A stretch of 64,000 nt of DNA from Kineosporiaceae bacterium. GTDB lineage: Bacteria; Actinomycetota; Actinomycetes; Actinomycetales; Kineosporiaceae. The notes beneath the pieces are model-generated. The model saw only the letters and a list, made by a program, of their open reading frames with translations, was not told the DNA's origin and did not search any database. Position 1 is the stretch's first letter. Each line of letters begins with the position of its first letter. The stretch is taken from contig JAEUJN010000043.1 of the NCBI GenBank assembly GCA_016794595.1, positions 124,001-188,000 on the forward strand, in the 5' to 3' direction. This document shows positions 1 to 64,000 of this stretch, piece after piece. The position numbers were made by a program, and so were the translations under genes.

Positions 1-2
1 CC

Positions 3-371
3 GGCCGCGACGACCCGGCCTGGATGTACCCGGCGATCCTCGACATCGTCGTGGCCGTCGCCGCCATCCCGGTCGCCTGGCTGCTGTGGCGCCGCAGGGG
101 ACTGCTGCCCTACGTCGCCGGGGTGGTCTTCCTCGTGGTCTCGATCATCGATCACGGGGACGCCGTGACCGCGGCGTTCCTCTCCCCCACCCCGCACGTG
201 TTCGGCGGTCCGGACGGCGGCGCGTCGGGCCGCGTGGTCCCTGCCGTGCAGGCCGTGTTCGATGTCCTCGCCCTCTGGCTGCTCAGCCGGCCCTCGATGC
301 GGGCCTGGTTCGGGGTCGCCTCACCTGCGGCGGACGTGGTCGAACCGTGGGGCGCACCGGCCGGCCGATGA
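3..371 (+). CDS. Hypothetical membrane protein, C-terminal part (5' end outside window)
   Basis: The reading frame is already open at the first bases of the window, so the gene most likely starts upstream and only about 122 residues are visible; an internal ATG at 24 is the first possible start inside the window. Three hydrophobic stretches are visible (around YPAILDIVVAVAAIPVAWLL, then LLPYVAGVVFLVVSII, then a third near FDVLALWLL), separated by a short polar loop rich in Gly and Pro, so it is an integral membrane protein. It ends TGA and converges on the universal-stress gene with a 38-bp gap. I do not recognise a family and give no function. Confidence 0.55.
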   Translation, partial: GRDDPAWMYPAILDIVVAVAAIPVAWLLWRRRGLLPYVAGVVFLVVSIIDHGDAVTAAFLSPTPHVFGGPDGGASGRVVPAVQAVFDVLALWLLSRPSMRAWFGVASPAADVVEPWGAPAGR

Positions 372-409
372 CCCTCGACCTCACTGCGTGCTCTCCCGCA
401 GGCACCGCA

Positions 410-817
410 TCACGATCCGCCGTCGAGCGGTGCCTTCACGGCGAGCACCGGGCAGTCGGCCTCCAGCAGGATCCGCTGGGCGGAGCTGCCCAGCAGCAGC
501 TTGCCCACCGGGGTCCGCCGCCGCAGCCCCAGCACGATCAGGTCGGCGGCGTGGTGTCGGGCCACGTCCAGCAGCTGCTCGGCGGGGTCCTCGGACCGCA
601 GCAGCTGGAGCAGTTCGCACTCCACCCCGGCACCGGCGACCTGCCGGTTGACGGCGTCCCAGTCGTCGGTGGAGGAGAACCGGTGGTCCACCAGGGCGTC
701 ACCGCGGCTGGCGTTGACCACGACCAGCCGGGTCCGGCGCAGCCGGGCCACGTCGATGGCGGCGTCCAGGGCCGCCCGGCCCTCGGGGGTGGGGATGTAG
801 CCCACGACCACAACCAT
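410..817 (-). CDS. Universal stress protein (UspA family)
   Basis: A single-domain UspA protein of about 135 residues. It begins with the typical hydrophobic strand MVVVVGY followed by PEGRAALDAA, and carries the nucleotide-binding signature of ATP-binding Usp proteins near the C-terminus (G-L-R-R-R-T-P-V-G-K-L-L-L-G-S-S, about residues 97-112). Two starts are possible: GTG at 826, which overlaps the tctA stop as GTGA, and ATG at 817, which has GAGGAG eight bases upstream. I chose 817 for the ribosome site. It is the last gene of the leftward tctCBA transcript. Usp domains are often encoded next to tripartite tricarboxylate transporters; a link to transport or energy status is inference. Confidence 0.85.
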   Translation of the reverse strand: MVVVVGYIPTPEGRAALDAAIDVARLRRTRLVVVNASRGDALVDHRFSSTDDWDAVNRQVAGAGVECELLQLLRSEDPAEQLLDVARHHAADLIVLGLRRRTPVGKLLLGSSAQRILLEADCPVLAVKAPLDGGS

Positions 818-822
818 GACCC

Positions 823-2319
823 TCACTCCTCCTCGGCGAAGACGGCCTCACGCTTGGACCGGACGGCGGGCAGCACCGCGACGACCAGCGCGGCAGCCGC
901 GATGACCAGCATCGTCAGGGAGATCGGCCGCGTGACCAGCACGGAGACGTCCCCCCGGGAGATCGTCATGGCTCGCCGGAAGTTCTCCTCCAGCAGGGGC
1001 CCCAGCACGAATCCGAGCAACAGCGGGGCCGGTTCGCACCCCACCCGGATGAGCACGTACCCGAGCACGGCGAAGAACGCGATCGCGAAGACGTGGTACC
1101 TGTTCAGCCCCAACGAGTAACACCCGATCGCCGAGAAGGCGATGATCGCCGGGAAGAGGATGCGGTACGGGATCGAGAGCAGCTTCACCCACATCCCGAT
1201 CAGCGGCAGGTTGAGCAGGACGAGCATCAGGTTGCCCACCCACATGGAGGCGATCAAACCCCAGAACAGCACCGGCTCGTCGGTGATCACATTGGGTCCG
1301 GGTGTGATGCCCTGGATGATGAAGGCCCCGATCAACAGGGCCATCACCGGGTGCGCCGGCAGACCCAGGGTCAGCAACGGGATGAACGAGGTCTGCGCCG
1401 CCGCATTGTTCGCCGACTCCGGGGCGGCAACTCCCTCGATCGCCCCGCGGCCGAACTGCTCGGGGTGCCGGGAGACCCGCTTCTCGACCGAGTAGGAGGT
1501 GAACGAGGCCAGCACGTGCCCCCCGCCGGGCAGGATCCCGAGCGCCGAACCCATCGCCGTCCCGCGAAGGACCGGCGCGACGATCCGCCGCAGGTCGGTC
1601 CGCGTCAGGCGCAGGGTCTGCACCTGACGCACCATGGACGGCCGCTGGATGCCGGTCTGGAGGTTGCGCAGGATCTCGGCGATGCCGAACATGCCCACGG
1701 CGAGTGAGACGAAGTTGAGTCCGCCGTAGAGCTCGCGGGCACCGAAGGTGAAGCGGGGGAATCCGGACTCGACGTCCTGGCCCACCAGGCCCAGCAACAA
1801 TCCCAGGACGATCATCGCCAGGGCCTTCCACAGCGATCCGCTGGCCAGCGAGATCGAGGCCACCAGCCCGAGGACGACGAGGGAGAAGTACTCGGCCGGA
1901 CCGAACTTCAGCGCGGCCTCCGCCAGGGGCGGGGCGAAGGCGGCGAGCACCACGGTGGCCACGGTGCCGGCGAAGAACGACCCCAGCGCCGCCGTGGCCA
2001 GAGCCTGGCCGGCCCTTCCCTTGCGGGCCATCTGATACCCGTCGATCGCCGTGACGGCGGCCGAGGTCTCCCCGGGCAGGTTGAGCAGGATGGCGGTGGT
2101 CGACCCGCCGTACTGCGCCCCGTAGTAGATCCCGGCCAGCATGATGATCGAGGAGACCGGGTCGAAGTTGAACGTGATCGGCAGGAGCAGGGCGATGGTC
2201 GCGGTGGGTCCGATCCCCGGCAGCACGCCGATCGCCGTCCCCAGGACGCAGCCGACCAGGCAGAACAGCAGATTGGTCGGCGTCAGCGCCGTCTCGATCC
2301 CCAGCAGGATGTTGTCCAC
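823..2319 (-). CDS. tctA: Tripartite tricarboxylate transporter, large membrane subunit TctA
   Basis: This 498-residue protein has about a dozen hydrophobic segments and the conserved blocks of TctA: PGIGPTATIALLLP near residues 35-48, GGSTTAILLNLPGE around 70-85 and the LPGGGHVLASF region in the middle. The length is normal for the family. TctA forms the transport pore of a cation-coupled, binding-protein-dependent secondary carrier for citrate or other carboxylates, working with TctB in the membrane and TctC outside. The gene follows tctB with only three bases between and overlaps the downstream usp start region, so tctC-tctB-tctA-usp form one transcript. The substrate cannot be read from the sequence. 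Confidence 0.95.
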   Translation of the reverse strand: MDNILLGIETALTPTNLLFCLVGCVLGTAIGVLPGIGPTATIALLLPITFNFDPVSSIIMLAGIYYGAQYGGSTTAILLNLPGETSAAVTAIDGYQMARKGRAGQALATAALGSFFAGTVATVVLAAFAPPLAEAALKFGPAEYFSLVVLGLVASISLASGSLWKALAMIVLGLLLGLVGQDVESGFPRFTFGARELYGGLNFVSLAVGMFGIAEILRNLQTGIQRPSMVRQVQTLRLTRTDLRRIVAPVLRGTAMGSALGILPGGGHVLASFTSYSVEKRVSRHPEQFGRGAIEGVAAPESANNAAAQTSFIPLLTLGLPAHPVMALLIGAFIIQGITPGPNVITDEPVLFWGLIASMWVGNLMLVLLNLPLIGMWVKLLSIPYRILFPAIIAFSAIGCYSLGLNRYHVFAIAFFAVLGYVLIRVGCEPAPLLLGFVLGPLLEENFRRAMTISRGDVSVLVTRPISLTMLVIAAAALVVAVLPAVRSKREAVFAEEE

Positions 2320-2322
2320 GGA

Positions 2323-2805
2323 TCACCACCCGGTGCCGGCGACGAGGGGCAGTTCGAGGCGCAGGAGCCCGACGAACACCAGCACGCACATCAGGGTCAA
2401 CCCGACCGCGATCACCGCGGCGCCGCCCGGCCGGGTGCCGTGGCCCGCCAGGGCCGAGAGGAACGTGGCCACCAGCAGGGCGGGTACCAGGCCGAGCGGG
2501 GCGACGGCGAACCCGAAGTACACGATCGCGAGCAGGACCAGCACCCCGCGACCCCAGGGCACCCCGCCCTCCTGCTGCGTGGGGGGCTCCTCGCGGGCGG
2601 GACGCCGCCGCGCGGCCACCAGACCGCCGCCCACGATGGCGGCCCCGAGGGCCGCCAGCAGGATGCCCAGCACCATGGGGAAGTAGCCGGCACCCATCCG
2701 CAGGAGGGAGCCGGTCTCGTAGGTCGAGGCCGTGACGCCGAACGCGACCCCGAACGCGATGAAGATGCCTCCCGCGATGAGGTCATCGCGGGTCATCCGG
2801 CTCAT
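2323..2805 (-). CDS. tctB: Tripartite tricarboxylate transporter, small membrane subunit TctB
   Basis: The 160-residue product has the size and layout of TctB: a first hydrophobic helix (LIAGGIFIAFGVAFGVTAS), a loop with GAGYFPMVLGILLAALGA, a charged cytoplasmic linker of about 25 residues, then two more helices. The RMGAGYFP block is characteristic. TctB is the small membrane partner of TctA. It sits between tctC (16 bp away) and tctA (3 bp away) in the standard family order. The start MSRMTRDDL is supported by spacing to tctC; an alternative ATG four codons in is possible. Confidence 0.92.
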   Translation of the reverse strand: MSRMTRDDLIAGGIFIAFGVAFGVTASTYETGSLLRMGAGYFPMVLGILLAALGAAIVGGGLVAARRRPAREEPPTQQEGGVPWGRGVLVLLAIVYFGFAVAPLGLVPALLVATFLSALAGHGTRPGGAAVIAVGLTLMCVLVFVGLLRLELPLVAGTGW

Positions 2806-2821
2806 CAGCGGGTCCGGTCGA

Positions 2822-3883
2822 TCACTTCGCCGTCACCCCGGCAGCCTTGATCACCGGGCCCCAGAGGTCGAGCTGTGCCTTCAGATACGCGGTGTGTGCC
2901 TGCGGGGTGACCTGGTCGGCAGCCACCGGCGCGGTGCCGAGGTCGGCCATCTTGTCGATCACCTTCTGGTCCTTCAATGCCGCGGCCAGGGCACCGGTGA
3001 GCTTGGCGATGATCGCCGGATCGGTGCCTGCCGGGGCGTAGAGCCCGTGCCAGACACCGACCTCGAGTTCGGGCAGGCCGGCCTCGGCCGTGGTCGGGAC
3101 GTCGGGCAGGCTGGCCACCCGCTCGGCGGTGGTGACCGCGTACGCCTTGATCTTGCCGCCCTTGATCTGGGGGGTGGTGTTGGTGGTCTGGTCGCACATG
3201 AAATCGACCTGACCGCCCACCAGGTCGGTCATCGCCGGCCCCGTGCCCTTGTACGACACCTCGGTCATGTCCACGCCGAACGCCTTCTCGATCAGCAGGC
3301 CGCACAGCTGTGAGGCGGCGCCGATGCCGGCATTGGCGTAGGTCACCGAGTCCTTGTTGGCCTTCACATAGTCGGCCAGTTCCCTCAGCGTGGTGGGGGG
3401 CAGGTCCTTCTTGGCCACGATGGTCATCGGGACGATGGTGACCAGACCGATGGTGGCGAAGCTCTCCAGTGGCTTGTAGGGCAGGTTGGCGTACAGCGAC
3501 GGCGCGGTGGACATGCCGATGTGGTGCAGCAGCAGCTTCTGACCGTCGTTCTCGGCGTCGGCGACCTCACCGGCACCGAGCGTGCCCCCGGCACCCTCGA
3601 CGTTCTGCACGATCACCTGCTTGCCGAGGGTGGCGCTCATCGGTTCGGCGATCAGCCGGGTGACGGTGTCGGTCGGGCCGCCGGCCGAGAACGGGACGAC
3701 GATCGTGACCGGGCCCTTGGGATACCCGGCAGCATCACCGCCGCCAGAGGCACCCGACGCGCCGGTGTCACTCGACCCACCGCAGGCCGCCAGGCCGAGA
3801 GCGACGACGGTCGTGGCCACCAGAGCGGCGCCCTTCCGGCCGCGACCCGAGGCGGTGGTTCGGACGTTGGACAGCGTGATCAT
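2822..3883 (-). CDS. tctC: Tripartite tricarboxylate transporter substrate-binding lipoprotein TctC
   Basis: This is a 353-residue extracytoplasmic solute receptor of the Bug/TctC family. A basic N-terminus is followed by a hydrophobic stretch and the lipobox LAAC with the lipidated Cys at about residue 34, then a Gly/Ser linker. The mature domain shows PVTIVVPFSAGGPTDTVTRL and the GGTLGAGEVA region typical of Bug proteins. It captures a carboxylate ligand outside the cell and passes it to TctAB. It is the first gene of the leftward transcript and shares a 397-bp divergent control region with the rightward catabolic operon, which supports co-regulation. The ligand is unknown. Confidence 0.95.
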   Translation of the reverse strand: MITLSNVRTTASGRGRKGAALVATTVVALGLAACGGSSDTGASGASGGGDAAGYPKGPVTIVVPFSAGGPTDTVTRLIAEPMSATLGKQVIVQNVEGAGGTLGAGEVADAENDGQKLLLHHIGMSTAPSLYANLPYKPLESFATIGLVTIVPMTIVAKKDLPPTTLRELADYVKANKDSVTYANAGIGAASQLCGLLIEKAFGVDMTEVSYKGTGPAMTDLVGGQVDFMCDQTTNTTPQIKGGKIKAYAVTTAERVASLPDVPTTAEAGLPELEVGVWHGLYAPAGTDPAIIAKLTGALAAALKDQKVIDKMADLGTAPVAADQVTPQAHTAYLKAQLDLWGPVIKAAGVTAK

Positions 3884-3973
3884 GGCTGGGCTCCTTCATC
3901 GAGACGCTCGCCTGGACGACTCCCCCACCTGCGTTCTCTCGCCTGCTCGGCCATGTGCCTGATTCATCAACGT

Positions 3974-3995
3974 ATGGTCCATTGACGTCGTGGAC
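3974..3995. promoter_or_regulatory. Candidate operator/promoter elements near tctC
   Basis: ATGGTCCAT (3974-3982) is a near-perfect palindrome around one central base. It overlaps GTCCA-N9-TGGAC (3977-3981 with 3991-3995). TTGACG at 3982-3987 could be a -35 element for rightward transcription, followed by TATG-N4-CATA (4000-4011). Which promoter these serve is not decided by the sequence. Confidence 0.3.
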
Positions 3996-4160
3996 GGCCT
4001 ATGACGCCATATGCGGTTTTTCGCCCGTTCGAGCCGAAGTATGGCGACCGCTCGACGCCCCCGCCTAGAGGGATCCCGGTCTCGATTTCGGCACGCCAGG
4101 ATCGGGTCGGGTGAGAGAGCCGGCTCCCGTCCGCCCGCAGCACCGGCATCCCGGGACCGG

Positions 4161-4177
4161 GTTGTCGTGTGGACAAC
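4161..4177. promoter_or_regulatory. Operator candidate, copy 1 of GTTGT-N7-ACAAC
   Basis: A 17-bp inverted repeat with perfect five-base arms; the arms extend to six bases here (GTTGTC and GACAAC). It lies about 105 bp upstream of the TPP-enzyme start. The identical GTTGT-N7-ACAAC layout recurs at 4226-4242, centre to centre 65 bp away. The IclR regulator encoded in the same operon is the obvious candidate ligand, by inference. Confidence 0.5.
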
Positions 4178-4225
4178 GTGTATCTCACCTCCGTCACAGG
4201 TGTGCGCCCATCCCTTCCCGAGAAG

Positions 4226-4242
4226 GTTGTCACCGGCACAAC
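4226..4242. promoter_or_regulatory. Operator candidate, copy 2 of GTTGT-N7-ACAAC
   Basis: The second copy has perfect five-base arms and a seven-base spacer, about 40 bp upstream of the TPP-enzyme start. Two equally spaced copies in one promoter region, with none seen in the flanking coding DNA, argue for a real regulator site. The rest of the 3884-4280 interval shows no credible gene; an open frame running through it upstream of 4281 lacks protein-like composition. Confidence 0.5.
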
Positions 4243-4280
4243 ATTCACCTCCGAGACCGACGGGAGCACTGAGGGAGGCG

Positions 4281-6182
4281 ATGGGGCTCATGGCGATGTC
4301 CGCTGCGAGTGCCCGGGCCGCCGCGGTGGCCCGCCACGGTGGCGTGAGCCAGGCGCTGGCGTCGGGTGACCTGCCGCCGATCGCCACCCTGACCACCGCC
4401 GAGGCCCTGGTGCTGGGCCTGCTCCGGCTCGACGTCCGCACCTACTTCGTCGTGCTCGGGCACGGCACGACCGAACTCGGTGAGGCGCTGCGCGTGCACG
4501 CCGCGGCCGGCACCGTGCGCGTGATCCCCTGTCGCAGCGAGATCGAGGCCTCGCACGCCGCGACCGCGCTGCGCTGGGTCGCCGGTGAGCAGTGCGCGGT
4601 GGTCACCTCGATCGGGCCAGGGGCGCTGCAGGCGGCAGCGGCCTCGCTCGCCGCCCACAGCGACGGCATCGGCGTGTGGCACCTCTACGGCGACGAGACC
4701 ACCCACGACGAGGGCCCGAACATGCAGCAGGTGCCCGGCGGCGGTCAGCACGCCTTCCTGCACCTGCTCTCCGCGCTCGGTCCGAGTCAGGTGTTGCACA
4801 CGGCCCAGGCACTGCCGTCGATGCTGCGCCGCGGGGCCACGGTCACCGCACATCCCTACCGCAGCAAGCCGTTCCACGTCTTGCTGCCGATCAACGTCCA
4901 ACCGGCCGCCCTGGTGGACTTCCGGCTCGACCGGCTGCCCGAGCCCCGGCAGATGCGGGTGGGCGCCGCGGCTCCGGGCGAGGGGTACCCGGCGGTCGCC
5001 CGCCTGCTGCGCGAGGCACCCCGGGTGGTGATCAAGGTCGGCGCGGGGGCCCGCGGGTGCGGTGACCTGCTGGCCGAGGTGGCCGACCTGATCGACGCCA
5101 CGATCGTGATGTCCCCCTCCAGCCTGGGGATCGTGCCCGACAGCCACCCGCGGCAGATGACCGTCGGCGGGTCCAAGGGCTCCCCCAGTGGCAATCACGC
5201 GATGGAACAGGCCCGGACCCTGGTCGTCGTCGGCTCACGCGCGGTCTGTCAGTCGGACTGCTCCCGTACCGGGTACCCGGCGGTCACCCAGGTGGTCAAC
5301 CTCAATGCCGATCCCGAGGACGTCACCCACTACAACCGGACGACGACCCTGCTCGGCGACGTCCGGGCCACCCTGGTCGAGCTGATCGCCGCCCTGCGCG
5401 CGCTCGCGGACGACGCGCCGGCGTCCCCAGCCCCTCCCGCGGACGACGAGTGGCTGACCGAGTGCCAGCGGCAGCGCCACGCCTGGGACGTCCGGCGCGA
5501 CCGGCTCACCCACGCCGCCCCGGTGCACGACCCCGTCTGGGGACGGGCGGTGCTCACCCAGCCGGTCGCCGTCCGGGTGGCCCTGGACTGGGTCCAGCGG
5601 CACGGGCACGTCGCCTTCTTCGACGCCGGTGACGTGCAGGCCAACGGGTTCCAGCTCGCCCGGGTCGAGCACGAGGGGTGGTTCTTCACCGAGTCGGGCG
5701 CCAGCTACATGGGCTTTGCCACCAGTGCCGTGTTGGCCGGGGGCGTGGCCCGCACCCCGTTCCACGGCGTGGCTCTCACCGGTGACGGCTCGTTCGTGAT
5801 GAGCCCGCAGGTGCTGATCGACGCCGTGCACACCGGAACCCGCGGCACGATCATCATCTTCGACAACCGGCGGATGTCGGCGATCTCGGCGTTGCAGGTC
5901 GACCAGTACGGCACCGATTTCGCCACCTCGGACGGCGTGCCGGTCGACTACGTCGCCTGGGCTCGCGCCGTCCAGGGGGTGCACGGCGTCTTCGGGGGGT
6001 TCACCGAGGCCGAACTCGAGGCCGCCCTGGAGCAGGCGCACCGCAACCCCGGGCTGACCGTGGTCCACGTGCCGGTCTACTTCGGTCCCGACCCGGACGG
6101 CGGGATGGGCGCCCACGGTCGCTGGAACGTGGGCAGCTGGGTCGAGGACACCCAGGCCCTGATCGAGCGGACGGTGATCTGA
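4281..6182 (+). CDS. Thiamine pyrophosphate-dependent carboligase/decarboxylase family enzyme
   Basis: This is a TPP enzyme of the acetolactate synthase/IolD superfamily. The N-terminal PYR domain carries the conserved glutamate region EIEASHAATA (about residues 87-95). The C-terminal PP domain has the TPP/Mg motif starting GDGSF at residue 501 and ending at the Asn of FDNRR at 529, the normal GDG-x(26)-N spacing. The frame is open further upstream, but GAGGGAGG at 4271-4278 and the start of protein-like sequence put the start at ATG 4281 (633 residues) or ATG 4290. It heads the operon; the ALDH stop/start spacing is 10 bp. It may decarboxylate or cleave a 2-oxo acid made by the downstream dehydratase, but that is inference and the substrate is unknown. 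Confidence 0.8.
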   Translation: MGLMAMSAASARAAAVARHGGVSQALASGDLPPIATLTTAEALVLGLLRLDVRTYFVVLGHGTTELGEALRVHAAAGTVRVIPCRSEIEASHAATALRWVAGEQCAVVTSIGPGALQAAAASLAAHSDGIGVWHLYGDETTHDEGPNMQQVPGGGQHAFLHLLSALGPSQVLHTAQALPSMLRRGATVTAHPYRSKPFHVLLPINVQPAALVDFRLDRLPEPRQMRVGAAAPGEGYPAVARLLREAPRVVIKVGAGARGCGDLLAEVADLIDATIVMSPSSLGIVPDSHPRQMTVGGSKGSPSGNHAMEQARTLVVVGSRAVCQSDCSRTGYPAVTQVVNLNADPEDVTHYNRTTTLLGDVRATLVELIAALRALADDAPASPAPPADDEWLTECQRQRHAWDVRRDRLTHAAPVHDPVWGRAVLTQPVAVRVALDWVQRHGHVAFFDAGDVQANGFQLARVEHEGWFFTESGASYMGFATSAVLAGGVARTPFHGVALTGDGSFVMSPQVLIDAVHTGTRGTIIIFDNRRMSAISALQVDQYGTDFATSDGVPVDYVAWARAVQGVHGVFGGFTEAELEAALEQAHRNPGLTVVHVPVYFGPDPDGGMGAHGRWNVGSWVEDTQALIERTVI

Positions 6183-6192
6183 GGTGTCCCCG

Positions 6193-7653
6193 ATGTCGTT
6201 GCCGCAGAACGGGTTCGTGAACGGCGGGTGGAGCACGCCGCTGCACGGTGACCCGGTGACCGTGCTCGACCCGGCCACCGAGGAGCCACTGGGTTCCGTG
6301 GCCGGCCTGGGTGCCGGCGACGTCGAGGCGGTCTGCACCGGTGCGGCAGAGGGTTTCGAGGTCTGGCGGGACGTCTCGGCCTGGGAACGCAGCGCCGTGC
6401 TGCGCCGGATCGCCGACATCCTGCGCCGCGACCAGCAGGTGTTCGCCGCCGTGATGACCGCCGAGCAGGGCAAACCACTCGCCCAGTCGGCCGGTGAGAC
6501 CGCGGCCTCGGCTGACCAGTTCGACTGGTACGCCGACGAGGCCCGGCGGGTCTACGGCCGGATCGTGCCCGGCCACCTGGCCACCGACCGGATCCACGTC
6601 TACGCCGAGCCGATCGGCCCGGTGCTGGCCTTCGCACCGTGGAACTTCCCCCTGCTGCTGCCCGCCCGCAAGGTGGCCGGTGCGCTGGCGGCCGGGTGTT
6701 CGGTGATCCTGGCCGCCCCGCCCGAGGCGCCCTACTGCTCGCTGCTGCTGGCCGGGGCCGCGGCCGAGGCCGGCCTGCCGCCGGGGGTGCTGACCGTCGT
6801 CACCGGCGACTGGCGCACCCTGGCCGGCACGCTGGTCGACCACCCGGCTGTCCGCAAGGTCACGGTGACCTCCTCGGTGCCGGTCGGCATCGAGCTCGCC
6901 GTCCGCGCGGCCGGACAGGTCAAGCCGATCACCCTGGAACTCGGCGGACACTCGCCGGTGATCGTGACCCCGGGCCGCGGGGTGGCCGAGGCCGCCCGGG
7001 CCTGCGCGCTGGGCAAGTTCCGCAACGGCGGGCAGGTCTGCATCGCGGCCAGCCGGTTCTTCGTCGCCCGGGCGGCCCTCGAGGAGTTCCTCGACGTCTT
7101 CGTGGCGACCACGTCGAGCCTGCGCCTGGGCCCCGGTGACCAGGAGGGCGTGGACGTCGGACCGCTCGCCTCCGCGGCCCGGCGCAGCGCCACCGAGTCG
7201 CTGGTCGCCGACGCGGTGGCCCAGGGGGCCCAGGTGGTGGCCGGCGGACGCCGTCCGGCAGAGTTCGACCGGGGCTACTACTTCGAGCCGACGGTGCTGA
7301 CCGGCCTCTCGCCGCAGATGGCCGTGATGACCCGGGAACCGTTCGGTCCGATCGCCCCGATCGCCCCCTACGACGACCTCGAGCACGCCGTGGCCCAGGC
7401 CAACTCCACCGAGTACGGCCTGGCCGGGTTCGTGTTCACCGACGACCTCGAGGCCGGCCTGCGGATCGCCCGCCGGCTGGAGGTCGGCATGGTCGGCATC
7501 AACAACCTCACCGTGGCCACCGCGGAGGCGCCGTTCGGCGGGGTCAAGCACTCCGGCCACGGCCGCGAGGGCGGGTCGGAGGGGATCGGGGAGTTCCTGG
7601 TCACCAAGTACGTCTCGGCCCGCATGCCCGACCCTGCGGGGTGGGCCGGATGA
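6193..7653 (+). CDS. NAD(P)-dependent aldehyde dehydrogenase (succinate-semialdehyde dehydrogenase type)
   Basis: An ALDH of 486 residues. The catalytic Cys is in NGGQVCIAASRF (C283) and the general-base Glu in ITLELGGHSP (E249). PWNFPLLLPARKVAGALAAG is the usual ALDH block ahead of the cofactor lysine position, which here reads ILAAPPEAP rather than the common KPSE, an unusual cofactor-site variant. The C-terminus EAPFGGVKHSGHGREGG is typical of the semialdehyde branch. ATG 6193 is preferred over GTG 6184 because GAGG lies eight bases ahead. The stop overlaps the next start as ATGA. In a sugar-acid pathway it would oxidise a semialdehyde to the acid. Confidence 0.9.
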   Translation: MSLPQNGFVNGGWSTPLHGDPVTVLDPATEEPLGSVAGLGAGDVEAVCTGAAEGFEVWRDVSAWERSAVLRRIADILRRDQQVFAAVMTAEQGKPLAQSAGETAASADQFDWYADEARRVYGRIVPGHLATDRIHVYAEPIGPVLAFAPWNFPLLLPARKVAGALAAGCSVILAAPPEAPYCSLLLAGAAAEAGLPPGVLTVVTGDWRTLAGTLVDHPAVRKVTVTSSVPVGIELAVRAAGQVKPITLELGGHSPVIVTPGRGVAEAARACALGKFRNGGQVCIAASRFFVARAALEEFLDVFVATTSSLRLGPGDQEGVDVGPLASAARRSATESLVADAVAQGAQVVAGGRRPAEFDRGYYFEPTVLTGLSPQMAVMTREPFGPIAPIAPYDDLEHAVAQANSTEYGLAGFVFTDDLEAGLRIARRLEVGMVGINNLTVATAEAPFGGVKHSGHGREGGSEGIGEFLVTKYVSARMPDPAGWAG

Positions 7654-9401
7654 GCGGCTTCCTCGAGGGCCTGACCGACTACGGCGATGCCGAGTTCAGC
7701 GCCTTCCTGCGCGGGGTGTTCCTGGCCTCGGCCGGTTTCGACGAGCAGGACCTCGACCGACCGGTGGTCGGCATCGCCGACGCCCGCAGCGACTACGTCA
7801 CCTGCCACCGCGAGTTCCCCGCCCTGATCGAGGCGGTCAAGCGCGGGGTGCTCGAGGCCGGTGGGCTGCCGGTGGTGTTCCCGACCATGGCCCTGCCGGA
7901 GATCTTCACCGCACCCACGGCGATGTACCTGCGCAACCTGATGGCGATGCAGGTCGAGGAGTCGATCCGCACCCAGCCGATGGACGGCGTCGTGCTGGTC
8001 GGCGGGTGCGACAAGACCGTGCCGGCCCAGGTGATGGGCGCCCTGTCGGCCGGTCGGCCGTTCGTGCAGGTGGTCGCCGGACCGATGATCCCCGGCAGCT
8101 GGCGCGGCCAGCGGGTCGGGGCCTGCACCGACTGCCGGGCCATCTGGTCGCGCCACCGGGCCGGCGAACTCGACCGGGCGGAGGTGGCCGAGGCCGCGGC
8201 GGCCCTGGCCCCCACCGGGGGCACGTGCATGGTGATGGGCACGGCCTCGACGATGGCGTGCCTGGTCGAGGCGATGGGCGTCGCGGTCAGCGGGTCGGCC
8301 ACCCCGGCGGCCCCGACCGGGGCCCGGCTGGCCTCCGGCGCCCGGGCCGGGCGGGTGATCGTCGAGGCGATCTGCGCCGGACGCCGTCCGGCCGGGATCG
8401 TCACCAGCGACGCGCTGCACAACGCCGCGGTGGTCTGTGCCGCGATCGGCGGGTCGACCAACGCGGTCGTGCACCTGATCGCGATCGCCCGCCGGGCCGG
8501 GATCGAGTTCACCCTGGACGACGTCGCCGCCGCGATGCGCGGGGTGCCGGTGCTGGTCGACTGCAAGCCCATCGGCCGCGGCTACCTCACCGACTTCGAC
8601 GCCGACGGCGGGGTTCCGGCGCTGCTCGCCGAGCTCGCCGACCTGCTGCGCCTGGAGGCACCGACGATCGACGGCCGGCCGCTGGGTGCCCGGCTGCGGC
8701 ATCGCGACCGGCCGCTGGGCACCGTCCGCGGGCTCACCGACCCGGTGCACCCCGACGGCGGGGTCAGCGTGCTGCGCGGGTCGCTGGCCCCCGAGGGCGC
8801 CGTGATCAAGACCGGCGCGGCGTCCCCGGCGCTGCTGACCCATACCGGCCCCGCCGTGGTGTTCGACTCCCTGGCCGATCTGGCCGCGCGGATCGACGAT
8901 CCGGCGCTGCCGGTCACGCCCTCCTCGGTCCTGGTCCTGCGCAACGCCGGTCCGGTCGCCGCGGGCATGCCCGAGGCCGGGGCGCTGCCGATCCCCCGGC
9001 GGCTGGCCGCCGCCGGCGTGCGGGACATGGTGCGGGTCTCCGATGCCCGGATGAGCGGGACGGCGTTCGGCACGGTGGTGCTGCACGTCAGCCCCGAGGC
9101 CACCCGTGGCGGGCCGCTGGCCCTGGTGCGCGACGGCGACCCGATCACGTTGGACGCCGGCCGCGGACTGCTCGACCTGGGCGTCGGGGACGCCGAGCTG
9201 GCTCGACGCCGGGCCGAGCTCGCGGCGTCCGAGACCCGGAAGGGCCTGCGGGGCAACGACTCTCGCGGCAATGACTCTCGCGGCAACGACTCTCGCTGGG
9301 CTCGGCTGCACCGACGCTACGTCGGTCAGGCCCACCAGGGAGCCGACCTCGACGTCGGCGCCGACAGCGACGGCTCGCCCGCCCGGGCAGGTGGCCGATG
9401 A
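7650..9401 (+). CDS. IlvD/Edd-family Fe-S dehydratase (dihydroxy-acid or sugar-acid dehydratase)
   Basis: The 583-residue protein has the cluster-binding cysteines of the IlvD/Edd family: GGCDKTVPAQ (Cys about 120), GACTDC, and TGGTCMVMGTASTMACL. The C-terminal DARMSGTAFGTVVLHVSPEA block is also diagnostic. Members dehydrate 2,3-dihydroxy acids; the family includes DHAD and the xylonate, arabinonate and gluconate dehydratases. The setting with an ALDH, a TPP enzyme, two transporters and an IclR regulator, and no branched-chain genes, argues for a sugar acid. The core ends near LRGND, and the last about 50 residues are an atypical hydrophilic tail that starts with three GNDSR repeats. It overlaps the ALDH (ATGA) and the IclR gene (ATGA). 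Confidence 0.88.
   Translation: MSGFLEGLTDYGDAEFSAFLRGVFLASAGFDEQDLDRPVVGIADARSDYVTCHREFPALIEAVKRGVLEAGGLPVVFPTMALPEIFTAPTAMYLRNLMAMQVEESIRTQPMDGVVLVGGCDKTVPAQVMGALSAGRPFVQVVAGPMIPGSWRGQRVGACTDCRAIWSRHRAGELDRAEVAEAAAALAPTGGTCMVMGTASTMACLVEAMGVAVSGSATPAAPTGARLASGARAGRVIVEAICAGRRPAGIVTSDALHNAAVVCAAIGGSTNAVVHLIAIARRAGIEFTLDDVAAAMRGVPVLVDCKPIGRGYLTDFDADGGVPALLAELADLLRLEAPTIDGRPLGARLRHRDRPLGTVRGLTDPVHPDGGVSVLRGSLAPEGAVIKTGAASPALLTHTGPAVVFDSLADLAARIDDPALPVTPSSVLVLRNAGPVAAGMPEAGALPIPRRLAAAGVRDMVRVSDARMSGTAFGTVVLHVSPEATRGGPLALVRDGDPITLDAGRGLLDLGVGDAELARRRAELAASETRKGLRGNDSRGNDSRGNDSRWARLHRRYVGQAHQGADLDVGADSDGSPARAGGR
9252..9296 (+). repeat. 15-bp tandem repeat, three units, in the dehydratase C-terminus
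   Basis: GGCAACGACTCTCGC is repeated three times in phase with the codons, encoding GNDSR-GNDSR-GNDSR; the middle unit differs by one silent base. Unit length is a multiple of three, so unit gain or loss would keep the frame. Confidence 0.95.
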
Positions 9402-10216
9402 CCGCCGCCGCACACCGGACCTCCGGCAACCTGGGCACCGGGCTGGACATCCTCGAGACCCTCGCCAGCGCGCACGGGGGTCTCGGGGTCAGCGAGGTGG
9501 CCCGCCGGCTGGGATCGGACAAGGGCAACGTCCATCGGGCGCTGCAGGCGCTGGTGCACCGGGGGTACGTCGACCAGGACCCGCGCAGCAAGCAGTACAC
9601 GGTCTCGGCGCGGGTGCTCACCCTGGCCCGCAGCGTGCTGCACGGCCTGGATCTGGTGGCGGTCTCCCGGATCGAGATGCAGCGGTTGTCCTACGAGGTG
9701 GGCGAGTCGGTGCACCTGGCCACCCGCACCCGCGCCGGGGGGGTCTACGTCGCCCAGGTCCGTCAACCCGGACGGGTGTCGGTCGAGACCGAGATCGGGG
9801 CTCAGCCGGTCGTGCACGCGACCGCGACCGGCAAGGCCCTGTTCTGCCTGGCCGACGCTGCCGAACTCGACCGGGTGCTGGCCGACCCGTTGCCGGCGTA
9901 CACCGCCACCACGCGCACCACCCGGGCGGCGTTCGAGGCCGAACTCGACCTGACCCGCACCCGCGGGTACGCGCTGGACGACGAGGAGCTCACCCCCGAC
10001 GTCCGGTGTGTGGCAGCACCGATCTTCGACATCTTCGGCGACGTGGTCGCCAGCATCGGTATCTCAGGACCAGCCAATCGGTTCACTCACGAGCGGCTCG
10101 GCGAACTCGGCATCCATGTCGGGGTCGCCGCGAACACCATCACCCACCACGTGGGTGGGCGTGTCCCTGCCAGGTTCGACGCCCACCCACGATCACCTCT
10201 GGAGGTCCACAAGTGA
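9398..10216 (+). CDS. IclR-family transcriptional regulator
   Basis: The 272-residue protein has an N-terminal winged helix (LDILETLASAHGGLGVSEVARRLG...KGNVHRALQAL, about residues 12-55) and a C-terminal IclR effector domain. The latter shows HATATGKALF and the late signature RCVAAPIFDIFGDVVASIGISGP. IclR proteins bind small acids or sugars and commonly control the catabolic genes beside them. The gene lies inside the operon it probably controls, with its start overlapping the dehydratase and its stop overlapping the ABC binding-protein start (GTGA). The paired GTTGT-N7-ACAAC palindromes before the operon are its most likely sites, by inference. Confidence 0.92.
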   Translation: MTAAAHRTSGNLGTGLDILETLASAHGGLGVSEVARRLGSDKGNVHRALQALVHRGYVDQDPRSKQYTVSARVLTLARSVLHGLDLVAVSRIEMQRLSYEVGESVHLATRTRAGGVYVAQVRQPGRVSVETEIGAQPVVHATATGKALFCLADAAELDRVLADPLPAYTATTRTTRAAFEAELDLTRTRGYALDDEELTPDVRCVAAPIFDIFGDVVASIGISGPANRFTHERLGELGIHVGVAANTITHHVGGRVPARFDAHPRSPLEVHK

Positions 10217-11559
10217 CAGTTCATTCTGCCTCCCCCGGACGACGCACGCGGCGTCGGGTGTCCGTCACGGGCCTCGCGGCGCTCACCGCGTTGACCCTCG
10301 GCGCCTGTGCCTCGAACTCGGGCGACGTCAACGCCACCGCCGCCAGCAGTGCTGCCGCCCCGAGTGCCTCCGGCGGCACCGTCGACGTCGAGCACTACTT
10401 CAGCGGCGACCTGGGGGCGAAGGCGTTCCAGCAGATCTTCCCCATCTGCCAGAAGGACTTCGGCGTCTCTGCCGCCGATCCCTCGATCGACCACGAGGCG
10501 TTCAAGGACGCGATCCTGGTGCAGCTGTCGGGCGGCAACCCCCCGGATGCGTTCTCGTACTGGGCGGGGGCCAAGACTCAGTCGCTGGTCACCGGCAAGC
10601 TGGTCGCGCCGATCGACGACGTCTGGGCCAAGGCCGGCCTGGACGGCGTGATGCCCGCTTCGCTGGCCAGCTCGGCGGCCACCTACGACGGCAAGAAGTA
10701 CCTGTTGCCGTTCGACGTCCACTATGTCGCCTTCTTCTACAACCCCGCGGTGCTGACCAAGGCCGGGATCACCGAGATGCCCAAGACCCTGGCCGACCTG
10801 ACCACGATGGCCGAGACGTTGAAGGGCAAGGGCGTCACGCCGTTCGCGCTCGGTTCGAAGAACCGCTGGCCGGCCCAGTTCTGGTTCGACTACCTGCTGC
10901 TGCGCACGGCCGGGCCGGACTACCGGGCCAAACTGATGAGCGGCCAGGCGAAGTACACCGATCCTCAGGTGGCCGAGGCGTTCGCCCAGTGGAAGGCCCT
11001 GATCGACAAGGGCTACTTCAACGCCAGCCCGAACGACATCGACTGGACGGACGCCGCCGACCAGGTGAGCAAGGGCGAGGCAGCGATGACGCTGATGGGC
11101 ACCTGGGTCACCGGGTACTGGGACGGCAAGGGGCAGAAGGCGGGCACCAACTACAACTTCTTCGCCTTCCCGGAGGTGACCGCGGGCGTGCCGCAGGCAG
11201 CCCTCGGCCCGGTGGACGGCTGGGTGATGTCCCAGCAGGCCAAGAACACGGCCGGGGCAGCCTCGATGCTCGAGTGCTTCGCCGGGGCCAAGGCCCAGGC
11301 GATCTTCGCCGGGGTCCAGGGGGCGTTGCCCGCCAACAAGGAGGCCGTCGTCGAGGGGCAGAGCGAGGTCATGAAGGCGGCCGGCGCCGCGGTGGGCAGC
11401 GCCCCGGTGTTCGTCTTCAACTACGACCTGGCCACGCCGCCCGCGGTGTCGGACATCGGGCTGAACGCCTTCCCGAAGTTCCTGGCCAAGCCCGGGGATG
11501 CGACCGCGATCCTCGCCGACACGCAGGAGAAGACCGCCAAGGCGTTCACCACGCCGTGA
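10213..11559 (+). CDS. ABC transporter sugar-type substrate-binding lipoprotein
   Basis: A family-1 extracellular binding protein of 448 residues. A basic N-terminus leads to the lipobox LGAC (Cys 32), then a low-complexity Ala/Ser linker. The mature part has KDAILVQLSGGNPPDAFSYW, the FYNPAVLTKAGI block and GEAAMTLMGTWV, all typical of carbohydrate ABC receptors. GTG 10213 was chosen because GGAGG (10201-10205) lies seven bases upstream and the start overlaps the IclR stop. Two permease genes follow. No ATPase gene is present; in many actinobacteria one shared ATPase (MsiK in Streptomyces) energises several such systems. Confidence 0.93.
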   Translation: MTVHSASPGRRTRRRVSVTGLAALTALTLGACASNSGDVNATAASSAAAPSASGGTVDVEHYFSGDLGAKAFQQIFPICQKDFGVSAADPSIDHEAFKDAILVQLSGGNPPDAFSYWAGAKTQSLVTGKLVAPIDDVWAKAGLDGVMPASLASSAATYDGKKYLLPFDVHYVAFFYNPAVLTKAGITEMPKTLADLTTMAETLKGKGVTPFALGSKNRWPAQFWFDYLLLRTAGPDYRAKLMSGQAKYTDPQVAEAFAQWKALIDKGYFNASPNDIDWTDAADQVSKGEAAMTLMGTWVTGYWDGKGQKAGTNYNFFAFPEVTAGVPQAALGPVDGWVMSQQAKNTAGAASMLECFAGAKAQAIFAGVQGALPANKEAVVEGQSEVMKAAGAAVGSAPVFVFNYDLATPPAVSDIGLNAFPKFLAKPGDATAILADTQEKTAKAFTTP

Positions 11560-11711
11560 CCACCACGGCGGCTCCCGGGGCCGGTGCGGCCCCGGGAGCC
11601 GCCGTCCGTCGCGCCGACAGCAAGGTCGCCTCCGTCAGCAAGGTCACCTCCGACAGCAAGGTCACCTCCGACAGCAAGGTCGCCTCCGACCGGAAGGGTG
11701 GGCCGGGATGA
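11556..11711 (+). CDS. Possible small coupling ORF of tandem DSKV(A/T)S repeats
   Basis: A 51-codon frame starts GTG at 11556, overlapping the binding-protein stop, and ends TGA at 11709-11711, overlapping the permease ATG as ATGA. The product would be a short hydrophilic peptide made mostly of (D/V)SKV(A/T)S repeats after an Ala/Pro-rich start. No family is recognised. It may only serve to carry ribosomes from one gene to the next, or be a chance frame in a repeat. Both end overlaps match the style of every other junction in this operon, which is why I list it. Confidence 0.3.
   Translation: MTTTAAPGAGAAPGAAVRRADSKVASVSKVTSDSKVTSDSKVASDRKGGPG
11616..11687 (+). repeat. 18-bp tandem repeat, four units, between binding protein and permease
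   Basis: Four units of the form GACAGCAAGGT(C)(A/G)CCTCC stand head to tail; the first base pair of unit two and one base in each unit vary. The unit length keeps frame. It fills most of the gap between two ABC genes that usually sit much closer together. Confidence 0.9.
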
Positions 11712-12577
11712 CCCGTGAGCGACGATGGACGCCGGCTCTGCTCGCCGCGCCGTTCGTGCTCTACACGGTCTTCGTGGCCGGGCCCGCGCTGTACACGTTC
11801 TGGCTGAGCACGAGTGACTGGAAGCTGTTGCGCCCACAGCACCAGTTCGTCGGGCTGCGCAACTTCGCCACCCTGCTCGGGGACAGCGAGTTCTGGGCGT
11901 CCCTGCGGATCACCCTCTGGTGGACCGTCGTCGGGGTCGCCGCCTCCGTCGTCCTGGGGTTCCTGCTGGCCCTGGCCCTGAGCCGGCTGACCCGATTCAG
12001 TCGCCTGGCCAAGTCGATGTTCTTCCTGCCGCTGTCCCTGTCGCTGGTGGTCGTCGGCTTCGCCTGGAGCTGGGTGTACCGCCGCGACGACGGGCTGATC
12101 AGCGTGCTGCTGGGCCTGCTGGGGCGCGAGGACCTCGCCCGGGCCTGGCTGAGCGAGGAGTCCACCGCGCTGTGGGCCGTGATCCTCGCCTGGCTCTGGC
12201 AGCAGGTGCCGCTGTCGATGGTGGTCTACCTCGCCGGGCTCACCGCCGTCCCCGGCGAACTGCTCGAGGCGGCCACCGTGGACGGCGCCTCGTTCTGGCG
12301 CCGGGTGCGGCACGTGGTGATCCCCGCGGTGCGTCCCTCGACGGCTGTGGTGGTCTCGCTGGCGCTGATCAACGCGCTGCGCAGCTTCGACATCGTCTAC
12401 GTGATGACCAAGGGCGGGCCCTACGACAGCACGCAGACCCTGGCCCTGATGAGCTACGAACAGGCGTTCAAGCGCTACGACTTCGGCTACGGCTCGGCCG
12501 TCTCGGTGGCCCTGTTCGTGGTCACCGTGCTGGTGATCGGTGGCTTCACCCACGTCTCGGGCCGAGGTGACCGATGA
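11708..12577 (+). CDS. ABC transporter permease (MalF/UgpA type)
   Basis: The 289-residue membrane protein has six predicted helices: WTPALLAAPFVLYTVFVAG first, then a periplasmic loop, and the rest in the second half. The cytoplasmic EAA loop reads ELLEAATVDGASFWRRVRHVVIP (about residues 180-203), the contact site for the ATPase. ATG 11708 overlaps the stop of the upstream small frame (ATGA); longer forms would run through the tandem repeats and look unlike protein. It pairs with the next permease, whose start overlaps its stop, to form the channel for the sugar-type ligand. Confidence 0.92.
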   Translation: MTRERRWTPALLAAPFVLYTVFVAGPALYTFWLSTSDWKLLRPQHQFVGLRNFATLLGDSEFWASLRITLWWTVVGVAASVVLGFLLALALSRLTRFSRLAKSMFFLPLSLSLVVVGFAWSWVYRRDDGLISVLLGLLGREDLARAWLSEESTALWAVILAWLWQQVPLSMVVYLAGLTAVPGELLEAATVDGASFWRRVRHVVIPAVRPSTAVVVSLALINALRSFDIVYVMTKGGPYDSTQTLALMSYEQAFKRYDFGYGSAVSVALFVVTVLVIGGFTHVSGRGDR

Positions 12578-13479
12578 GGGCCCGGGTGCTCGGTTCCCGC
12601 GGCACGCCCCGCCCGGCCGCGACCCCGGACCCGTTGGCCCGACGCGAGATCGGCGGCCGGTCGGGCGCCGGCACCGCCTACTCCCTGTTCTGGATCGTCG
12701 CCGCGATCACCTTCCTCGTACCGGCCCTCGCGGTCTTCCACACCGCGCTGCGCACGGACACCGACATCGCCCGGAACGGGGTGTGGTCGGTCTCGGCGCT
12801 GCTCACCCTGGACAACTACACGCAGGCCTTCGCCACCCCGACGATGGGCACGTTCCTGCGCAACTCGCTGATCGTGGCGGTGCTGGCCACGCTGATCTCG
12901 GTCGCGATGGGCACGCTGACCGGGTTCGTGCTCGGCAAGTTGCGTCCCCGGGGGGGTGGGCTGATCCTGCTCTACTTCGTGGCCGCCCTGTTCGTGCCGC
13001 CGCAGATCCTGCTGATCCCGCTGTTCCAGCTGTTCAACACCCTCGGGCTCTACGACACGGTGTGGCCGATGGTGATCGTGCACGCGGCCTACGGCGTCTC
13101 GCTGTGCACCTTGGTGATGCGCAACTTCTTCTCCCACGTGCCGGACGAGCTCCTGGAGGCCGCGGTGATCGACGGCGCGTCGGTGCCGCGCACGCTGGCC
13201 TCGGTCGTGCTCCCGTTGTCGAGACCGGCCCTCGGCGCGCTGGCGACCCTGCAGTTCACCTTCATCTGGAACGACTTCCTCTACCCCCTGATCTTCACCC
13301 GCAGCGCCGACGCGCAGACGATCATGGTCGGGATCATCAACCTCCAGGGTCAGTACGGCACGGCCTACGGGGCGCAGGCCGCGGTCTCGGTGATCGCGAG
13401 CGTGCCGACCGTGCTGGTGTTCCTGGTGTTCCAGAAGCAGTTCATCGCCGGGCTGACCGCAGGGAGCGTCAAGGGATGA
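12574..13479 (+). CDS. ABC transporter permease (MalG/UgpE type)
   Basis: This is the second channel subunit, 301 residues, with a long polar N-terminus and six helices beginning at AYSLFWIVAAITFLVPALAV (about residues 34-53). The EAA loop ELLEAAVIDGASVPRTLASVVLP lies near residues 189-211, and the C-terminus ends in the usual FLVFQKQFIAGLTAGSVKG. It overlaps both neighbours by ATGA, so translation is coupled to the partner permease and to the dehydrogenase downstream. Confidence 0.93.
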   Translation: MRARVLGSRGTPRPAATPDPLARREIGGRSGAGTAYSLFWIVAAITFLVPALAVFHTALRTDTDIARNGVWSVSALLTLDNYTQAFATPTMGTFLRNSLIVAVLATLISVAMGTLTGFVLGKLRPRGGGLILLYFVAALFVPPQILLIPLFQLFNTLGLYDTVWPMVIVHAAYGVSLCTLVMRNFFSHVPDELLEAAVIDGASVPRTLASVVLPLSRPALGALATLQFTFIWNDFLYPLIFTRSADAQTIMVGIINLQGQYGTAYGAQAAVSVIASVPTVLVFLVFQKQFIAGLTAGSVKG

Positions 13480-14534
13480 CCACCGAGATCGAGGTCGCGA
13501 TCGTCGGCTGCGGCCGGATCAGTGACCTGCACGCCCGCGCCTACCTCGATCACCCCCGGGCCCGGCTGTCGGCGATCTGCGACCCGGATCCCGACGTCCT
13601 GGCCGCCCGGGGCGAGGCGTGGGGAGTGCCCGCCGACCGCCGGTTCACCGCCCTGGCCGAGCTGCTCGCCGTCCGCGACCTGGACCTGGTCGACGTGTGC
13701 GTGCCGCACCACCTGCACGAGGAGGTGGCGCTGGCGGTGATCGCCAGCGGCCGGCACCTGTCGCTGCAGAAGCCGATGGCCCTGACGCTGGAGTCGGCCG
13801 ATCGGATCGTGACGGCGGCCGAGGACGCCGGGGTGGTGCTCAAGGTGTTCGAGAACTGGGTGTTCCACGAACCGGTGCAGCGGGCCAAGCAGGTGATCGA
13901 GGCCGGCGAGATCGGCGACGTGCTCGCCGTCCGGATGAAGTCGCACTCGGGGTTCTCGCCCACCATGTGGCCGGTTCCGGCGGCCACCCAGGAGTGGCGG
14001 CTCGACCCGGATCGCTGCGGCGGTGGCCCGCTGGTCTTCGACGACGGGCACCACAAGTTCGCCACCGCCTGGTACCTCGCCGGGCCGGCGCAGCGCGTGT
14101 ACGCCGACGTCGGCGCGTGGCAGGGCAGCGCCATCGACTCGCCCTCGGTGGTGACCTGGCGGCACGGCAGCGACTGCATCGGGATCCTGGAGGTGGTCTA
14201 CGCGCCGCAGACCCTGGTCACGACGCGGTATTACGCCCAGGACGACCCGGTCGAGGTCACCGGCACCGCGGGGACGCTGTGGATCCGCGGCGGCCACGGC
14301 CGCCTGCTGGACGCCCCGGCGCTGTCGGTCTACCGCGACGGGCGCGTGGTCGACCACCACGGCCTGCAGACCGATTGGGGCATGAGCTTCCGGGCCTCGG
14401 GCATGGCGTTCGTCGACGTGCTGCTCGACGGCGGCACGCCGTGCCTGACCGGGCGCGAGGGCCGAGAAGTGCTCGCGTTCGCGCTGGCGGCTCAGGAGTC
14501 GGCTCGCCGGGGACGCCCTGTCGATCCGCTCTGA
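13476..14534 (+). CDS. Gfo/Idh/MocA-family NAD(P)-dependent oxidoreductase
   Basis: A Rossmann dehydrogenase of 352 residues beginning EVAIVGCGRISDLHARAY. The usual EKP motif with the catalytic-site lysine reads LQKPMA (Q98-K99-P100), so the lysine is kept and the glutamate replaced by Gln. The later GGPLVFDDGHHKFATAWYL matches the GG-x-D-x-G-x-H region. Members oxidise or reduce sugars, inositols or their acids. As last gene of the operon (ATGA overlap with the permease) it probably acts on the imported ligand. The last 43 bases run antisense to the DoxX gene. Confidence 0.9.
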   Translation: MTTEIEVAIVGCGRISDLHARAYLDHPRARLSAICDPDPDVLAARGEAWGVPADRRFTALAELLAVRDLDLVDVCVPHHLHEEVALAVIASGRHLSLQKPMALTLESADRIVTAAEDAGVVLKVFENWVFHEPVQRAKQVIEAGEIGDVLAVRMKSHSGFSPTMWPVPAATQEWRLDPDRCGGGPLVFDDGHHKFATAWYLAGPAQRVYADVGAWQGSAIDSPSVVTWRHGSDCIGILEVVYAPQTLVTTRYYAQDDPVEVTGTAGTLWIRGGHGRLLDAPALSVYRDGRVVDHHGLQTDWGMSFRASGMAFVDVLLDGGTPCLTGREGREVLAFALAAQESARRGRPVDPL

Positions 14535-14944
14535 GCGGTGCGCCGCCATTCCCGCCAGGCGCCGGTCGACCACAGCGCCCAGGCCACCAGCACGGGCTGG
14601 AACACCAGTCGGACGGCACGGGCGGCGTCGGAGTCGAGCCCGAAGGCATCGCGCCCCTCGGCCCACTGGGCCAGGTTGCCCGGGAAGATCGCGACGAGGA
14701 ATGCCGCCACCACCCAGCCCACGCGTCCCCGCCACCGCTGAGGAGCGGCGAGCAGGGCCAGCCCGAGGACGAGCTCGGCCACCCCCGAGACCACGACGAC
14801 ACGATCGGCGTCCACCGGGATCCACGACGGCACCTGGGCCTGGAACTCGGTGCGGGCGAAGCTGAGATGCCCGGTTCCGGTGACGATCAGGAACGCGCCG
14901 AGCACCTGGCGGGCGAGGGTGCGCAGGGTGGTCACGGCCTCCAC
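14492..14944 (-). CDS. DoxX-like membrane protein
   Basis: The 150-residue protein has four hydrophobic segments in DoxX layout: RQVLGAFLIVTGTGHLSF, a second around VVVVSGVAELVLGLALLAAP, VGWVVAAFLVAIFPGNLAQW, and VFQPVLVAWALWSTGAW. The GHLSFAR and FPGNL motifs are common in this branch. DoxX-like proteins are poorly understood; some act in redox or sulfur stress. It converges on the oxidoreductase (43-bp overlap of coding ends) and is divergent from the next gene, with starts 25 bp apart. The start could be GTG 14944 or GTG 14935. Confidence 0.75.
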   Translation of the reverse strand: MEAVTTLRTLARQVLGAFLIVTGTGHLSFARTEFQAQVPSWIPVDADRVVVVSGVAELVLGLALLAAPQRWRGRVGWVVAAFLVAIFPGNLAQWAEGRDAFGLDSDAARAVRLVFQPVLVAWALWSTGAWREWRRTAQSGSTGRPRRADS

Positions 14945-14957
14945 CGTAGGCGTGAGT

Positions 14958-14963
14958 TAGGTT
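14958..14963 (+). promoter_or_regulatory. -10 element (TAGGTT) of a leaderless transcript
   Basis: TAGGTT is followed by six bases and then the GTG at 14970. This TANNNT-N6/7-start geometry places the transcription start on the first base of the start codon, as is common in actinobacteria. Confidence 0.55.
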
Positions 14964-14969
14964 CCACCC

Positions 14970-15515
14970 GTGACCCAGGACGTGCCGGCGCCGTCGAGCG
15001 GGACCGGCGTGCGGGGGGTGACGGCTGTGGCCTGGGCGGTGGCCGCCGTCGGCGGCTTGCTGGCCGTGATGCCCCTGGACCAACGCCTGCGCATCGGCCC
15101 GGCTGCGCGCGGCATCGTCAGCTACGAGGTGGCCGGCACGGCCCGGCGGGCCGGGGCGATCCTCGAGCAGTGGGCGAGCAGCGCCGTCACCGGAACCGCC
15201 CAGCTGATGATGGCGATCGACCTCGCTTACCCGCTGCTGTACGGCTTCGCGTTGCTGATGGGGTTGCGCTGGGCGGCCGCCCGCTCGGGTCGGACGAGCC
15301 GGCTGCCCCGACTGCGCTGGCTCGCGCTCGGCGCGGCCGGGGCGGACTACGTCGAGAATGCCTGCCTGATCTGGCAGCTGTGGGCAGAGCGGGCGACCTC
15401 GGCCTCGGCCGGGATCGCGGCGGGAGCGGCCTACCTGAAGTTCGCACTGATCCTGGCTGCCCTGGCCGCCATCGCGCTGCTGTCCTGGCGGCGCGAAGGG
15501 CACCCGGCCGAATAG
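14970..15515 (+). CDS. Hypothetical membrane protein
   Basis: The 181-residue protein has about four hydrophobic stretches: VTAVAWAVAAVGGLLAVMPL, a second near AYPLLYGFALLMGLRWAA, LRWLALGAAGADYVENACLI, and a C-terminal helix ILAALAAIALLSW. A glutamate and asparagine inside the third (ADYVENACL) resemble buried polar residues of small membrane proteins, but I do not recognise the family. GTG 14970 is favoured because it starts exactly where a leaderless message would. No ribosome site precedes it. Confidence 0.7.
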   Translation: MTQDVPAPSSGTGVRGVTAVAWAVAAVGGLLAVMPLDQRLRIGPAARGIVSYEVAGTARRAGAILEQWASSAVTGTAQLMMAIDLAYPLLYGFALLMGLRWAAARSGRTSRLPRLRWLALGAAGADYVENACLIWQLWAERATSASAGIAAGAAYLKFALILAALAAIALLSWRREGHPAE

Positions 15516-15572
15516 TCCACCAGTGCCTGCGGGGCGAGCGGCGGCAGGCCCCGCGCGGCGACCGACGGGGTC

Positions 15573-16823
15573 ATGCCTCACCATGGACCCGTGACGCCCG
15601 ACTCCCGGCCCGCGACCGTCGCCGATCTCTCCGGCAGCCAGTCGGACGCCGCCACGCCCGCCTCCCTGCCCCGCCGCGTGATCGTGCTGCTGATCTCGAT
15701 CCTGTCGCTGATCTCGCTGCTGATGTTCGGCACCGGTGCCTATGCCCTGACACCCGGTGCCGCGCAGTGGCCGGACGCCGCCGCCTCGACCGTGCGGGTC
15801 GTGTTGCTCGCCTGCGCCGTGATCATGGTGGTCACCGCCGTGCTGGCGCACCGTCACGGCGGCACGGATGGTCAGGCCCGGGTGGCCCACGTGCTGCTCG
15901 GGGTCGGCTGGATCCTGTTCAGCCAGGCGGTGATCGTGCTGCTGCTGCGCCTGGTCATCGGCCTCGCCGGGCTGGACGATCCGCTGCGCTCCCGGGCGAT
16001 GGCAGTCGTGCTCGCGGTCGAGGTGCTCGTGCTCTGCCTGTGGGGGTTCCGGCAGGCCCGGCGGGTGCCGGCGGTGCGCCGGACGTCGATCCCGGTGGCG
16101 GGGCTGGGCGCTCCGGTCACGGTCGCCGTCCTCGCGGACACGCATTTCGACCCGTGGACCACACCGCAGTGGTCACGCCAGGTGGTCGAGCGGGTCAACG
16201 CCCTGGGCGCGGACGTCGTCGTCCATGCCGGTGACCTGGCCGACGGCCAGGTGGCCCAGCGTGCCGACCAGAGCAGTCACCTGGGCGAGGTCAGGGCGCG
16301 GCACCGGTTCTACATCCTCGGCAACCACGAGTACTACTCCGGGGCGGCGCCCTGGCACGACCACATGCACTCCCTCGGCTGGACGGTGCTGGTGAACCGG
16401 CACGAGGTGATCACCGATGGCGGCGGCGGGTCGCTGGTGGTGGCCGGGGTCGACGACCCGGACGCCGCGCGCGCGCCGGTGTCGTCGAGCCACCCGCGCC
16501 GGCCCGGACCGGACGTGGACGCCGCGCTGGCCGGCGCGCCGTCCGGGGTGCCGGTGCTGCTGCTCGCCCACCAGCCGCACCTGGTCGCCGACGCCCGCGA
16601 CCGGGTGGACGTCCAGCTCAGCGGGCACACCCACGGCGGGCAGATCTGGCCGTTCCACTACCTGGTGCGGCTGCGCGAGCCGGTGGTGGCCGGGCTCTCC
16701 CGGCACGGGGAGCGCACCCGGCTCTACGTGTCGCGGGGTGCCGGGTTCTGGGGGCCGCCGTTCCGGCTGGGTGCCCCGAGTGAGATCTCGCTGCTCACCC
16801 TGGTGCCCGCAGCGGGGGGCTGA
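15573..16823 (+). CDS. Membrane-anchored metallophosphoesterase, paralogue 1
   Basis: The N-terminal half has about four membrane helices (RVIVLLISILSLISLLMFG and three more up to about residue 160). The C-terminal half is a calcineurin-like phosphoesterase with all metal motifs: LADTHFD, HAGDLADG, GNHEYY, LLLAHQPH and GHTHGGQIWPF. Length is about 416 residues (or 410 from GTG 15591, an equally possible start). Such enzymes hydrolyse phosphoesters at the membrane; the substrate is unknown. A second gene of the same design lies at 19842-20987 in the opposite orientation, with a toxin-antitoxin cluster between. It converges on the Imm-5-like gene with 17 bp between stops. Confidence 0.9.
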   Translation: MPHHGPVTPDSRPATVADLSGSQSDAATPASLPRRVIVLLISILSLISLLMFGTGAYALTPGAAQWPDAAASTVRVVLLACAVIMVVTAVLAHRHGGTDGQARVAHVLLGVGWILFSQAVIVLLLRLVIGLAGLDDPLRSRAMAVVLAVEVLVLCLWGFRQARRVPAVRRTSIPVAGLGAPVTVAVLADTHFDPWTTPQWSRQVVERVNALGADVVVHAGDLADGQVAQRADQSSHLGEVRARHRFYILGNHEYYSGAAPWHDHMHSLGWTVLVNRHEVITDGGGGSLVVAGVDDPDAARAPVSSSHPRRPGPDVDAALAGAPSGVPVLLLAHQPHLVADARDRVDVQLSGHTHGGQIWPFHYLVRLREPVVAGLSRHGERTRLYVSRGAGFWGPPFRLGAPSEISLLTLVPAAGG

Positions 16824-16840
16824 GCGATCCGGGCGGGTGA

Positions 16841-17356
16841 TCACCCCTCGAAGACGGACCAGCAGATCGTGTTGCGGCGGGCCTGGTCCTCGAGCACGAG
16901 GTCGCGGACGGCGTCCGGCAACTGGTCGCGCTGCCAGCGGCACTCGCGCCGGCCGGCTTCGACAGCCTGTGCGGGCAGCGCCGCCGCCCGGACGGCCTTG
17001 ATCGCGTAGGCGGCAGCCCCCAGGTCGTGCTCGGGGACGTGCGCCACGGCCGCGGCCTGACCGGCGGCGTACGCCGCGAAGCGCGGCGCCCCCCGCAGCG
17101 GTCGGGCTGCCGCCATGGCGTGGCCACCGAGCGCCCGGGTGCGCATCATCGCCAGCTCGCCGCGCGTCCAGGCCCGGGCCGCGTCGATCGCGGCGCGCGG
17201 GCGGTCGTCGTCCGGCGCGACCTGCTCGAACAGCGGCAGCACGTGCTCGGCGCAGGACGCCGCCCAGAGCGCGAGGAGCCGGTGGTGCCTGTCGGTGAGG
17301 CTGCCGCCGCGGCGGATGGTGACGAGCCGAGGGTCCCTGACCTCGGGAAGGATCAT
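16841..17356 (-). CDS. Imm-5-like putative immunity protein
   Basis: This 171-residue Ala/Arg-rich protein opens with DPRLVTIRRGGSLTDRHHRLLALWAASCAEHV and contains DLGAAAYAIKAVRAA, which I recognise as the pattern of the Imm-5-like family; some databases name such proteins SbcC-like without good reason. It appears all-helical with repeated Ala-rich helices. Family members are predicted immunity proteins of polymorphic toxin systems, though no cognate toxin gene is visible nearby. It lies 40 bp upstream of the vapC stop on the same strand, so it could be the last gene of a vapBC transcript. Confidence 0.55.
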   Translation of the reverse strand: MILPEVRDPRLVTIRRGGSLTDRHHRLLALWAASCAEHVLPLFEQVAPDDDRPRAAIDAARAWTRGELAMMRTRALGGHAMAAARPLRGAPRFAAYAAGQAAAVAHVPEHDLGAAAYAIKAVRAAALPAQAVEAGRRECRWQRDQLPDAVRDLVLEDQARRNTICWSVFEG

Positions 17357-17395
17357 GGTTGACCTCCGTTGACCGCGCTGACCTCCGGGAGGGCG

Positions 17396-17800
17396 TCAGG
17401 CGGGCTGGTCCGGGCCGATGAACTCGACGCCGTCGAAGGCCTCGGCCAGCGCCCGGTCGAGCGTGGCCAGCAGGCCGCCGTGGGCCCGGGCCAGGGCGGT
17501 GAGGTAGGTGCCGGTCACCTGCTTGTGCCCCCGGACGCCGCGCAGCGACACCGTTGCGTAACTGACGTCGTCCGGCCAGAACTGCACCGTGTGGTGCGCG
17601 TGCACCGCCGCCAGGGCATCGGTGGCGGTCGCAGCCCTGGCCCCGGCCCGGATGATCGTCCTGACCAGCGCACCCTCGACGATCGGGCACACGGCGACGC
17701 TGTCGGTGCGCGCGAACCACGCGTTGGCCCGGTCGTGGAACACGTGATCCTCGGTCAGCAGGGCGATGAGGACGTTGGCGTCCAGCAGGTAGGTGGTCAC
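17396..17800 (-). CDS. VapC-type PIN-domain ribonuclease toxin
   Basis: The 134-residue PIN protein has the first acidic residue in YLLDANVLIALL (D7), the conserved E in the VCPIVEGALVR helix, and a further Asp in ATLDRALAEAF. PIN toxins cleave RNA with bound Mg or Mn, and TA-system members do so only when released from their antitoxin. The GTG start overlaps the antitoxin stop (GTGA), the standard arrangement for vapBC. All catalytic acids seen are kept, so it is likely active. Confidence 0.88.
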   Translation of the reverse strand: MTTYLLDANVLIALLTEDHVFHDRANAWFARTDSVAVCPIVEGALVRTIIRAGARAATATDALAAVHAHHTVQFWPDDVSYATVSLRGVRGHKQVTGTYLTALARAHGGLLATLDRALAEAFDGVEFIGPDQPA

Positions 17801-18045
17801 TGCTCGTCCGCCAGCTCATCCTCCTCGAGCATCCGGGCGACGTCCTCGGAGGTGATCGGGCGCCCGAGCCGGATCACCGGCAAACCCGAGACGGGGTTGG
17901 TGGCCAGCTGGTCGGGCTCGTCCTCGAGGTCCAGGCCGCGGATCGCCATCTCGGCGATCACCGAGGACACGGACTGGTTGCGCCGCTGAGCGATGATCTT
18001 CGCCCGGCGATAGGCCGCGTCGGGCAGGGTGACCGAGGTGCGCAT
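17797..18045 (-). CDS. VapB-type ribbon-helix-helix antitoxin
   Basis: A small protein of 82 residues. The N-terminal RTSVTLPDAAYRRAKIIAQRRNQSVSSVIAEMAIRG is a ribbon-helix-helix DNA-binding domain. The C-terminal half, rich in Asp and Glu (EDVARMLEEDELADEQ), is the part that usually covers the toxin active site. It neutralises the downstream PIN toxin and probably represses its own promoter, which carries several inverted repeats just upstream (18061-18116). Confidence 0.85.
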   Translation of the reverse strand: MRTSVTLPDAAYRRAKIIAQRRNQSVSSVIAEMAIRGLDLEDEPDQLATNPVSGLPVIRLGRPITSEDVARMLEEDELADEQ

Positions 18046-18060
18046 CTGAGCAGGTTAACC

Positions 18061-18116
18061 CTGAACCACTGGTCGCACCAGAGCATGCATCAGAGGGTGG
18101 TTCAGTGTCTGATGCA
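18061..18116. promoter_or_regulatory. Three interlocking inverted repeats upstream of vapB
   Basis: CTGAACCAC (18061-18069) pairs with GTGGTTCAG (18097-18105). CTGGT-CGC-ACCAG (18069-18081) lies inside it. TGCATCAGA (18086-18094) pairs with TCTGATGCA (18108-18116). All arms are perfect. The first and third repeats interlock rather than nest, so they could form alternative RNA structures or several operator half-sites for the VapBC complex. Confidence 0.6.
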
Positions 18117-18119
18117 CAC

Positions 18120-18532
18120 GTGATCGTCGCTCGGAGGCGACTCGTCGACGCTCAGGGGCCCGCCTCGGACTGGCCCTCCTCGATGACGGACCACTGGGCG
18201 ATACGGCCCGAGAACTCCTCGCCCGGGACACGGACTGGGCTGCGCCGGCTCACCTGCTCACCGAGGTCATGTCCGTCGTGCGCGGCCACGTGCTGGGCTC
18301 CACGCTGTCCGTGACCCGGGCCAGCGATGCGATCGCAGCCCTCACAGCCATCGTCGTAGCCCTCGACGACTGCCAGGCCCTGCTCGATCGCATCTGGGAA
18401 CTGCGCCACAACCTCACCAGCTACGACGCCGCCTACGTCAGCCTCGCCGAGAGGCTCGGGGTCCCCCTCGTCACCGCTGACGCGCGCCTGATCAACGCCT
18501 CTGGGGTCACGTGCCGAATCATCGCGCCGTGA
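18120..18532 (+). pseudogene. Decayed vapC (PIN-domain) gene
   Basis: From about 18158 to the stop the frame encodes a clear PIN C-terminal portion: LLDDGPLGDTARELLARDTDWAAP, then HLLTEVMSVVRGHVLG, then WELRHNLTSYDAAYVSLAERL and LVTADARLINASG. This part has no start codon before the ATG inside the TEVMSV block (18269). The true N-terminus lies one frame away, starting GTG 18120 (VIVA, then RRR where the catalytic Asp is expected, then LVDA), so a frameshift near 18153-18160 splits the gene. No antitoxin gene stands directly upstream. Loss of the Asp plus the frameshift make an active toxin unlikely. Confidence 0.7.
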
Positions 18533-18592
18533 CGGGAGCACGGACATCCGACGCCCCCGGACGGCTCGCAGGGTGACTGCCTGGACAGCCGA

Positions 18593-18629
18593 TAGCCGTT
18601 TTTGCAGCTAGTGAGTAGCCTTTTTTGCA
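18593..18629 (+). promoter_or_regulatory. Direct repeats TAGCC(G/T)TTTTTGCA at the ATPase promoter
   Basis: TAGCCGTTTTTGCA (18593-18606) and TAGCCTTTTTTGCA (18616-18629) are 14-bp direct repeats with one mismatch, 23 bp apart. The second one supplies TAGCCT, a -10-like element seven bases before the ATG of the next gene, so it also marks a leaderless start. T-runs of this kind stand out in such G+C-rich DNA. Confidence 0.5.
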
Positions 18630-19861
18630 TGACTGGACCGGATGGCTACTTGCCGCGTCACGTGGAGGCGCGGCTGGACTCGGCGCTCGGCTCGGCACCC
18701 GTGGTGCTGCTGGACGGGCCGCGCGGGGTGGGGAAGACGACAACGGCCGCTCGCCGCGCCGCGTCGTCCGTGCTGTTGCCGCGCGATCTCGACCTCCTCC
18801 GGGCCGACCCCGAGGGCTATCTGCGCGCCCTCCGACCTCCGGTACTGCTCGATGAGTGGCAACTCGCCGGCACCGACCTGCTGTGGACGGTCAAGCGCCT
18901 CGTCGACGAGAACCCCGAACCGGGGCAGTTCCTCCTCACCGGCAGTGTGGAGCCCGCGACCTACGGCCCCACCTACCCGCTGACCGGCCGTGCCGCCCAC
19001 CTCCTCCTGCGCCCGATGACTCGAGCCGAGCTCGCCGGGACCGCGAGCGAGCAGACCTTTCTCGCCGGTCTGGTGTCCGAGGGACCGCCGGCCACGGGTC
19101 AGGACAGGGCGCCGGCGTTCGACCTCGCCGCCCTGGGAGTGCCCGGCTTCCCAGCGATGCGCGCCAGCCCCGAGCCACGGCTCGTCCTGGACGCCTACGC
19201 GCATCTGGTGGCCCAACGCGCCGGCGAGGAGGGCCGAGATGCCACCCGGCTGCTGCGGACGATGCGCGTGCTGGCCACGCTGAGCGGTCAGGCCGCGCCG
19301 GACCAGCGCGTGTGGGACGCAGCCGACATCAACAAGGCGACCTGGAGGCACTACGACGACCTGCTCGTGCGCACCCACGTCGCCGCGCCCGTGGCGGCCT
19401 TCGAGAGCAACCGCCTGGCCCGGTTGACCAGCTACCCCAAGCGATTCCTCGCCGACACCGCCCTGGCGCTGGCCCTGGCCGACCTCGGCGTGGACCAACT
19501 CCGTCAGGATCCGACGTCGGCCGGACGTCTGCTGGAGTCCTACGTCGCGCAGCAACTCAGGCCGCAGGTGGATGCGTTGCGCGGCAACCTGTTTCACGTC
19601 CGCACCGGCGCCGGTGAACGCGAGGTCGACCTGGCGGTCGAGGTCGGCGGCACCGTTGTCGGGATCGAGGTGAAGCTCGCCCGACGTCCCGGACCCGCAG
19701 ACGCCGGATCGCTGGCTTGGCTGCGTGATCGCCTCGGCGAGCGGTTCGCGCACGGGCTCGTCGTCCACACCGGACGTGACTGCTACGCACTCGGCGACCG
19801 CCTGGTCGCGGTTCCGCTGGGGCTGGTCGAGGGGCGGGCGCTCAGGAGCGGCGCAGGGTGA
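18629..19861 (+). CDS. AAA-type ATPase with DUF4143 domain
   Basis: The 410-residue protein has a Walker A motif GPRGVGKTTT (residues 30-39), a Walker B-like strand ending PVLLDEW, and sensor region FLLTGSV. The C-terminal DUF4143 part (SYPKRFLADTALALALADLG, later VGIEVKLARRPG) has the D...E-x-K arrangement of a restriction-endonuclease-like fold. These archaeal-type ATPases are widespread, often carried on accessory DNA, and of unknown role. ATG 18629 is chosen for the leaderless geometry and the start of the conserved sequence. The 3' end overlaps the convergent metallophosphoesterase gene by 20 bp. Confidence 0.85.
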   Translation: MTGPDGYLPRHVEARLDSALGSAPVVLLDGPRGVGKTTTAARRAASSVLLPRDLDLLRADPEGYLRALRPPVLLDEWQLAGTDLLWTVKRLVDENPEPGQFLLTGSVEPATYGPTYPLTGRAAHLLLRPMTRAELAGTASEQTFLAGLVSEGPPATGQDRAPAFDLAALGVPGFPAMRASPEPRLVLDAYAHLVAQRAGEEGRDATRLLRTMRVLATLSGQAAPDQRVWDAADINKATWRHYDDLLVRTHVAAPVAAFESNRLARLTSYPKRFLADTALALALADLGVDQLRQDPTSAGRLLESYVAQQLRPQVDALRGNLFHVRTGAGEREVDLAVEVGGTVVGIEVKLARRPGPADAGSLAWLRDRLGERFAHGLVVHTGRDCYALGDRLVAVPLGLVEGRALRSGAG

Positions 19862-20987
19862 TGATCGGGATCTCCGGTGGAGCAGCGACGCGGATGGCCG
19901 GTCCCCAGGCGCCGACCCCACGGGAGGTGATGACCGGGACGTCCCCGACGTTGTGGAACCCGTCGAGGACGGGCTGCTGGAGGGGGACGAGGTGGTTCAG
20001 GGGCCACATCTGACCGCCGTGGGTGTGCCCGGAGACCTGCAGGTCGACGCCGCGACCCTGGACGTCCTCGGCCTGCAGGGGCTGGTGGGCCAGGAAGAGG
20101 GTGTACCCGGCGGGATCGGCGTCGGCCAGGGCGGCGGCGTGGTCCGGAGCCCACTGGCCGGCGCCCTCGAGGTCGTGGACCCCGGCCAGGGTGATGCTCG
20201 CGCCGTCGCGGGTCAGCTGCACGGACTGGTTCTGCAGCACGGTCAGGCCGAGCTCCTCGAACGTGCGGACCCAGTTGGCGGTGTCCCGGTACATCTCGTG
20301 GTTGCCGGTGGTGGCGAACACGCCGAGCGGGGCGCGCAGGTCGGCCACCGGCGCAACCTCCCGGCCGTAGCGGGCCGCGGTGCCGTCCACGAGGTCACCG
20401 ACCACGACGATCAGGTCGGGGTTCTCGGCGTTGACCAGGTCGACGGCCCGGCGGGTGAACTCCGCGCTGCGCACTGCCCCGGCGTGGAGGTCGGTGACCA
20501 GCGCGAGCGTCATCCCGTCGAACTGCTGGGGCAGGTCGGGGGATGCGGCCTGGTACCGGGTGATCCTCACCTGGTTGGCCTCCCAGGCGCCGTAGCCCAC
20601 CGCGGCGACGGCCGCGGCCACGACCATCGGCGCGGCGATCCGGTTCACCGTCCGGCGGGCCACCCGTCCGTGGTCGCGTCGGCGCAGGGCGATCCGCAGC
20701 ACGACGTCCACGACCCACACCACGAACAGGCCGAGGACGAGGTAGAGCAGTGCGGCGAGGAAGGCCTGACCGATCCAGGCGATCGGGCGCATCGTGTCGG
20801 GGGAGAACTGCCCGCCCCAGACGTCGAAACCCTCGAGTGCGAATGCGGTCAGCACCGCCAGGGCGGCGGCCACGACCCAGGGGACCCAGCGCCTCCCCCA
20901 GCGGGGCGCGACGGCGAGGCGGTACCAGACGAACGCGAGCAGGCCGATCAGCAGGGCAACGACGACGAGGATGGCAAGGGCGATCAT
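19842..20987 (-). CDS. Membrane-anchored metallophosphoesterase, paralogue 2
   Basis: Of 381 residues, about the first 150 hold four membrane helices (ALAILVVVALLIGLLAFVW and three more). The rest is a calcineurin-like phosphoesterase with LVTDLHAG, VVGDLVDG, TGNHEMY, LFLAHQPL and GHTHGGQMWPLNH. The layout and the GHTHGGQ-x-WP block match the gene at 15573-16823, so the two are paralogues, here in the opposite orientation. The YkuE-like subgroup acts on unknown phosphoesters at the membrane. It starts 32 bp downstream of the dnaB stop on the same strand and could be read from the dnaB transcript. Confidence 0.9.
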   Translation of the reverse strand: MIALAILVVVALLIGLLAFVWYRLAVAPRWGRRWVPWVVAAALAVLTAFALEGFDVWGGQFSPDTMRPIAWIGQAFLAALLYLVLGLFVVWVVDVVLRIALRRRDHGRVARRTVNRIAAPMVVAAAVAAVGYGAWEANQVRITRYQAASPDLPQQFDGMTLALVTDLHAGAVRSAEFTRRAVDLVNAENPDLIVVVGDLVDGTAARYGREVAPVADLRAPLGVFATTGNHEMYRDTANWVRTFEELGLTVLQNQSVQLTRDGASITLAGVHDLEGAGQWAPDHAAALADADPAGYTLFLAHQPLQAEDVQGRGVDLQVSGHTHGGQMWPLNHLVPLQQPVLDGFHNVGDVPVITSRGVGAWGPAIRVAAPPEIPIITLRRS

Positions 20988-21019
20988 GCAGGGACCTTCT
21001 GCGCGGTGGTCGTCGCTGT

Positions 21020-23446
21020 TCAGCTCGCCATGTCGACGAAGCGTGAGTAATGCCCCTGGAAGGCGACGGTGATGGTGTCGGTGGGGCCGTTGCGGTGCTT
21101 GGCCACGATGAAGTCGGCCTCACCGGCGCGCGGGGACTCCTTCTCGTACATGTCCTCGCGGTGCAGCAGGATCACCATGTCGGCATCCTGCTCGATCGAG
21201 TTGTGCACCGCGATGCCGTTGGCGACGAAGTTGTGATTGCCGAGCACGGTGGCGTCGTAGACCTGCTCGACGCCGTCCGGCTCGATCGCCACGATCTCCT
21301 CCCACAGCACGTCGTTGACCGCCAGCACCTCGAGATCGGCCTCGCCCAGCACGGCGGCCACCCGGCCGAGGCGCTGGCGCGGCACCGAGCCCCTGCCGGC
21401 GCGCTCACCGCTGGCGTGCTCACCCTGCACGGTCTCGAGCACGGCAGCGTCGGTCACCACGCTGACGTGCACCGGGTCGGTGAGCACGCTGCGCACCTGC
21501 TGCCACACCTGGTCCTCGGCCGCGCCGGTGCCCGCCTCGGACCCCGGGACGTCCCCGCCGGGACGTGTCGTGCGGGCCGCCCGAGCACGCACCGTCGCCA
21601 ACAGCCGCGAGGCGTCCAGGGCGTCGCGGCCGTCCACGCCGATCTCGCCGAGGAAGCGGCGCTGGTCGTCCGTCCCCTCGATCAGCAGGGCGTCCTCGAC
21701 GTGGCGCGCCGAGATCCCGAACCGCAGCAGAAGCCGCGCCACGCCGTCCGCGGTGATGCGGCTGGGCACGGTCAGGCGCACCAGGGCCGGTTCGGCCCGC
21801 ACCCACCCCGCCCGGTTCCACAGCTCACCCAGCAGCAGGGCGATCTGCCGCTTGGGCAGCGCGAACGCTTGCGCCGCAAGGGGTTCGATGCCGGCTGCCA
21901 CCCGGCCGGCGAGCGCCAGCACCTCGGCGTCCGAGAAGACCTCGACCCGCTCGGGCGCCGGCACGTGCCGGGGTACCGCGACCTGGGCACCGGGGCGCAG
22001 CTCGCCGATCGGCGTCCAGCCCTGGTGGGTCAGGAACGGGTGGTTCGCCGTCGCCCGCACCGTCTTGCCCGAGGACAGGCGCACCCGGAACACCTCGCGC
22101 TGACCGGTGGCGAACACGTGGGTCAGGTGCCGGCGGACGTAGCGCAGCGAGGCGTCCAGCGACCACACCGGGACGTCGCGCGCGCCCGAGGCGAACAGCG
22201 CCCCCATCGTGGTCTCGGCGCCGGTGTCGGCCCGCAGGACCGCGGTGTCGGCGGTCAGGCACCCGGACTCGCGCAGGTCACTCACCATCGGCTTCTTGTC
22301 GGTGCGCTGCTCCGGGCCACGGTTCAGCTGGCTGATCGCGATCACCGGGACCTCGAGCTCCTTGGCCAGCAACTTCAGCGCGCGGGAGAACTCGCTGACC
22401 TCCTGCTGACGCGACTCGACCTTCTTGCCCGAGGTCATCAGCTGGAGGTAGTCGACCACGACCAGCTTCAGCCCGTACCGCTGCTTGAGCCGGCGGCACT
22501 TGGCCCGGATCTCCATCAGCGTCATGTTGGGCGAGTCGTCGATGTACAGCGGGGCATTGTTGATCTCGCCCATGGTGCGGGCCAGGCGCGTCCAGTCCTC
22601 GTCGCGCATGGTGCCCTTGCGCATGTTCTGCAACGGGATCCTGGCCTCGGCGGACAGCATGCGCATGGTGATCTCGGTGCGGCTCATCTCCAGGCTGAAG
22701 ATCACGGCCGGCAGGTTGTGGTGAATGGCCGCGCTGCGGCAGACGTCCAGTCCCAGGGTGGACTTACCCACTGCCGGTCTCGCCGCGATGACGATCATCT
22801 GCCCGGCGTGCAGGCCGTTGGTCAGCCGGTCGAGATCGGCGAAACCGGTCGGGACGCCGATCATGCCGTCGCCGCGGGCCGAGGATGCCTCGATCTCGTC
22901 GATCGTGGCCTCGATGATCTCGCCGATCTGGTGGTAGTCCTCGGACTGACGGCGCTCGGTCACCGCGTAGACCTCGGCCTGGGCGGCGTTCACCAGGTCG
23001 TCGACGTCCCCGCCGTCGGTCGCATACCCCAGCTGAACGATCTTGGTGCCCGCCTGCACCAGCCGGCGCAGCACGGCCCGCTCGTGCACGATCCGCGCGT
23101 AGTACCCGGCGTTGGCCGCCGTCGGCACCGAGGACAGCAGGGTGTGCAGGTACGCCGGGCCACCGACCCTGCCCAGCTCCCCGCGCTTGGTGAGCTCGGC
23201 CGCCACCGTCACCGCGTCGGCCGGCTCGCCCCGGCCGTACAGGTCGAGGACGGCCTCGAACACCAGCTCGTGGGCCGGGCGGTAGAAGTCGGTGCCCCGC
23301 AGCACCTCGACCACGTCGGCGATGGCGTCCTTCGACAGCAGCATGCCGCCCAGGACGCTCTGCTCCGCGGCGACGTCCTGCGGGGGGGTTCGGCCGTAGT
23401 CCTCGCTGGGGGCCTCACGGGTGAACTCGAGGTCAGCGACCGACAC
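21020..23446 (-). CDS. dnaB: Replicative DNA helicase DnaB, intein-containing
   Basis: This is the hexameric helicase that opens the replication fork. The N-terminal domain (PPQDVAAEQSVLGGMLL) is followed by the RecA-like core with Walker A ARPAVGKST (about residues 222-230), Walker B LVVVDYLQLM and the PVIAISQLNRGPEQR loop. An intein of 354 residues interrupts VSDLRESG / SIEQDAD, leaving a 59-residue C-terminal extein. The frame opens at ATG 23491, but GTG 23446 has AGGAGG eight bases upstream and is preferred (808 residues precursor, 454 after splicing). It heads a leftward unit with the phosphoesterase downstream. The normal actinobacterial neighbours rplI/rpsR/ssb/rpsF lie about 7 kb away because accessory genes intervene. 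Confidence 0.96.
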   Translation of the reverse strand: MSVADLEFTREAPSEDYGRTPPQDVAAEQSVLGGMLLSKDAIADVVEVLRGTDFYRPAHELVFEAVLDLYGRGEPADAVTVAAELTKRGELGRVGGPAYLHTLLSSVPTAANAGYYARIVHERAVLRRLVQAGTKIVQLGYATDGGDVDDLVNAAQAEVYAVTERRQSEDYHQIGEIIEATIDEIEASSARGDGMIGVPTGFADLDRLTNGLHAGQMIVIAARPAVGKSTLGLDVCRSAAIHHNLPAVIFSLEMSRTEITMRMLSAEARIPLQNMRKGTMRDEDWTRLARTMGEINNAPLYIDDSPNMTLMEIRAKCRRLKQRYGLKLVVVDYLQLMTSGKKVESRQQEVSEFSRALKLLAKELEVPVIAISQLNRGPEQRTDKKPMVSDLRESGCLTADTAVLRADTGAETTMGALFASGARDVPVWSLDASLRYVRRHLTHVFATGQREVFRVRLSSGKTVRATANHPFLTHQGWTPIGELRPGAQVAVPRHVPAPERVEVFSDAEVLALAGRVAAGIEPLAAQAFALPKRQIALLLGELWNRAGWVRAEPALVRLTVPSRITADGVARLLLRFGISARHVEDALLIEGTDDQRRFLGEIGVDGRDALDASRLLATVRARAARTTRPGGDVPGSEAGTGAAEDQVWQQVRSVLTDPVHVSVVTDAAVLETVQGEHASGERAGRGSVPRQRLGRVAAVLGEADLEVLAVNDVLWEEIVAIEPDGVEQVYDATVLGNHNFVANGIAVHNSIEQDADMVILLHREDMYEKESPRAGEADFIVAKHRNGPTDTITVAFQGHYSRFVDMAS
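21200..22261 (-). other. DnaB intein (354 residues), homing domain apparently degenerate
   Basis: The insert begins CLTADTAVL (Cys1) and ends AVHN before the +1 Ser of SIEQDAD. Block B TANHPFLTHQGW (T-x-x-H) and the C-terminal block NHNFVANGIAVHN are intact, so splicing chemistry is complete. The site RESG/SIEQ is the same as that of the Synechocystis DnaB intein. The middle region (about residues 90-260 of the intein) is long enough for a DOD endonuclease. No clear pair of LAGLIDADG motifs is visible, only vague traces such as FLGEIGVDG, so homing activity is probably lost. Confidence 0.92.
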
Positions 23447-23649
23447 TGCCGAAGCCTCCTCGCGCCGTCCGGACGGGATGGGAACCTGCATGGGACAGGG
23501 CTACCAACCCGCACCGACAAGTAACTCTGGGCCTATCGATCACGACGTTCCGCGATCAACCGGTCGGGCCACGGGAGCCCGGCCGACGTGAACCTAGGGG
23601 CCCGGCAGGAGGCGCGGCAAACCAGGGATGTGGGACTCGAGGCCTAGTC

Positions 23650-23916
23650 TGTGGACAACTGGTGGACTGCATCGGGGTGTCACCCACAACCTGTGGACAA
23701 ACCTGGGGACAGAGTTTGTGATTCACGTGATCACATGCCCCTGACCTGCACCGATGGCGTCCACGGAGTGTGGAGGGAAGAAAGTCGGCGTGTCTGTTGG
23801 AGCGTGTCGGGCGAGCCGTCCGGCCGGCGGTCAACCGCCGATCGGGTGTCGATCACTCGGGCAGGAGTGGTGGATGTGACAACTGTGTCCACTGGTGGTG
23901 GACGGACTGTGGATAA
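23650..23916. promoter_or_regulatory. Cluster of three DnaA-box-like 9-mers between dnaB and the MATE gene
   Basis: TGTGGACAA occurs at 23650-23658 and 23692-23700, and TGTGGATAA, the reverse complement of the classic box TTATCCACA, at 23908-23916. All three have the same orientation. The middle copy forms CCACA-N3-TGTGG with the bases before it. The 484-bp gap 23447-23930 contains no convincing gene; apart from these sites I see only a palindromic TTCACGTGA at 23721-23729. The oriC of this chromosome should lie near dnaA beyond the window, so these boxes may regulate dnaB or titrate DnaA. Confidence 0.5.
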
Positions 23917-23930
23917 CCTCGGGGGCTCGC

Positions 23931-25394
23931 GTGGCTGATGCGAAGGCCCCGGAGCCGTCGCCGGAGCCTCCGTCCCAGCCTTCGCCGGAGCCGCCCTCCC
24001 GGCCTCCGTCGGAGCCTCCCTCGCCAGGCTCGGGAGGTGCCTCGCCGACGGCCGCCTCACCCGCCTCGGCGTCCCGGCGCGAGGTGCTCGCACTCGCCGT
24101 CCCCGCCCTGGGCGCGCTGATCGCCGAGCCCCTCTTCCTGCTCGCCGACTCCGCCATCGTCGGCCGACTCGGCACCACGGCCCTGGCCGGGCTCGGCCTG
24201 GCCGCCGCCATCCTCGGTGCGGTCGTCTACCTGTTCGTCTTCCTGGCCTACGGCACGACCGCCTCGGTCGCCCGGCGGCTCGGTGCCGGTGACCTGCGAG
24301 CCGCCCTGGCCCAGGGGGTGGACGGCATGTGGCTGGCTCTCGGGCTGGGCCTGGCCACCGCCGTCCTGCTGTTGGTGGCAGCACCCGCCCTGGTGGGCGC
24401 GTTCGGCCCCACCCCCGCGGTCGCCGAGCAGTCCGTGATCTACCTGCGGGCCTCGGTGCCCGGGCTGCCCGCGATGCTGCTCCTGCTCGCCGCCACCGGT
24501 GTCCTGCGAGGCCTGCAGGACACCCGCACCCCCCTGGTCGTCTACACGACCGGGGCGGCGGTCAACGCCGTCCTGAACCTGCTGTTGGTGCACGGCCTCG
24601 GGCCCGTCCCCCAGCTCGGGCTGGCGGGCTCGGGCCTGGGCACCGCCCTGACCCAGATCGGGATGGCCGTGGCGGTGGCGGTGGTGGTGGTCCGCGGCGC
24701 GCGGCGCCACCATGCCTCACTGCGTCCCGACCTGGCCGGCATCCTCGCCTCGGCGCGCAGCGGCGTCCCCCTGCTGGTGCGCACGCTCGCGCTGCGAGCG
24801 GCGATCCTGATCGCCACCTGGGCGGCCACCGACAAGGGAGAGGTCTCCCTGGCCGCCCACCAGGTCGTGGTCACCCTGTGGAGCCTGCTCGCCCTGGCCC
24901 TGGACGCGATCGCGATCGCCGCTCAGACCCTGACCGGTCGCTCACTGGGCGCGGGGGACGTCGCCGGCACCCGGGCGACCACCGCGCTGATGGTCCGCTG
25001 GGGGTGGTGGAGCGGCGCCGTTCTGGGGGCGGTGCTGCTGGTGGTGCGCACCTGGCTCGGGCCGCTGTTCGTCGACGACCCGGCGGTGTGGCAGGCGATG
25101 GCCGCGGCGCTGGTCGTGGCCGCGGTCGGCCAGCCGCTGTGCGGGTACGTGTTCGTGCTGGACGGCGTGCTGATCGGCGCGGGTGACGGGCGGTACCTGG
25201 CGACCACGGGGGTGATCCAGGTGCTGCTCTACGCCCCGCTGGCGGTGGCAGTCGTGGCGTTTGCGCCGTCCGGCACGGTCGGACTGGTGTGGGCCTGGGT
25301 GAGCTGGACGGGGTACATGCTGGCGCGGGCTGTCTTTCTCGGCGTCCGGGCCCGGGGCACGGCCTGGATGGTCACCGGCGCCGTCCGCACCTGA
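23931..25394 (+). CDS. MATE-family efflux transporter
   Basis: The protein has 487 residues with twelve predicted helices. The first block EVLALAVPALGALIAEPLFLLADSAIVGRLG and the second half EVSLAAHQVVVTLWSLLALALDAIAIAAQTLTGRSLGAGD are typical of the DinF-like MATE branch, which uses ion gradients to export drugs or metabolites. The first 40 residues are a soluble Pro/Ser/Glu-rich tail (EPSPEPPSQPSPEPPS). GTG 23931 is the most plausible start; an upstream GTG at 23895 would translate through the DnaA-like box. It ends five bases before a long palindromic repeat that probably serves as its terminator. Confidence 0.9.
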   Translation: MADAKAPEPSPEPPSQPSPEPPSRPPSEPPSPGSGGASPTAASPASASRREVLALAVPALGALIAEPLFLLADSAIVGRLGTTALAGLGLAAAILGAVVYLFVFLAYGTTASVARRLGAGDLRAALAQGVDGMWLALGLGLATAVLLLVAAPALVGAFGPTPAVAEQSVIYLRASVPGLPAMLLLLAATGVLRGLQDTRTPLVVYTTGAAVNAVLNLLLVHGLGPVPQLGLAGSGLGTALTQIGMAVAVAVVVVRGARRHHASLRPDLAGILASARSGVPLLVRTLALRAAILIATWAATDKGEVSLAAHQVVVTLWSLLALALDAIAIAAQTLTGRSLGAGDVAGTRATTALMVRWGWWSGAVLGAVLLVVRTWLGPLFVDDPAVWQAMAAALVVAAVGQPLCGYVFVLDGVLIGAGDGRYLATTGVIQVLLYAPLAVAVVAFAPSGTVGLVWAWVSWTGYMLARAVFLGVRARGTAWMVTGAVRT

Positions 25395-25399
25395 CCCTC

Positions 25400-25510
25400 C
25401 CCCAACCTGCTCATGCTCCGCGGGTGACGACTCGTGCTCCGTGGCCGACGGCCTGACAGCGATGTCAGCCGATCATGATCAGTCGGCTGCGGAGCATGAG
25501 CGGGTTGGGG
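25400..25510. repeat. 3'-end palindromic element, copy A
   Basis: Arms 25400-25421 and 25489-25510 match over 22 bp with one G-T pair and contain ATGCTCCGC / GCGGAGCAT. A second, partial CTCGTGCTCCG copy (25431-25441) follows the left arm in the same direction. The element begins five bases after the MATE stop codon. It shares design with copies B, C and D. Confidence 0.85.
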
Positions 25511-25584
25511 AGGCGTGTCGGCGGAGTGTCGGGGGTGGTGGTTATGGTGGTGGCGGATCGAGACCGGCAGCAGAGGAGAGCGCA

Positions 25585-25752
25585 ATGGGATTCCTGGACA
25601 AGGCCAAGGACCTGGCCGAGCAGCACGCCGACAAGGTCGAGGCAGCGGTCGACAAGGCCGGTGACCTGATCGACGACAAGACCGACGGCAAGTACGCAGA
25701 CAAGGTCGACCAGGCGCAGAACTTCGTCAAGGACAAGCTCCAGGAGAGCTGA
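25585..25752 (+). CDS. MT0933-like (Rv0909-type) small antitoxin-family protein
   Basis: A small 55-residue amphipathic helical protein, GFLDKAKDLAEQHADKVE at the start and DKAGDLIDDKTDGKYADKVD in the middle. It matches the family of Mycobacterium Rv0909/MT0933, named antitoxins from the Rv0909-Rv0910 pair. No partner toxin gene is adjacent here, so a toxin-antitoxin role is doubtful; many actinobacteria carry stand-alone copies. GGAG six bases ahead of ATG 25585 supports the start. Confidence 0.75.
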   Translation: MGFLDKAKDLAEQHADKVEAAVDKAGDLIDDKTDGKYADKVDQAQNFVKDKLQES

Positions 25753-25771
25753 ACCAGCAGCTCCCGAGCAC

Positions 25772-26008
25772 TCAGCGGGGATTCGGGTCGGGGGCCCGGG
25801 TCGCCTCCGGCTCCTCGGACTGTCGCTCCTCGGACTGTCGCTCCTCGGCCCGTTGCTCCTCGGACTGGGGCCGGCCGCTGCCGGGCTCGTCCCCCCGGTC
25901 CCCCAGGACGTCGTCCTCGTGCAGCTCGCTCGCCGCCGCACGGGCCTCGTCGATGCGCTCCTGCACCTGGTCGAGTCGCTCGTCGCCACTGGCCGGTTGT
26001 TCACTCAT
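25772..26008 (-). CDS. Small acidic hypothetical protein with EERQS repeats
   Basis: The 78-residue protein starts MSEQPASGDERLDQVQERIDEARAAASELHEDD, a short predicted helical segment seen in many small actinobacterial proteins of unknown role. Its C-terminal half is disordered and carries tandem EERQS units, encoded by a 15-bp direct repeat (roughly 25806-25865). The frame continues upstream to 26164, but ATG 26008 begins the conserved part. It converges on the MT0933-like gene and is divergent from the LigD-type polymerase gene. Confidence 0.55.
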   Translation of the reverse strand: MSEQPASGDERLDQVQERIDEARAAASELHEDDVLGDRGDEPGSGRPQSEEQRAEERQSEERQSEEPEATRAPDPNPR

Positions 26009-26087
26009 GGCCGGGCGGTGCCCGCAGGCACCGCACCCCAAACCCGGACGGCGTGCCGTCCCCGAACGCATCGGGCACTCTTCAGCG

Positions 26088-27053
26088 ATGGCCGTCTCGC
26101 GCAAGCCCCCCGCGGAGTCCCGGCTCGGCGTCGCGCTGAGCAGCCTGGACTCCCCCGTCGTCACCGGCGACGCGGTGACGAAGCGCGAGCTCGTCGACTA
26201 CCTGGACGGCGTGGCCGACCGGCTGGTGCCGCGGCTGACCGCCCGGGCGCTGTCCGTCGTCCGGGTGCGGCCGGGGCAGCAGCCGTTCATGCAGAAGAAC
26301 CTGCCGGCCCACGCCCCGGACTGGATCCCGACCCTGCCGGTGTGGAGCCAGGGTGGCAACCGGGAGATCCGCTACCCGCTGTGCAACGAGCCCCGCACCC
26401 TGCTCTGGTTCGCCAACCAGCGCGCCGTCGAGTATCACCCCTTCCTGTTCCGCGGGCACGACTGGGACGCGCCCACCGAGCTGATCATCGACCTCGACCC
26501 ACCCGAGGGCGCCGGGTTCGATCGCGTGGTGGACGCCGCCCGCGCCGTCCGCGAGGCCCTGGCCCACTCGGGACTGGCCGGCGCGGTGAAGACCAGCGGC
26601 GCCAAGGGTGCCCACGTCGTGGTGCCCCTGGCCGAGGGCACCACCGCGGAGGAGGCGGCCGCGGCGACCCGCGCGCTGGCCGCTCGGGCGGAACGCCTGG
26701 CGCCACAGGCCACCACCACCGCGTACCTGCGCGCGGATCGCGGCGGCAAGGTGTTCCTGGACTCGACCCGCTCCGGGGGCGGCACCGTGGTCGCCGCCTA
26801 CAGCCCGCGGGTCCGGCCGGGGCTGCCGGTCTCGTTCCCGGTGGCCTGGGACGAGCTCGAGGCGATCGACCCGCGAGAGGTCACCGTCCGCACCGCTCTG
26901 GAGATGCTCGGCGGGCAGGATCGGTGGACGCAACTGCTGCCCGCACCGCAGTCCCTGGACGCCGGCCTGGTCGCCGAGGGGCGCACCATTCCGGTCGCTC
27001 GGGTCGCGGCGATGCACGAGGGCAAGCGGCGCAAGCGGGACCACAAGGCCTAG
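26088..27053 (+). CDS. LigD-type polymerase domain protein (PolDom, archaeo-eukaryotic primase family)
   Basis: A stand-alone polymerase domain of 321 residues. It shows the LigD PolDom motifs: MQKNLPAHAPDWIPTLPVWS, the catalytic acids in LIIDLDPPEG, the SGAKGAHVVVPL loop and VFLDSTRSGGGTVVAAYSPR. In bacterial non-homologous end joining this domain fills gaps with ribonucleotides in a complex with Ku and ligase. Neither a Ku gene nor a ligase domain is present in this window. ATG 26088 is chosen as the start of conserved sequence; there is no strong ribosome site, and a leaderless start is possible. Confidence 0.9.
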   Translation: MAVSRKPPAESRLGVALSSLDSPVVTGDAVTKRELVDYLDGVADRLVPRLTARALSVVRVRPGQQPFMQKNLPAHAPDWIPTLPVWSQGGNREIRYPLCNEPRTLLWFANQRAVEYHPFLFRGHDWDAPTELIIDLDPPEGAGFDRVVDAARAVREALAHSGLAGAVKTSGAKGAHVVVPLAEGTTAEEAAAATRALAARAERLAPQATTTAYLRADRGGKVFLDSTRSGGGTVVAAYSPRVRPGLPVSFPVAWDELEAIDPREVTVRTALEMLGGQDRWTQLLPAPQSLDAGLVAEGRTIPVARVAAMHEGKRRKRDHKA

Positions 27054-27164
27054 AGCAGGACCCCCTCGGCGCCGGCCACCCCTGTTCGCGGCGCGGCGTC
27101 GGAAACCGCCCCGAGCCTCTGTGATGAGCTGGGCCACCAGTCCCATCTGATCGGAGAGGGCCGC

Positions 27165-28607
27165 ATGCACCAGGTCGAGGTCGACGGCGTCCCCGTGGTC
27201 TGGCAGCACGCACCCGGGCCGCTGCGAGCATCGTTGCTCTTCCGAGTCGGCCGCCGAGACGAGACCTTCGTGACCGGTGGAATCACCCACTTGGTGGAAC
27301 ATCTCGCGATGGGCGCGCTCGGCCGGACCCACCTGGACTGCAATGCGACAGTCGAACTGGGGGTGACCAGCTTCACCGCCACCGGCCGCGAGGATGCCGT
27401 GGTGGAGTTCCTCGCCCGGATCTGCGCCGCCCTGAGCGACCTCCCCACCGACCGGCTGGCGACCGAGGCCTCGGTCGTGCGCGCCGAGAACAGCGTCGTC
27501 GATCATCCTGCCATCGCGATCCTGCTCGCCTGCCGATACGGCGCCCGAGGGGTCGGCCTGGCCGGTTTCGACGAACCGGCACTGTCCGCGCTGACCGCCG
27601 GGCAGGTACGGGCCCACGCCGGGCGGTACTTCGTGCGCGGCAACGCAGCGCTGACCCTCACCGGGCCGCCACCGGCCGCGCTCAACCTGCCCTTGCCGGA
27701 CGGCGGCCAACAGTCATTGCTCCCGGGCACGCCGCTGCCACTTCCGCGGCCCACCTGGTCGGACCACCCGCTCGACGGGGTGGCCCTCGGCATGACCGGC
27801 CCGGACGTCGAGGCACTCGCCACCGGTGCGCGGATCCTCCGGAACCGGCTCGAGGACGACCTGCGCCACCACCGTGGCCTGGCCTACGACATCGGCTGGG
27901 GCAGCCATCTCATCCGCCCGGACCAGGCACACATAGCGCTGCACCTGGACCCACGCACCCCTGACGTCCCTACCGTGGCCCGCGCCAGCGTGCAGGCCCT
28001 CCGCGCCCTGGCCGAGGCCGGGCCGACCGAGGAGGACCTGGCCCACGACCTGTCCGGGTTCAGCGAGTTCGTCGCCGATGAGCGGACGATCCCCGACGCA
28101 CTCGACGCCTACGCCGCCGACCTGCTCGCCGGACGGCCACCCCTGACCGCCGCCCAGCGGCTGCACGCCCGCGAGCAGGTCACCGGTGACCAGGTGCGCG
28201 CCGCCGTCCAGGAAGCCGTCGGCAGCCTGCAACTGCTCGTGCACGAGCAGGCCGACCTGGACGCCGTCGCCGAGGGGGTCCACTTGGTGCGCGAACCGCG
28301 ATCGGTCATCGCACCGGTCACCGGCCGCACTCTCAGGCGCCGACTCTTCTCCGATGCCCCCCGAGGGTCCAGCCTCACCATCGGCGACCAGGGCCTGACC
28401 CTGCAGGCGGACGGCGTGACCACCACCGTGCGGTTCGCCGACCTGGTCGGCGTCGCCCGGCACCCCGAGGGCTTCTACTGCGTCACGGGCGTCGACGGTC
28501 TCAGCATCCCGGTCGATGCCGCCGACTGGAAGGACGGCGAGGCCGCCGTCGCCTTGCTCCGCCGCCACGCCCCCGACCACTTCTGGTTCGACAGCGAGTC
28601 CGACTGA
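27165..28607 (+). CDS. M16-family metallopeptidase-like protein with C-terminal extra domain
   Basis: The first 330 residues resemble the insulinase/processing-peptidase fold. The inverted zinc motif HLVEH (H42-x-x-E45-H46) is intact, and the third ligand is probably E108 in VVRAENSVVDHP. The gap between them is shorter than in most M16 enzymes. The second half (PTWSDHPLDGVALGM, NRLEDDLRHHRGLAYDIGW) matches the second M16 lobe. About 90 residues at the C-terminus (LTIGDQGLTLQADGVTTTVRFADLVGV) look like a small beta-rich, PH-like domain. The protein lacks a signal peptide, so it is cytoplasmic. It stands alone, without an obvious operon partner. Confidence 0.75.
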   Translation: MHQVEVDGVPVVWQHAPGPLRASLLFRVGRRDETFVTGGITHLVEHLAMGALGRTHLDCNATVELGVTSFTATGREDAVVEFLARICAALSDLPTDRLATEASVVRAENSVVDHPAIAILLACRYGARGVGLAGFDEPALSALTAGQVRAHAGRYFVRGNAALTLTGPPPAALNLPLPDGGQQSLLPGTPLPLPRPTWSDHPLDGVALGMTGPDVEALATGARILRNRLEDDLRHHRGLAYDIGWGSHLIRPDQAHIALHLDPRTPDVPTVARASVQALRALAEAGPTEEDLAHDLSGFSEFVADERTIPDALDAYAADLLAGRPPLTAAQRLHAREQVTGDQVRAAVQEAVGSLQLLVHEQADLDAVAEGVHLVREPRSVIAPVTGRTLRRRLFSDAPRGSSLTIGDQGLTLQADGVTTTVRFADLVGVARHPEGFYCVTGVDGLSIPVDAADWKDGEAAVALLRRHAPDHFWFDSESD

Positions 28608-28780
28608 CCCGGTCGGCAGCCCCCGCCCAGATCTGGCAGCTGCCCCAGCCACTCGCCGTGCCCGACGGCGTCGTGGTGCTGGGTCGATCTCGTGTGCATC
28701 CGGGTGCATCCGTGGTGCCACCTGCGCCCGAATACCCGGCAACAGCTCGTGACCACCACCCCCACCCCAAGGAGCGCGTC

Positions 28781-29449
28781 ATGCAGCACGTTCGCCGGAT
28801 CGTCACCGGACTGGTTGCCGCCGGAGTCGGCCTGACCTCGATGGGTCTGGCTGCGCCTGCCCAGGCCGCCGCGCCGTCCGCCCCCGCCAGCTCCCATGGC
28901 TCTCGCAGCCTGGCTGCCGTCCTGACCTCGGACGGCAACCAGTTCGACCACAACTGGCACGACTACGACATCGTGACCGAGGCGGCGCTCGCCGTCCTGA
29001 AGGCCAAGCCGAACAGCCCGGTGAAGGTGATCACCGACGGGAAGACGCCGATCACCGTGTTCGCGCCCAACGACCGGGCCTTCCGCCGGTTGGCCACCGA
29101 CCTGTTCCACAAGCACTACCGCTCCGAGAAGGCCGTGTTCACCGACCTGGCCACCAAGGTCGGCGTCGACACCATCGAGAACGTGCTGCTCTACCACGTC
29201 GTCCCGGGCAAGACGATCACGGCGAAGCAGGCACTCGGCCTGCCGCGCAACGCGGCCGTCGCGACTGCGTTGCCGGGCGCCTCGTTCCGGGTGCACGTGC
29301 GGGACCGGCACCCGGTGACGGTCGAGCTGAAGGACAACGACCGCAACGACACCAACCCGTACCTGCTGCGCACTCAGCTCGACCTGAACAAGGGCAACAA
29401 GCAGATCGCCCACGGCATCAACCGGGTGCTGCGCCCGGTCGACCTGTGA
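28781..29449 (+). CDS. Secreted fasciclin (FAS1) domain protein
   Basis: The 222-residue protein has a signal peptide ending in AQA near residue 29 and a single FAS1 domain with the H1 motif TVFAPNDRAFRRL and the H2-region YHVVPGKTI, closing with NGIN-like HGINRVL. FAS1 proteins act in adhesion at the cell surface, as in mycobacterial MPT70/MPT83. There is no lipobox, so it is probably released. AAGGAG six bases before ATG 28781 gives a strong start. A hairpin downstream (29482-29522) ends the transcript. Confidence 0.9.
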   Translation: MQHVRRIVTGLVAAGVGLTSMGLAAPAQAAAPSAPASSHGSRSLAAVLTSDGNQFDHNWHDYDIVTEAALAVLKAKPNSPVKVITDGKTPITVFAPNDRAFRRLATDLFHKHYRSEKAVFTDLATKVGVDTIENVLLYHVVPGKTITAKQALGLPRNAAVATALPGASFRVHVRDRHPVTVELKDNDRNDTNPYLLRTQLDLNKGNKQIAHGINRVLRPVDL

Positions 29450-29481
29450 GTCTGCCCCTGAGTCCGGTCTGAACGTCACGA

Positions 29482-29522
29482 GAGGGCGGTCCCGATCCGC
29501 GTGCCGGGTCGGGACCGCCCTC
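29482..29522. terminator. Hairpin between convergent fasciclin and vapC genes
   Basis: GAGGGCGGTCCCGA (29482-29495) pairs perfectly with TCGGGACCGCCCTC (29509-29522) and extends inward by three more pairs past a wobble. No T-run follows, as is usual for actinobacterial terminators. It can serve both strands. Confidence 0.75.
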
Positions 29523-29587
29523 GTCGTGATCACCGTGAGGGACCTACTCGAACCGGGCGGTGGGTACCGCGGACGCCCTGGACTCCC

Positions 29588-30019
29588 TCACGCCTGCAGT
29601 TGGTCCACGAGCAATGGGACGCCGGAGGCGCGGGCGGCATCAGCCAGCGCGCGGTCGCACGTACCCAGCGCGAGCCCGGTGCGCTCGGCGAGCCAGAGGT
29701 AGGCGGCGTCGCAGGCGGTGAGCCCACGGTGCCAGGCCAGGCCCACCAATGAGGAGATCACCGGCTGAACGAACTCGGCGTGGGCAACTCGGATCGGCAG
29801 CCGGACCAGGGTCTCACTCGCCCTGATCGCCTGAGCGGCGCTCATCCGCCCCCGGCGCTGGGCGCCGACGATGACGTTGGCGATCTCGTACTCCCACAGG
29901 GGCGGGACCACGGCCTCGTGGGTGGTGAGCAGGTCGAGTGCCGCCTCGGTCGCTGCCGTCTGCTCGTCCTCGAAGAGCCAGGCAGCGGCCAAGGAGGCAT
30001 CGAGGACGAATCGGCTCAC
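29588..30019 (-). CDS. VapC-type PIN-domain toxin
   Basis: A complete PIN protein of 143 residues. It has FVLDASLAAAWLFEDE (first catalytic Asp), PLWEYEIANVI (conserved Glu), LTACDAAYLWLAERTGLALGTCDRAL (two further Asp), so the acid set is whole. The GTG start overlaps the stop of the Phd-type antitoxin (GTGA). The predicted activity is RNA cleavage when unbound. It is the second intact PIN toxin in the window and pairs with a different antitoxin class from the one at 17.4 kb. Confidence 0.88.
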   Translation of the reverse strand: MSRFVLDASLAAAWLFEDEQTAATEAALDLLTTHEAVVPPLWEYEIANVIVGAQRRGRMSAAQAIRASETLVRLPIRVAHAEFVQPVISSLVGLAWHRGLTACDAAYLWLAERTGLALGTCDRALADAARASGVPLLVDQLQA

Positions 30020-30249
30020 CGCCTGCCCTCGTTGATCAGCTCGCGGATCGAGGCCTCCCCGCGGCGGATGCCCGTGCGGGCGATCCGCAGCTCGGCCACC
30101 GCTGTCGCGGCATCCGCACGGTGCTGCACCGGCACCAACCGGGCGATCTCTCGACCGTGCCGGGTGATCGCCACCGATTCCCCGGCCTCGACCCGCTGCA
30201 GCAAGCGGGCGAGATGGGTCTTGGCCTCATAGGCACCCACCGTCTCCAT
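30016..30249 (-). CDS. Phd/YefM-type antitoxin
   Basis: The 77-residue protein has VGAYEAKTHLARLLQRVEAGESVAITRHGREIARLVP, the N-terminal Phd/YefM fold that both binds DNA and dimerises. The C-terminal tail (about residues 45-77) would wrap the toxin. It lies directly upstream of its PIN toxin and is preceded by a partial palindrome likely used for autorepression. Confidence 0.85.
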   Translation of the reverse strand: METVGAYEAKTHLARLLQRVEAGESVAITRHGREIARLVPVQHRADAATAVAELRIARTGIRRGEASIRELINEGRR

Positions 30250-30256
30250 GAGAACA

Positions 30257-30275
30257 GACTAGTTGTAGACCAGTC
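30257..30275. promoter_or_regulatory. Possible autorepression site of the Phd/VapC pair
   Basis: GACT-A-GT-N5-AC-C-AGTC is a 19-bp imperfect inverted repeat beginning seven bases upstream of the antitoxin start. Location and symmetry fit a TA operator. Confidence 0.4.
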
Positions 30276-30300
30276 GGCTGCCTGCAGCAAACAAGCTGAG

Positions 30301-30343
30301 GGCGGGTTCCCGACCACGCGGGGAGCGTGGTCGGGAACCCGCC
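30301..30343 (-). terminator. Terminator hairpin of the rpsF-ssb-rpsR-rplI operon
   Basis: Perfect 19-bp arms (30301-30319 and 30325-30343) with a five-base loop lie 23 bases downstream of the rplI stop. The stem is very stable and lacks a U-tract. Confidence 0.85.
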
Positions 30344-30366
30344 GGGGTAGCCGCGTAGGACTGGGA

Positions 30367-30816
30367 CTACTTGTCGGCGACGACCTTGACGGCCACCTTC
30401 GCCTGCACCTCGGGGTGCAACCGGACGCTGACCGTGTACTCGCCGGTCGACTTGATCGGCTGGGTCAGTTCGACCTTGCGGCGGTCGACCTGCGGTCCGC
30501 CGACGGCGGCCACGGCGGCCGCGACGTCCGCGGTGGTGACCGCACCGAACAGCCGGCCGTTGGCCCCGGCCCGCACGGTCAGGGTGACCGGCTTGCCCTC
30601 GAGGCTGGCGCGCAGGGCCTGCGCGTCCTCGAGCGTGGAGACCTCGCGCGCCGTCCGGGCCGCCCGGATCGAGGCGACCTGCTTCTCGCCGCCCTTGGTC
30701 CAGGCAACGGCCAGACCACGGGGCAGCAGGTAGTTGCGGCCGTAGCCGTCCTTGACCTCGACCACGTCGCCGGGGGTGCCGAGGCCGGTGACCTCCTGGG
30801 TCAGGATGAGCTTCAT
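30367..30816 (-). CDS. rplI: 50S ribosomal protein L9
   Basis: The 149-residue protein begins [36 protein letters not shown], the L9 N-terminal domain that binds 23S rRNA. A charged central helix follows, then the C-terminal domain ending ALHPEV-like [19 protein letters not shown]9 helps keep the reading frame. It is the last gene of the rpsF-ssb-rpsR-rplI operon, 22 bp after rpsR, and is followed by a strong hairpin. Confidence 0.98.
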
Positions 30817-30838
30817 CGTCCTTGTCCTCCGTCCTGGC

Positions 30839-31075
30839 TCAGCGGGCCGAGCTCGAGTACGGCAGCAACGCCATCTCACGCGCGTTCTTGACCGCCTTGG
30901 CGATCTCACGCTGCTGCTGCACCGACACCCCGGTCACCCGGCGCGCACGGATCTTGCCGCGGTCGGAGATGAACTTGCGCAGGACGGTGACGTCCTTGTA
31001 GTCCACCTTCTCGACGCCGGCGGACTTCAGCGGGTTGGACTTCTTCTTGGGCTTGCGGACAGGTGGCTTGGCCAT
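30839..31075 (-). CDS. rpsR: 30S ribosomal protein S18 (cysteine-free type)
   Basis: Small-subunit protein of 78 residues with [20 protein letters not shown], then [20 protein letters not shown] and the C-terminal [11 protein letters not shown]. It has no CxxC zinc motif, so it is the C-minus form found in many actinobacterial rpsF operons. S18 pairs with S6 on 16S rRNA. The start [12 protein letters not shown] is fixed by homology; the open frame upstream is not protein-like. Confidence 0.97.
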
Positions 31076-31220
31076 CGTGGTGCTCTCCTCCTCGAAGAGC
31101 CCGGGACGGTGTGAGACCGATCCGGGATGGTCGTTGGTCAACAGGGATTCAGGTCGTGCCAGGTGGCAGCTGCCGGTTTTCGGGGCTGCCAGTGCAGTCA
31201 GGACGAAGCGGTCGAGAGGG

Positions 31221-31778
31221 TCAGAACGGAGGTTCCTCGTGCGAGCCCCCGAACCCACCGCCGGACGACGAGCCGCCACCGGAGGGGCCGGTGGCCCACG
31301 GGTCGTCGGCAGGACCCTGTGAGCTCCCACCGCCACCGCCGTACCCGCCGCCCGAACCGCCGCCGGAGTACCCACCGCCTCCGCCGCCTCCGAAGCCGCC
31401 GCCCCCGCCACCCCGCTGGGTGCGGTTGACCTTGGCCGTGGCGTAGCGCAGGGAGGGGCCGACCTCGTCGACGTCCAGCTCGACCACGGTGCGCTTCTCG
31501 CCCTCCTTGGTCTCGTACGAGCGGCTCTTCAGCCGGCCGCTGACCAGCACCCGGGTGCCGCGCTGCAGCGACTCGGCGGCGTTCTCGGCCGCCTCACGCC
31601 ACACCGAGCAGCGCATGAAGAGGGTCTCGCCGTCCTTCCACTCGTTCGCCTGGCGGTCGAACGTGCGGGGGGTGGAGGCGACGGTGAAGTTCGCGACCGC
31701 GGCCCCGGACGGCGTGAAGCGCAGTTCGGGGTCGTTGGTCAGGTTGCCGATGATGGTGACGACGGTCTCGCCGGCCAT
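31221..31778 (-). CDS. ssb: Single-stranded DNA-binding protein
   Basis: A 185-residue SSB. The OB fold occupies about residues 1-115 ([18 protein letters not shown], then [18 protein letters not shown]). It is followed by a Gly/Ser/Tyr linker of about 50 residues and the acidic tip EEPPF that recruits partner proteins. The start MAGETVV is set by homology. It lies between rpsF and rpsR as in other actinobacteria. The G-rich linker is encoded by low-complexity DNA (31240-31420) and may vary in length. Confidence 0.98.
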
Positions 31779-31887
31779 GGCAGTCCAGCTTTCCTGGGTC
31801 TCGGGCGAACGCTGCGGGTCGAGCGATCGATCTTCCACCCCGTCAGGGGTGGTCGACGACAGCTCTATCTCGAGGGACCGACAACCC

Positions 31888-32178
31888 TCAGCGGGCGCCG
31901 GGGCGGACGAGCTTGGTGCGCAGCACGGCCTCGTTGAGGTTCAGCTGACGGTCGAGCTCCTTGGCCACGGCGGGCTCGGTGGTCATGTCGACCACCGCGT
32001 AGATGCCCTCGGTCTTCTTCTTGATCTCGTAGGCCAGCTTGCGCCGGCCCCAGATGTTGACGTTCTCGACCGTTCCGTCGGCCTTGCGGACGACGTTCAG
32101 GAACTTGTCGAGGGACGGGGCGACGGTGCGCTCCTCGAGATCGGGGTCGAGGATCACCATCAGCTCGTAGTGACGCAT
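31888..32178 (-). CDS. rpsF: 30S ribosomal protein S6
   Basis: The 96-residue protein begins [19 protein letters not shown] and has [24 protein letters not shown], the S6 fold that binds S18 and 16S rRNA. It is first in the rpsF-ssb-rpsR-rplI operon. A strong ribosome site (AAAGGAGG at 32191-32198) precedes the ATG. The upstream region holds stable hairpins that may form an autoregulatory leader. Confidence 0.98.
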
Positions 32179-32189
32179 GCTGAGAACCC

Positions 32190-32279
32190 ACCTCCTTTGG
32201 TCTGGGCGGTCACGGTCTCTCCGTGACAGGAGGGTCGTAGCGTCGTGGCATCCGGACGGCGCCACCGTGGCGCCGTCCG
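32190..32279 (-). promoter_or_regulatory. rpsF 5' leader with two hairpins and strong ribosome site
   Basis: Reading leftward, a perfect 12-bp stem with a three-base loop (32253-32279) is followed by GTCACGG-N5-CCGTGAC (32209-32227) and then the ribosome site. The S6:S18 complex is known to bind its own leader in several bacteria, so this is a plausible target. The specific bulged CCG box of that motif is not something I can confirm by eye. Confidence 0.4.
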
Positions 32280-32354
32280 CAGTGCCGCCGTGTACGGTAC
32301 CCGGCCGCACCGACAAGCCCGAAATCGGGCTCCCCGAACAGCACAGCACCCCCA

Positions 32355-32467
32355 CCCCAAACCCGCTCATGCTCCCCAGGGCACCGGTCATGCTCCGCGG
32401 CCGACGCCATCGCGGACCCACCGGCGGAGCATCGCCGGTCACCCAGGGAGCATGAGCGGGTTTGGGG
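32355..32467. repeat. 3'-end palindromic element, copy B
   Basis: Perfect 22-bp arms (32355-32376 and 32446-32467) enclose a second pair of arms carrying ATGCTCCGC (32399 leftwards) and GCGGAGCAT (about 32424-32432). The element ends two bases from the GT87 stop codon, so it forms the 3' end of that leftward transcript, upstream of the rpsF leader. Confidence 0.88.
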
Positions 32468-32469
32468 GG

Positions 32470-33912
32470 TCAGGTACGGATCAGGAGGGCGTCGGGGCGG
32501 CGGTCGAGGGGGCCGCCGGCGGGGTCGTCGGCGTCCGTGGGGCCCTCGGCATCGTCCACGGGGACCCGCACGGGGTCCAGCACGGGGTCGCGGGCGGCGC
32601 GCACGGCCTGGACGGCGAGCCAGCCGATCGCTCCACAGCGCAGCAGGATCAGCACCAGGTAGAACCCCGCGGGCAGACCCTTGGCGCTGTCACTCGAGGC
32701 CGCGATGTAGAGCCAGACCCCGATGAAGTAGGCGATCTCCGCGCCCGCCCAGATCAGGTGGTCGCGCCACCTCAGCCCGGCCAACGCGATCAGCGGCAGC
32801 AGGAGCAACCCCGACTGCGGCGGGATCGACTTGACCACCAGCAGGCCGCCGGCCACGGCGAACAGCGCCAGATGCGCCACCCGGGCCCGGTATCCCGTAC
32901 TGAGGGCGAGCGCCACCGTGGCGACCGCGACGATCAGCAGCCCGAGCAACGTGATCATGCTCGAGGTCGGGCCGCCGATCCCGGTGCCGCCGTACCAGAA
33001 CCGCGCCGAGACGGGCTGGCTCTGGGCCAGCAACGAGGGCACCAGCCACAGCGAGCCGTACCCCGGGGTGGAGTCCTTCCAGGCCTGCCAGCTGTCGGTC
33101 AGCGCCTGCAGCGGGCTCGGGAAGAGAATGAGCCGGACGGCGAGCCAGGTCACCAACGCCACCCCGGCCGTCCGCGCCCACACCCGCCACAGTCCGGTCC
33201 GCAGGCTCAACCCCAGCAGCGCGACCGCGACCAGGGCCACCACCGGCCGGGATCCCACCGCGAGGCCCAGCAGGACGCCGGCCGCCACCGGCCTCGAGCG
33301 CGACCAGGCCCACAGCGCCCCGGCGAGCAACGCGACCGCCAGCAGCTCGTAGGAGATCAGCGCCGTGGCCAGCAGCACCGGCGAGAGGGCCAGGTGCGCC
33401 GCGTCCCAGCGTCTCCGGCGGCCGACCGCGAGCGCGACCGCCACCACGGCGGCCAGCAGCGCCGCCGTGAGCACCCCGGCCGAGACGTCGAAGAACCGCC
33501 GCGACTCCACGGCCACCTCGAACTGGCCCCGCGCCCCGCTGGTGGCATCGACGATCCCGGAGACCACCCACATCGCGGCCCCGGCCACCGGGGGTTGCCC
33601 CAGGCCCTCGCTGCCCAGGGCATCCATCACCGACGGCCGCGCCCCGGTGCCCAGGGACTCCGAGACGTACAGCACCGGGATGTCGCTGTAGCAGGCGTGC
33701 CAGAACTGATCCGGCGTCGACCACCCCTGCGCCCGGCAGTGCTGCTTGGTCAGCACGGCGCCGACCATGGTCAGGCTCGCCAGCAGCACCAGCACCGGCA
33801 GCGCCCGCCAGAACCCCCGGGACGGCGCGAGCCGGCGTCCGGCCGGCCCGCCGACGGCCGCGCTGGCCACCCGCGCGACCGGGTCACAGCGGGACGGCGC
33901 GCTGACGCTCAC
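32470..33912 (-). CDS. GT87-type integral membrane glycosyltransferase
   Basis: A polytopic protein of 480 residues with around ten helices. It resembles the GT87 polyprenyl-phosphate-mannose-dependent transferases: after the first helix it has the STPDQFWHACYSDIPVLY loop with acidic residues expected near the active site, and a long series of hydrophobic segments to about residue 440. Such enzymes attach mannose or similar sugars to glycolipids outside the membrane. The start GTG 33912 overlaps the penicillin-binding-protein stop (GTGA), so the two are translated together. A gene of this type stands between ponA and rpsF in other actinobacteria. The sugar acceptor is unknown. Confidence 0.8.
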   Translation of the reverse strand: MSVSAPSRCDPVARVASAAVGGPAGRRLAPSRGFWRALPVLVLLASLTMVGAVLTKQHCRAQGWSTPDQFWHACYSDIPVLYVSESLGTGARPSVMDALGSEGLGQPPVAGAAMWVVSGIVDATSGARGQFEVAVESRRFFDVSAGVLTAALLAAVVAVALAVGRRRRWDAAHLALSPVLLATALISYELLAVALLAGALWAWSRSRPVAAGVLLGLAVGSRPVVALVAVALLGLSLRTGLWRVWARTAGVALVTWLAVRLILFPSPLQALTDSWQAWKDSTPGYGSLWLVPSLLAQSQPVSARFWYGGTGIGGPTSSMITLLGLLIVAVATVALALSTGYRARVAHLALFAVAGGLLVVKSIPPQSGLLLLPLIALAGLRWRDHLIWAGAEIAYFIGVWLYIAASSDSAKGLPAGFYLVLILLRCGAIGWLAVQAVRAARDPVLDPVRVPVDDAEGPTDADDPAGGPLDRRPDALLIRT

Positions 33913-36476
33913 CCGAGCGCGCCCTGCGCCGCGGCCGACGGGTCGGCGATCCCCCCACCGCCGTCACTGACACTGGGCAGCGGGACGGTCGGGCTCGGCG
34001 GGGGCGGCTCGCTGGGCGAGACCTCCGTCGGCTGCGGGCTGGGCTGATCGGTCAGGCTTGGCTCGGGGCTCGGCCCGGACGCCGAGGGGGTCGGGGTGGC
34101 GGTCACCCGGGGAGCCGGGTTCACCGTCTCGCCACCCCAGACCGGCTCGGGGAAGTCCACCCGCTCGGTGCCCTCCACCGCGTCCTTCATGAACGTCGTC
34201 CAGAGGCGTACCGGGAAGGTGCCGCCGACGATCTCGGATCCCCGGTAGCGGCCCCACCCCTCGAGTTCGCCCTCGACCAGGTCCCCCGCATCGTTCTTCA
34301 CCGAGCGGTACATGCCCACCGCGGTCACCAGCTGCGGGGTGAACCCGACGAACCAGGCGGACCTGTTCGAGGAGGAGGTGCCGGTCTTGCCCGCCGCCGG
34401 CCGGCCCAGATTCTGGGCGTAGCTGCCGCTACCGCGCTGGACGACCTGGCGCAACGCATGGGTGGTGTCGGCCATCACCCCGGGGTCGAAGACCTGCTCG
34501 GTCTTCACCGGGTGCCGGAAGAAGGTCTTCTTGCGGTCCAGGCTGAGGATCTGGTCGATCACGTAGGGATCGTTGCGCTTGCCCTGCGCGGCGATCGTCG
34601 CGTACGCGGAGGCCATGTCGATCACGTGCGGGGAGGCCGAACCGAGCACGTTGAGCGGGTTGTCCTTCAGCCCGTAGGTCTTCTCGGGCAGGCCCGCCCG
34701 GACGGCGACCCGGCGGGTGAACCCGGGGGTGACCCGCTCGTTCAGCTGGGCGTAGACGGTGTTGACCGAGTTGGCGGTGGAGGTCAGCAGGTCGATCTGG
34801 CCGTACTGGGCACCGTTGCCCCGGCCGAAGTTCTTCGCCTCCATCGCCCCCTGGTCGTCACGCTGCTTCAGCTTGTACGGGCTGCGCCCGCTGAACCGGC
34901 TGCGCAGGCTGAGCGGCTCGGCCCCCTCGACGTCCGGGTTGCCCTCCAGCGCCGCGATCAGGCCGAAGACCTTGAAGGTCGAGCCGGCCTGGAGCTGCGC
35001 CTGGGTGACCGCGCTGTAGTTGTTCTTGTCGTCGCCGGCGTAGATCGACAGCACCGCGCCGTCCTCGGGCCGCAGGGTGACCATGCCCACCTCGGTGCCG
35101 TCCGGCCAGTCATCGCGCGGGCCGAGGATCTCGTCGACCGACTCGATCCCCTGCTGGATCAGCTTCTTGTCGAAGGTGGTCCTGATCAGGTAGCCGCCGG
35201 TGTCGAGCTCGTCGCGCTCGAGGCCGTACTTGTCCCGGGCCTCCTGCTCGATCATGCGCAGCAGGTACCCGCGCTGGTTGCTCAGATCGGTGCGCGGAGC
35301 CGACTTGTTCACCTTGGGCAACCCGGCGGCGAGGATCTTCTGCGCCTCGGCGGACGGCAGCCAGTTCTCCTCGACCATGGCGTTGATCACGCCCTGCCAG
35401 CGCACGGTGGCCCGGTCCCGCGAGGCCTGGCCGTCGATCGGGTCGTACAACTCGGGGCCGTTGATGATGCCGGCCAGGAAGGCACCCTCGGAGACCGAGA
35501 TCTGGTCGACCCGCTTGCCGAACCAGGCCCGGGCACCGGCCTGGATGCCGTAGGAGTTGCGGCCGAAGTAGATCTTGTTCAGGTAGTCGGTGAGGATCTC
35601 CTCCTTGGGCACCTCCCGGGCCACCTTGAGCGAGATCACGAACTCGCGTGCCTTGCGCTTGACGGTGCGGTCGCTGGTGAGGAAGAAGTTCTTCACGTAC
35701 TGCTGGGTGATCGTCGAGCCACCCTGGGCGGGTCGGCCGCGGGCGTTGTTCCAGGCCGCGCGGACGATGCCCCGCGGCGAGATCCCCTTGTTGCTGTAGA
35801 AGCTGCGGTCCTCGGAGGCCAGGACGGCGCGCTGCACGTAGTCCGGCACCTCGCCGGGCTTGGCCGGGGACGCCTTGGCCAGGGTGACCAGGGTGCGCTC
35901 CTCCTGCTTGAACTGCCCGATCGGTGAGCCGTCGGAGTACAGCGCGGTGGAGGTCTGCTTGAGGTCGGAGGCCTGCTTGGTGGGGATCGGGGTGGCCAGG
36001 TAGACGACGAGCAACGCGATCAACCCGGCCGCCACGGCGCCGGAACCCAACCCCAGCACCAGCTTCCACGAGGGCAACCAGCGCAGGACGCCGCGGCGTC
36101 CGGATCGGGGGTAGTCGATCAGCCGGCGCCCGCCCGAGCCGCTCGACCCTCCGGACCCACGACCCCCGCCCCGACCGCCACCTCGGCCTGAACCACCGGA
36201 GCCCCGGCCGGATCCCGGTCCGCCCCCGCTCGCCACCGCACCGGCACCGAAGAACTCCTCGGGGGTGGTGGTCGGCACCCGGGCTGCCTGGCCGTACGGG
36301 TCACCGCCGTACGCGTCCTGGGCATGGGGATCCTGGGCATAGGGATCCTGGACATAGGGATCCTGGGCATACGGACCATGGGGATACGGATCCCGGGCGG
36401 GGCCGCCCTGGGTCAGGTCCGTCCACCAGGCCGGGGAGTCACCCTCGGACGGGTTCGGCTGCGTCCTGCCTGCCAC
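33909..36476 (-). CDS. Class A penicillin-binding protein (glycosyltransferase and transpeptidase)
   Basis: The 855-residue protein builds peptidoglycan. A cytoplasmic tail of about 135 residues has tandem QDPYAQDPHAQD units and a Gly/Arg stretch, then one membrane helix (about 139-161). The GT51 domain has the catalytic Glu in ASEDRSFY (E222) and GGSTITQQYVKNFFL. The transpeptidase domain has STFK (Ser499), an S-x-N motif in TANSVNT and KTGTS (K697). The C-terminus is Pro/Ser-rich. The start is GTG 36476. It is followed by the GT87 gene and divergent from padR, the order seen around ponA of mycobacteria. The 18-bp tandem repeat at about 36318-36375 encodes the QDP units. Confidence 0.95.
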   Translation of the reverse strand: MAGRTQPNPSEGDSPAWWTDLTQGGPARDPYPHGPYAQDPYVQDPYAQDPHAQDAYGGDPYGQAARVPTTTPEEFFGAGAVASGGGPGSGRGSGGSGRGGGRGGGRGSGGSSGSGGRRLIDYPRSGRRGVLRWLPSWKLVLGLGSGAVAAGLIALLVVYLATPIPTKQASDLKQTSTALYSDGSPIGQFKQEERTLVTLAKASPAKPGEVPDYVQRAVLASEDRSFYSNKGISPRGIVRAAWNNARGRPAQGGSTITQQYVKNFFLTSDRTVKRKAREFVISLKVAREVPKEEILTDYLNKIYFGRNSYGIQAGARAWFGKRVDQISVSEGAFLAGIINGPELYDPIDGQASRDRATVRWQGVINAMVEENWLPSAEAQKILAAGLPKVNKSAPRTDLSNQRGYLLRMIEQEARDKYGLERDELDTGGYLIRTTFDKKLIQQGIESVDEILGPRDDWPDGTEVGMVTLRPEDGAVLSIYAGDDKNNYSAVTQAQLQAGSTFKVFGLIAALEGNPDVEGAEPLSLRSRFSGRSPYKLKQRDDQGAMEAKNFGRGNGAQYGQIDLLTSTANSVNTVYAQLNERVTPGFTRRVAVRAGLPEKTYGLKDNPLNVLGSASPHVIDMASAYATIAAQGKRNDPYVIDQILSLDRKKTFFRHPVKTEQVFDPGVMADTTHALRQVVQRGSGSYAQNLGRPAAGKTGTSSSNRSAWFVGFTPQLVTAVGMYRSVKNDAGDLVEGELEGWGRYRGSEIVGGTFPVRLWTTFMKDAVEGTERVDFPEPVWGGETVNPAPRVTATPTPSASGPSPEPSLTDQPSPQPTEVSPSEPPPPSPTVPLPSVSDGGGGIADPSAAAQGALG

Positions 36477-36718
36477 GTGTCGTCGTTCCTCGGATTCGCT
36501 CGGGGTCCGATCTCGCGCCGTTTCGTCTGGCGCCCTCTGGCACCGTCGCTCGCCGCGCCCCTGCCCGGCTCGCTGGGGCCCAGTATGCGCAGCCTTCCTG
36601 TGGTCCGGGGAAATCGGCCGCGCGGGGACGCCCGGCCCAGGCTACGCCGCCGAACGGGTGAGCGCCCTCGGCATCGCAGCGCGGGGGCTTGCGCGCAACC
36701 CGCGGTGCACCTACCGTT

Positions 36719-36743
36719 CGGATGTATCGTCCCGATACATCCG
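36719..36743. promoter_or_regulatory. Palindromic operator upstream of padR
   Basis: CGGATGTATCG-TCC-CGATACATCCG is a perfect inverted repeat with 11-bp arms. A further perfect repeat CCGATG-N4-CATCGG (36741-36756) overlaps its right end. ATGTATCG...CGATACAT symmetry fits PadR-family operators, and TATCGT (36725-36730) could be the -10, so autorepression of padR is likely. Confidence 0.7.
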
Positions 36744-36797
36744 ATGGATGCATCGGGGGACCGACCCGAGAGCCGGGACCGACCGGACGGAGGACGC

Positions 36798-37418
36798 ATG
36801 ACCCGCACCGCTCGACGCAGCGACGTCCTGGAGTTGGCGGTACTCGGCGTCCTGCACGAGGCGCCCATGCACGGCTACCAGGTGCGCAAACTGCTCAACG
36901 GCCGGCTCGGCACCTTTCGCGCGTTGTCCTACGGGACCCTCTACCCCGCGCTGAAGGGGCTGGAGACCAAGGGCTGGATCCGTGAGCTGCACGAGGCCAC
37001 CCCGCAGGCGGACGCCGCCCTCGCCGAGGCCCCGCTCGGTGGCGCTCTGACCGGCCGCCGCGGCCGGATCGTGTACGAGATCACCGCCGAGGGCAAGGAG
37101 CACTTCCAGAACCTGGTCGCCGACGCCGGGCCGACCTCGTGGGAGGACGACAGTTTCGACGTCCGGTTCTTCTTCTTCGCCCGCACGGACGCCGCCACCC
37201 GGCTGCGCATCCTCGAGGGACGGCGGATGCGCCTCCAGGAACGCCGCGAGGGCGCGCGGACCGCGATGCTGCGCACCCGTGAGCGCCGGGACGCCTACAC
37301 CCAGGCGCTGGCCCAGCACGGCCTGGACGCCGTCGAGCGCGAGGTCCGCTGGCTCGAGGAGCTGATCGACTCCGAACGCGCCGGCAACATGACCCACCTC
37401 ACCGAACCGCCTGCCTGA
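36798..37418 (+). CDS. PadR-family transcriptional regulator
   Basis: The 206-residue protein has an N-terminal PadR winged helix ([20 protein letters not shown], then [20 protein letters not shown]) and the usual [14 protein letters not shown] region. A C-terminal helical dimerisation part of about 90 residues follows. PadR regulators answer drugs, phenolics or envelope stress. A GGAGG four bases upstream supports ATG 36798. It lies between the class A PBP gene, divergent, and ino1, downstream on the same strand, a conserved actinobacterial order. The perfect palindrome at 36719-36743 lies 55 bp ahead of it. Confidence 0.92.
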
Positions 37419-37470
37419 CAACCCTTCTCGGCACCCGAACAGCATCCCCACCCACCACGGAAGGAACACC

Positions 37471-38556
37471 ATGGGTTCGATCCGCGTCGCCCTCGCCGGC
37501 GTCGGTAACTGCGCCGCCTCCCTCGTCCAGGGCGTGCACTACTACGCCGGGGCCGACCCGGCCGGCACGGTCCCCGGGCTGATGCACGTCCAGTTCGGCG
37601 ACTACCACGTCAGCGACATCGAGTTCGTCGCCGCCTTCGACGTGGACGGCAAGAAGGTCGGGCTCGACCTGGCGGACGCGATCGGGGCGTCGGAGAACAA
37701 CACGATCACCATCTGCGAGGTGCCGCCGACCGGCGTGACCGTGCAGCGTGGGCCGACCCTGGACGGCCTGGGCCGCTACTACCGCGAGACCATCACCGAG
37801 TCGGACGCCGAGCCGGTCGACGTGGTCGCCGCTCTGCGCGAGGCGCGGGTCGACGTCCTGATCTCCTACCTGCCGGTGGGCTCGGAGGAGGCCGACAAGT
37901 TCTACGCCCAGTGCGCGATCGACGCCGGGGTGGCGTTCGTCAACGCGCTGCCGGTGTTCATCGCCTCCGACCCGGAGTGGGCCGAGAAGTTCCGGGCCGC
38001 GGGCGTGCCGATCGTCGGGGATGACATCAAGTCGCAGGTGGGCGCGACGATCACGCACCGGGTGATGGCGCGGCTGTTCGAGGACCGGGGGGTTGTCCTC
38101 GACCGGACCTACCAGCTCAACGTCGGCGGCAACATGGACTTCAAGAACATGCTCGAGCGTGAACGGCTGGAGTCCAAGAAGGTCAGCAAGACCCAGGCCG
38201 TGACGTCCAACCTCAGCGGCCCGCTGGCCGGCAAGGTCGCCGACCGCAACGTGCACATCGGCCCGAGCGACTACGTGGCCTGGCTGGACGACCGCAAGTG
38301 GGCCTACGTGCGGCTCGAGGGCCGGGCGTTCGGCGACGTCCCGCTGAACCTGGAGTACAAGCTCGAGGTGTGGGACTCCCCCAACTCGGCCGGCGTGATC
38401 ATCGACGCCCTGCGGGCCGCGAAGATCGCCAAGGACCGCGGCGAGGGCGGCCCGATCATCCCCGCCTCGGCCTACCTGATGAAGTCCCCGCCGGTGCAGA
38501 TCGAGGACCGCGCCGCCCGCGAGGAGCTGGAGTCCTTCATCCGCAACGACTCCTGA
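37471..38556 (+). CDS. ino1: Inositol-1-phosphate synthase (myo-inositol-3-phosphate synthase)
   Basis: This enzyme of 361 residues converts glucose 6-phosphate to inositol phosphate with catalytic NAD. It has the N-terminal Rossmann motif [16 protein letters not shown], the [17 protein letters not shown] block and the active-site region [16 protein letters not shown], plus [13 protein letters not shown]. It supplies inositol for phosphatidylinositol and mycothiol, a thiol particular to actinobacteria. AAGGA precedes ATG 37471 and the gap to padR is 52 bp, so PadR could co-regulate it. A long palindrome follows. Confidence 0.97.
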
Positions 38557-38585
38557 CCCACCCCCCAACCCACCACCTCACCCAC

Positions 38586-38702
38586 CCCCCACAACCTGCT
38601 GATGCTCCGCAGGTGACGACTGATGCTCCGCTGGTGACGCGCGCGGGGGCGCCGCTGCGGAGTACGAGGAGTCACCTGCGGAGCATCAGCAGGTTGTGGG
38701 GG
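38586..38702. repeat. 3'-end palindromic element, copy C (32-bp perfect arms)
   Basis: Arms 38586-38617 and 38671-38702 are a perfect 32-bp inverted repeat with a 53-base loop. Within the loop, TGATGCTCCGC-T-GGTGAC repeats the left arm directly with one mismatch. The element lies between convergent ino1 and the DUF418 gene, and the DUF418 stop codon (38672-38674) is inside the right arm. Confidence 0.95.
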
Positions 38703-39955
38703 TGGGTGAGGTGGTGCAGGGCCCACTCGAGGGGGCCGCGTCGGTGGCGGAACAGCCCGCCCACCGCGAAGGCCACGATCCAGAACACCGCCAGTGCCCG
38801 GACGGCGGGCCCCGAGGTCTGCTGCAGGCTGCCCCCCGCCAGCCAGGACCAGTCCGTCCACCAGAGTGCAGCCAGGTGCCCCACGTACACGGTCAGCGCG
38901 ATCCGACCCGGCCACGCGAGCACCCCGGCAACGGCCGAGCCCGGCCGGCCCGCGGCGCCGAGCACCGCGGCCAGGGTGTGACAGGTCAGGGCCACCGCCA
39001 GGATCTGCACCAGCTCGAACGGTGTCCCGGTGTGATGGCCGGCGATCAGCAGCAGCGGCCACTCGGCGGCGTACGGCACGCCGTAGGCGTGATCGACCAA
39101 CCGCGCCGCCTCCTGCGGGTCGTACCCGGTGGCGACCGCCGTGGCAATGGCCTGCGCCCGCGGGTGCCAGACGGCCTCGACCAGCGCCGCTCCACCGAAC
39201 CCGAGCGCGAGCAGGCCCGAGCTGAGGGCCGCGAGCCGCGGCAACCCGGCGACACCTCGACTCAGCAGGCCGCAGCGGTGGGCGCCCCAGGCGATCAGGG
39301 CCAGGGCCAGCCAGGTGGGCACGGGGTAGGCGCCGTCCAGCAGCAGGATGCGGGCCGCGGTGCGGCCGCCGTCCGGACCGGTGAGCACGCCCCAGGTCAG
39401 TTCGAGCGGCGGCGGGCCGAGCCGTTCTGCCCAGTGGCGGCGCGCGGCCAGCGAGACGACCGGCCAGCCCACGGCCAGCACGCTTCCCAGGCCGATCAGC
39501 CCCGCCGGCGGCAGCCCGCGCAGCACCGGCGCCACCACGAACAGGACGCCGTACACGCACAGGATCACCAACACCGCCCCGGACAGCGGCTCGACCAGCA
39601 GTCCCACCCCGAACAGCAGGACGCCGCGCAGCAGCGTGGGCAGCCAGGCAGGCCCTTCGTGCAGGGTTCGGCCGGGGCGAGTGGCGTCCCCGGCGGATGT
39701 CGGGGGGTTCATCAGCGAGAGCGAGACCCCGGCCACGACCGCGAAGGTGCCGGCCGCGAACCCCGCCGCCAGGCTCAGCACCCGCCACGGACCGCTGGGG
39801 ACGTCGATGTGCGGACCCCCGACGTGCACCGCGATCATGCCGAGGATCGCCATGGTGCGGGTGACGTCGAGGGCGACCAGGCGCCCGCCGTCCGATTGCC
39901 TTGCCGTGGTGCCCACCCCCGCCCCCGACCCCCCGCCGTCCGCCATACCCCTCAT
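38672..39955 (-). CDS. DUF418-type membrane protein (acyltransferase-like fold)
   Basis: The polytopic protein has about 427 residues and ten or so helices. The N-terminal RLVALDVTRTMAILGMIAVHV is the opening seen in DUF418/DUF1624 and heparan-acetyltransferase-like proteins, and the C-terminal GPLEWALHHLTH is a DUF418 signature. These proteins are suspected to transfer acyl groups to surface sugars but are not well studied. Start ATG 39955 has GGGGGA just ahead; ATG 39946 is an alternative. The last nine residues (HPHNLLMLRR) are encoded by the palindromic repeat C, so the element has extended or replaced the original 3' end. Confidence 0.75.
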   Translation of the reverse strand: MRGMADGGGSGAGVGTTARQSDGGRLVALDVTRTMAILGMIAVHVGGPHIDVPSGPWRVLSLAAGFAAGTFAVVAGVSLSLMNPPTSAGDATRPGRTLHEGPAWLPTLLRGVLLFGVGLLVEPLSGAVLVILCVYGVLFVVAPVLRGLPPAGLIGLGSVLAVGWPVVSLAARRHWAERLGPPPLELTWGVLTGPDGGRTAARILLLDGAYPVPTWLALALIAWGAHRCGLLSRGVAGLPRLAALSSGLLALGFGGAALVEAVWHPRAQAIATAVATGYDPQEAARLVDHAYGVPYAAEWPLLLIAGHHTGTPFELVQILAVALTCHTLAAVLGAAGRPGSAVAGVLAWPGRIALTVYVGHLAALWWTDWSWLAGGSLQQTSGPAVRALAVFWIVAFAVGGLFRHRRGPLEWALHHLTHPHNLLMLRR

Positions 39956-39968
39956 GGTCCCCCGAACT

Positions 39969-40087
39969 CCCCCACAAACCCGCTCATGCTCCGCGGGGAG
40001 CCGGCCATGCTCCGCCGATGAGGCACACCCGGCGTCCACAGCGGAGCATGAGTCGTCACCAGCGGAGCATGAGCAGGTTGGTGCGGG
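39969..40087. repeat. 3'-end palindromic element, copy D
   Basis: Arms 39969-39994 and 40062-40087 match over 26 bp with three mismatches. Each side has a second motif copy: CATGCTCCGCC on the left and GCGGAGCATGAG at 40041-40052 on the right. It ends two bases from the stop codon of the iron-ADH gene, upstream of the DUF418 start. Confidence 0.88.
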
Positions 40088-40089
40088 GG

Positions 40090-41283
40090 TCAGCGGGGGG
40101 TGAGGGTCAGGGCGCGGTGGTAGGCGGCGGCGATGTCGTCGCGGGTCCAGGGGCCGGGTTCGACCGGGATCCAGCCGGCCAGGGCGACGTCGGTGAGCGG
40201 CTCGACGTCCGCCTCGTCGACCCCACACTCGCGCAGGGTGGGCAGGCCCACCTCGGCGAGCAGGCGGCGCACGGCGCGGACGGCGCGACTGCCGTCGCCC
40301 AGGCTCGCCGGCCCGCCACCGGGCTCACCGAGCGCGTCCGCGATCCGTTCCATCCGCTCGGGGGCATACCGGCGGTCGTGCTCCATCGACTCGGCCAGAA
40401 CCAGTCCCACGGTCAGCCCGTGCGGCAGGTGGTGCCGGCTGCCCAACGGATGGGCCAGGCTGTGCTCGGTGCCGGCCTCACTGACGTTCATCGCCAGCCC
40501 GGCCAGCAGCGCAGCCGCGGACAGGTCGGTGCGCGCGTCGAGATCCGACGGGTCCGCGAGCACGTCCGGCAGGGCCCGGGCCACCAGGCGCACCGCCTCC
40601 AACCCCAGGGCGTCCCCCACCGGGGTGTGCACGGCCGCGATCACCGAGCCGATTCCCTGACCGAGAGCGTCCACGCCGCCCCACAGGGTCGGACCCGGTG
40701 GCAGGCCGAGGGTCAGCCGCGGGTCGACGAAGCAGTACTCGGCCCGGTTCAGCGGGCTGGGCGCGGCCACCTTGAGGCCGCTCGTCGGGTCGAGCATCAC
40801 CACCCCACCGGTCACCTCGCTGCCGGTGCCCGCCGTCGTGGGCACGGTGATCAGCGGAACCGACGGCGCGGCAACGGGTTCGGGGTCACCGGGCCAGGTG
40901 TACCGGGCGATCGAGCCCGGGTTGGCCAGCAGCAGCCGGGCTCCCTTGGCGCTGTCGAGGGTCGATCCGCCACCGATGGCCAGGACGGCGTCCAGCCGGC
41001 CCTCTGCCCGAGCCTGCCGGGCGAGTGCCCCCAGGGCGTCGACCGACTCCAGGGTGGGCTCACCGGCGGGGACCTCGGCGGTGGTGACGACCCGGCCGGC
41101 GGACGCCAGGTCGGCCAGCAGGGCCCGTACCTCGGCCAGGGTGAGCACGACCGGGTCGGCGATCAGCAGGATCGCCCGCGCCCCCAGCGTGGTCAGGGCC
41201 TCCGGGAGCCGCTCCAGGGACCCCGGTCCGAAGTCGATCCGGACCGGCAGGTGATTGCGGAAGTCGGGAACCTGGCGTGCCAT
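40090..41283 (-). CDS. Iron-containing alcohol dehydrogenase family protein
   Basis: A group III (iron-type) dehydrogenase of 397 residues. The nucleotide-binding GGGSTLDSAKG is at 104-114 and TVPTTAGTGSEVT at 147-159. Metal ligands: D205 in GGVDALGQ, H274 and H278 in EHSLAHPLG, H288 in PHG. The usual first His (D-x3-H) is Gln209 here, so metal binding may be changed. AGGAGG four bases upstream fixes ATG 41283. It follows the glutamine-synthetase-like gene by 19 bp and ALDH before that. Together they suggest oxidation of an alcohol made from an amine substrate, by inference. Confidence 0.88.
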   Translation of the reverse strand: MARQVPDFRNHLPVRIDFGPGSLERLPEALTTLGARAILLIADPVVLTLAEVRALLADLASAGRVVTTAEVPAGEPTLESVDALGALARQARAEGRLDAVLAIGGGSTLDSAKGARLLLANPGSIARYTWPGDPEPVAAPSVPLITVPTTAGTGSEVTGGVVMLDPTSGLKVAAPSPLNRAEYCFVDPRLTLGLPPGPTLWGGVDALGQGIGSVIAAVHTPVGDALGLEAVRLVARALPDVLADPSDLDARTDLSAAALLAGLAMNVSEAGTEHSLAHPLGSRHHLPHGLTVGLVLAESMEHDRRYAPERMERIADALGEPGGGPASLGDGSRAVRAVRRLLAEVGLPTLRECGVDEADVEPLTDVALAGWIPVEPGPWTRDDIAAAYHRALTLTPR

Positions 41284-41302
41284 GGGTCCTCCTCGAAGCC
41301 GA

Positions 41303-42649
41303 TCAGATGAGCTCGAAGTAGCGCGAGCGTTCCCAGTCGGTGACCGAGTCCAGGAAGCGGTTCCACTCGAAGCGACCCAGCGTGGAGTGGTGATCCACCA
41401 CGGCGTCCCCGAAGGTGGCCCGGGCGAACGCCGAGCCGGCGAAGGCCTCGACCGCCTCACCGAGCTGATCCGGACCCCCGGACGGCGCGTCGTAAGGGTT
41501 GCCGGTCATCGGGTCCCCCGGGTCGGTCCGCTCGGTCAGGCCCTCACGCACCGAGGCCAACAACGCGGCGAGCACCAGGTAGGGATTGGCGTCCGCACCG
41601 GGCAGCCGGAACTCCATCCGCAGCGAGTCGGGATCGTGGCCGACCACCCGCACCGAGCAGAACCGGTGGTCGATCCCCCAGGTGCGTCCCCAGCCCGCGG
41701 CGTCCTGACCGCGCAGCCGGCGATAGGAGTTCACCGTCGGGGCGTACCAGGCCATCACCTCTCGCGCCCGGGCCAGTGACCCGCCGATCGCGTGCCGCAG
41801 CCGATCCGAGACGTGGTGCGGCGCCCCGTCGTCCCAGAAGATCGGGAGCCCGCCGGAGTCCCGGATCGACAGGTGCACGTGGCTCGAACATCCCGGGCCC
41901 CCGTCGAACGGCTTGGCCATGAACGTCGCCGACAGGCCGGCCCGGGCGGCCATCGAGCGGGTGGCCAACTTGTACAGCGCGTGCCGGTCCGCCATCGCCA
42001 GCGGTTCGCCGTGGCGCAGGGTCGTCTCCCACTGCCCCAGACCCCACTCGCCCTGCGAGGCCTCGATGTCGATCCCGCTGGCCTGCAACCGATTCCGGAC
42101 GTCGGCGAAGAACGGCTCGTACACCTCACCCTCGTAGATCGAGTAGTCGGCCGGGTTCAGGGTGGTCGGTTCGAGGTTGCGGTACCCGGCGAGGCGGCTC
42201 GCCCGCGGGTCGCCGCGATAGAGGTAGAACTCCAGCTCGGTGCCGACCGAGGCCCGCAAACCCGTTGCCTGCCAAGCGGACAGCTCGCGACGCAGCACCG
42301 TGCGCGGCGCCACCGCCGTGGGGGTGCCGTCCGGCTCGACAGCGTCCGCCAGGCAGATCGCCGTCCGGTCGAGCCACGCCGCCCGCCGTAAGGTGGACAG
42401 GTCCGGCATCAGGGCGACGTCCCCGATCCCGGTGTGCATGCCGGTGTAGGTCAACGACCCGTCGGCCAGCAGGGTGGCGTCCTGGCCGATGTCCCAGCCG
42501 AAGACGCAGTTCGACATGTGGACGCCACTGGTCAGTGCCGCACGGAATCCGTCGACCGTGGTTCGCCGGCCCGACAGGCGACCCTGGATGTCGGGAGTGG
42601 CCACGACCACCGTCTCGACGTCGGCGAGTGCCCCGCTGAACGGGTCCAT
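41303..42649 (-). CDS. Glutamine synthetase family protein (gamma-glutamyl-amide ligase type)
   Basis: The 448-residue GS-fold enzyme has glutamates for the metal site in VGTELEFYLYRG (E138, E140), ASQGEWGLGQWE, the HVHLSI histidine after GPGCSS, and the C-terminal RMEFRLPGADANPYL. It lacks the adenylylation region expected of GlnA1. This class includes PuuA and the Streptomyces GlnA3/GlnA4 enzymes, which join glutamate to polyamines or ethanolamine. The adjacent alcohol and aldehyde dehydrogenases fit the gamma-glutamylethanolamide route of GlnA4 best, by inference. GGAGG precedes ATG 42649; the same GGAGGACCCATG context begins the next gene. Confidence 0.85.
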   Translation of the reverse strand: MDPFSGALADVETVVVATPDIQGRLSGRRTTVDGFRAALTSGVHMSNCVFGWDIGQDATLLADGSLTYTGMHTGIGDVALMPDLSTLRRAAWLDRTAICLADAVEPDGTPTAVAPRTVLRRELSAWQATGLRASVGTELEFYLYRGDPRASRLAGYRNLEPTTLNPADYSIYEGEVYEPFFADVRNRLQASGIDIEASQGEWGLGQWETTLRHGEPLAMADRHALYKLATRSMAARAGLSATFMAKPFDGGPGCSSHVHLSIRDSGGLPIFWDDGAPHHVSDRLRHAIGGSLARAREVMAWYAPTVNSYRRLRGQDAAGWGRTWGIDHRFCSVRVVGHDPDSLRMEFRLPGADANPYLVLAALLASVREGLTERTDPGDPMTGNPYDAPSGGPDQLGEAVEAFAGSAFARATFGDAVVDHHSTLGRFEWNRFLDSVTDWERSRYFELI

Positions 42650-42709
42650 GGGTCCTCCGCTGGTCTCCGGGGTGACGATCACCGATCGGGCAGCCCGCCC
42701 GCCGCCGAC

Positions 42710-44224
42710 TCAGATCGGCGCATCGGGATTGTCCACCCCCACGATGCGGTTCCCCCGGAAGAACTCCAGCGCCTCGCCGGCCCCGTGCCCGCCGTACCCG
42801 CTGGTGCCCCAGAAGCTCTGGTGCGAGGCGTCGGTCAGGTCGAGCAGGCTGGTTCCGTTGACCCTGATCTCCCCTCCGCGCAGGTGCGCCCCGAGAGCGA
42901 GCGCCTGCTCGACGTCCGCCCCGAACACGAAACCCGCCAACCCGTCCGTGGTCTGGTTGGCCAGAGCGAGCGCCTCGGCGTCCCCACTCACCCGGTGCAC
43001 GCTCACCACCGGACCGAAGATCTCGGCCTCGGCATGCCCCGGTTCCAGGTCGGTCAGCACCGTCGGGGCCATGAACCACCCCTCGGCGGGCAAGGACACC
43101 TCGGGGATCAGTGCCCGGGCCCCCAGCTCGACCGCGCCGCTGACCTGGTCGGTGAGCAACTCGAGGTGGCGCCGGTAGGCGATCGGACCCATCTGGCTCG
43201 ACGGCTCGGTGCTCGGGCCGATCCGGACCCGGGCCAGCTCGGCCAGCAGGGCCTCGATCAGCTCGTCGTGCAGCGCGGACGGCACGAACACCCGGCCCGG
43301 TCCCTCGCACCACTGGCCGTTCAGCTTGGTCATGCCGGAGGCCAGCGCGGCCGCCGTGCGTGCCAGGTCGGCGTCCGCCCGGATGATCGCCGGGTTGTTC
43401 CCGGCCAGCTCCAGCTGCAGGCGGGTGAAGTTCGCCGCGGCCGAGGCGGCCACCGCCCGGCCGGCCACCGTTCCCCCGGTCATCGCGATCGCCCGCACCC
43501 GCGGGTCACCGACCAACTGGGCCCCGACCCGGCCGTCGCCGTGCACCAGCTGGAAGACCCCGTCGGGCAGTCCCGCCGCCTGCACGGCATCGGCGAACAG
43601 GGTGGAGGTCGAGGGCGCCCACTCGCTCGGCTTGAGGATCACCGGGCAGCCGGCCGCCAGGGCCGCCACGGACTTGCCGATGGCGGTCGGCAGGGACGTG
43701 TTCCACGGACCCACCACCACCGCCGGTCCCCAGGGGTCACGACGCAGGAGCACCCGGCCCGGACCACGACCGGGCAGCTCCCGGACCGTTCCCGCGGTGC
43801 GCAACTCCTCGACCAGCTCCCGGACATGGTGGGCGAAGCCCGCCGCCATCGGGGTGGTGACCCCGATCACGATGCCGGTGTTCAGGGACTCGGTCACCGC
43901 CATCGCACGGCCCCGCGCCTCGAGTTCGTCGGCCAGGCGCAGCAGCACCTCGGCCCGCCCCTCGACCCCCGCATCGGCCCAGGTCCGATCGAGATGGGTG
44001 GAGTGCGCCGTGGCCAGCGCTTGCTCGACCACGTCCGGCGCACTCGCCCGACGAGCGGCCAGCGGCGTCCCGGTGTTCGGATCGTCCAGCGTGCCGTCCA
44101 GCAGCAACCCGGGAACCTGACGCCGTCCGGCCACCAGATCGAGACTCACCGGCAGGGCAGCCCCCGGCCCGCCGAGACCCACGGCGGCATCGCCCGTGCG
44201 TGATGCCGCACTCCCCGAGTTCAC
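42710..44224 (-). CDS. Aldehyde dehydrogenase of the amine/alcohol catabolic cluster
   Basis: An ALDH of 504 residues with the Rossmann block PWNTSLPTAIGKSVAALAAG, cofactor lysine in ILKPSEWAP (K198), general base E272 in LQLELAGNNP and catalytic Cys306 in LNGQWCEGPGR. The first 40 residues are not part of the ALDH fold. The start is GTG 44224. It is first of three leftward genes (ALDH, GS-like, iron-ADH). Its promoter region is shared with the divergent MFS gene, only 100 bp away. It would oxidise the aldehyde made by the iron-ADH. Confidence 0.9.
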   Translation of the reverse strand: MNSGSAASRTGDAAVGLGGPGAALPVSLDLVAGRRQVPGLLLDGTLDDPNTGTPLAARRASAPDVVEQALATAHSTHLDRTWADAGVEGRAEVLLRLADELEARGRAMAVTESLNTGIVIGVTTPMAAGFAHHVRELVEELRTAGTVRELPGRGPGRVLLRRDPWGPAVVVGPWNTSLPTAIGKSVAALAAGCPVILKPSEWAPSTSTLFADAVQAAGLPDGVFQLVHGDGRVGAQLVGDPRVRAIAMTGGTVAGRAVAASAAANFTRLQLELAGNNPAIIRADADLARTAAALASGMTKLNGQWCEGPGRVFVPSALHDELIEALLAELARVRIGPSTEPSSQMGPIAYRRHLELLTDQVSGAVELGARALIPEVSLPAEGWFMAPTVLTDLEPGHAEAEIFGPVVSVHRVSGDAEALALANQTTDGLAGFVFGADVEQALALGAHLRGGEIRVNGTSLLDLTDASHQSFWGTSGYGGHGAGEALEFFRGNRIVGVDNPDAPI

Positions 44225-44311
44225 ACGACCCTCCCGAACGCCTGACCGTCCGTGACCGCCCCCATGATCACGCTCGCTGGCGACTGCGTCCAGTCAGCGT
44301 GGCCGGGTGCG

Positions 44312-44317
44312 TAGCCT
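44312..44317 (+). promoter_or_regulatory. -10 element (TAGCCT) of a leaderless MFS transcript
   Basis: TAGCCT is followed by seven bases and GTG 44325. An inverted repeat GACTG-CGTC-CAGTC (44282-44295) sits about where an operator or -35 region would be. Confidence 0.5.
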
Positions 44318-44324
44318 GGCCAGC

Positions 44325-45626
44325 GTGAACGTGTACGGACGGTTTGTCGATGATCTGCGCATCGTGATGCGCGGACGCGACTTCCGCCGGCTGTTCGCCA
44401 CCAGGCTGTCGTCCCAGTTCGCGGACGGCACGTTCGAGGCGGCGCTGGCCAGCCTGTTCTTCTTCTCTCCCCAGCGAGCGGCAACCGCCGGGGCGATCGC
44501 CGCCGCGTTCGCGGTGGCGATCCTGCCCTACACGCTGGTCGGGCCGTTCGCCGGGGTGGTGCTCGACCGGTGGAGCCGCCGCCAGATCCTGCTGCGGGCC
44601 AACCTGATCCGGGCCGTGGTGGTGATCGCGGTGGCCGCGATGGTCGCGACGGGCCGGATCGGGCTGCCGCTGTACGTCGTGGTGCTGGCCTGCCTGTCGA
44701 TCAACCGGTTCTTCCTGGCCGGGCTCGGCGCGAGCCTGCCGCACGTGGTCGTGCGGGACGAACTGGTCATGGCCAACGCCGTCTCGACCACGTCGGGCAC
44801 CGTGATGGCCCTGGTGGGCGCGGGGGTGGCGGTCGGCGTCCGGAGCCTGCTCGGCTCGGGTGACGGGACCGACGCCGTGATCCTGCTGGTCGCCGCCGGC
44901 TGGTACCTGATCTCGGCCGCGCTGGCCTCGCGCATGCCACCCGGGCTGCTCGGCCCCGATGACGCCGACCGGCGGCCATGGCGGGATGCCGGAGCTGCCG
45001 CGCGCGCCGTCCTCACCGGGCTGGCGCAGGCCGCTGAGCACCTGTGGCACCGCCGGCCGGCGTTCGACGCACTCGCCGTGGTGGCCGGCCAACGCTTCGC
45101 CTACGGCGTGGTCACCGTGGCCATGTTCCTGCTGTGCCGGGCGACGTTCGCCGACCCGGCCGACCCGGACGCCGGGGCGCTGGCCCTGGCCACGGCGTTC
45201 ATGACGTCGGGGGCGGGCTTCTTCGCCGCCGCCGTCATCACCCCGGCGGTGACCCGCCGGATGCGCCTCGAGAGCTGGATCCTCATCTGCTGCCTGGCGG
45301 CCGCTGCCCTGTCGGCCGGATTCGCGCTCTGGCTCACCTACCCGATGGCCCTGGCCGCGGGGTTCGCCCTCGGGATCGCGATGCAGGGCACCAAGATCTG
45401 CGTCGACGCGCTGGTCCAGGGCCACACCGATGACGTCTACCGGGGGCGGGCGATGTCCTTCTACGACCTGCTGTTCAACCTCACCTTCGTGGCCGCGGCG
45501 GGGGCCGCTGCCCCGGTGCTGCCGGACGACGGGTACTCACCCGCGGCGTTCGCGGTCGTGGCGCTGGTCTACCTGGCCACCGGCCTGGCCTATCGGGCGG
45601 CGAGGTGGCGGGTGACCGCCGGGTGA
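44325..45626 (+). CDS. Major facilitator superfamily transporter
   Basis: The 433-residue protein has about twelve helices. The first cytoplasmic loop VVLDRWSRRQILLRANLIRA carries the MFS motif-A pattern (D-R-x-x-R-R). LFATRLSSQFADGTFEAALASLFFFSP is the first helix region. It resembles drug or metabolite exporters, but the cargo is unknown. The frame is open upstream to 44307, but that would translate the -10 element, so GTG 44325 (VNVYGRF) is preferred. It is divergent from the amine cluster and could export or import a related compound. Confidence 0.88.
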   Translation: MNVYGRFVDDLRIVMRGRDFRRLFATRLSSQFADGTFEAALASLFFFSPQRAATAGAIAAAFAVAILPYTLVGPFAGVVLDRWSRRQILLRANLIRAVVVIAVAAMVATGRIGLPLYVVVLACLSINRFFLAGLGASLPHVVVRDELVMANAVSTTSGTVMALVGAGVAVGVRSLLGSGDGTDAVILLVAAGWYLISAALASRMPPGLLGPDDADRRPWRDAGAAARAVLTGLAQAAEHLWHRRPAFDALAVVAGQRFAYGVVTVAMFLLCRATFADPADPDAGALALATAFMTSGAGFFAAAVITPAVTRRMRLESWILICCLAAAALSAGFALWLTYPMALAAGFALGIAMQGTKICVDALVQGHTDDVYRGRAMSFYDLLFNLTFVAAAGAAAPVLPDDGYSPAAFAVVALVYLATGLAYRAARWRVTAG

Positions 45627-45776
45627 CCGCCGGCTTATCGGCCGCTGCTCGGCGGCGGATCAGCCGGTGGGCCGAGAGCGGCACCACGAGATCGACACCG
45701 CAGGACTGTCCTATGCCAGCGTCAAGATTGCGCGGCAGGGCGCTCACCTCCCCCGATCCGTGCCAGAGTCGATGCG

Positions 45777-47483
45777 GTGGACAGGGGGTCGGGGAACCTG
45801 CCGAGCCGCCGCAGCCTGCGCGAGGCCGAGCGGCGCCGCGAGGCTGCTGACCGCGACCCGGACCCCTTCGAGGAGCTGTACCGAGCCGGACACTCGACGG
45901 CCGAGGCGGTGCGTCACCCAGATCCGGACCACCCCGGGGAGCCCCTCGCCGGACCGCCGGTCGTTCGGCAGGACTACCCCAGCCGCCGCAGCCTGCGCAC
46001 CGAGCAGGCCAGGCGATCGCGGTCACGCGGCACCGGACCCGACCGTCCACTGACCCCGCATCCCGGGCGGGCCGTCCCCGCGTCACTGCCCGTCCCGACT
46101 CTGGTTCCCATCCCGCAGCCGAACGGGCCCTCGGCTCCCACGGTCGACCCGTTCCCAGCCGGGTTCCCCGCCGCGTTCCCCGTCCCGGTGCCGACCGGCG
46201 GTGATCATCGCCGGCCGAGCAGCCACACAGGGGATCGGAGCCCGGGGTACCGAACGCGCGATCGCCGCCCGCAGGCGCGCCCGGAGCCGGTTCTCCGGCC
46301 GGCGTCGCCCGCGCCTTTCTGGGCCCGGTTCCGTGAACCCCGGTCAGGGCGCACGCGCCTGGGCAGCGCCACGCGGTGGGAGCTGCTGGGCCTGGGCAGC
46401 GTGGTCGCGGGGGTGGTGGCGCTGGTCGTCGTCCTGGTCTCTCACGGTTGGTTGGCTCGGACGCCGGAACAGACCTTCCTCTCCTCCGCCGACGCCGCAG
46501 CCGCGGCGCCGACGTCGGCCGCCGCATCACCCCAGACCGCGGTGGGCGTCAGATCGTGGCTGTCGGGTGCCGGCGGCCCCCAGGGCATCGGTGCCAACGG
46601 AACCTGGGCCCGCTGGCGCGGGGAGCCGGTGACCATCGGCGGCACCTGGGACAACGGGAACGCCGAGATGGTCGAGATGCACTCGATCTGCCCCGGTGGC
46701 GCCTGGGCCCGCTGGACGGCGGCGCTCGACATCGCGGTGGGCGCGATCGACGTCCGGGCCGGCGAGACCTGGGCCAAGGCCGCCCAGGGCGCCTACGACA
46801 CCCGGTGGCGCACGCACCTGCGCAAGGTCGCCTCGTGCTGGGGTACCCGGGATCCGGCCCTGCTGTACCTGCGGTTCGCCCACGAGATGAACCTGACCGA
46901 CATGCCGTGGCAGGTGAGGGGCGGCGAGGAGGGCGCTTTCGTCGCCGCCCTGACCCGCTACTCCACCCTGCGCTACGAGATCCTCCCCAAGGCCAAGATC
47001 GTTCTCTGCCCCTCGGACGGCACGAGCGGCGGGCTGGGGATCGACATCCACAAGCTGTGGCCGGGCAAGGACTCGGCCGGACGCCAGGTGGTGCAGGTGT
47101 ACGCGGTGGACAGCTACAACAGCTGGGTCGTGATCCGCACAGCGGGCGAGTTCCGCAACAAGATGAGCGCCACCCAGAGCGGCATGCCCCTCGGACTGGA
47201 GGCCCATCGGTTGCTCGCCCAGCAATGGGGGGTGCCGTTCGCGGTCGCGGAATGGGCCGGCAACGGCGATCCGAAGGACGAGGGCAAGGGCGACGACATC
47301 CCGCTGTACCACCAGCTGATGAACGAGTGGTTCCGGGCCAACGCAGGCGACCCACGCAGGCCCCGGCCCGGGCAGTTGCTCTACGAGATCTACTTCAACG
47401 ATCTGGATCAGTTCCGCCTGCTGCCGCAGACCGTGCAGCCGCGATCCGCCCAGCAGTACCGCGATCTGGTCTGGGGGCGATGA
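45777..47483 (+). CDS. Membrane-anchored GH26-like glycoside hydrolase with disordered N-terminus
   Basis: Of 568 residues, the first 200 are disordered and basic, with two PSRRSLR motifs (about 9-15 and 69-75). One membrane helix follows (about 202-222), then an extracytoplasmic catalytic-like domain from about 265. LYLRFAHEMNL (E370) matches the acid/base region of GH26 mannanases, and AVAEWAGNGD (E492) the nucleophile strand, with WDNGN and AVDSYN aromatic residues between. The N-terminus is cytoplasmic and the enzyme faces outside. It may act on a surface polysaccharide; the sugar is unknown. The SRR-LR motif recurs in actinobacterial envelope proteins. GTG 45777 is the start used. Confidence 0.65.
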   Translation: MDRGSGNLPSRRSLREAERRREAADRDPDPFEELYRAGHSTAEAVRHPDPDHPGEPLAGPPVVRQDYPSRRSLRTEQARRSRSRGTGPDRPLTPHPGRAVPASLPVPTLVPIPQPNGPSAPTVDPFPAGFPAAFPVPVPTGGDHRRPSSHTGDRSPGYRTRDRRPQARPEPVLRPASPAPFWARFREPRSGRTRLGSATRWELLGLGSVVAGVVALVVVLVSHGWLARTPEQTFLSSADAAAAAPTSAAASPQTAVGVRSWLSGAGGPQGIGANGTWARWRGEPVTIGGTWDNGNAEMVEMHSICPGGAWARWTAALDIAVGAIDVRAGETWAKAAQGAYDTRWRTHLRKVASCWGTRDPALLYLRFAHEMNLTDMPWQVRGGEEGAFVAALTRYSTLRYEILPKAKIVLCPSDGTSGGLGIDIHKLWPGKDSAGRQVVQVYAVDSYNSWVVIRTAGEFRNKMSATQSGMPLGLEAHRLLAQQWGVPFAVAEWAGNGDPKDEGKGDDIPLYHQLMNEWFRANAGDPRRPRPGQLLYEIYFNDLDQFRLLPQTVQPRSAQQYRDLVWGR

Positions 47484-47573
47484 CCGGCACCGGCTGCCGG
47501 CGGGCCGCGGGAACCCCTGGGCCGCGGGAAACTCCCGTGACACCGCGCGCTCGCGCGTGCTGGGCTGTCAGCC

Positions 47574-48650
47574 GTGCCGTCCACCCTCACGCTCGAGACC
47601 TTCGACCCGCTCGACCCCACCCGGCGTCACCTCGCGCTGGCCCACCTCGCCGTCCGCGAGGCGGCCGGACGTGCCGACCACGGTGATCGATTCCGCCGCT
47701 ACAGCCTGGACGAGCTGCGGGCCGACGCCCGTCCTGCCCGCCAGGACCGCAGCGAGTACGTGACCGCCCTGGTACCGGACGGCGCCGGTGGCGCCCGCGT
47801 CGTGGGCACGGCCGTGCACGTCTTCCCGTTGCTGGACAACCGGAATCAGACCTTCGCCGACGTGTGGGTGCTTCCCACCCATCGGCGGCGGGGCATCGGA
47901 TCGGCGCTGATCGAGCACCTGGTGACCCGCACCCGCACAGGCGGCCGCTCGCTGATCACACTGGAGAGCCTGCGCCTGCTGGACCGGCCCGACGAGGCCT
48001 CGGCCTTCGTCGCCCGCCACGGCTTCCGGGCCGCGCTGACCGACCACCGCAGCGACCTCGACCTCCCGGACGATCCGGCCGAGAAGGAGCCGGCGGTCCG
48101 GACCCTGCTCGCGCCGCTGGACGCCGAGGTGGCCGCCGCCGATCCGGCGTCCGACCACGACCTGGTCACCTACCTCGACGAGATCCCCGAGCGCTGGCTG
48201 GCCGGCCGCGCCGTCCTGGAGGGCCGGATGAGCACCGACGCCCCGCTCGGCGACCTCGAACTCGAGCCGGAGCACTGGGACGGCGAGCGGTTGCTCGAGA
48301 GCCTCGCGCGGCTTCGGGACGCGGGCCGGCGCCTGGTCGAGACCATCGCCGTCCAGCGCTCCAGCGGGCAGGTCGTCGGGTTCACCATGCTCGTCGTGCA
48401 CCCCGACCACGACGGCATCGCCCAGCAGTGGAACACCCTGGTCCTGCCCGAGCACCGGGGGCGCCGGCTGGGGATGTGGATCAAGGCGGCCAACCTGCGG
48501 GCGCTGCTGGCCCACCACCCGGGGGTGCGCCAGATCCGGACCTACAACGCCGAGGTCAACGAGCCGATGCTGCGGGTCAACCGGGCGATGGGCTTTCGCG
48601 CGGTGGCCGAACTGACCGAGTGGCAGCGCCGCCTGACCCCCACCCCCTGA
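47574..48650 (+). CDS. Tandem-GNAT acetyltransferase
   Basis: The 358-residue protein has two GNAT domains. The first has the acetyl-CoA loop VLPTHRRRGIGSALIEHL (about 98-115) and the second NTLVLPEHRGRRLGMWIKAANLRAL (about 283-307) followed by TYNAEVNEPMLRVNRAMGF. Both loops keep the R/Q-x-x-G-x-G/A type pattern, so either could bind acetyl-CoA. The two-domain design recalls MshD, but this branch is generic in actinobacteria and I do not assign a substrate. The GTG start has no ribosome site. Confidence 0.8.
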   Translation: MPSTLTLETFDPLDPTRRHLALAHLAVREAAGRADHGDRFRRYSLDELRADARPARQDRSEYVTALVPDGAGGARVVGTAVHVFPLLDNRNQTFADVWVLPTHRRRGIGSALIEHLVTRTRTGGRSLITLESLRLLDRPDEASAFVARHGFRAALTDHRSDLDLPDDPAEKEPAVRTLLAPLDAEVAAADPASDHDLVTYLDEIPERWLAGRAVLEGRMSTDAPLGDLELEPEHWDGERLLESLARLRDAGRRLVETIAVQRSSGQVVGFTMLVVHPDHDGIAQQWNTLVLPEHRGRRLGMWIKAANLRALLAHHPGVRQIRTYNAEVNEPMLRVNRAMGFRAVAELTEWQRRLTPTP

Positions 48651-48795
48651 TGCGAGCTGACCCGCACCCCTGACCCAACCCCTGACCTCCGGAGCATGGT
48701 CACAAGAGGCAGGGTGGCCGCGAGGATCCGAGGGCCCCACAATGGACCTCTCTCGGGCCGCCTCTCGGCCAGGCCCGTCCGGCATGGTGAGAGGG

Positions 48796-50070
48796 ATGGG
48801 CCAAACAACCACCGAGCTGGTCCTCGTCGTGATCCTGATCGTGGTCAACGCAGTGTTCTCGGGCAGCGAGATGGCCCTGGTCACCCTGCGCGAGAGCCAG
48901 CTCCGGCGGCTCGAGCAGGAGTCGGCGCGCGGACGGCGGCTGGCCCGCCTGGCCCGGGACCCGAATCGGTTCCTGGCCACCATCCAGATCGGGATCACCC
49001 TGGCCGGCTTCCTCGCCTCGGCCGCCGCCGCGGTCTCTCTCGCCGAGCCGCTCGTCGGCCTGCTGTCCTTCGCCGGCGGCGCCGCCGAGGTGATCGCTGT
49101 GGTGCTGGTGACCCTGGTGCTGACCTTCATCACCCTGGTGCTCGGTGAACTGGCCCCCAAACGGGTCGCGATGCAGCGGGCCGAGTCCTGGGCGCTCGCG
49201 GTGACCCGGCTGATCGACGTCACCGCGACGATCTCGCGGCCCGCCGTCTGGTTGGTCGGTCGCGCCTCCGACCTCGTCGTCCGGCTGTTCGGGGTCGACC
49301 CCAACGCCCCCCGCGACGACGTGACCGTCGAGGAGATCCGCGACATGATCGCGGCCCGGCGGGAGTTCTCCGACGAGCAGCGCACCATCATCAGCGGTGC
49401 CTTCGAGATCACCGAACGCACCTTGCGCGAGATCCTGATCCCCCGGGGAGAGGTCATCTCGATCCCCGGGACAGCCTCGATCGAGGAGGCCCTCGGCCTG
49501 CTGGTCGCCAGTGGGCGGTCGCGGATCCCGGTGACCGGGCCGAACGGCTTCGACACCGTGCTGGGCATGGTGCACTTCCTCGACCTGCACGGCCGCACCG
49601 GGCAGGTGGCCGACCACGTCCGTGAGGTGCTCTTCCTGCCGGAGACCCTGCAGGTCTCCGACGCCCTGAGGCAGATGCGCCAGGGCCACCGGCACTTCTC
49701 CGTGGTGGTCGACGAGCACGGCAGCAACGACGGCATCGTCACCATGGAGGACCTGGTCGAGGAGGTCGTCGGGGAGATCTACGACGAGCTCGACCGCGAC
49801 ATCCAGGGAGTGGTGCACGAGCCGGACGGCGGGATGCTGCTGCCGGGCTCGTTTCCCATCCACGACCTGCCCGACCTCGGGGTCGAGCTCGGCCTCGACG
49901 ACGAGCTGCCGTTCACCACGATCAGCGGCCTGATCATGGCCGAGCTACGGCACATCCCCCAGGTGGTGGGCGAGACAGTCCGGATCGGGCCCTACCGCTT
50001 CGAGGTGGTCTCGATCATCGGCAACGCGGTCGAGCGGGTGCGCATCCAGCAACTCGCCCCCACCCCGTGA
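48796..50070 (+). CDS. CNNM/CorC-family hemolysin-like membrane protein
   Basis: A 424-residue protein with an N-terminal DUF21/CNNM membrane domain of four helices (ELVLVVILIVVNAVFSGSEMAL, up to about 190), a pair of CBS domains (about 210-330: REILIPRGEVISIPGTASIEEAL, then EVLFLPETLQVSDALRQM) and a C-terminal CorC_HlyC domain. Family members move or sense Mg2+. ATG 48796 (MGQTTTEL) is chosen as the start of conserved sequence; ATG 48784 is an alternative. The stop codon lies inside the left arm of a perfect hairpin shared with the convergent cca gene. Confidence 0.92.
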   Translation: MGQTTTELVLVVILIVVNAVFSGSEMALVTLRESQLRRLEQESARGRRLARLARDPNRFLATIQIGITLAGFLASAAAAVSLAEPLVGLLSFAGGAAEVIAVVLVTLVLTFITLVLGELAPKRVAMQRAESWALAVTRLIDVTATISRPAVWLVGRASDLVVRLFGVDPNAPRDDVTVEEIRDMIAARREFSDEQRTIISGAFEITERTLREILIPRGEVISIPGTASIEEALGLLVASGRSRIPVTGPNGFDTVLGMVHFLDLHGRTGQVADHVREVLFLPETLQVSDALRQMRQGHRHFSVVVDEHGSNDGIVTMEDLVEEVVGEIYDELDRDIQGVVHEPDGGMLLPGSFPIHDLPDLGVELGLDDELPFTTISGLIMAELRHIPQVVGETVRIGPYRFEVVSIIGNAVERVRIQQLAPTP

Positions 50071-50107
50071 TCATGCACTTTCGACTGTTCGAAAGTGCAT
50101 GATCACG
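50066..50107. terminator. Perfect bidirectional hairpin spanning two stop codons
   Basis: CGTGATCATGCACTTTCGA (50066-50084) and its exact complement (50089-50107) make a 19-bp stem with a four-base loop. The arms contain the stop codon of the CNNM gene (50068-50070) on one side and of the cca gene (50103-50105) on the other. Confidence 0.85.
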
Positions 50108-51602
50108 ACTGGGAGTGCCACCAGCGCAGCAGCTCGGCCTCGGCCTCCTCGCGGGTCAGCGGGCCGCGGTCCAGGCGTAGCTCCTTGAGGTGGTTCCAGG
50201 CCCGGCCGACGTCCCGGCCGGGAGGGATCCCGAGCAGCTGCATGATCGCGTTGCCGTCCAGATCGGGCCGGACGGCGTCCAGCTCCTCCTGCTCGCGCAA
50301 CCGGGCGATCCGCTCCTCCAGGTCGTCGTAGGCGGCGGCCAGGCGCAGCGCCTTGCGCTGGTTGCGGGTGGTGCAGTCGCTGCGGGTCAGCAGGTGCAGG
50401 CGCTCCAGCAACGGGCCGGCATCGGTGACGTAGCGGCGCACGGCGGCGTCCGTCCACTCCCCGTCCCCGTACCCGTGGAAGCGCAGGTGCAGTTCGATCA
50501 ACCGGACGACGGCCGCGGTGGTCTCCTTGTCGAACCGCAACGCCTGCATCCGCTTGCGCGCCATCTTCGCCCCGACCACCTCGTGATGGTGGAAGCTCAC
50601 CCCGCCGCCGGCCTCGAACCGGCGGGTGCGCGGCTTGCCGATGTCGTGCAGCAGGGCCGCGAGGCGCAACACCAAGTCGGGTTGGCCATTCCCGGGACCG
50701 GACGCCTCCAGCGCGATCGCCTGGTCGAGCACGGTGAGGCTGTGCTCGTAGACGTCCTTGTGCCGATGGTGCTCGTCGATCTCGAGCTTCAGGGCCGGCA
50801 GCTCGGGGAGCACGTGATCCAGGACGCCGGTCTCCACCAACACCTCGAGCCCGCGGCGCGGGGACGGTGCGAGCACCAACTTCTCCAGCTCCACCCGGCT
50901 GCGCTCGGCGGCCACGATGGTGATCCGTTCGGCCATCGCGGCCATCGCCGTCAGCAGTGGCTGGTCGACGTCCAGCCCGAGCTGGGCGCTGAAGCGCGCA
51001 GCCCGCAGCATCCGCAGCGGGTCGTCCCCGAAGGACTGCTCCGGGGTGCCCGGCGTGCGCAGCCAGCCCGCAGCCAGGTCCTCGAGGCCGTGGTGCGGGT
51101 CGACGAAGGTCAGCGACGGCAACTCGACCGCCATCGCGTTGACCGTGAAGTCGCGGCGGGACAGGTCCCCCTCGAGGGTCTCGCCGTAGGCGACCTCGGG
51201 TTTGCGACTGTCCGGGTCGTAGGACTCGCTGCGGTAGGTGGTGACCTCGACGATCACCTCACCGCGTCGGGCCCCGATGGTGCCGAACGCCTTGCCGATG
51301 TCCCAGCACGCCTCGCCCCAGCGGGTCAGGATCCGCTGCGTCGCCTCGGGCGGGGCATCGGTGGTGAAGTCCAGATCAGGCGAGGACGGGCGGCCGAGGG
51401 CGACGTCCCGCACCGGCCCGCCCACCAGCGCGAGCCGGTGGCCCGCGGCGGTGAACACCTCGCCCAGCTCCGAGACCTCGGGGGGCAGTGCGAGCAGCCC
51501 GGATGCCAGCCGGCGGCGTACCTCGGCCACGTCCTCGGTGACGCCCGAACGGGCAGGGCGGACGGGGGGCGCGGGCAGCGGCGGACGGGGGCGAGCGGAC
51601 AC
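50103..51602 (-). CDS. cca: CCA tRNA nucleotidyltransferase (poly-A polymerase family)
   Basis: It adds CCA to tRNA ends. The nucleotidyltransferase head shows LVGGPVRDVALGRPSSPDLDFTTDA with the DxD catalytic pair and RRDFTVNAMAVEL. The middle has DDPLRMLRAARFSAQLG, and an HD-type domain follows (LAALLHDIGKP and FHHHEVVGAKMARKRM). Two starts are reasonable: GTG 51602 (499 residues) and GTG 51530 (475 residues); the family is close to 480. It is divergent from the NUDIX gene, the same pair found in mycobacteria (pcnA and mutT4). Confidence 0.93.
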   Translation of the reverse strand: MSARPRPPLPAPPVRPARSGVTEDVAEVRRRLASGLLALPPEVSELGEVFTAAGHRLALVGGPVRDVALGRPSSPDLDFTTDAPPEATQRILTRWGEACWDIGKAFGTIGARRGEVIVEVTTYRSESYDPDSRKPEVAYGETLEGDLSRRDFTVNAMAVELPSLTFVDPHHGLEDLAAGWLRTPGTPEQSFGDDPLRMLRAARFSAQLGLDVDQPLLTAMAAMAERITIVAAERSRVELEKLVLAPSPRRGLEVLVETGVLDHVLPELPALKLEIDEHHRHKDVYEHSLTVLDQAIALEASGPGNGQPDLVLRLAALLHDIGKPRTRRFEAGGGVSFHHHEVVGAKMARKRMQALRFDKETTAAVVRLIELHLRFHGYGDGEWTDAAVRRYVTDAGPLLERLHLLTRSDCTTRNQRKALRLAAAYDDLEERIARLREQEELDAVRPDLDGNAIMQLLGIPPGRDVGRAWNHLKELRLDRGPLTREEAEAELLRWWHSQS

Positions 51603-51671
51603 GGAGTGCAAGCCTGCCAGAGCAGGGCCGAGGGCGGCGAACGGCCGAGGCAGCCGCGGTGGCCGACTCGT

Positions 51672-51677
51672 TACAGT
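51672..51677 (+). promoter_or_regulatory. -10 element (TACAGT) of a leaderless NUDIX transcript
   Basis: TACAGT is followed by six bases and ATG 51684. This locates the transcription start at the A of the start codon. Confidence 0.55.
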
Positions 51678-51683
51678 GACAAC

Positions 51684-52169
51684 ATGGTCCGTCCGCCGCG
51701 CTCTCCGCGCACGCCGCGGCGGAACCTCCCCACGGTGCAGGAGACCTCTGCCGGCGGTCTGGTGGTCGCGATCGGGGATCGCCCGATGCGGGCAGCGGTG
51801 ATCGCCCGGGTCAACCGCGCCGGCCGGGTCGAGTGGTGTCTGCCGAAGGGACACCTGGAGAGCGGCGAGACCGCCGAGCAGGCCGCCGTCCGGGAGATCG
51901 CCGAGGAGACCGGCATCACCGGTCGGGTGGTGACCTCCCTGGGGACGATCGACTACTGGTTCGCCGCCGAGGGACGCCGGGTGCACAAGCGCGTCCACCA
52001 CTACCTGCTCGAGGCCACCGGCGGCGTCCTCAGTCTCGAGGGGGACCCGGACCGTGAGGCGGTCGAGGTCGCCTGGGTGGCCCTGGACGACCTGGTGGGG
52101 CTGCTCGCGTTCCCCAACGAACGGCGGATCGCCCGCGAGGCGTCCGCGTACCTGGCGGACAGCGCGTGA
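51684..52169 (+). CDS. NUDIX hydrolase (MutT4-like)
   Basis: The 161-residue protein carries a complete Nudix box: GHLESGETAEQAAVREIAEE followed by TGI (about residues 55-77), with the G-x5-E-x7-RE-x2-EE-x-G spacing. It hydrolyses nucleoside diphosphate-linked compounds; the substrate is unknown. The N-terminus PRSPRTPRRNLPTVQETSAGG is typical of the actinobacterial group next to pcnA. It overlaps the DUF6049-MurJ gene (GTGA), so its message continues into the envelope block. Confidence 0.92.
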   Translation: MVRPPRSPRTPRRNLPTVQETSAGGLVVAIGDRPMRAAVIARVNRAGRVEWCLPKGHLESGETAEQAAVREIAEETGITGRVVTSLGTIDYWFAAEGRRVHKRVHHYLLEATGGVLSLEGDPDREAVEVAWVALDDLVGLLAFPNERRIAREASAYLADSA

Positions 52170-55100
52170 TCCCGCGGCCGCCCCGTGGCGCCGCCCGGAC
52201 GCGGCCACTGATCACTGCGATCCTCCTGGCCGCGGTCACCGTCCTGGCCGTGCTGCCGATCCTGATTGCCGGCCCGGCCGCCGGCGCCCCCGCTGCCGCC
52301 GCCACCACGATCCCGCGGGCCACGGCCGGTGCGGCACTGACCGTCGAACTGGACGACGCCAGCGCGGCGTCGATCTCCCCGGGTAGTACCTACGTGCTCA
52401 CCGGATCGATCCGCAACACCGGCACCACCCGGCTGCGCTCGATCACGGTCCGGCTCCGCGTGGACTGGCCGCGGCTGACCGGGGCCGAGATCGCCGCCTG
52501 GGCCGACCGCGCCGCCACCGACCGACTCGGCGCAGTGTGGGCCACTCAGACCCTGCCCGGCGAGCTCGCCGCGGGTGAGTCCAACTCGTTCGAGATCACC
52601 GGCCGGGCCGACGAGCTGGGCCTGCCGATCGCCGACGGGTTCGGGCCCCGCGGGCTCGCGGTCGAGGTGCTCGCCGATCCCGGGGACGGCGCGCGGCGCC
52701 TCGCCGTCCAGCGCAGTTTCGTGGTGTGGGACCCGGGCGAGGGCACGGTCGCGACCCGGATCAGCGTGCTGGCCCCGATCACCCCGCTGGCCGGGCAGGC
52801 GAGCACGGACGCCGGCGCGCCCACACCGGAGCTCACCCGGCAGTGGCTGCCGGGTGGCCGGCTGGCACGGATCATCGCCGCCACCGCCGACACCCCCGCT
52901 GCCTGGATCCTCGATCCCTCCCTGCTGACCGCGGCTCTGAGCGCCCAGGGTCTGAGCGTGACCCCGTCCGGTCAGGGCCCCGCCACCGACCCCACGGCCC
53001 CCGCCTCCGGCGCTGCCACGCCAACTCCCGTCCCGGGCTCCGGCACCAGTCCCTCAACGGGTGGCGCCAGCCCGACCGGGACGCCGGGCGCGGGCGCCGT
53101 CGACCCGGCCCAGTCCGCGGCCGCCCGGGCGTGGCTGGAGGCGATCGTGGGGCGATCGGCCGATCGTGACGTGTACGCGCTGCCCTGGGGCGATCCCGAC
53201 CTGTCGGCCCTGGCCCACGCCGACGCCGGCGCGGTGCTCCGGGCCGGCGTCGAGGAGGCCGCCTCGGTCACCCGAGCGGTCTGGGGGCGTCCGGTGGACG
53301 GCTCCCTGTTCTGGCCGGTGGACGGCACGGCGGACGCCGGGGTGGTGGCGTTGATCGCCCGGGCGCCGGCCACCGGTCCTGCGGGCACCCCGACTCGCGC
53401 CGACCTCGTGCTGTCCTCGGCCTCCCTGCCGGCCTCGACCACCCCGGACGCCGTGGCGAGCGGGCGGATCGAGGTGCCCGGCAGCGATGCCGGGACGACC
53501 GCGCTGATCAGCGATCCCCGGCTGGGCCCCGCCCTGGCCGCTGTGGCCGGCTCCGGGTCCGGGTCCAACTCCGGGTCCGGGTCCTTTCTGGCCTTCCAGC
53601 GGGTGCTGGCCCTGATCGCGGCCCACAGCGCGGGAGCGACGGCCCAGGATCCCCCCGGGGTGGTCGCGGACCTGCCGCGAGACTGGGACCCGGTGCATCC
53701 CGAGGCCTTCTCCCGCGCAGTGGCCGAGCTGGACCGGGTGCCGTGGATTCACGTGGAACATCTCAGCCAGGCACGGCAGGCTCGGGCCGAACCGGCACCC
53801 GCCACGCTGATCGGCGCCCGGGAACGGTACGAACTCCCCCGGGCTCACGTCCGGCAGGTGGCCCAGGCGTTCGGTGAGCTGGAGGCATTTCGGCCGGCGC
53901 TGCTGGCCCCCGAGGTCAGCTACCAGCCGGCGCGGCGGGCGGCGCTGTCACTGGTCGCCCGCGGGTGGCGCAGCCCACTGCTCAACCGCGACCAGCGGGA
54001 TCGGGCACTCACCGTGGCCCGGGCCCGGCTGATCGCCCAGCCGGCTCGGTACCGCCAGGGACTGTCGGTGATCACGGGCAGCACCGCCAACCTGGTCTCG
54101 ACCAGTGGTCAGCTGCCGGTCACCGTGACCAGCACGCTGGCGGAGCCGGTCTCGCTGCTGCTGGTGCTCGAGCCGGAGTCGCGCCGGTTGCGGGTGGGTG
54201 ATCCGGTGCCCATCTCGATCAGCGCCGCCACCGGCGGGACGGCCCGCGCGAGCGCGCTGGTGGACGTCACCGCGGTGGCCAACGGTGACGTGGACGTGAC
54301 CGCCGAACTGTTCGCCCCGGGCGGTACCCAGCCCTTGGTCGTGATCGACGAACCGATCCGGGTCCGGGTGCGCCACGACTGGGAGACGCGCACGCTCACC
54401 GGGGCGGCCATCGTCCTGGGGTTGCTGTTGCTGGTCGGGTTGCGGCGCAGTGTCCGCGCCGGACGCCGTGCCCGCATCCCGCTCGACCAGGTTCCCGACC
54501 CGGACGACGTCGCGCTGGTGGCGGCCGGCGAGCGACTGCCGACCCCTCCCCTGGGGCTGCACCGGCTGGCCCCCGTCGGCCCTGGCGACCCCGCCAGCCC
54601 TGGCGGCAGGCCCGGGGGCACCGGCGGGCCCGACGACAGCGGCGGGTCCGGGGGCGCGGGTGGGCCGGGCGGCAGCGGCGCGGCCGGCGCGTCAGGGATG
54701 GCCGGACCACACCCCTCACCGCAGGCCGGCGGCGAGCCGACGACCCCCGAACAGACCGCCACCCACTCGCTGATGCGCAGCAGCGCCGTGATGTCCGCCG
54801 GCACCGTGGTCTCGCGCGTCCTGGGCTGGGTACGGGCGAGCGTGCTCTCCGCAGCGATCGGCGGGGCGGCGTCCGGCAGTGTCTTCGCCACCGCGAACAC
54901 CCTGCCCAACAGCGTGTTCATCCTGATCGGCGGCGGGGCACTGAACGCCATCCTGGTCCCGCAGATCGTGCGCGCGGCCAAGCAGAGCGACGACGGCGGC
55001 ACCGAGTACATCGACCGGCTGCTGACCCTGGCCACCCTGATCCTGGGCGGGGCGACCATCGTGGCCACCGCCGCCGCGCCGTTGTTGATCCGGCTCTACA

Positions 55101-56374
55101 GCGATGGCTGGGATCAGCCCACTCTCGACCTCGGCACGGCCATGGCCGTCTGGTGCCTGCCCCAGATCTTCTTCTACGGCCTGTACACGCTCTACGGCCA
55201 GGTGCTCAACGCCCGCGGCAGCTTCGGGCCGTACATGTGGGCACCGGTGGTGAACAACATCGTCGCCATCGCGGGGCTGGTGGTCTTCATCGCCCTCGCC
55301 GGCTCCGGGGAACGCCCGGTCACCGGATGGAGCGCCGGGGACGTCGCCCTGCTGGCCGGGACGGCGACCCTGGGCGTGGTGGCCAACGCCCTGGTCCTGG
55401 TCCCCGTGATGCGCCGGTCCGGCTACGTCTGGCGGCCTCGGTGGGGCTGGCGCGGGATCGGCCTGCGCAATGCCGGCTCGATCGCGCTGTGGACCCTGGC
55501 CGGCGTCGCGCTGGCCCAGCTCGGGTTCCTGGTGATCTCCCGGGTGGTCAACGCCGCGGGCAGCGCCGCTCAGCGGGACGGGATCCCGGCCGGTCGAGCG
55601 GTGTTCGACTTCGGCTTCATGATCTTCATGATGCCCCACTCGCTGATCGCGGTCTCGCTGGTGACCGCCGTCTTCACCCGCCTGTCGGCCCGCGCCGCCG
55701 AGGGCGACCTGGCCGCCGTCCGGGACGATCTGTCGCTCGCCTGGCGAACGGTCTCGGTGGCCACGACGTTCGCCACCGCAGTGTTCCTCGCCCTCGGACC
55801 GCTGATCACGGCGGCCATGTTCCCCGGGACCAGCCGGGTGACGACCGATCAGTACGCCCTGGTGGCCACGGCCATGCTGATCGGGATCGTGCCCTACAGC
55901 GCCCAGTTCCTGTTCCAGCGGGTGAGCTTCGCCTTCGAGGACGCGCGCACCCCGTTCTGGATCGGGGCGCTCGGGACGGGTCTGTGGACGGCGGCGGCCC
56001 TGTGGGTGCCGACCTGGCTGGAGCCGCGCCTCGTACCGGCGGGCGTGGGGCTCGCGATGGCGATGAGCAATCTGGTGACCGCGTCGATCTGGGTGCCGGT
56101 GCTCCGCCGCCGCCTCGGGTCCCTCGACGGTCTCCGGGTGCTGTCGACACATCTCAAGGTGCTGCTGGCCGCCGGGGTGGCGACCGGCATGGGAATCCTG
56201 GTCCGCGAGGGCACCCAGGTGATCGTGGGACGCGACGGCGCGCTCGGCGTCCACGGCGTCCTGGTGGCCGCCGGAGCGGTGATGTCGATCACCTACTTGC
56301 TGGCGCTGAGGGTTCTGCGGGTCCGCGAACTGGACTCCCTGCTGCAGCCTCTGCTCGCTCGCTGGGGTCGCTGA
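52166..56374 (+). CDS. murJ: DUF6049-MurJ fusion: exported domain plus lipid II flippase
   Basis: One uninterrupted frame of 1402 codons. Residues 1 to about 740 have a signal-like helix (ITAILLAAVTVLAVLPILI) and a DUF6049-type secreted region with Pro/Thr/Gly linkers. A helix follows at about 743-762 (GAAIVLGLLLLVGLRRSV), then a Gly/Pro linker to about 865. The rest is MurJ: SLMRSSAVMSAGTVVSRVLGWVRA, later FIGGGALNA-like LIGGGALNAILVPQI and about 14 helices. In M. tuberculosis these are two genes (Rv3909 and Rv3910). Topology fits: the linker and the MurJ N-terminus are both cytoplasmic. An ATG at 54698 could allow a separate MurJ, but its ribosome site is poor. GTG 52166 overlaps the NUDIX stop. 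Confidence 0.85.
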   Translation: MIPRPPRGAARTRPLITAILLAAVTVLAVLPILIAGPAAGAPAAAATTIPRATAGAALTVELDDASAASISPGSTYVLTGSIRNTGTTRLRSITVRLRVDWPRLTGAEIAAWADRAATDRLGAVWATQTLPGELAAGESNSFEITGRADELGLPIADGFGPRGLAVEVLADPGDGARRLAVQRSFVVWDPGEGTVATRISVLAPITPLAGQASTDAGAPTPELTRQWLPGGRLARIIAATADTPAAWILDPSLLTAALSAQGLSVTPSGQGPATDPTAPASGAATPTPVPGSGTSPSTGGASPTGTPGAGAVDPAQSAAARAWLEAIVGRSADRDVYALPWGDPDLSALAHADAGAVLRAGVEEAASVTRAVWGRPVDGSLFWPVDGTADAGVVALIARAPATGPAGTPTRADLVLSSASLPASTTPDAVASGRIEVPGSDAGTTALISDPRLGPALAAVAGSGSGSNSGSGSFLAFQRVLALIAAHSAGATAQDPPGVVADLPRDWDPVHPEAFSRAVAELDRVPWIHVEHLSQARQARAEPAPATLIGARERYELPRAHVRQVAQAFGELEAFRPALLAPEVSYQPARRAALSLVARGWRSPLLNRDQRDRALTVARARLIAQPARYRQGLSVITGSTANLVSTSGQLPVTVTSTLAEPVSLLLVLEPESRRLRVGDPVPISISAATGGTARASALVDVTAVANGDVDVTAELFAPGGTQPLVVIDEPIRVRVRHDWETRTLTGAAIVLGLLLLVGLRRSVRAGRRARIPLDQVPDPDDVALVAAGERLPTPPLGLHRLAPVGPGDPASPGGRPGGTGGPDDSGGSGGAGGPGGSGAAGASGMAGPHPSPQAGGEPTTPEQTATHSLMRSSAVMSAGTVVSRVLGWVRASVLSAAIGGAASGSVFATANTLPNSVFILIGGGALNAILVPQIVRAAKQSDDGGTEYIDRLLTLATLILGGATIVATAAAPLLIRLYSDGWDQPTLDLGTAMAVWCLPQIFFYGLYTLYGQVLNARGSFGPYMWAPVVNNIVAIAGLVVFIALAGSGERPVTGWSAGDVALLAGTATLGVVANALVLVPVMRRSGYVWRPRWGWRGIGLRNAGSIALWTLAGVALAQLGFLVISRVVNAAGSAAQRDGIPAGRAVFDFGFMIFMMPHSLIAVSLVTAVFTRLSARAAEGDLAAVRDDLSLAWRTVSVATTFATAVFLALGPLITAAMFPGTSRVTTDQYALVATAMLIGIVPYSAQFLFQRVSFAFEDARTPFWIGALGTGLWTAAALWVPTWLEPRLVPAGVGLAMAMSNLVTASIWVPVLRRRLGSLDGLRVLSTHLKVLLAAGVATGMGILVREGTQVIVGRDGALGVHGVLVAAGAVMSITYLLALRVLRVRELDSLLQPLLARWGR
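53745..53760. promoter_or_regulatory. Near-match to parS inside the DUF6049 region
   Basis: GGATTCACGTGGAACA differs at two of 16 positions from TGTTTCACGTGGAACA at 63393-63408. It is inside coding DNA, as many parS sites are. It may be a weak ParB site or chance. Confidence 0.3.
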
Positions 56375-56554
56375 CGCCCCGGTCGCGCAGGTTTCGACGG
56401 CGCTGCGCTGGCCCAAGACCCGGTCGAGGTGCATACCATGGACCGCGACCGCAGGGTGGAGGCTTCTGTCCGCGCGTGTCGGTACGGGCAAGGTCGCAGG
56501 ACGGCGGGCGGGAAACGGGTGAGGCGTCCGGTGCGCCGGGGCGTCGGCTGACGA

Positions 56555-56593
56555 GTCGGCAGGACAGGTCGGCAGGTCGAGTCGACAGGACAG
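56555..56593 (+). repeat. 13-bp tandem repeat, three units, ahead of the pseudokinase gene
   Basis: GTCGGCAGGACAG, GTCGGCAGGTCGA and GTCGACAGGACAG stand head to tail, immediately before the GAGGG ribosome site. The 231-bp gap 56375-56605 also contains TACCAT (about 56435), a possible -10. I see no other gene in it. Confidence 0.85.
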
Positions 56594-56605
56594 TGAGGGA
56601 TCAGG

Positions 56606-58801
56606 CTGGACGGGGTAGGCAACGGCAGCGTCCTGGCGGGCCGCTACCGCTTGGAGCAGCAGCTCGGCGCGGGGGCTGACGGGTCGCTGTGGCGTGCCGT
56701 GGACGAGACGCTGCAGCGCCAGGTCTCCCTGCGCGTGGTCCGCGCGGGGCACCCCTTCGGCGCCGATGTGGTGGACGCCGCCCGCCGGGCAGCCCTGGTG
56801 GACGACGCCCGGCTGGCGCGGGTGCTGGACGTCGGCGAGTCCGACGGGATCACCTACATCGTCACCGAGTACGTCCAGGGTCGCCTGTTCGAGGACTACC
56901 TGCGCGAGGGACCCCTGCCGGCCGAGACCGTGCGCCGGATCATCGGTGAGATCGCCGAGGCGCTGGACCGCGCGGGCATGCGGGGGCTGCACCACCTACG
57001 GCTCAGCCCGGCCACCGTGTGCATCGTGCCGGATGGCTCGGTCAAGTTGCTCGGAACGGCGATCGAGGCCGCCGCTGCCGGGGCCGAGCCCGATCAGGCC
57101 GACGTCGCCAGCCGTCAGGACGCGGTCGGCCTGATCAGCCTGGTCTACGCCGGTCTCACCGGCCGCTGGCCGGGAGTGGCCGACGGCCCCCTCGGTCCGG
57201 CTCCCCGGGTGACCGGTCGCGCCGTCCCGCCGGGCGATCTGGCCGCCGGGGTTCCGGGTGATCTGAACACGTTGTGCGTGGTCACCCTCGGCCCCGGCGA
57301 CGACGGGCCCCGATCCCCGGGTGAGGTGGCCGAGCAACTGTCCCCCTGGGCGGCAGCCAGTCCGCTGACCGAGCCCCGGGGGATCGAGCTGAGTGCGCCC
57401 GAGCGTCCGCCGGCCCCGCGGGCGGAGCCTGTTCAGGACGCCGCACGCGCAGCCGGGCGAGCGGGTGAGGAACGCTCCGCGGTGGCCGTCGTGGTCGCCG
57501 GGGAGCCCGAGGGCGAGGTCCCCGGGTCGGCCAACGGCCAGGACCCTCGGGGGACCGCCGGGCGAGCGTCCGGCCCGGTGGCGAGCGAGGCCCCGGCGAG
57601 CGACCCGGCCCCCGAGGAGGCCGACGCGCAGGGGGACGCCGCCGCACCGGGCGAGCCGGCCGGCGTCACCGCCCGACCCGCGACGCCGGCGGCCGCCCCC
57701 GCCCCGCCCGCGACGCCCCCGGATGAGGTCGTGGCGCCGGACACCAACGCCATCCCGATCGCTGCGGTGGCCTCCGAGGTGATCACCCTGCCCTCGACCC
57801 CCACCGATCACCGCGAGCCGTTCCCGGTGCGTAACGCCGGGCTTCAGCCGCCACTCATGCAGGCACAGGCCTTCCCGGTGCCGGCTGACCGCCCCGGCTC
57901 CCATCGGCTCTCCGAGGCGGGGCACGCGTGGCCCACTCCCCCGACCGCCTCCCGCACCAGCGTCGCCACCGATCCTGAGACCCCGGTGCGGCCGATGAGC
58001 CGGCTGGGCGACGACATCCTGGGCAGCTCGGGCGTCCCCGGCGTCCGCCGGCTCGATCCCGCGCCGCCGCCGATGCTCGGCCAGTCGGCACGGCCCGGCC
58101 CGCCGTCCGGCTGGGGTTCCGGCCCGGACGACGATCGCCTGGGTCCGTTCATGCCGCCGGTGCCGATCGACCGGCCACCGCAGGGTCAGGCGCGGATGGT
58201 GCTCGGCCTGATCGCCGGCCTGGTCGTGCTCGGTCTGGTGTTCTCGCTGTTCGCCCTGCGCGGGGTGATGAGCGCGGATCCGCTGACCCCGCGGTCGAGC
58301 CGCACCCAGGCCTCCGGGGATCCGGTGGCCACCTCGGCGCCCGCCGCCGTCCCGCAGGTGACCGGCGGGCTGGTTGACATCGCCGGGGTCAAGGTCCTCG
58401 ATCCCCAGGGTGACAAGATCGAGAACGACGCCGCAGCGCCGCGCCTGATCGACGGGGACAGCGCCACCGAGTGGCGTTCGGAGCGCTACGACACGGCGAA
58501 GTTCGGCGGCCTGAGCAAGTCCGGCATCGGGTTCGTGGTCGATCTGGGTGAGGTGGCCACCGTGACCCAGGTCGTGGTGGAACACCGTGGCACCGGTGGC
58601 GTGATGGAGCTGCGCACCGCCACCGCCCCCAACCTGGATGCGTCGACGATGGTCAGCACGGTGCCGATGGAGGGCAACCGGCTCACGATGACCCTGCAGC
58701 AGCCGGTGACCACGCGATACCTCGTGCTGTGGTTCACCACACTCACCAAGCAGTCGACCGGGGAATTCCGGCTGCGTGTCTTCGAGGTGTCCGTCAGGTA
58801 G
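56606..58801 (+). CDS. Membrane pseudokinase with C-terminal F5/8C-like exported domain
   Basis: Residues about 8-260 follow the Ser/Thr kinase fold (GSVLAGRYRLEQQLGAGADG, then YIVTEYVQGRLFEDYL) but lack the VAIK lysine (QVSLRVVRA), the HRD aspartate (LHHLRLSPATV) and DFG (KLLGTA), so it is a pseudokinase. A long Pro/Ala linker leads to one membrane helix (about 531-552) and an exported C-terminal discoidin-like region. In mycobacteria this unit is the C-terminal part of MviN/MurJ, where it binds FhaA. No ATG, GTG or TTG lies in frame before TTG 56651, which would remove the first strand; CTG 56606 has GAGGG six bases upstream and is preferred. Confidence 0.8.
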   Translation: MDGVGNGSVLAGRYRLEQQLGAGADGSLWRAVDETLQRQVSLRVVRAGHPFGADVVDAARRAALVDDARLARVLDVGESDGITYIVTEYVQGRLFEDYLREGPLPAETVRRIIGEIAEALDRAGMRGLHHLRLSPATVCIVPDGSVKLLGTAIEAAAAGAEPDQADVASRQDAVGLISLVYAGLTGRWPGVADGPLGPAPRVTGRAVPPGDLAAGVPGDLNTLCVVTLGPGDDGPRSPGEVAEQLSPWAAASPLTEPRGIELSAPERPPAPRAEPVQDAARAAGRAGEERSAVAVVVAGEPEGEVPGSANGQDPRGTAGRASGPVASEAPASDPAPEEADAQGDAAAPGEPAGVTARPATPAAAPAPPATPPDEVVAPDTNAIPIAAVASEVITLPSTPTDHREPFPVRNAGLQPPLMQAQAFPVPADRPGSHRLSEAGHAWPTPPTASRTSVATDPETPVRPMSRLGDDILGSSGVPGVRRLDPAPPPMLGQSARPGPPSGWGSGPDDDRLGPFMPPVPIDRPPQGQARMVLGLIAGLVVLGLVFSLFALRGVMSADPLTPRSSRTQASGDPVATSAPAAVPQVTGGLVDIAGVKVLDPQGDKIENDAAAPRLIDGDSATEWRSERYDTAKFGGLSKSGIGFVVDLGEVATVTQVVVEHRGTGGVMELRTATAPNLDASTMVSTVPMEGNRLTMTLQQPVTTRYLVLWFTTLTKQSTGEFRLRVFEVSVR

Positions 58802-58804
58802 GTT
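58799..58804 (+). promoter_or_regulatory. -10 element (TAGGTT) of a leaderless sigM transcript
   Basis: TAGGTT overlaps the pseudokinase stop codon and is followed by six bases and GTG 58811. It is identical in sequence and spacing to the element at 14958-14963, so sigM can be transcribed apart from the upstream genes. Confidence 0.55.
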
Positions 58805-58810
58805 CCGTCC

Positions 58811-59530
58811 GTGAGCGGTAGCCAGGCACCGCAGGCGTCAATCGACGACCGGGAACTCCTGGCTGCTCACGTCCGCGGTGACCCCGATGCCTTCGCCCAC
58901 CTGGTGTCACGCCATCGCGACCGGCTGTGGGCGGTGGCGGTCCGGACCCTCGGAGACCACGAGGACGCTGCCGACGCTCTCCAGGATGCACTGATCTCCG
59001 CCCTGCGCAACGCCGCCGGGTTCCGGGGGGACGCCGCGGTCACCACCTGGCTGCACCGGATCGTGGTGAACGCGTGCCTGGACCGGATCCGGCGACGCAA
59101 GGCCCGCCCGACGGTGCCGCTCGGCACGCACGACGTCGCCGCCCCATCAGATGCCACCGGGCAGGTCGACACCCGACTCGCGGTCCGCGCCGCCCTGGCC
59201 TCCCTGCCGGCCGAGCAGCGCGAGGCCCTGATCCTGGTCGACCTCGAGGACCTCGCGGTCGCGGATGCCGCCCACCTGCTCGGCGTCCCGATCGGCACTG
59301 TCAAGTCCCGGTGCTCCCGGGGACGCACCGCACTGGCCCAGCTCCTCGCCGGCACCCTGCACGGCACCGACATCGCCGGACCGGCGGTTGCCGTTCCCGG
59401 ATCCACCCCCCTGATCGGGAACCACGGGGCTCCCGCGAGCGTCGCACCGGCGGATCCCCGTGGAGGGCGGCGCAGCCGCCGTGAGCGGGACCACGATGGC
59501 TCCGGAGCACGGGATCGAGGTGAGCGGTGA
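58811..59530 (+). CDS. sigM: ECF RNA polymerase sigma factor (SigM-like)
   Basis: The 239-residue protein has sigma-2 (DPDAFAHLVSRHRDRLWAVA, then DAADALQDALISALRNAAGF) and sigma-4 (ALASLPAEQREALILVDLED, then GVPIGTVKSRCSRGRTAL) regions. About 70 residues of Gly/Arg-rich tail follow, longer than most ECF factors. Its place between the MurJ pseudokinase gene and trxBA, with an anti-sigma gene overlapping its end (GTGA), matches sigM of mycobacteria and streptomycetes. It probably directs an envelope or redox stress regulon; trxB has a candidate ECF promoter. Confidence 0.92.
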   Translation: MSGSQAPQASIDDRELLAAHVRGDPDAFAHLVSRHRDRLWAVAVRTLGDHEDAADALQDALISALRNAAGFRGDAAVTTWLHRIVVNACLDRIRRRKARPTVPLGTHDVAAPSDATGQVDTRLAVRAALASLPAEQREALILVDLEDLAVADAAHLLGVPIGTVKSRCSRGRTALAQLLAGTLHGTDIAGPAVAVPGSTPLIGNHGAPASVAPADPRGGRRSRRERDHDGSGARDRGER

Positions 59531-60789
59531 TGGTCAGTGCGCTGGGTGGCCGGCACCCCGACCACGACACCCTTGCCGATCTGGCAGCGGACGTGCTGCC
59601 CGAGCACGAGGCTCGGGTGATCGAGGCCCATGTGATCGGGTGCCCACGCTGTGCGCAGCTGCTGGCCGACGCCGAGGGAATTCGCCGACTGCTGCGTACC
59701 GCCGATCCGGGGCCCATGCCGGCCCAGGTCTGGGATCGCATCGCCGGGGCGCTGGCCGCCGATGCGGCCCGGGGGGCCGAGGTCCACCGGGGGCTGTCGC
59801 CCGAGGTGGCGGCCGTCGCCGGCGGTGCGACTCACGCGCCCGGAACGGCCATGCCGTCCGGGGCTGACCCCTGGCTCACCCAGGAGTGGCCCATGGACGC
59901 CGCCCGGGATCCCCAGCATGGATCCCCCCGAGGCCCATCGATTCCGGTAGCGGCGGCGACGCCGATGGATGCCCCCACCTCGCAGTGGGAGCGGTTCGTC
60001 GAGGAGGCCGAGGCCACGTCCGGGCCGTTGCCCGGGTCGGCGGCCACCGAGATGCCGGACGGCGTGCGGATGGCCGGCCCGGCAACCGACAGCCACCAGC
60101 TCCTCCCCCGTCGCCGGACCGGGTCACTACGAACCCGGCGGGACGTGCGGACCGAGGGCACGTCCCATGTCGCCGTCCGATTCGGGCGACCCCTGGCCAT
60201 CGCAGCCGGGGTGCTGGTGCTCGCCGGGGCCGGCGGCTTGGCCGTGCTCCGGCTCCCGATCGGCGGGGACACCTCTGCCGACACCGCGAGCGGCGGGGCC
60301 GAACGCGCTGCCGCGAGCAGCGCCGCCGAGGGGGCATTCGCCTCGGTGATCCGTTCCACCGGGACCGACTACACCACGGCGGACCTTCCGGTGCTCGCCG
60401 CACAGCTCGCCGCCGCAGCGCGCCAGCCCGCACCCGCCGCGGGGGGCGCCTCGCCCCTGGCCGCCTCGTCCTCGGCTCTGGTCGGACCCCAGTCGTCGCG
60501 GCAGGGAGCGGTGTCCGCAGCCTCGGGTGGGGGCGCACAGAGCGACGGGCTGGGGTCCACAGCTGCCTCCCTGACCGATCCCGGGCGGCTGGCGGAGTGC
60601 CTGGACGCACTCGAGGCCGGCGGCCAGCAACCGATCGCGGTGGACCTCGCCCGCTACGAGGGCCGCGACGCCGCGATCATCGTCCTGGCCGGCCGGGACG
60701 GCGGGTACGAGGTCTGGGCCGTGGGGCGCGACTGCGGTGCCGGGGATGCGCGCAAGTTCGGCTACGTGCCGGTGCCGCCCTCCCGCTGA
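59527..60789 (+). CDS. Membrane anti-sigma factor with zinc-binding motif (RsmA-like)
   Basis: The 420-residue partner of SigM has the ZAS motif H35-V-I-G-C39-P-R-C42 near the N-terminus, which holds the sigma factor. A long disordered cytoplasmic linker follows (about 100-220), then one membrane helix (about 222-241) and an exported Ala/Ser-rich region ending in a small folded part (ECLDALEAGGQQPIAVDLARYEG). The start could be GTG 59527 or ATG 59530. Zinc-cysteine anti-sigma factors can respond to oxidants, which fits the adjacent thioredoxin genes. Release of SigM by an outside signal is inference. Confidence 0.88.
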   Translation: MMVSALGGRHPDHDTLADLAADVLPEHEARVIEAHVIGCPRCAQLLADAEGIRRLLRTADPGPMPAQVWDRIAGALAADAARGAEVHRGLSPEVAAVAGGATHAPGTAMPSGADPWLTQEWPMDAARDPQHGSPRGPSIPVAAATPMDAPTSQWERFVEEAEATSGPLPGSAATEMPDGVRMAGPATDSHQLLPRRRTGSLRTRRDVRTEGTSHVAVRFGRPLAIAAGVLVLAGAGGLAVLRLPIGGDTSADTASGGAERAAASSAAEGAFASVIRSTGTDYTTADLPVLAAQLAAAARQPAPAAGGASPLAASSSALVGPQSSRQGAVSAASGGGAQSDGLGSTAASLTDPGRLAECLDALEAGGQQPIAVDLARYEGRDAAIIVLAGRDGGYEVWAVGRDCGAGDARKFGYVPVPPSR

Positions 60790-60792
60790 CGG

Positions 60793-60819
60793 GGAACATC
60801 GGGGCCCTACGATCGAGTT
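60793..60819 (+). promoter_or_regulatory. Candidate ECF-type promoter of trxBA
   Basis: GGAAC (60793-60797) and GTT (60817-60819) are 19 bases apart, close to the GGAAT-N18/19-GTT pattern of Streptomyces SigR and to -35 GGAAC of ECF factors in general. It lies about 75 bp before the trxB start. Confidence 0.4.
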
Positions 60820-60894
60820 GACAGCGGCGTGAGCACGCTGCGGGTGCCCTCTCACCCGGCATCCGGCGCATCGAGAACCCCCGCGAGGAGACCC

Positions 60895-61887
60895 GTGAGT
60901 GACGACGTCCGCGAAGTGATCATCATCGGTTCCGGCCCGGCCGGCTACACCGCCGCGATCTACGCGGCGCGGGCGGATCTGCGTCCGCTGGTGTTCGAGG
61001 GCTCGGTCACCGCGGGCGGCGCGCTGATGAACACCACCGAGGTGGAGAACTTCCCCGGCTTCCCCACCGGGATCATGGGTCCGGATCTGATGACCAACCT
61101 GCGCGAGCAGGCCGAGCGGTTCGGGGCCGAGCTGGTGGCCAACGACGTGGTCGCGGTGCGCCTGACCGGCGAGGTCAAGGAGGTCGACGTCCCGGACGAC
61201 ACCGGCGAGGGCGTGACCACCCATCGGGCGCGCGCGGTCATCCTGGCCACCGGCTCCGCCTACCGCGAACTCGGGCTGGAGAACGAGAAGCGCCTGTCCG
61301 GGCACGGCGTCAGCTGGTGCGCGACCTGTGACGGGTTCTTCTTCCGCAACCAGCACATCGTCGTGGTGGGCGGAGGCGACTCGGCGGTCGAGGAGGCCAC
61401 CTTCCTGACCCGGTTCGCCGAGTCGGTGACCCTGATCCACCGCCGCGATGCCCTGCGCGCCTCGAAGATCATGCAGGCCCGGGCCTTCGCGGACCCCAAG
61501 TTGAGGTTCTCGTGGAACAGCGAGGTGATCGACGTGCTGGGCCAGGACAAGGTCACCGGCCTGCTGGTGCGCGACGTCACCACCGGCGCGGAGCAGACGC
61601 TGGAGGTCACCGGGCTGTTCGTGGCCATCGGTCACGACCCGCGCGTGGAGCTGGTGCGCGGTCAGCTCGACCTGGACGCCGAGGGGTACATCGCGGTGCG
61701 CGAGCGGACGACGCTCACGTCCGTGGAGGGCGTGTTCGCCTGTGGCGACGTCGTCGACCACCGTTATCGTCAAGCCATCACGGCAGCCGGCTCCGGGTGT
61801 GCGGCGGCCCTGGACGCCGAGCGCTACCTCGCCTCCCTGGACGACTCGGGGTCCGGTGAGAAGCCCCTGGAAGCCGTCCTGTCCTGA
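60895..61887 (+). CDS. trxB: Thioredoxin reductase
   Basis: The FAD- and NADPH-dependent enzyme of 330 residues reduces thioredoxin. [22 protein letters not shown] binds [13 protein letters not shown] holds the redox pair (C142, C145), [13 protein letters not shown] binds NADPH, and the C-terminal [31 protein letters not shown] closes the FAD site. GTG 60895 (SDDVREV) is supported by a GAGGAG just ahead; an upstream GTG 60829 adds an unlike extension. It forms a unit with trxA 60 bp downstream. Confidence 0.96.
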
Positions 61888-61947
61888 TCCCCGATCGATC
61901 ACGACCACACGCAGCAGTCCCCCCTGACGTCAGAGGAGCATCCACCC

Positions 61948-62274
61948 ATGTCCGCGAGCCACGCCGTCACCGACGCGACCTTCGATCAGGAGGTGCTGGG
62001 CAGTGACAAGCCCGTCCTGGTCGACTTCTGGGCGCCCTGGTGCGCCCCTTGCCGCCAGGTCGCCCCGATCCTGGACGAGATCTCAGCGGCCCACGGGGAC
62101 AAGCTGACGATTGTCAAGGTCAACACCGATGAGAACGCCGTCGTGGTCGGCCGTTACGGGGTGACCTCGATCCCGACTCTGGCCGTGTTCGCCGGTGGTG
62201 AGCTGGTCAAGACCATCGTCGGTGCCAAGCCCAAGCCCAAGCTGCTGCAGGAGTTGTCGACCTGGATCGACTGA
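61948..62274 (+). CDS. trxA: Thioredoxin
   Basis: The 108-residue protein has the thioredoxin fold with [22 protein letters not shown] (residues 21-42), cis-Pro in [11 protein letters not shown] and the [12 protein letters not shown] end. The active site reads WCAPC instead of the usual WCGPC (C32, C35), a small change that may alter its redox potential. GAGGAG precedes ATG 61948. It is the substrate of TrxB and reduces cytoplasmic disulfides alongside mycothiol. A hairpin follows. Confidence 0.96.
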
Positions 62275-62300
62275 CCGCACCCCGCCCCACTCCGCACGCC

Positions 62301-62336
62301 ACGTCGCCGGGCCCTCGTCGAGGGTCCCGGCGACGT
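62301..62336. terminator. Hairpin downstream of trxA
   Basis: ACGTCGCCGGG (62301-62311) pairs with CCCGGCGACGT (62326-62336), and CCCTC-GTC-GAGGG closes the top with a one-base bulge. It stands between convergent trxA and the GNAT gene. Confidence 0.8.
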
Positions 62337-62415
62337 CGCTGTGTCCACCCCACCCAGTGCGGCCGGAGGCGGTCAGTGCTGACGGCGGCCTCGAGAGCCG
62401 GTCGGCTGCCCCGGA

Positions 62416-63063
62416 TCAGTCGGCAGCCTGAGAGGTCAGGGCTGGTTGCCTGACGGTACCCAGGATTCGTTCCAGCGCCTGCTCGACGTCCTCACGCCAG
62501 GACAGGGCGGTCTTCAGCTCGAGTCGCAGGCGCGGGTAGCGGTGGTGCGGCCGGACTGTCTTGAAGCCGACGGCGAGCAACAGGTCTGCGGGCACGAGGC
62601 AGGCATGTCCCCGCTGGCCGGGGGCCGGCAGGCCCGCTGCCGTGGTCAGCCCGAACGCCTCGATGGCCCGGACGCCGCGGCGGGTGAGATCCTTGGCGGC
62701 CGACTGGATCAGCAGTCGCGCGAGGCCCCCACCCGTGAACTCGGGCAGCACCCGTGCGGTGGTGAGCAGCACGGCGTCGACGCTGACCGGCGAGGTTGGG
62801 AACGACATCGACCGCGGGACGAAGGCCGGCGGTGCGTAGAGCACGAACCCCGCGGGCTCGTCGTCCACGTAGGCGATCCGGCCGCACGACCCCCACTCCA
62901 GCAGGGTGGAGGAGACCCAGACTTCCTTCTCGAACGCGGTGTCCCCCGCCTCGACCGCACGGCGGCCGGCGACCGCATCGAGCTCCCAACTCACGCATCG
63001 ACGACACGGGTCAGGCAGATCGCCCAGGGTGTCCAGGGTGAGGGCGGCGACGCGTCGTCCCAT
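62416..63063 (-). CDS. GNAT-family acetyltransferase adjacent to parB
   Basis: A GNAT-like protein of 215 residues, the counterpart of Rv3916c, which lies beside parB in mycobacteria. DDEPAGFVLYAPP and VDAVLLTTARVLPEFTGGGLARLLIQSAAKDL hold the acetyl-CoA site. An unusual Cys-rich start (LPDPCRRCVSWELD) precedes it. The role is unknown; its fixed place next to parB suggests a link to chromosome biology but this is not shown. AAGGA six bases upstream supports ATG 63063. Confidence 0.85.
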   Translation of the reverse strand: MGRRVAALTLDTLGDLPDPCRRCVSWELDAVAGRRAVEAGDTAFEKEVWVSSTLLEWGSCGRIAYVDDEPAGFVLYAPPAFVPRSMSFPTSPVSVDAVLLTTARVLPEFTGGGLARLLIQSAAKDLTRRGVRAIEAFGLTTAAGLPAPGQRGHACLVPADLLLAVGFKTVRPHHRYPRLRLELKTALSWREDVEQALERILGTVRQPALTSQAAD

Positions 63064-63073
63064 CAACAGTCCT

Positions 63074-63208
63074 TCAGACTCGAGCCCACCGGGCGTCGGA
63101 CGACTGCCCGTCGTGACGATATGGCGATCGGGGACGGACCAGCGCCACGAGGAAGGAGACCACGGCGCCGAGTACGAGACCCACGACCACGCATCGAGCC
63201 AGTTGCAT
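63074..63208 (-). CDS. Possible 44-residue single-helix membrane protein
   Basis: A short frame opens at ATG 63208 with GGGAG six bases upstream and ends ten bases before the GNAT gene. The peptide is one hydrophobic helix (LARCVVVGLVLGAVVSFLVALV) followed by a polar tail. The ribosome site and position argue for translation, but no family is recognised and codon evidence is limited by length. Confidence 0.35.
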   Translation of the reverse strand: MQLARCVVVGLVLGAVVSFLVALVRPRSPYRHDGQSSDARWARV

Positions 63209-63392
63209 GCCAGGCTCCCCACGACGGTGGCGGACAGGGCTCCGAGAAGCCCAGGGGCAATGGTACGCAGCAAGCGGGGTGCCGAGAAGCCAGAGTCTGT
63301 CGACCGCTGGCTGCTCGGCGATGACTCTGCACTGTACCGAGAGTGACCGTCGTCGGCACTCCGAGTAGTCGGCGCGTCGGGGGTGTCTCCCC

Positions 63393-63408
63393 TGTTTCAC
63401 GTGGAACA
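63393..63408. promoter_or_regulatory. parS centromere site
   Basis: TGTTTCACGTGGAACA matches the ParB-binding parS consensus (GTTTCACGTGAAAC core) at all but one base and is nearly palindromic. It lies 122 bp downstream of the parB stop. The rest of 63209-63530 shows no gene. Confidence 0.85.
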
Positions 63409-63530
63409 CCAGCGCGGGGCGCCGTCGCCTGCCCCTGACCCTGACCCGGACCCGGACCCGCCAACAGCCACGGGGACGACAGCCTCGGCGGCATGTCGTC
63501 CCCGTGGGAAGAGCAGGGATCGGGCGGTGC

Positions 63531-64000
63531 TCAGGAGTCGCTGAGCGCACCGGCGAAGACGCGACGGACTTCGGGGGTCATCAGCCCCAGGATCCGGTTC
63601 AGGTCCTCCACGCTGGCGAAGTCGATGCTCAACCGACCCTTGCGCTGCCCCAGGGCAATCACCACGCGAGTGTCGAGAGCGTCCCCGAGGCGGGAGGCCA
63701 GATCGTCCAACTCGGAGCGGTGTCCCCCCGCACGAGGCTTCTTCTTGGCGGGGGTACCCGGCGTCGGCACATCCCCGAGGGCAACCACCTCTTCGACGGC
63801 TCGAACGGACAGCCCCTCCGACACAATGCGCTGAGCGAGGACCTCCATTGCCGCCACGTCATCCAGGCCCAGCAGAGCGCGGGCGTGCCCGGCCGTCAGC
63901 ACCCCGGCGGCCACCCGGCGCTGAACGAGCGGTGGCAACCGGAGCAGGCGGATCGTGTTGCTGATCTGCGGCCGTGACCGTCCGATCCGGGTGGCCAATT
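63531..64000 (-). CDS. parB: Chromosome-partitioning protein ParB, C-terminal part (5' end outside window)
   Basis: Only the last 156 or so codons are inside the window. The visible part starts in the helix-turn-helix ([22 protein letters not shown]) that reads parS. It continues through [14 protein letters not shown] and a Lys-rich linker ([10 protein letters not shown]), and ends with the dimerisation domain ([20 protein letters not shown]). ParB spreads from parS sites and loads the condensin complex near the origin. The CTPase domain and the start lie beyond base 64000. Confidence 0.95.

Follow-up and report, generated by a model that had tools for sequence, protein, structure and literature searches.

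Routes for amino-alcohol catabolism that proceed through γ-glutamylation allow these compounds to be used without free toxic aldehydes or microcompartments. A γ-glutamyl-ethanolamine route has been proposed for Chromohalobacter salexigens, and the review PMC9397018 tabulates it as PF00120, PF00465 ('iron-dependent dehydrogenase'), PF00171 and PF05013, crediting Gerlt 2016 and also citing San Francisco 2015. In Streptomyces, the route as outlined in part of PMC6529630 consists of GlnA4 (SCO1613), the dehydrogenase SCO1611, the ALDH SCO1612 and the hydrolase SCO1615. A related arrangement lies on a plasmid of Paracoccus denitrificans PD1222, where genes for a hydrolase, three TRAP proteins, a glutamine synthetase (GS)-like enzyme, an ALDH and an iron-ADH (Fe-ADH) stand in a row, and the same set occurs in Qingshengfaniella alkalisoli. 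Uncharacterised GS-SDR-ALDH clusters are also present in Microbacterium and in freshwater actinobacteria.

A three-gene locus probably related to known γ-glutamylation routes

We analysed a stretch of 64,000 nucleotides (hereafter the window) from the Kineosporiaceae contig JAEUJN010000043.1, in which a preliminary description had placed an ALDH, a GS-like ligase and an iron-ADH next to one another on one strand. Open reading frames for all three genes, their Pfam profiles and recurrence of the same order on four other contigs bear out this adjacency. All three are encoded on the minus strand, ALDH first, then GS, then Fe-ADH:

42710..44224, minus strand, ALDH, proposed γ-glutamyl-aminoaldehyde dehydrogenase (PF00171, 4e-99, 332.7 bits; start GTG 44224 uncertain)
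41303..42649, minus strand, proposed GS-like γ-glutamyl-amine ligase (PF00120, 9e-84, 281.9 bits)
40090..41283, minus strand, Fe-ADH, proposed γ-glutamyl-amino-alcohol dehydrogenase (PF00465, 123 bits against a curated cut-off of 31.3; PF25137, 120.2 bits)

Spacing of the three genes is operon-like. The Fe-ADH start, ATG 41283, lies 19 bases past the GS stop and is preceded by GAGGAGG, and the ligase ATG 42649 lies 60 bases past the ALDH stop and is preceded by GGAGG; GTG 42682 is likewise open, and ATG 42649 is probably the true ligase start. Searches returned no consensus promoters or terminators between 39900 and 44400 and no Rfam elements in the window. The ALDH carries Asn175, Glu272 and Cys306, which we take to be the catalytic positions. 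The ligase keeps each of the ten residues checked from the metal, glutamate and ATP positions listed for GlnA4 in part of PMC6529630 (E149, E151, E212, E219, H268, H270, R322, R345, E357 and R359 in the 459-residue protein).

The same three genes occur in the same order and on one strand on four other actinobacterial contigs (L037–L040), with identities to the window proteins of 64–71% for GS, 49–60% for ALDH and 61–66% for Fe-ADH, a recurrence indicating that the set is more than a chance neighbourhood. The set is rare: ligases reaching 50% identity occur in 8 of 394 genomes of the class, the window's own included. On a Thermoleophilia contig (L065), an Fe-ADH gene is divergent beside the ligase gene; on one side, 8 kb of sequence shows no ALDH, and on the other the contig stops 427 bases past the ligase.

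Comparison with the described systems reveals shared content and clear differences. As in the C. salexigens and Paracoccus operons, PF00120, PF00465 and PF00171 genes are adjacent in the window. However, identities to the Paracoccus proteins are 39% for the ligase, 36% for the ALDH and 32% for the Fe-ADH, and the Paracoccus gene order is GS-ALDH-FeADH. The Paracoccus Fe-ADH has a different origin and the canonical His at a metal-ligand position where the window enzyme has Gln209. Unlike the Paracoccus-type operon, the locus has no TRAP transporter, and the window's genome has no PF05013 hydrolase. The solved structure 5dm3, presumably from C. salexigens, matches the Paracoccus ligase at 603 bits and the window ligase at 239.5 bits. 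The Streptomyces GlnA4 (SCO1613) cluster, as far as it is laid out in part of PMC6529630, likewise combines a GS-like ligase, an ALDH and an alcohol dehydrogenase step, but there the alcohol step belongs to an SDR and the ligase is of another subfamily with another flap. The Microbacterium and freshwater actinobacterial clusters encode ligases of the same subfamily as the window enzyme (48–53% identical) and related ALDHs (44–48%), but in these an SDR replaces the Fe-ADH, a hydrolase and a GntR-type regulator are usual, and an APC permease is present in Microbacterium and Conexibacter. Our literature searches, which missed most subscription papers, turned up no report of an actinobacterial form of the route that uses an Fe-ADH.

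Two unrelated dehydrogenases alternate beside the ligase

We searched 34 related loci (L037–L069 and L099) by tblastn. In 28 of the 34, an SDR is encoded no more than 2.5 kb from the ligase and on its strand, with no Fe-ADH there. An Fe-ADH lies beside the ligase in five loci (L037–L040 and L065), one of which, L040, also has a 33% SDR match beyond its Fe-ADH. A single locus has neither dehydrogenase (L069, ligase 42% identical). The relatives retain the ligase and usually the ALDH, and the SDR occupies the place of the window's Fe-ADH. Most SDR loci (24 of 28) have a PuuD-like amidotransferase match no more than 8 kb away, and the five Fe-ADH loci have none. Alternation of two unrelated alcohol dehydrogenases beside the same ligase argues that the step they share is oxidation of an alcohol, and hence that the substrate is an amino alcohol. 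Comparison of these loci suggests that, at this step, the SDR has probably given way to the Fe-ADH. Because the Fe-ADH label requires two changes on the ligase tree, the five Fe-ADH loci represent at most two changes, that is, one or two events and not five independent ones.

We consider it likely that the locus is an operon through which a small primary amino alcohol is broken down, with ethanolamine or a close homologue as the leading candidate. In the proposed pathway, the GS-like ligase would use ATP to join the γ-carboxyl of glutamate to the amine, and the Fe-ADH, with NAD(P), would then turn the free alcohol of the γ-glutamyl-amino-alcohol into an aldehyde, standing in for the SDR that most relatives use at this step. 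The ALDH would take the aldehyde to the acid, which would be γ-glutamyl-glycine if the substrate is ethanolamine, and a PuuD-like (PF07722) hydrolase encoded elsewhere in the genome would release glutamate and the amino acid. Gene content and order, family membership, conservation, the SDR/Fe-ADH alternation and the phylogenies come directly from the data; the directions of these reactions, the identity of the substrate and the final hydrolysis are what we infer, with ethanolamine favoured and another amino alcohol possible. The ethanolamine-permease-like genes of a neighbouring ligase clade, described below, speak for the proposal. Points against it are that none of the five Fe-ADH loci has a hydrolase of its own, that those loci stand for two changes at most, and that related Fe-ADHs in G627 and in a sister group have no ligase nearby. 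The suggestion in the preliminary description that glutamylation of an amino alcohol would call for exactly these three activities gains support from the exchange of SDR and Fe-ADH and from the same steps in the published ethanolamine route. Comparative evidence from these loci supports assignment to this pathway class, which is already known in outline.

A ligase subfamily apart from GlnA4

The window ligase falls short of the NCBIfam thresholds of both GlnA and PuuA-type enzymes. It scores 186.6 bits against the NCBIfam profile for type I GlnA GS (TIGR00653; cut-off 429.15), and its best NCBIfam profile, the PuuA-type γ-glutamylputrescine synthetase (NF045547), gives 212.2 bits against a cut-off of 650. 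In a ligase tree of 43 rows, the window groups with three relatives in a clade (100/100) of Fe-ADH type, which is nested in a 16-row subfamily clade (100/100) with Microbacterium nearest (98/97). The other 11 rows of the subfamily without an Fe-ADH are of SDR type, with the SDR confirmed by tblastn in nine of the 11; rows L121 and L122 lie outside the 34-locus tblastn set. The next clades are a GlnA4-like group and the Paracoccus and Thermomicrobium rows. A branch with 100/100 support separates the nine GlnA4-like rows from the rest of the tree, which includes the window ligase. The label GlnA4-like rests on the gene content of Streptomyces-like members, which matches the glnA4 cluster as given in part of PMC6529630, and not on a sequence named SCO1613. 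Most loci of this group have matches to GS, ALDH, an amidotransferase and a GntR-type regulator, and, among the ten non-own loci tested, eight have an SDR and seven an ethanolamine-permease-like gene whose product is 44–47% identical to a Thermomicrobium protein; that protein scores 436 bits with the NCBIfam ethanolamine-permease profile, above its cut-off of 381.75.

Residues of the flap mark the same boundary. The motif A-G-x-G is present in all 17 window-subfamily rows, a set chosen by us of which 16 are in the tree, and is absent from all 69 GS-like rows compared outside the subfamily, of which 66 have A-P; the window ligase lacks the S-F-A-P type flap of GlnA4. A second motif varies within the subfamily, reading DHRF or EHRF in the window, L037, L038 and L178 and DNRT in the other 13 rows. 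The change from DNRT to DHRF appears in all four rows of the Fe-ADH clade when L065 is set apart, and L065 retains DNRT. According to part of PMC6529630, amine choice in GlnA4 is linked to a residue change within this flap, so the substrate of the window subfamily may differ. Thus the earlier description of the ligase as GlnA4-type is not supported in the strict sense. On these sequence comparisons it belongs to a putative subfamily that is new and stands apart from the GlnA4 clade; a gene that does fall in that clade lies on another contig (C58) of this genome. We found no substrate reported for any enzyme of the window subfamily in the literature searched.

These observations bear on the closest competing explanation, that the operon acts on a different amino alcohol such as 3-amino-1-propanol, 1-amino-2-propanol or alaninol, with the ligase pocket and the dehydrogenase having changed together. 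We regard this as possible but doubtful. It would account for the A-G-x-G flap and for the confinement of DHRF or EHRF, within the subfamily, to four rows with operon-type Fe-ADHs. It also fits the gene content of the genome, in which the GlnA4-clade ligase is accompanied by an ALDH and a hydrolase, so that a second ethanolamine route would be redundant. However, sequence names no substrate, and we found neither an SDR nor a permease in the C58 cluster, which may therefore not be a full ethanolamine route.

Glutamylation of a polyamine or plain monoamine, in the manner of PuuA, GlnA2/GlnA3 or IpuC and with the Fe-ADH as an unrelated passenger, is improbable. The best NCBIfam profiles point this way, to γ-glutamylputrescine synthetase for the ligase and to aminobutyraldehyde dehydrogenase for the ALDH (265 bits, cut-off 615), but both scores fall far below their cut-offs, and the Fe-ADH is conserved beside the ligase. 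Polyamines and isopropylamine are less likely substrates because the putrescine route has no role for an alcohol dehydrogenase, and a Pfam scan of eight window genes identified neither a PuuB-like oxidase nor a P450. Paenarthrobacter ipuC, whose product is 35% identical to the window ligase, neighbours P450 and ferredoxin genes, both absent among the eight genes scanned.

A glutamine ligand shared across an Fe-ADH subfamily

Metal-ligand positions of the window Fe-ADH, numbered from ATG 41283, are Asp205, Gln209, His274 and His288, with the first His alone changed. The preliminary description had singled out this site as altered; the substitution itself is real, but it is a trait of the subfamily and not a peculiarity of this protein. 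Among 52 Fe-ADH sequences gathered by similarity to the window protein, and so not a census, 29 have Gln and 23 have His at this position. Gln is carried by the six closest sequences (the window's own copy included), 16 sister sequences and seven members of a third group. By alignment, Gln also occupies this position in the solved Oenococcus oeni enzyme ADH3 (4FR2), a member of the Fe-ADH family annotated as a 1,3-propanediol dehydrogenase that scores 158.9 bits to the window protein, and part of PMC5125639 records that 4FR2 was crystallised with Ni2+. We therefore read Gln209 as an ordinary ligand variant and set aside a damaged or unique metal site, since Gln is fixed in the subfamily.

This result weighs against the idea of an Fe-ADH that detoxifies an aldehyde, running in the reverse direction or with another alcohol, and that Gln209 has made weak or metal-free. 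One ligand is changed, and maleylacetate reductases of the same superfamily are metal-free according to part of PMC5125639. Yet that same portion of the paper ties metal loss to the Asp position, which the window enzyme keeps, and Gln is found in all 22 closest sequences and in the Ni2+-bound O. oeni crystal, leaving detoxification very improbable. Choline-to-betaine oxidation, with the Fe-ADH as GbsB, the ALDH as GbsA and an unrelated ligase, is more improbable still: the Fe-ADH's best NCBIfam profile is choline dehydrogenase GbsB (216 bits), and the ALDH matches include BADH (233 bits), but both lie far under their cut-offs (550 and 668.6 bits), and choline lacks the free amine that glutamylation needs, yet a conserved ligase stands in mid-operon.

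In an Fe-ADH tree of 32 rows, the operon enzymes group with Fe-ADHs of small-genome actinobacteria and not with those of proteobacterial operons. A single clade with the Paracoccus and Qingshengfaniella enzymes is rejected by 337.6 log-likelihood units (p-AU 6.46e-05; the G627 Fe-ADH, a relative of the window enzyme, was outside the group tested); long branches are present, and the finer branching order therefore deserves less confidence than does the rejection of a single clade. This phylogeny points to recruitment of the Fe-ADH independently of the proteobacterial operons. No ligase was found in the 11 loci of the sister group from small-genome actinobacteria (L196–L206), and the 14.7-kb contig of G627 that encodes the related Fe-ADH carries neither a ligase nor an ALDH, which argues that the Fe-ADH is not bound to amines in general. 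Gene lists read in this comparison cover L196, L197, L201 and L161; L197 has a PuuD-like gene nearby, together with an SDR and an ALDH.

Genomic setting and the hydrolysis step

Two further genes flank the operon:

44307..45623, plus strand, divergent MFS transporter (PF07690), a backbone gene
38675..40000, minus strand, DUF418/HGSNAT_cat-type membrane protein, between INO1 and the operon (PF04235, 2.5e-06; PF07786, 2.3e-05; start uncertain)

In three of five regions read from the same family, INO1 is followed by the MFS gene at 104–860 bases without the operon; of the remaining two, one stops at the contig end and one has no MFS gene. In the window, four genes separate INO1 from the MFS gene. 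Since the MFS gene is part of this conserved backbone, we set it aside as a pathway transporter, and it probably lies outside the pathway. The DUF418/HGSNAT_cat-type gene is present in none of the five family regions and gives no sign of pathway membership. Ligases from 12 genomes of the same family are at most 39% identical to the window ligase. Together with the operon-free INO1–MFS backbone in relatives, this fits insertion of the operon in this lineage, although it may instead have been lost elsewhere.

In line with the preliminary description, no transporter besides the divergent MFS is encoded among the eight window genes scanned by Pfam, and at the operon locus we found no hydrolase or transporter of its own, nor a permease, an amidotransferase or a regulator. 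The possibility of a hydrolase close to the operon was set aside, as none of the eight PF07722 matches in the genome lies on the window's contig. The genome encodes six GS-family genes, and a PuuD-like gene lies near each of three others (C58, C74 and C81). PF07722 is present in all five genomes searched, indicating that the final hydrolysis could run in trans. The PF05013 hydrolase was found in none of seven genomes searched, the window's included; the same search detected it in one of 14 named control genomes.

Implications for amino-alcohol catabolism

The pathway idea itself is in print. What is new here is the ligase subfamily, the exchange of SDR for Fe-ADH and the independence from proteobacterial operons. 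We tentatively suggest, with considerable reservation, that a separate actinobacterial γ-glutamyl-amino-alcohol subfamily exists beside GlnA4, that its oxidation step passed from an SDR to a Gln-ligand Fe-ADH in an event separate from the proteobacterial operons, and that the A-G-x-G and DHRF pocket changes may point to an amine other than ethanolamine. If these proposals are correct, the oxidation step of γ-glutamylation routes would be interchangeable between unrelated dehydrogenases, the Fe-ADH family would have supplied it on two or more occasions, and a ligase subfamily of soil and freshwater actinobacteria would be named whose substrate is directly testable.

Additional loci and repeats in the window's genome

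The genome that contains the window carries a second ligase, belonging to the GlnA4 clade, at about 5.7-9.6 kb of contig C58, where it is accompanied by an ALDH and a PuuD-like hydrolase; neither an SDR nor a permease was found in the 15-kb stretch at this cluster (L159). The sister group of the operon Fe-ADHs, from small-genome actinobacteria (L196-L206) and also represented on the genome's own contig C81 (L161), bears a second substitution, His to Gln, four residues past the retained metal ligand His274 (window numbering), giving the motif EHSLGQ instead of EHSLAH. Genes of this group have no constant neighbours.

Within the window, an intergenic repeat of the form GCGGAGCATG-N11-GCGGAGCATG occurs at four locations.

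Intergenic repeat, positions in the window
25400-25510, GCGGAGCATG-N11-GCGGAGCATG
32363-32396, GCGGAGCATG-N11-GCGGAGCATG
38588-38700, GCGGAGCATG-N11-GCGGAGCATG
39980-40073, GCGGAGCATG-N11-GCGGAGCATG

Facing pairs are frequent and make a long hairpin, with a predicted fold of -66.5 kcal/mol (z -5.6) for the pair at 39978-40078. A search of the genome for the strict tandem form gave 17 sites, against 0 with the control pattern reversed; the same form is absent from all 12 further Kineosporiaceae genomes, and the repeat has no match in Rfam.

SDR-type clusters in other bacteria

Freshwater actinobacterial contigs (L053, L055-L058, L062 and L063) encode a second GS-like protein, 31-33% identical to the window ligase, together with its own amidotransferase, a few kilobases upstream of the SDR-type cluster, in which an SDR occupies the place that the Fe-ADH has in the window. 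This freshwater-actinobacterial cluster is present in two publicly deposited MAGs that bear the title Bifidobacterium breve (L059 and L062), which suggests that these bins are mislabelled. On a Thermomicrobium roseum plasmid (L258), a GS-like ligase, an SDR and an ethanolamine-permease-like protein that exceeds the NCBIfam ethanolamine-permease cut-off are encoded in a row, making this locus a candidate for another SDR-type ethanolamine locus.
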